From assembly GCA_016209995.1 (NCBI GenBank), contig JACQVC010000412.1, positions 1 through 12,037 of the forward strand: 12,037 nucleotides of DNA, given 5' to 3'. Below, piece after piece: positions 1 to 12,037 of the stretch; position 1 is the first letter of the stretch, and every line of letters begins with the position of its first letter. The DNA is from Gemmatimonadota bacterium. GTDB taxonomy: Bacteria; Gemmatimonadota; Gemmatimonadetes; Longimicrobiales; Gaopeijiaceae. The position numbers and the translations under genes are program-made. The notes under the pieces were generated by a model that saw only the letters and a program-made list of their open reading frames with translations, was not told the origin of the DNA and made no database searches.

Positions 1-18
1 GGCAATAATACGCCGAGT

Positions 19-44
19 GGGAGGCTGGCGCCCTCCCTTTTGTT
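19..44 (+). terminator. Rho-independent terminator
   Basis: GGGAGG (19-24) pairs perfectly with CCTCCC (32-37) around a 7-nt loop, followed directly by TTTTGTT (38-44). Stem plus T-tract is the classic intrinsic terminator layout on the plus strand. It would end a gene lying left of the window. The stem is short (6 bp) but fully GC-paired apart from one A-T pair. Confidence 0.6.
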
Positions 45-113
45 GGGGAGGATCGGGCGCAGCGCGCGGTCCACGGCCTCGAGAAGGCTATGAGTTCACC
101 GTGAAGGGTCCCG

Positions 114-188
114 CACGAGGGGAACTACGCCATGCGCAACATCCTGAGCGGCGCGCGCGACGCGGAGCGGCAGGAGACGGGGCGGTAA
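114..188 (+). pseudogene. 3' remnant of an uncharacterised gene family (HEGNYAM...NILSGAR end)
   Basis: The frame from 114 to the TAA at 186-188 reads HEGNYAMRNILSGARDAE and then a short polar tail. From memory, this resembles the conserved C-terminal end (YEYACHEGNYxMxNILSGAR...) of an uncharacterised exported family common in Acidobacteriota and other soil bacteria. A TGA at 102-104 closes the frame just upstream. The tyrosine-glutamate-phenylalanine expected shortly before HEGNY appears in another frame at 89-97. The piece is therefore a truncated, frameshifted remnant and not a gene. It could also be chance, and the function of the parent family is unknown to me. Confidence 0.45.
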
Positions 189-205
189 CGGGCGGCGGGG
201 ACGCT

Positions 206-250
206 CCGCCCGAGGCGGGCCGGGGCCGGGCCTGACGGCCCGTGCCCCGG
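206..250 (-). terminator. Double GC hairpin downstream of the TonB receptor gene
   Basis: Two adjacent dyads lie just past the receptor stop at 258-260. The first, read on the minus strand, is CCGGGGC, a bulged A, CGGGCC, loop GTCA, then GGCCCG and GCCCCGG (250-220), giving 13 paired bases around a tetraloop. The second is CCGCC/GGCGG with a 3-nt loop (218-206). No T-tract follows, so this may be a strong stem acting with Rho or as an mRNA 3'-end stabiliser, not a canonical intrinsic terminator. Confidence 0.5.
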
Positions 251-257
251 ATGTCGA

Positions 258-3200
258 TCAGTAGTTCAGCGTGACGTGGAACCGCGCGAGACGCGGCGCC
301 GCGATCCCCGTGGGGGTCAGCCACGCCGCGCCGTTCGTCCGGAACTCGTAGGTCTGCTGATACGCGGTCGTCACGTTCGAGTTGAACAGATTGTAGAGGT
401 CGATGCCCACGTCGGCCCGACGGCCCGCGAAGCGGAAGATCTTCGCGAACCGCATGTCGACGAGGCTGACCCGCTGCAGCGTGTACAGCTCGCCGGGCTT
501 GAGCAGGTTCACCGTCGTCGTCCCCGTGGCGAGCGCGTTGGCCGGGAGACGCCCGAGCGACTCCTGGATCACGGTGTTCGGCACCACGTAGTTGGCGGCG
601 AGCGAGAGGCCGTTGGTGGCCACGCCGCCACCGGGCGTCGTCTCGATCGAGCGCATGCTGGCGCTCACCAGGACGTCCACCTTCGGAACGGTGTAAGTGG
701 CGAGCCCTCTGAAGGACGTCGCCCACTTCTCGGTGACATCGCAGGAGTCGACCCGGGCCGTGCCCAGCAGCTCCGGCAGGGCGCGGGTGACGTCGCACAT
801 ATCGCGCACGGCCCGTCCCGTGCTGGTGCCGGCCTGAACGGTGAGGCCGTTGGCGAGCCGCGCCCTGGCCGTGAAATCGACGCCGTGCCAGTAGGCCGTG
901 CGTGCGTCGCCGAAGTCGGTCTCTTTCGTCATGTAGCTCTGCGCGCCGCGGGCGCTCGCCGCGGGCGTGATGGCCGCGAAGGATGCCGTGCTGCCGCCGC
1001 CGGGCAGGTGCTCGTGCTGCGGGATGGCGATGGCATAGACGTCGTAGTCCGAGGCGCTCGTCAGCACGTTGTCGGTGACGAAGAAGTTCCCCCACCACCG
1101 GCGGTTGTAGCCCGCCTCGACCGAGAGCCGCGGCAGGAGCTCGTGCTGCACCGAGGCGCCGAGCTGCCAGTCGTAGGGGCGGACGCCCCAGCCGCCCAGG
1201 ATGTCCGGGTTGATCGTCGTCGTGTTGGGATTGGCGTTGCCGAAGTTCAGGTTGACGCCGCCGAGGGCCGCGCACAGGTCGCCGCCTGACGCCAGGTTGT
1301 TCTGCAGCGCCGGATTGAGCAGGTCGCAATCGACCATGAAGTTCTGGTTGCCGTCCGTCCAGCCCCGGGCGGCGCTCCCCGGCCCCGAGCCCACGCGGGT
1401 GATGATCCGCGCCGCCGGGTTGTTGGAGCTGTAGATGGCATCCGACGTGGCGGCCTCGAGGTACTTGCCGCCGTTGACCTTGAGCGCCGTCCTCCCGTTG
1501 CCGAACAGGTCATAGGCGATGCCGAACCGCGGCGTGATGTCGTTGTAGCCGCGAACGCTCACCGTCCGCTCGAACGAGATCGGCTGGGGATTGAAGCGCG
1601 AGGTGCCCGTCGTGCCGTTGCCGTCGGCCGGCGCCCAGCTCCACGCCCGGTCGTAGCGCAGGCCGCCCTGGAGCGTCAGCCGTCCGATCGTCCACTGGTC
1701 CTGCGCGTAGAGTCCCAGGGTCTGCGTCCGATCGTGCTGGTTCCACCGCGGTGCCAGGAAGTAGGACACGGCAATCGGGCACAGGCGGTTGCCGTCCACG
1801 ACCGTGCACGGCGTGGTCGCCGGTGCATTCGCGTTGAACGTGTAGCGCAGCTGCGTGTTGTTCGGCACCCGGCCGTTGTGCACTTCGGTGAACGAGCCGG
1901 TGTACCCGATCTTGAAGTTGTGGGCGCCCGTCACGTACGAGACCGCGGCGCGCCAGGACGAGTTCAGCGCGTCGTTGTCGTTGAATCCGAAGTCAAGCGG
2001 ATCGAAGACACCGCGATACGAGAAGTTCGGGCGGCCGTAGATGCCCGTCTGCTCGGTGACCGGGATGTAGTCCATCAATCCGTCCGGGGCCGCCATGCCG
2101 AACCGGCCGTACCCGTAGACGAACCGCGAGTATCCGCCCTCGATCAGCGTGCGGCTGCTGATCGGCGCCGAATACGTGGCCTGGACCGTGTGGTACGGGA
2201 AGTCGTGGTAGCCGGGAAACGTTTCGGGCGACACGGTGTCGGCACCGAAAGTCCGGCCGCTTCCGATCCAGTCGGTCCCCGCCTGGCGGCAGCCGTCGCC
2301 ATCGGACTTGAGCGTCGAGCCGCCGCAGCGCCGCTGGTAGTCGTATGAGAAGGTCACGCGGTTGCGCGGCGTGGCCTGGGCCGTGAACCGGCCGGCATAG
2401 ATCTGTCGCCCCTCCGGCTGGCGGGCCTCGATGCTGGGGTCGGCCAGGTAGTTCCACCGCGACGCGTCCCCGGCATACCGGTTGGCGAAGATCCCGGTCA
2501 CCACCGCGGCGTTGCCCCAGTTGCGGACGCTGCCGAAGAACCAGAGGCGGTCGCGGACGATCGGGCCGCCGAGGCTGACGCTGGCGTCCCAGTTGGTGCG
2601 CAGCGTGGGAGGCTGCGTGATCCCGAATCCGCGCAGGCGGTCGTCCACGTTGTTCGATGTCGCCCAGTCCCCCGACGTGCTGTAGAAGGCGGAGCCGTTG
2701 AACTGGTTCCCGCCCGACTTCGGCACGATGTTGATGCTGGGCCCGCCCGTCTCGGCCTCGCCGAGGCCGCCGGAGATGAGCACCTGCATCTCTTCCGCGT
2801 TGGCGATGTCGTAGGTGACGTCCGACACACCACCGCCGCCGAACGGCGCCGCCACCGTGAGACCGTTGGTCATCACGCGGCCCTCGCCGCTCGCGCCGCC
2901 GTGCGCCGTGAAGAACATCATCTGCGGCGTCGTCGGCGCCGTGGTGGCGCCCGCACCGGCCACGCCGCCGATATTCAGGGATGGCACGGCGGCCAGGGCG
3001 GACCCGTAGCCGCGCGTCGCCGGCAGCGAATTGAGCGTGTCGGCGTTCAGCACCACCTCGCGCCGGACCGACTGCGTGTCGACGACCGACGCCTCGCCGG
3101 AGACGGTGATCGTCTCCTGCAGCTCGCCGATGCGCAGGTCGACGTTGACGGTGATGACGCCCGAGCCCGACACCGGCAGTCCGTCACGCCTCACGGTCGT

Positions 3201-3455
3201 GAAGCCCTGGAGGGAAAACGTCACGACGTAGGTCCCCGGCGGGAGATCGGTGATGCGGTACTGTCCGGTCCCGTCGCTCACCACGGTCCGGACCTTCTGG
3301 ATGAGCGCGCGGCTCGCGGCCTCCACGGTCACGCCTGGGAGTACGGCCGACGATGCGTCCCGGACGGTGCCGGCGATCGTGGCCTGGGCAAGTGCGATAC
3401 TGGGGAACAACAGGAACCCGACGAGCGCAGCGGTTGCGTTCAGGACTCGGTGCAT
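258..3455 (-). CDS. TonB-dependent receptor, Oar-like, with carboxypeptidase-regulatory-like domain
   Basis: Outer-membrane active-transport barrel of 1065 aa. Residues 1-24 are a signal peptide ending IALAQ. Residues 26-108 form a CarboxypepD_reg-like beta-sandwich (ATIAGTVRDASSAVLPGVTV...LPPGTYVVTF...GF). A TonB-box-like ETITVSG lies at 114-120, followed by the plug (SLNIGGVAGAGATT..., INIVPKSGGNQFNGS) and a long barrel. The barrel ends DLYNLFNSN and, at the C-terminus, FHVTLNY; a terminal aromatic residue is usual for BAM-folded barrels. The start at 3455 is chosen over the upstream in-frame ATG at 3494 because GAGGAGG (3468-3462) lies 6 nt before it and the signal peptide begins there. 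The substrate is unknown: Oar-like receptors in Acidobacteriota are expanded and mostly uncharacterised, with polysaccharides, peptides or metal chelates proposed. It appears monocistronic, with a hairpin pair downstream. Confidence 0.93.
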   Translation of the reverse strand: MHRVLNATAALVGFLLFPSIALAQATIAGTVRDASSAVLPGVTVEAASRALIQKVRTVVSDGTGQYRITDLPPGTYVVTFSLQGFTTVRRDGLPVSGSGVITVNVDLRIGELQETITVSGEASVVDTQSVRREVVLNADTLNSLPATRGYGSALAAVPSLNIGGVAGAGATTAPTTPQMMFFTAHGGASGEGRVMTNGLTVAAPFGGGGVSDVTYDIANAEEMQVLISGGLGEAETGGPSINIVPKSGGNQFNGSAFYSTSGDWATSNNVDDRLRGFGITQPPTLRTNWDASVSLGGPIVRDRLWFFGSVRNWGNAAVVTGIFANRYAGDASRWNYLADPSIEARQPEGRQIYAGRFTAQATPRNRVTFSYDYQRRCGGSTLKSDGDGCRQAGTDWIGSGRTFGADTVSPETFPGYHDFPYHTVQATYSAPISSRTLIEGGYSRFVYGYGRFGMAAPDGLMDYIPVTEQTGIYGRPNFSYRGVFDPLDFGFNDNDALNSSWRAAVSYVTGAHNFKIGYTGSFTEVHNGRVPNNTQLRYTFNANAPATTPCTVVDGNRLCPIAVSYFLAPRWNQHDRTQTLGLYAQDQWTIGRLTLQGGLRYDRAWSWAPADGNGTTGTSRFNPQPISFERTVSVRGYNDITPRFGIAYDLFGNGRTALKVNGGKYLEAATSDAIYSSNNPAARIITRVGSGPGSAARGWTDGNQNFMVDCDLLNPALQNNLASGGDLCAALGGVNLNFGNANPNTTTINPDILGGWGVRPYDWQLGASVQHELLPRLSVEAGYNRRWWGNFFVTDNVLTSASDYDVYAIAIPQHEHLPGGGSTASFAAITPAASARGAQSYMTKETDFGDARTAYWHGVDFTARARLANGLTVQAGTSTGRAVRDMCDVTRALPELLGTARVDSCDVTEKWATSFRGLATYTVPKVDVLVSASMRSIETTPGGGVATNGLSLAANYVVPNTVIQESLGRLPANALATGTTTVNLLKPGELYTLQRVSLVDMRFAKIFRFAGRRADVGIDLYNLFNSNVTTAYQQTYEFRTNGAAWLTPTGIAAPRLARFHVTLNY

Positions 3456-3559
3456 ACCACGCCTCCTCGCACGGTCACGAGCGTCAACAACCAAAACTCA
3501 CGGAGGCCAACGGCAGCGGTCCGCGCTCCGCTGCGCGGCGAAAGCTCATCACAGGTGGT

Positions 3560-3601
3560 CGGGCTCCGAGCTCCGGGCTACGGGCCGCGGGCTACGGGAG
3601 G
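3560..3601. repeat. Three tandem copies of a degenerate 14-bp unit
   Basis: Consecutive 14-mers read cgggctccgagctc (3560-3573), cgggctacgggccg (3574-3587) and cgggctacgggagg (3588-3601). The core cgggctacggg is identical in the last two copies. The array lies about 105 bp upstream of the TonB receptor start. The role is unknown: it could be a slippage product, or a copy of a dispersed intergenic repeat. Confidence 0.7.
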
Positions 3602-3603
3602 AA

Positions 3604-3624
3604 CCGCCGATCGCGAGTCGGCGG
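3604..3624. other. Perfect 7-bp hairpin
   Basis: CCGCCGA (3604-3610) pairs with TCGGCGG (3618-3624) around the loop TCGCGAG. It directly abuts the 14-bp repeat array. There is no T-tract on either side, so I do not call it a terminator. It could be a protein-binding dyad or part of the same repeat element. Confidence 0.45.
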
Positions 3625-4042
3625 CAGGATTTGTGGCCGTCACGTGATGGAGGGTGCTGGGATGAGGTTGCGCGCAGAAATGCTGTCGGGACGATAGGAC
3701 GTATGAAGGCCCTGTGGGTCCGCGGGGGAAGTCGACGGAATCGCCTTCATTGGACACAGGATGGATCGCCCCCAGGCCCAGCACGGATGATCGCCCCCTG
3801 AACCTGGCCTGTCAAGGCCGAGTTTTGAGCGGTTTTGGCGATGTTGGGCCTGTCGAGACGGACCGGCGGCTGTCCCCGGCCTCCAGCATGCACACCCGTC
3901 CCCGGGCCCTCCCAGGCCTTGTGGCGGGTCTCGAGACGCGTCACGGAGCGGCTCGCGTCTTGAACGACTTCCGGCCATATTTGTCGTAGTCGTCTCTTCC
4001 CTTCGAAAACCGCTCGCCGGAGTCCTGGATCGCCGGCCTTCA

Positions 4043-4339
4043 TGGGCGGCGAACAACGGTTGCGAGGTGACGCCTCGCGTGGCCGACGTGCGCGCGGAGG
4101 ACGAGCGGGCGGCGCGTGCGCAGCGGGGCCGCCATGCCGAACCGCACACCGTCACGAGGCTCGTGTGGGATGGCTGCCGCAAGAACGGCGCCGTCGAGCA
4201 CCTTCGACTGACCGGCGCCGGGCACGGCTGGCCCGGCGTCGAGACACCGGGGCTTCGCCGGCGTATCATCGGGGAAGGGACGACGTTGTTTCACGCCTCG
4301 GACGAGGCATGGGCCTTCTTGTCGCGGTTCGTCCGCTGA
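4043..4339 (+). pseudogene. C-terminal remnant of a PHB-depolymerase / LpqC-like esterase
   Basis: From 4043 the frame reads WAANNGCEVTPRV..., then VTRLVWDGC, LTGAGHGWPG and a C-terminal helix AWAFLSRFVR before the TGA at 4337-4339. This matches the last roughly 95 residues of the alpha/beta-hydrolase family of polyhydroxybutyrate depolymerases and feruloyl-esterase-like LpqC proteins (COG3509). In that family, WxxRNGC precedes the final strand and the GHxWPG motif carries the catalytic histidine, here at 4223-4225. The nucleophile GxSxG, the catalytic acid, the lipobox and roughly two thirds of the usual protein (about 300 aa) are absent. A GTG at 4067 could initiate, but the product would be an inactive fragment. 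The parent enzyme would be secreted; this piece marks a breakpoint near 4040. Confidence 0.72.
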
Positions 4340-4375
4340 CGATGCCCCATGGAATCGCGGCCGTCGAGGTCGTGC

Positions 4376-4389
4376 CTCTCCATGGAGAG
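4376..4389. promoter_or_regulatory. Perfect 14-bp palindrome upstream of the VOC remnant
   Basis: CTCTCCATGGAGAG is a perfect dyad with no spacer. It lies 36 bp after the esterase-remnant stop and 32 bp before the VOC start codon. The position suits an operator, but no flanking promoter hexamers are convincing. Chance is possible in this GC-rich context. Confidence 0.35.
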
Positions 4390-4421
4390 CGGCCGATCGC
4401 AGCCGAAAGGAGATCCGACCC

Positions 4422-4661
4422 ATGGCGCGCCTGTTCCGCGTGATTGTTCCCGTCGCCGACATCGCTCGAGGCGCAGCGTTCTACGCGGATCTTGTGTGCG
4501 GGCGGGCGCGTCCTTCTCGCCGGCGGTCGTTCCCGACGTGGGGCCTCTCGGTCGGATCGCGCGGCGGCCGTGGGGGCGAACGGTCATTCTACTTCCAGGA
4601 CCCGTTCGGCAATCGGCTCTGCATCGTGAGCCGCGACTCGATGTTCACGGGCCGCGCGTGA
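4422..4661 (+). pseudogene. VOC/glyoxalase-family gene with internal deletion and frameshift
   Basis: The ATG at 4422 has an AAGGAG ribosome site (4407-4412). The first 24 codons, MARLFRVIVPVADI...FYADL, are the intact first strand and helix of a vicinal-oxygen-chelate (glyoxalase I-like) protein of the usual 120-130 aa. At about 4493-4496 the homology jumps by roughly 55 residues. A second frame then gives RAGASFSPAVVPDVGPLGRI and RRPWG. At a run of five G (4572-4576) it moves back to the first frame, giving GERSFYFQDPFGN and a tail ending FTGRA. With one G fewer, the canonical PWGERSFYFQDPFGN would read through. I infer a gene that lost its middle and then, or independently, gained one base. 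The remaining open frame would give 79 aa lacking half of the metal-binding fold. It converges on the NTF2-like gene. Confidence 0.75.
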
Positions 4662-4679
4662 TCGACCGCACGCTCGTCC

Positions 4680-5180
4680 TCAGTCCTGGTCCTGCGGGGC
4701 CACGTCCCGCCGTTCAATCATCCACTTGCCGCCGACCTTGACCAGGTCGTCGACGCCGCGGCCGGCAGCCGCCACCGTGGGCGAGCCGCCCTGCGTCGCC
4801 GGGCCGAACACGGTCATCCAGTACGTGTGGTGGCGGGCATGGGTGTCGTCGATGAACTCCGTCCACGCGTCGGTCGTCATGTGGTACATGGCCGGGGACG
4901 GCGTTCCCTTGGCGGCGCGTTCCGCCCGTTGCGCCTTCAGGTCCTGGATCATCTTCCGCAGGGCATCCCGCCCCGTGACGGCCGTACCACCTGCACGGAA
5001 CTCGCCGTCCTCGGTATAGAGCGCGGCGTAGGCCTCGGCGCTCAGGGTGTCGAGGGCGCGGGCGTAATGCCACATCAGCGCGTTGATGGCTTCCCGGTCC
5101 GCGGCCTGATCGGCGTAGGCGCTCGACCCGTTCAGCGCGGTGAACAGCACGACGGCGGGCACGATAATCGCTCTCTTCAT
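4680..5180 (-). CDS. Exported NTF2/SnoaL-like protein (first of three)
   Basis: A 166-aa protein with a signal peptide (MKRAIIVPAVVLFTALNGSS, cleavage probably after AYA at 23), so periplasmic or secreted. The mature part shows the NTF2-like cone fold of the SnoaL_4 type: a first helix with DREAINALMWHYARALD (28-44), then AYAALYTEDGEF, then YHMTTDAWTEF, with paired H117-H118 and a final strand GGKWMIERRDV. Relatives include ring hydroxylase small subunits, scytalone dehydratase-like enzymes and many uncharacterised proteins. A polar pocket (Y39, H100) is compatible with lyase or isomerase chemistry, but no reaction can be assigned. The start at 5180 has GGAGG 7 nt upstream. It shares the D-R-E/Y-H pattern with the NTF2-like protein at 5863-6372 and looks paralogous to it. 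A toxin remnant lies upstream on the same strand, and it converges with the VOC remnant. Confidence 0.85.
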   Translation of the reverse strand: MKRAIIVPAVVLFTALNGSSAYADQAADREAINALMWHYARALDTLSAEAYAALYTEDGEFRAGGTAVTGRDALRKMIQDLKAQRAERAAKGTPSPAMYHMTTDAWTEFIDDTHARHHTYWMTVFGPATQGGSPTVAAAGRGVDDLVKVGGKWMIERRDVAPQDQD

Positions 5181-5275
5181 GGTTCCCCCTCCGCAAATGC
5201 CCCAATCGACGGAGCCTCATCGGTGTCCATCCGGCCTCTTTTTAGCACAGATCGGTCGCGAAAAGGTCCGGCAGC

Positions 5276-5693
5276 TCATTCCTGCCCGCCCGCGCCGTCA
5301 GCGGTCCGCGGCGCCGCCTCCGCGATACGGTCGAAATCGGCGTCGGCCTGCTCGAGCGCCGCACCGTGATGGCGGGCACACGCCTCGATGAGCGCGACGG
5401 TGGCTGGAACGGGCACGCCGGCCGCCTGGCACCGCCGGGCCAGGCCGTACGCGTCGTCCCAGACCTGGGACGCGATCGGAAGCTCCGGGATGCGCCGTTC
5501 GAATTCGCGCAGGACCTTCTTCTTCCGGTCGCCGCCGGCGCCGTTCCAAGGCTCCAGCCGGACGAGCAGACACCACCGTGCGGTGCCGGCCTCGAGCACG
5601 GCCTCCACACGCCGCCGCACCGCGGGGCCTGGGAGGCCGTCGAAGCCGGGGCGGAAGCGCCTCGAGGAGATCGAGGAGGCAGGGACGGGTGAC
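5276..5693 (-). pseudogene. Remnant of a PIN-domain (VapC-like) toxin ribonuclease
   Basis: The frame ending at 5276 contains AVRRRVEAVLEAG, WCLLVRLEPWNG, KKKVLREFERRIPELPI, VWDDAYGLARRC, VPVPATVALIEACARHHGA and DADFDRIAE. This is the order and spacing of a PIN-domain toxin that also carries the LELWNG segment. The N-terminal strand with the first catalytic aspartate is not in this frame. A CLLD remnant occurs in another frame at 5681-5670 and the SS/ALRPG-like residues follow after further shifts, so at least one small deletion has occurred. The usual PATD acidic residue is V in PATVALI; the final DADFD acidic pair remains. No antitoxin gene is recognisable upstream. Intact relatives are about 130-140 aa and cleave RNA in toxin-antitoxin pairs; this copy should be inactive. 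Confidence 0.72.
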
Positions 5694-5862
5694 GCCGAGT
5701 GGCTTCCGAGCAGGCGCCCGTGCGTTGGGACCCGTCCGTCCGCTGACCGGCCCTGGCGACTGGCTGGAGCGCATTCGCTGGGCGAACGGCAGACCCGACC
5801 GCGATCTGCGGCGCTGGTTGGGTGCAGCAACGGGCAACGGCTGGAGCGGCGTCCTGCGCTGA
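5689..5862 (+). CDS. Possible small ORF of unknown function (57 aa)
   Basis: GTG at 5689 is preceded by GAGGAGG (5673-5679) with a 9-nt gap. The frame runs 57 codons to a TGA at 5860-5862, abutting the stop of the convergent NTF2-like gene at 5863. The second half (GDWLERIRWANGRPDRDLRR, then WLGAATGNGWSG) has strong third-position GC and a balanced composition, unlike the arginine/proline-rich shadow frames around it. I do not recognise a family. The ribosome site overlaps the reverse complement of the toxin remnant, so it may be fortuitous, and the piece may instead be the 3' end of a lost gene. Confidence 0.22.
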   Translation: MTPSGFRAGARALGPVRPLTGPGDWLERIRWANGRPDRDLRRWLGAATGNGWSGVLR

Positions 5863-6372
5863 CTATCGCGGTCCCGCGGGCGCGGGAGGCGCCGTGTCGT
5901 TCGAGGCCACGCGGCGCTGGAACTTCCACGCGCCTTTCTCGCGGATGAACGTGTCGTCATAGCGCCCGGCCTGCGAGACGGCCGCGCCGCGCTCGCCGGG
6001 GACGATGAACGTCCACCGCGACCACGCCGTGGCCGTGTCGCCCTTCACGGTGATGACGAAGTTCGACATCACGTGATAGCTGCCGCCGCGGTTCGGGTCG
6101 GTGCCAAGGCTCTTCTCCATGAACGCCTGGATGTTGCGGCGCCCCTTGACGGTTCCGAAGCCGCCGGCCCATTCGCCCTCTTCCGCGAAGAGCGCCGCAT
6201 AGGCCGCGAGATCCCGGCTGTCGAGATGCCGGCCGTAGTCCACCAGGAGCTGCGCGATCTGCTCCCGGTCCTCGAGGCGCTTGACGCGCGCCTCGAGCGA
6301 ACCGGGCGACTGCGCGGCCGGCGCGGCCGCGCTCAGCACGAGCGCGAGCGCGACCAGGTGTCCTCGACTCAC
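5863..6372 (-). CDS. Exported NTF2/SnoaL-like protein, third gene of the quinoprotein operon
   Basis: A 169-aa protein starting with GTG at 6372. The GTGA overlaps the TGA of the PQQ sugar-dehydrogenase-like gene by 4 nt, so the two are probably translationally coupled; the frame stays open further upstream, but there it is antisense-free shadow of that gene. A signal peptide (VSRGHLVALALVLSAAAPAA, then QSPG) directs export. The mature part starts with a coiled helix SLEARVKRLEDREQIAQLLVDY, a form common in exported SnoaL_4/NTF2-like proteins. It continues with DLAAYAALFAEEGEWAG, KGRRNIQAFMEKSLG, SYHVMSNFVITVKGDTATAW and a final strand GAWKFQRRVASND. H100 of SYH matches H100 of the paralogue at 4680-5180. 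The role is unknown; operon position suggests an accessory or downstream hydratase/isomerase acting on the product of the periplasmic quinoproteins. Confidence 0.87.
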   Translation of the reverse strand: MSRGHLVALALVLSAAAPAAQSPGSLEARVKRLEDREQIAQLLVDYGRHLDSRDLAAYAALFAEEGEWAGGFGTVKGRRNIQAFMEKSLGTDPNRGGSYHVMSNFVITVKGDTATAWSRWTFIVPGERGAAVSQAGRYDDTFIREKGAWKFQRRVASNDTAPPAPAGPR

Positions 6373-7619
6373 TCGGCCGGCTCGATCTTCAGCATCACTG
6401 CGTCGGCCTCGTCGGTGAGGACATAGAGGAGCCCGTCGCGCCCCTGCTTCACGTCGCGCAGCCGCCGCCGCAGATCGACGAGCAGCGGCTCGCGGCGCAG
6501 CTCCTCGAGGTCCCTGTTGATCAGGATCCGGTGCAGTTGTCCCGTCCCCGGGATCTCGCCGTAGCGCATGCCGGTGACGAAGACGTCGCCCTTCCACTTC
6601 GGCAGCGCGTCGCCGGTGTAGAAGGTGATGCTCGAGACGGCGATCGCCGGCATCCAGTAGATGATCGGGTCGCGGTACCCTTCCTTCGTGAACGGTCCCT
6701 GCCACGGCCCGCCATAGGTGCGTCCGAGGCTGATGAGCGGCCAGCCGTAGTTGGTGCCGGGCGTGAGGATGTTCACCTCGTCGCCGCCGTTCGGCCCGTT
6801 CTCGATCTGCCAGATCGCGCCGGTGAGCGGGTGCTTCGCCATCCGCAGGAACGTGCGGTGGCCCATCGTGAAGACCTCGGGCCTCGCCTCGGCGTTGCCG
6901 ACGAAGGGATTGTCCGGCGGCACCTTGCCCTCGTCCGTGAGACGCAGGATCTTGCCGCCGAGCGTCTTGGTGGACTGCGTGTCGCCGCCCCCGTGCGCGA
7001 CGTAGAGCATGCCGTCGCCGCCGAACGCGATCGGCCCGCCGCTGCCGCCGGTGCCCACGAAGATGTCCCGCGTGTCGGTGAACCCCTTGCCGTCCCAGAC
7101 TGCCCGCGCCACTGCCACCGTCGTTCGCGGCGCCGCGCCTCGACCACCTCGTCCTCCAGCGGCGGGGGGCGCGGCCGGGGCGGCGGCTGGCTGATCGTCA
7201 AGCGGCTTGGTGTAGCTGATGTAGACGAGGCGATTGCGCTCGAAGTCGGGATGCAGCGCCAGGTCCGTTCCCGACAGACCAGCGCCAATCGCCCTGGGCC
7301 CGCCGGGCACCGGCTTCGGATCGACCACGCCGTTCCGCACGGCCTTGATGGCGCCGCCGCGTTCGGCCACGAGGATCGTGTCGTCCGACACGAACGCCAT
7401 GCTCCACGGGTTCTCGAAGCCGCGGGCGTACACGCTCACCTGGATGGTCTGCCCCTCGGCTGTCTCGTAGCGGACGGGCGCGGTTGGCAACGGGGGAGTC
7501 TTGATGCCCGAGGGCGCCACGGGTGTGTTGCCGCGCATCGGCACCTCCTGTTGACCCGCCAACGGGACGGTGAGAACAGCCAGAGTCACCGTGCAGAGAG
7601 GCCAGAGAAGCTTCTTCAT
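6369..7619 (-). CDS. PQQ-dependent sugar (aldose) dehydrogenase-like six-bladed propeller
   Basis: A 416-aa exported protein of the soluble GSDH/YliI family (COG2133), whose members oxidise aldoses with PQQ in the periplasm. The start at 7619 is chosen over ATG 7634 because GGAGA lies 8 nt upstream and MKKLLWPLCTVTLAVLTVPL is a signal peptide. Family landmarks are GFENPWSMAFV (68-77), DLALHPDFERN (119-129), FGGDGMLYV (199-207), LGGKILRLTDEGKVPPDNPF (220-239), GHR (253-255), NGPNGGDEVN (274-283), GTNYGWPLIS (288-297) and RLRDVKQGRDGLLYVLTDE (386-404). An Ala/Pro/Gly/Arg insert (144-163, including GGRGGRG) interrupts an early blade. At the HxGGR motif carrying the general-base histidine, this protein reads GSGGP (192-196), and GHRN is GHRT, so standard glucose-type activity is doubtful. 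Second gene of the operon: 17 nt after the cytochrome-PQQ gene and overlapping the NTF2-like gene. Confidence 0.9.
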   Translation of the reverse strand: MKKLLWPLCTVTLAVLTVPLAGQQEVPMRGNTPVAPSGIKTPPLPTAPVRYETAEGQTIQVSVYARGFENPWSMAFVSDDTILVAERGGAIKAVRNGVVDPKPVPGGPRAIGAGLSGTDLALHPDFERNRLVYISYTKPLDDQPAAAPAAPPAAGGRGGRGAAPRTTVAVARAVWDGKGFTDTRDIFVGTGGSGGPIAFGGDGMLYVAHGGGDTQSTKTLGGKILRLTDEGKVPPDNPFVGNAEARPEVFTMGHRTFLRMAKHPLTGAIWQIENGPNGGDEVNILTPGTNYGWPLISLGRTYGGPWQGPFTKEGYRDPIIYWMPAIAVSSITFYTGDALPKWKGDVFVTGMRYGEIPGTGQLHRILINRDLEELRREPLLVDLRRRLRDVKQGRDGLLYVLTDEADAVMLKIEPAE

Positions 7620-7636
7620 AATGTCCGTCTCCATCG

Positions 7637-9538
7637 CTACTCAGTTCCAAATGCGAGCAGCACGTTGCCCGCCGACGCGCCGGCGACGATCGCGTAGCCG
7701 GAGCTGACGTAAACCATGCCGTCCACGACGACGGCGCCGGAGGTGCTGATCGCGCCGCCGCGCGCCGTGACCTTGTTGACGGTGTCGAAGTCCTGCGCCG
7801 TGTTGAACTGCCACAGCTGTGTGCCGTCGGCGCTGTTGACGGCGAAGAGCTGGCCGTCGGTCGCACCCTCGAAGACGACGCCTGGAATCGCGGTGGGCGC
7901 GGCGCCGAGTCCTGCGGTGCCGCCGCGCGCTCCTGGGGCCGTGAACAGCCACGCGTTCTCGCCGGTTGCGGCCTGCACCGCCGCCACGCCTCGCGCGCCG
8001 GTCCCGTAGTAGACCTTGCCCTCGCTGGCCGCGCCGCCCCAGACGATCGCGCCGCGGCCGCCGCGTCCGGTCGCCCCGGGCGTCGCGCCGAGCGGATTCA
8101 CGCGGAAGAGTAGCGTACCGTTGGCGTCGGGATCGAGTGCGACGACGTCGGCGTTCTTGAGGCCGACCAACAGCGGGCGTCTGCCGTCCGCCAGCGTCAC
8201 CAGGATCGGCGAGTTGCCGATGTCGAAGTCGGGCCCCATCGGGCTCGGGCACGCCTCGCTGCGCGTCGCGCCCCCGCAGCCGCCCATGAAGAGGTCGTAC
8301 TCGAGCGACCGCCACGACCAGAGGACCTTCCCCGTCTTCAGGTCCATCGCGACGACGGCATCGGTGAGCGGTGACTCGGGCGGGGTGACCGCGTCCCCCG
8401 TGCCGGCGTAGAGCGCCCCCCGCACGGGATCGATCGTCGGAGCCGCCCAGATCCCGCCGGCCGAAGGTCCGTACAACTGAACGCCGTTCGGATTCTGCTT
8501 CCACGGCTTCGGCTCGCCGACGTTGTAGGTGGCCCAGATCTGCTTGCCCGTGTTCGCGTCGAGCGCGACGATCGCGCCGCGGCTGGTGCAGCACGGGTAG
8601 TCGATGTTGCCGGCGCTGAACTCCTCGGATCCCGAGACCGGCACGTAGACGCGGCCCTCGTGGTACTTCACCGCCGCGGTGATGCGCGCCACGGGATGGT
8701 TGTCCACGCGCACGCGCCACAGCTGCCGGCCCGTCTGCGCGTCCACGGCGTGCACGTACGCGTGGCCGTCGCCGAGGAACACCGCCCATCGCGCGTTGCC
8801 GTTTCCGGACACCGGGCCGATTGTCGGCGAGTTGCGGACGATCGAGCCCTGCTGATACGACCAGTAGACGCAGCCGGTCTTCGCGTCGAGCGAATAGAGA
8901 TAGCCGTTGTCGCTTGCGGCGAAGACGCGTCCCGAGACGATGGTCGGCTGCGCGTTGTTGGACTCGCCGAACGGGAAGCCGAACGCCCACTTCAGCGTCA
9001 GCTTCGGCACGTTCGCCGCGTCCAGGCGCGCCGCCGCCGTCTGGAACCGCGTGTTCGCCAGGTCGTGGCTCCAGCCGTTCCAGCCGGGCGACTGCGCGGG
9101 ATCCGTCATCGGCGGGTTCGCGCGGCACTGATTGGGCATGTCCTTCGCGTCGGCGGCGTTCGTGCTGCCGAGCGGCCGTCCGCCCATGAACTCGCCCACG
9201 CGGCGCGCCTGGATGTCGCTCAGCGTGCGGCCCTGGTGCGTCTTGCCCTGCAGCGCCGCGTTGATCCGCTCCGGCGTCATCGCCCGGATTTCAGCGGTCA
9301 TCGGCGCCGTGCCGATGCGGGTCACGACGCCGTGGCAGCCGGCGCACTGGGTTTGAAACGTGGACCAGCCCGTTTCCGTGCCCGGTATCCCGCCGCCGCG
9401 GCCAGCCCCCGGCTGGGCTGGGGGAGTGGCAGCCCCCTGCGGTGCCGCCGGAGCCTGCGCGCCGAGAAACGCCGCGCTCGTGAAAACAAGGATGGCCAGC
9501 GCGCCGCAGACCGCGGCCGCGAATCGATTGCGTCCCAT
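7637..9538 (-). CDS. Cytochrome c / PQQ beta-propeller dehydrogenase, polyvinyl-alcohol-dehydrogenase-like
   Basis: A 633-aa periplasmic quinohemoprotein. A signal peptide occupies residues 1-27 (MGRNRFAAAVCGALAILVFT...FLGAQ), followed by an Ala/Pro/Gly linker. A cytochrome c-like domain carries CAGCH (65-69), with M118 as a possible axial ligand. From about 150 an eight-bladed quinoprotein propeller begins: GWNGWSHDLANTRFQ (152-166), LKWAFGFPFG (182-191), ALDANTGKQIW (325-335) and MDLKTGKVLWSW (398-409). PCCTSRG (315-321) has vicinal cysteines, as in PQQ alcohol dehydrogenases, where they form a disulfide ring over PQQ. GPDFDIGNSPIL (435-446) matches the PVADH-type family, which oxidises secondary alcohols and passes electrons through heme c. 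The true substrate is unknown. The start at 9538 has no strong ribosome site, but the signal peptide begins there; frame extension to 10021 runs antisense to another gene. First gene of a three-gene operon. Confidence 0.9.
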   Translation of the reverse strand: MGRNRFAAAVCGALAILVFTSAAFLGAQAPAAPQGAATPPAQPGAGRGGGIPGTETGWSTFQTQCAGCHGVVTRIGTAPMTAEIRAMTPERINAALQGKTHQGRTLSDIQARRVGEFMGGRPLGSTNAADAKDMPNQCRANPPMTDPAQSPGWNGWSHDLANTRFQTAAARLDAANVPKLTLKWAFGFPFGESNNAQPTIVSGRVFAASDNGYLYSLDAKTGCVYWSYQQGSIVRNSPTIGPVSGNGNARWAVFLGDGHAYVHAVDAQTGRQLWRVRVDNHPVARITAAVKYHEGRVYVPVSGSEEFSAGNIDYPCCTSRGAIVALDANTGKQIWATYNVGEPKPWKQNPNGVQLYGPSAGGIWAAPTIDPVRGALYAGTGDAVTPPESPLTDAVVAMDLKTGKVLWSWRSLEYDLFMGGCGGATRSEACPSPMGPDFDIGNSPILVTLADGRRPLLVGLKNADVVALDPDANGTLLFRVNPLGATPGATGRGGRGAIVWGGAASEGKVYYGTGARGVAAVQAATGENAWLFTAPGARGGTAGLGAAPTAIPGVVFEGATDGQLFAVNSADGTQLWQFNTAQDFDTVNKVTARGGAISTSGAVVVDGMVYVSSGYAIVAGASAGNVLLAFGTE

Positions 9539-9565
9539 ATGGATCAGAGTATAGGTTAGTGGCCT
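9539..9565. promoter_or_regulatory. 27-bp divergent promoter region with overlapping -10 elements
   Basis: Only 27 bp separate the start codons of the cytochrome-PQQ gene (minus) and the NTF2-like gene (plus). The minus strand has TATACT at 9553-9548; initiation about 7 nt later falls at 9541-9540, one or two bases before the ATG. The plus strand has TATAGG at 9550-9555, whose start would fall near 9562, four bases before the ATG at 9566. Neither gene has a clear Shine-Dalgarno. The -35 regions would lie inside the opposing genes and are not consensus. This points to leaderless or near-leaderless divergent transcripts, by inference. Confidence 0.4.
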
Positions 9566-10069
9566 ATGAGAATGAGAACACTCCTGATTGCGTTGCTTCT
9601 CCTGGCCGCGGCGGCGCCCGCGCTGGCGCAGGAACCGGTGATGGGCAAGCCCGACGAGTCGCTGTTCACCGACAAGGACCCGCGGCTGCACGCCAACAAG
9701 CAGGCCACCCTGCGCATCATGCGCGAGCTGCTGCAGTGCAACTACTGGGACCAGGCGGACCGGTGGCTCACCGAGCGCTACATCCAGCACAACCCGAACG
9801 CGGCGTCCGGGCGCGCCGGCGTCGTGGCGTTCTTCAACTCGCTCAAGCGCCCGCGCGCGGCCACCTGCGACACGCTCACGACGCCCATCGTCGCCGTGAT
9901 CGCCCAGGGGGATCTCGTGACCGTGATCTGGCCGATGACGTGCCAGCACGACAACGGCAAGCCCTACACGAGCACCTGGTTCGACATGTGGCGGTTCGTG
10001 GACGGCAAGGCCGACGAGCACTGGGATCCGGGGATGCGGATCCAGACCGGCTGCCGGCCGGGAAACTGA
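9566..10069 (+). CDS. Exported SnoaL-like / NTF2-fold protein
   Basis: A 167-aa protein with a clear signal peptide (MRMRTLLIALLLLAAAAPAL, cleavage after ALA at 21). The mature protein resembles the group annotated as predicted SnoaL-like aldol-condensation enzymes (COG4922). Landmarks are a helix NKQATLRIMRELLQ (44-57), RYIQHNPNAASGRAGVVAFF (71-90), a strand with GDLVTVIWPMT (115-125), YTSTWFDMWRFVDGKADEHWD (134-154) and a short tail. The QHNP and EHWD motifs line the conical pocket in this family. SnoaL itself cyclises a polyketide intermediate, but exported members have no assigned reaction. It lacks the Y-H pattern of the two minus-strand NTF2-like proteins, so it is a distinct subfamily. 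It is divergently transcribed from the quinoprotein operon across 27 bp, which suggests coordinated control. An in-frame ATG at 9572 is an alternative start. Confidence 0.87.
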   Translation: MRMRTLLIALLLLAAAAPALAQEPVMGKPDESLFTDKDPRLHANKQATLRIMRELLQCNYWDQADRWLTERYIQHNPNAASGRAGVVAFFNSLKRPRAATCDTLTTPIVAVIAQGDLVTVIWPMTCQHDNGKPYTSTWFDMWRFVDGKADEHWDPGMRIQTGCRPGN

Positions 10070-10089
10070 CGGACTGCGAGAGGCAGACG

Positions 10090-10115
10090 GGGGGCCGCGT
10101 CTTAGGGCGGCCTCC
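10090..10115. terminator. Hairpin between two convergent genes
   Basis: GGGGGCCGC (10090-10098) pairs with GCGGCCTCC (10107-10115), with one G-U pair and an 8-nt loop GTCTTAGG. It lies between the stop of the NTF2-like gene (10069) and the stop of the cupin gene (10120), a natural place for a shared terminator. T-tracts are absent, so intrinsic termination is uncertain. Confidence 0.5.
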
Positions 10116-10119
10116 GTTG

Positions 10120-10521
10120 TCAGCGCGCCCGCTGGCGGTTCTTGAACTCGACGACGATGCTCTCGGCGAGCCCCTGGCCGACGTTCCGCGGCGCGTGCGA
10201 CGTGGCGTCGCCGCAGAACACCTGACCGGCCTTGCTCTCGGACACCGGACCGTTGCCGTCCCTGAGCGACGAGTCGGTGATCTCGATCGCGCAGTAGGCC
10301 GCGTGCGCGTGGGCCGGCGCGCTCTCTCCGGCAGGCAGCCGGACGCGCAGCACCCGCACGATGTCGTCCTCGAACTCCACGGTGTAGTGCCGGGCGTCGG
10401 CGGTGACGGCGTCGGGCAGCTTCTGCGCCGCCGACTGGGCGATGGGCGAGTCGGCGAACGTGGTGAGCGCCAGCACGACGAGCAGGGTGCCGATGCGCAG
10501 TTCTCTGCGTGTGCGCGTCAT
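10120..10521 (-). CDS. Small exported cupin-fold protein
   Basis: A 133-aa protein with a signal peptide (MTRTRRELRIGTLLVVLALT, cleavage near AQS at 28-30). The mature part is one cupin barrel: YTVEFEDDIVRVLRVRLPAG (46-65), then PAHAHAAYCAIEITDSSLRD (69-88), SESKAGQVFCGDATSHAPRN (94-113) and ESIVVEFK (120-127). H71, H73 and H109 sit where cupins bind a metal, but the usual motif-1 glutamate is not obvious. It could be a binding protein or a small oxygenase/isomerase; no reaction can be assigned. GGAGG lies 11 nt before the chosen ATG; an in-frame ATG at 10539 (MEALTHM...) is the alternative but weakens the signal peptide. A -10-like TATCAT and a palindrome lie just upstream. The much longer open frame to 11028 crosses other gene remnants. 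Confidence 0.82.
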   Translation of the reverse strand: MTRTRRELRIGTLLVVLALTTFADSPIAQSAAQKLPDAVTADARHYTVEFEDDIVRVLRVRLPAGESAPAHAHAAYCAIEITDSSLRDGNGPVSESKAGQVFCGDATSHAPRNVGQGLAESIVVEFKNRQRAR

Positions 10522-10540
10522 GTGTGTCAGAGCCTCCATG

Positions 10541-10556
10541 TCATCGGCCGATGATA
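10541..10556 (-). promoter_or_regulatory. Putative cupin promoter -10 overlapped by a 14-bp palindrome
   Basis: TATCAT (10556-10551, minus strand) is a five-of-six match to the -10 consensus and would place initiation near 10544, leaving a leader of about 23 nt that contains GGAGG. TCATCGGCCGATGA (10541-10554) is a perfect palindrome covering the -10 and the predicted start point, as expected for a repressor operator. No good -35 is visible. Confidence 0.4.
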
Positions 10557-10607
10557 CGCCGTGCCGAACCACACAGGACGTGCTGGTCGTCGATCGCGTT
10601 TTCGCTT

Positions 10608-10751
10608 TCACTTGGGATCCAGCGCGAAGGTATAGACCATTGGCGGCGTTCCGCCGCGGCCCGTGCCGCCCATGAACGAGATCTGCTGCCGCCCGGCGAC
10701 CTGATACGTGATCGGCGGGCCCATCCCGGTCTGGCCGGTCTGATGTTCCCA
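10608..10751 (-). pseudogene. C-terminal remnant of a second PQQ quinoprotein
   Basis: The minus frame from 10751 reads WEHQTGQTGMGPPITYQVAG, then RQQISFMGG, a GRGGTP insert and MVYTFALDPK before the TGA at 10608-10610. This is the closing part of a membrane or periplasmic quinoprotein dehydrogenase, where the family typically reads WxFQTGxxxxxxPITYxVDGKQYxAV and ends VYxFALP. It is a different subfamily from the intact quinoprotein at 7637-9538, which ends differently. Everything before the tryptophan (roughly 550-650 residues in relatives) is missing. The homology stops exactly where a TRAP-transporter fragment begins on the other strand. Confidence 0.75.
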
Positions 10752-10752
10752 G

Positions 10753-10959
10753 ATGATCGTGGTCGTGGTCGAAATCGGCCTGATCACGCCGCCGGTGGGC
10801 ATGAACCTGTTCGTGATCCGCGCGCAGCAGCCCGACATCGCGATCGCGACGCTCTACCGGGGCGTCACGCCGTTCCTCGTGGCGAACGCCGTGCTGTTCG
10901 CCCTCCTCCTGGCGTTCCCCGATCTCGCGCTCCGGCTGCCCCGCCTGCTGTTCGGTTGA
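10753..10959 (+). pseudogene. dctM: C-terminal remnant of a TRAP transporter large permease (DctM)
   Basis: The frame reads MIVVVVEIGLITPPVGMNLF, then VIRAQQPDIAIATLYRGVTP, then a hydrophobic helix (FLVANAVLFALLLAFPDLAL) and a stop at 10957-10959. VVEIGLITPPVGMN is the hallmark near the end of DctM, the 12-13 helix subunit (about 430 aa) of TRAP transporters that import C4-dicarboxylates and other organic acids using a sodium gradient and a periplasmic binding protein. Only the last roughly 68 residues (two membrane segments) remain. No DctP or DctQ gene is in the window. The initiating-looking ATG at 10753 is almost certainly an internal codon of the parent gene. Confidence 0.82.
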
Positions 10960-11048
10960 CGCCCCGCGCGCGTCCGGGATCGCCATCACCGTTCGTGGAA
11001 CGTGAGAGGCCTGGCCGGGGCGTGCCACGCGGTCGAGACCATTGCCAG

Positions 11049-11237
11049 GCCGATTTCCGGATCGGCAAGAACGTCAGGTACGGCCGGACGCGCGCGTTGA
11101 TTGCGCGCGATGTGTTCAACCTGTTCAACTCGAGCACGCCGGACGTGTACCAACAGGCCTACGGGGCCGCGTATCTGAATCCCCTGTCGATCACGGTGGC
11201 GCGGCTCTTCAAGCTCAGCGCGCAGTTCGACTTCTAG
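11049..11237 (+). pseudogene. C-terminal remnant of a second TonB-dependent receptor
   Basis: The last 62 codons before the TAG at 11235-11237 read ADFRIGKNVRYG, LIARDVFNLFNSSTPDVYQQ, AAYLNP and VARLFKLSAQFDF. This parallels the end of the intact receptor at 258-3455, which has DMRFAKIFR, DLYNLFNS, YQQTYE, LTPTGI and a final aromatic strand. It is therefore the last two to three barrel strands of a paralogous Oar-like receptor. The plug, the regulatory domain and most of the barrel are missing. Upstream of about 11049 the frame is open but not receptor-like; it starts 90 bp after the DctM remnant stop. Confidence 0.8.
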
Positions 11238-11280
11238 AGGCTCGTCGCCGCGATCGGCCACCCGCGCGTCGTAGAGCGTG

Positions 11281-11400
11281 CCCGGCTACTACACTGGCTA
11301 CGGCGTCAAGACGCTGCCGGGCGTGCGGGAGGCCATGGAAGCGGGGGAGTGGGAGGCATGCGGACGTCGGTCTGGAGGCTCGACGGGTCGGCGACGCTGA
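11281..11400 (+). pseudogene. Short remnant of an M28/transferrin-receptor-like peptidase
   Basis: The frame reads PGYYTGYGVKTLPGVREAME, then AGEWEA, then unrelated GRRSGGSTGRRR to a TGA at 11398-11400. PGxYTGYGVKTLPGVREAIE is, from memory, the signature near the C-terminus of bacterial M28 peptidases with a transferrin-receptor-like dimerisation domain (glutamate carboxypeptidase II type, usually 700-750 aa and exported). A TAG at 11272-11274 closes the frame upstream, so only about 26 residues survive. A possible continuation with ADVGLEARRVGDADQVRVG occurs one frame over, suggesting a further indel. Confidence 0.6.
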
Positions 11401-11471
11401 CCAGGTCCGGGTAGGTGCCCGATTGCGCCCACCGTGGCCGCGGCCGCTATCGCGGCGCCTGTGTCATTCAT
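11298..11471 (-). CDS. Possible truncated gene start of unknown function (57 codons)
   Basis: The ATG at 11471 (minus) has AAGGAG 7 nt upstream, an excellent ribosome site, and lies 66 nt after the inferred original stop of the serine hydrolase gene on the same strand. The first 24 residues (MNDTGAAIAAAATVGAIGHL then PGPG) are plausible protein. After that the frame becomes arginine/proline/histidine-rich and overlaps the peptidase remnant on the other strand. I read it as the 5' end of a gene cut off near 11400 by rearrangement. I do not recognise the family. Confidence 0.3.
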   Translation of the reverse strand: MNDTGAAIAAAATVGAIGHLPGPGQRRRPVEPPDRRPHASHSPASMASRTPGSVLTP

Positions 11472-11537
11472 GCCTGCACTCCTTCCTGTGTTCCGCCACA
11501 GTCCGACGGCGCGACCTTGGTGGCGGCGCGCGGCCCT

Positions 11538-12037
11538 TCAATCCACCAGGGCCTGGTAGATGAGCGTCTGTTACCTTGTCCAGTAGGGCCGTGTTATTGG
11601 GCCAGAGCTGGGCCATGATCACGTAGGCCATGTCCTCCATCGGGTCGACGCGGAAGACCGTCGTGGCGGCGCCGCCCCAACCGAAGCTCCCGACGGAATC
11701 CAACCGGCCCAGGGCCGCGGGGTCCAGGGTGACGGAGACGCCCAGGCCGTAACCGGTCGCGGCCGGGCCGGTCCCGTTGTTGATGGAGGGAATGCCGGCC
11801 GGCAGGTGGTTCCGCGCCATCAACTCGACCGTCTTCTTGCCCAGGATGCGGACACCATCCAGTTCCCCGCCATTGAGCAGCATCCGGGCGAAGGTCAGAT
11901 AGTCGCCGGCGGAGGAGGACAGGCTCAGCGTGCCGAACGCGTGATTGGTGTAACGAGCATAGGCATCGCCTTCCTCCGCCCGCAGGCCGCCTTCGCCGTC
12001 GGGCCGATGGACCCGCGCAAAGCGGTGAGCCTGGGCC
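11538..12037 (-). CDS. Class-C beta-lactamase-like serine hydrolase, partial, with C-terminal frameshift
   Basis: C-terminal part of a beta-lactamase/transpeptidase-like esterase (COG1680); the 5' end is beyond the right edge. Visible are AEEGDAYARYTNHAFGTLSL, then SSSAGDYLTFARMLLNGGEL, RILGKKTVELMARNHLP, TGYGLGVSVTLDP, FGWGGAATTVFRVDPMEDMA and IMAQLWPN. GWGG takes the place of the HTG/KTG motif that lines the active site; SxxK and YxN are upstream of the window. At GGTAACAG (11575-11568) the frame shifts. Removing one A gives DKVQTLIYQALVD and a TGA at 11538-11540, the normal family ending, whereas the uncorrected frame runs to 11464 with an arginine-rich tail. The change affects only about 10 residues, so the protein may still fold, or it may be a sequencing error. 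In this family cytoplasmic, periplasmic and lipid-anchored members all exist. Confidence 0.78.

Follow-up and report, generated by a model that had tools for sequence, protein, structure and literature searches.

Scraps of four unrelated gene families lie packed within about 750 bp (10608–11358) of the contig analysed here, and we propose that this stretch is probably a relic left by the serial deletion of dispensable genes, an ordinary gene graveyard. The window, by which we mean the whole stretch of DNA analysed (12037 bases), is the entire contig C361 of a draft genome of 556 contigs and 3.0 Mb that is 76% complete and 1.8% contaminated; about 680 bp remain between the final mosaic piece and the end of the contig. 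A sequence-only reading had described a mosaic of truncated genes in less than 900 bp, naming a quinoprotein C-terminus on the minus strand and, on the plus strand, C-termini of DctM and a TonB receptor and a piece of an M28-type peptidase. Homology searches of each segment bore out all four names, with families matched on adjoining stretches at E values from 1e-4 (M28, Pfam) to 2e-16 (quinoprotein). On these matches, we judge the adjacency to be beyond chance. The pieces and the stretches between and beside them are as follows.

10608 to about 10752, minus strand: 3′ end of a PQQ-type quinoprotein gene, stop codon kept, 5′ part gone (60–64% identity to P0001 and P0002)
10753–10959, plus strand: 3′ end of a TRAP-transporter large permease (DctM) gene, stop codon kept, most of the gene gone (PF06808)
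10960–11045, no strand: 86 bases without assignment between the DctM and TonB pieces (blastx TonB matches begin at 11046 or later)
11046–11237, plus strand: 3′ end of a gene for a TonB-dependent receptor, the final 63 codons plus the stop (C-termini of receptors of the same genome)
11238–11277, no strand: 40 bases without assignment between the TonB and M28 pieces (no match found)
About 11278–11358, plus strand: internal piece, near the 3′ end and without a stop, of an M28 peptidase gene of the glutamate carboxypeptidase II type (PF04253)
11359–11471, minus strand: stretch without an assigned family, possible gene start at 11471 (sequence reading, site resembling a ribosome-binding site)
11464–12037, minus strand: gene for a beta-lactamase-family serine hydrolase, 3′ part, running off the end of the contig (PF00144)

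The quinoprotein piece is 60–64% identical to two PQQ-repeat proteins (PF01011) over their last part and aligns with positions 498–529 of 530 of TIGR03075 (E 0.0017, below cut-off); a Pfam scan of it gave no match. The DctM piece covers positions 357–412 of 413 of PF06808 (E 2.7e-8, above the curated cut-off) and 344–405 of 405 of TIGR00786 (E 4.7e-10, below the whole-protein cut-off). The junction between these two pieces, at about 10752, is nearly free of spacer, one homology ending within a few bases of the start of the other. The TonB piece, which had no match in the Pfam scan, is 36–42% identical to the last 62–69 residues of five large receptor frames found in this genome (879–1078 aa), with E values of 7e-10 to 9e-14 against these frames and 1.6e-5 to 3e-11 genome-wide. 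The M28 piece matches positions 76–101 of 121 of PF04253 (E 1e-4, below the curated cut-off) and is 75–88% identical to relatives at 12 of the 12 loci with a hit, where the frames run 28–40 codons further; it is internal and without a stop codon.

A possible gene 5′ end on the minus strand had also been suggested. An ATG preceded by the ribosome-site-like AGGAAGGAG can be read at 11471 on that strand, but for this possible fifth piece (11298–11471, minus) the longer frame scanned, at 11301–11537 (minus), had no family match in the Pfam scan; peptide matches for the piece were judged spurious and no homologue was found. A 46-bp, 85% DNA match of 11366–11409 to contig C384 of the same genome was gapped and unsupported by any window frame, and was dropped as chance; a tblastx listing was set aside as noise. 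The serine hydrolase aligns with positions 189–315 of 329 of PF00144 (E 3.4e-9) and is 37–50% identical to relatives and to paralogues in its own genome, save for one weak hit at 25%. Its last codons (11538–11570) seem to be shifted into another frame, judging from the sequence and from tails compared by eye. On the other side, between the start of a cupin-like gene and the mosaic, lies a perfect 14-bp palindrome (10541–10554) that is absent from the other loci compared.

As expected of gene remnants, the pieces are truncated homologues of genes that are intact in relatives. M28 frames are at least 553 aa long at 11 of the 12 loci with a hit (the 12th is cut by a contig end), DctM frames at least 313 aa in 46 of the 47 matches besides the window's own (the remaining one is at a contig edge) and quinoprotein frames 576 aa or more in 38 of 40 other matches. 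The two exceptions are a 55-aa fragment in genome G126 and a frame of 177 aa close to the start of its contig. Intact TonB receptors exist in the same genome, two of the five compared frames being cut by contig ends. The claim that no piece has a partner in the window needs qualifying: an intact TonB receptor (258–3494, minus), 36% identical to the piece at its tail, and an intact PQQ-type protein (7640–9541, minus) are both present, but these appear to be diverged paralogues and not parents. Searches of the assembled part of the genome (the region at the DNA level, the quinoprotein and the TonB piece) found no near-identical parent, and no known homologue seems close enough to be the direct parent of any piece.

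The DctM piece has different kin. Its identity reaches at most 47% in the same phylum (40 other genomes with a match, 394 others searched). Among the matches listed, the best named relative, at 71%, is a metagenome-assembled genome named Rhodospirillales (alphaproteobacterial), and Bradyrhizobium and Beijerinckiaceae records stand at 65–66%; metagenome proteins reach 81%. At 90% clustering of 5.8 billion proteins, the 68-aa DctM frame is a singleton (one member, one contig), its next relative being 81% identical. Plasmid records matching the region number 49; for each of the best 20 of the 49 the match falls on the DctM stretch, carrying a TRAP permease annotation in 19 and no annotation in 1. 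By these similarities the closest kin of the DctM piece appear to be Alphaproteobacteria, as would be expected of a failed transfer, and its gene was perhaps horizontally acquired.

We suggest that an ancestral row of genes, all of them dispensable, comprised quinoprotein (minus), DctM (plus), TonB receptor (plus), M28 peptidase (plus) and serine hydrolase (minus), and that several independent deletions wore it down. At the junction near 10752, two divergently read genes would meet by their inner ends, the outcome expected of a single deletion across a divergent pair; the junctions that follow along the stretch would reflect loss of the TonB gene's 5′ part and of most of the M28 gene. At least one of the deleted genes was perhaps acquired horizontally. 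The remaining stretch would be non-coding, without visible function. That deletions made the junctions, the order of the ancestral row and the silence of what remains are what we infer from the pieces themselves, whose identity, orientation and truncation are observed.

Comparison with relatives, which the sequence-only reading had proposed as a way to intact parents, supplied intact homologues but neither a shared junction nor the assumed order. No match spanned a junction in 38 other relatives (best 11 candidates or fewer scored per genome) or in the other 120 family genomes (best two or fewer per genome), no less-deleted version of the mosaic was found in the family genomes (again best two or fewer candidates per genome), and viral contigs did not carry the junction pattern. 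Where a genome does match two pieces, as a few do, the two matches lie apart; in G003, G020 and G116, for example, M28 and hydrolase lie on different contigs. Across 284 loci, with this contig's excluded, the assumed order occurred in none, and DctM lay beside a quinoprotein, TonB or M28 homologue in 0 of 100 DctM loci; the assumed order is therefore unsupported by relatives. Quinoprotein and hydrolase occur together in 12 of the 284 loci. At L020, L022, L025 and other loci of genus g37, the two homologies share one open frame, apparently a fused protein, in stop-to-stop frames of around 960–1225 aa. TonB lies beside serine hydrolase, among the 284 loci, only on contig C240 of the same genome. 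On C240 (locus L048, 2670–7093), a TonB receptor (plus) and a beta-lactamase-family hydrolase (minus) converge, their ends separated by about 78 bp in our own gene calls; both families also make up part of the mosaic's right half. As for the flanks, homologues of the SnoaL-type neighbour gene in seven other genomes are 27–32% identical and their loci carry none of the pieces; this gene belongs to a cluster of three sequences, the longest listed contig of which (1015 bp) is too short to reach the mosaic. The cupin neighbour gene has no relative in the genome contigs searched, and no genome of the same genus was among the relatives compared.

Decay of this kind is not confined to the mosaic. A second cluster of remnants, absent from the sequence-only reading, sits 4 kb inside the contig (4136–4661), and a clipped VapC gene lies about 0.6 kb beyond its glyoxalase-type member.

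4136–4339, plus strand: 3′ end of an esterase or PHA-depolymerase-like gene, stop kept, second cluster (NF050058)
4422–4661, plus strand: glyoxalase (VOC)-type gene, both ends present, middle lost, second cluster (PF18029, PF00903)
5279–5695, minus strand: VapC/PIN-type gene without about its first 20–28 residues (NF047959, PF01850)

The esterase piece aligns with positions 223–275 of 276 of NF050058 (E 1.5e-4, below cut-off; no Pfam match) and is 42–55% identical to relatives with open frames of 336–989 aa. In the glyoxalase-type gene, residues 7–41 correspond to PF18029 positions 2–36 of 106 and residues 51–68 to PF00903 positions 105–121 of 121, both weak matches below cut-off; the VapC/PIN-type gene matches NF047959 at 20–122 of 125 (E 7.6e-7) and PF01850 at 29–119 of 120, both also below cut-off. 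On contig C130 of the same genome (L287, 1917–2145, plus), all that is left of a TonB gene is three collinear pieces, each in a different frame, in a span of 230 bp, corresponding to residues 28–45, 120–144 and 864–900 of a 900-aa frame; a gene has thus been reduced to in-order pieces at one spot. In the single-contig relative G022, of which 800 kb of 2.89 Mb were examined, one intergenic gap (201627–202016) holds a 143-bp 5′ end of one gene (95%) abutting a 28-bp 3′ end of another (100%), and a second gap (179066–179651) holds pieces of two genes, one being the gap's neighbour. A Pfam scan of 20 gap open reading frames of G022 found one truncated domain (peptidase S58, 264–305 of 307), plus small genes and one transposase. 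In our own-genome survey, 79 gaps were drawn from 22 contigs (171641 bases, gene coverage 0.879), five N-reading contigs being set aside. The blastx gap survey undercounts, because of the four mosaic pieces it recovered just the TonB one. In a DNA-level control, gaps held at most two parent genes each, versus four families in the mosaic's 750 bp. A further arrangement was seen on the minus strand of L293 (G126, contig C7; about 4071–4310 and 5199–6887), where an intact quinoprotein gene is followed by a putative VapBC-like pair (named from sequence) and then by a 240-bp copy of the quinoprotein 3′ end (89%); a gene end is thus present in duplicate next to a small insert, a pattern that integrating elements can produce.

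The sequence-only reading had left open whether the site arose by repeated deletion or as a landing site. Deletion decay is supported by the C130 relic, the second cluster, the clipped VapC and the G022 mosaics, and the intact homologues elsewhere and the native look of the contig also count for it; the lack of a less-deleted relative, the lack of a locus with the assumed order and a density above that of control gaps count against it. That a recombination landing site, whether cassette-like or the target of an integrative element, collected gene 3′ ends here is very improbable. Three of the four mosaic pieces, as well as the esterase and VapC remnants, do keep 3′ ends, and the copy in G126 shows that 3′-end duplication beside an insert occurs in the family. 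But the M28 piece is without its 3′ end, scans of the region found no tRNA and no Rfam RNA family, no promoter- or terminator-like site was found in 10500–11700, and the junctions have no repeat family in common, only short two-copy repeats. No integrase was present among the subset of window open reading frames scanned, and the recurrent recombination site and integrase that together mark an integron or cassette array were thus not seen. Short inverted repeats are mildly enriched around the mosaic, among them pairs of 12–13 nt at 10965/11084 and 10771/11046; at least as many occur in 5 of 500 Markov shuffles and in 26 of 640 real control windows, and elsewhere on the contig three stretches match or exceed the count. 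Selective loss of 5′ ends as a general rule was not upheld, the control counts being inconsistent. At the DNA level, 19 gap pieces (15 from G022, 3 from G004 and 1 from the window's own genome, several adjoining their own parent gene) divided into 4 that hold a 5′ end, 6 that hold a 3′ end, of which one lies at a contig edge, and 9 that are internal. A protein-level listing of 30 rows, counted by hand, which excludes continuation and contig-edge rows and includes the window's own piece and domain matches in small intact genes, gave 9 C-terminal, 4 N-terminal and 17 internal. The evidence for a general 3′-end bias is therefore mixed: no bias is seen at the DNA level, and one is weakly suggested at the protein level.

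The strongest competitor of serial deletion, though an unlikely one, is an assembly chimera, in which short sequences of different organisms were joined near the contig end by the assembler or during library making. The fragmented, incomplete bin, the position of the mosaic less than 700 bp from the end of a window that is a whole contig, the alphaproteobacterial look of the DctM piece with its singleton frame, the apparent shift of frame in the last hydrolase codons and the absence of the assumed order from all 284 loci would fit such joining. A chimera with four junctions in 750 bp, however, would need read support at each of them. Remnants also lie 4 kb inside the contig, and two-gene mosaics are present in a genome assembled as a single contig. 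Nor are contig ends generally junk, as terminal kilobases are nearly as gene-dense as interiors: in 30 unmasked contigs of the genome, some picked for their hits, the coding-like share was 85.7% (51408 of 60000 bases) at the ends versus 87.8% (158255 of 180253) inside. The contig itself looks native to its genome by sequence measures, since the receptor subfamily of the TonB piece has nine matches in its own genome (the piece counted) and none in six relatives at equal cut-off, and since its tetranucleotide profile fits the bin (r 0.912 against the other contigs compared). This value lies inside the range of the 30 unmasked contigs (0.766–0.963; for these others the reference includes the contig itself), and the contig's correlations with G022 (0.869) and G004 (0.861) are both below it.

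Less probable still is the capture at one spot of short foreign or ectopic DNA, through end-joining repair or uptake of fragmented DNA, with pieces that were never neighbours. The pieces, 80–210 bp long, do have differing kin (DctM alphaproteobacterial, TonB of an own-genome subfamily, M28 like that of family members), those searches found no near-identical parent in the assembled part of the genome and none of the 284 loci has the pieces as neighbours; the absence of the assumed order indeed shifts the balance slightly from deletion towards both chimera and capture. Against capture, three of the four pieces have their own stop codon, which would be rare for random fragments, deletion suffices for the C130 pieces, which come from one gene and lie in order, and a foreign-looking piece is equally explained by failed transfer of a whole gene followed by decay. 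It is correspondingly improbable that the site is a hotspot at which short, partly foreign pieces were captured serially and that such mosaics record failed transfers in uncultured bacteria.

Serial deletion would place the mosaic among gene remnants of a kind already on record. For Shewanella MR-1 the Pseudofinder paper (PMC9336565) gives 238 intergenic remnants, and for Sodalis 305; like those described there, the pieces here are truncated or degraded intergenic gene pieces found by translated search, and they differ in that four families adjoin in 750 bp, in a draft genome. With pseudogenes from failed horizontal transfer (PMC522871), the mosaic shares a DctM piece whose nearest named kin appear to be Alphaproteobacteria, outside the same-phylum genomes searched, the transfer here being putative. 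The C130 relic is alike in that a large gene was cut to short in-order pieces at one spot, and different in having one parent gene, against four in the window. Were capture after all the true history, such spots would be an archive of short-DNA uptake in uncultured bacteria. The mosaic warns annotators against taking short frames, like the 68-codon DctM tail, for genes, and it is an example of how little of a bacterial gene can remain.
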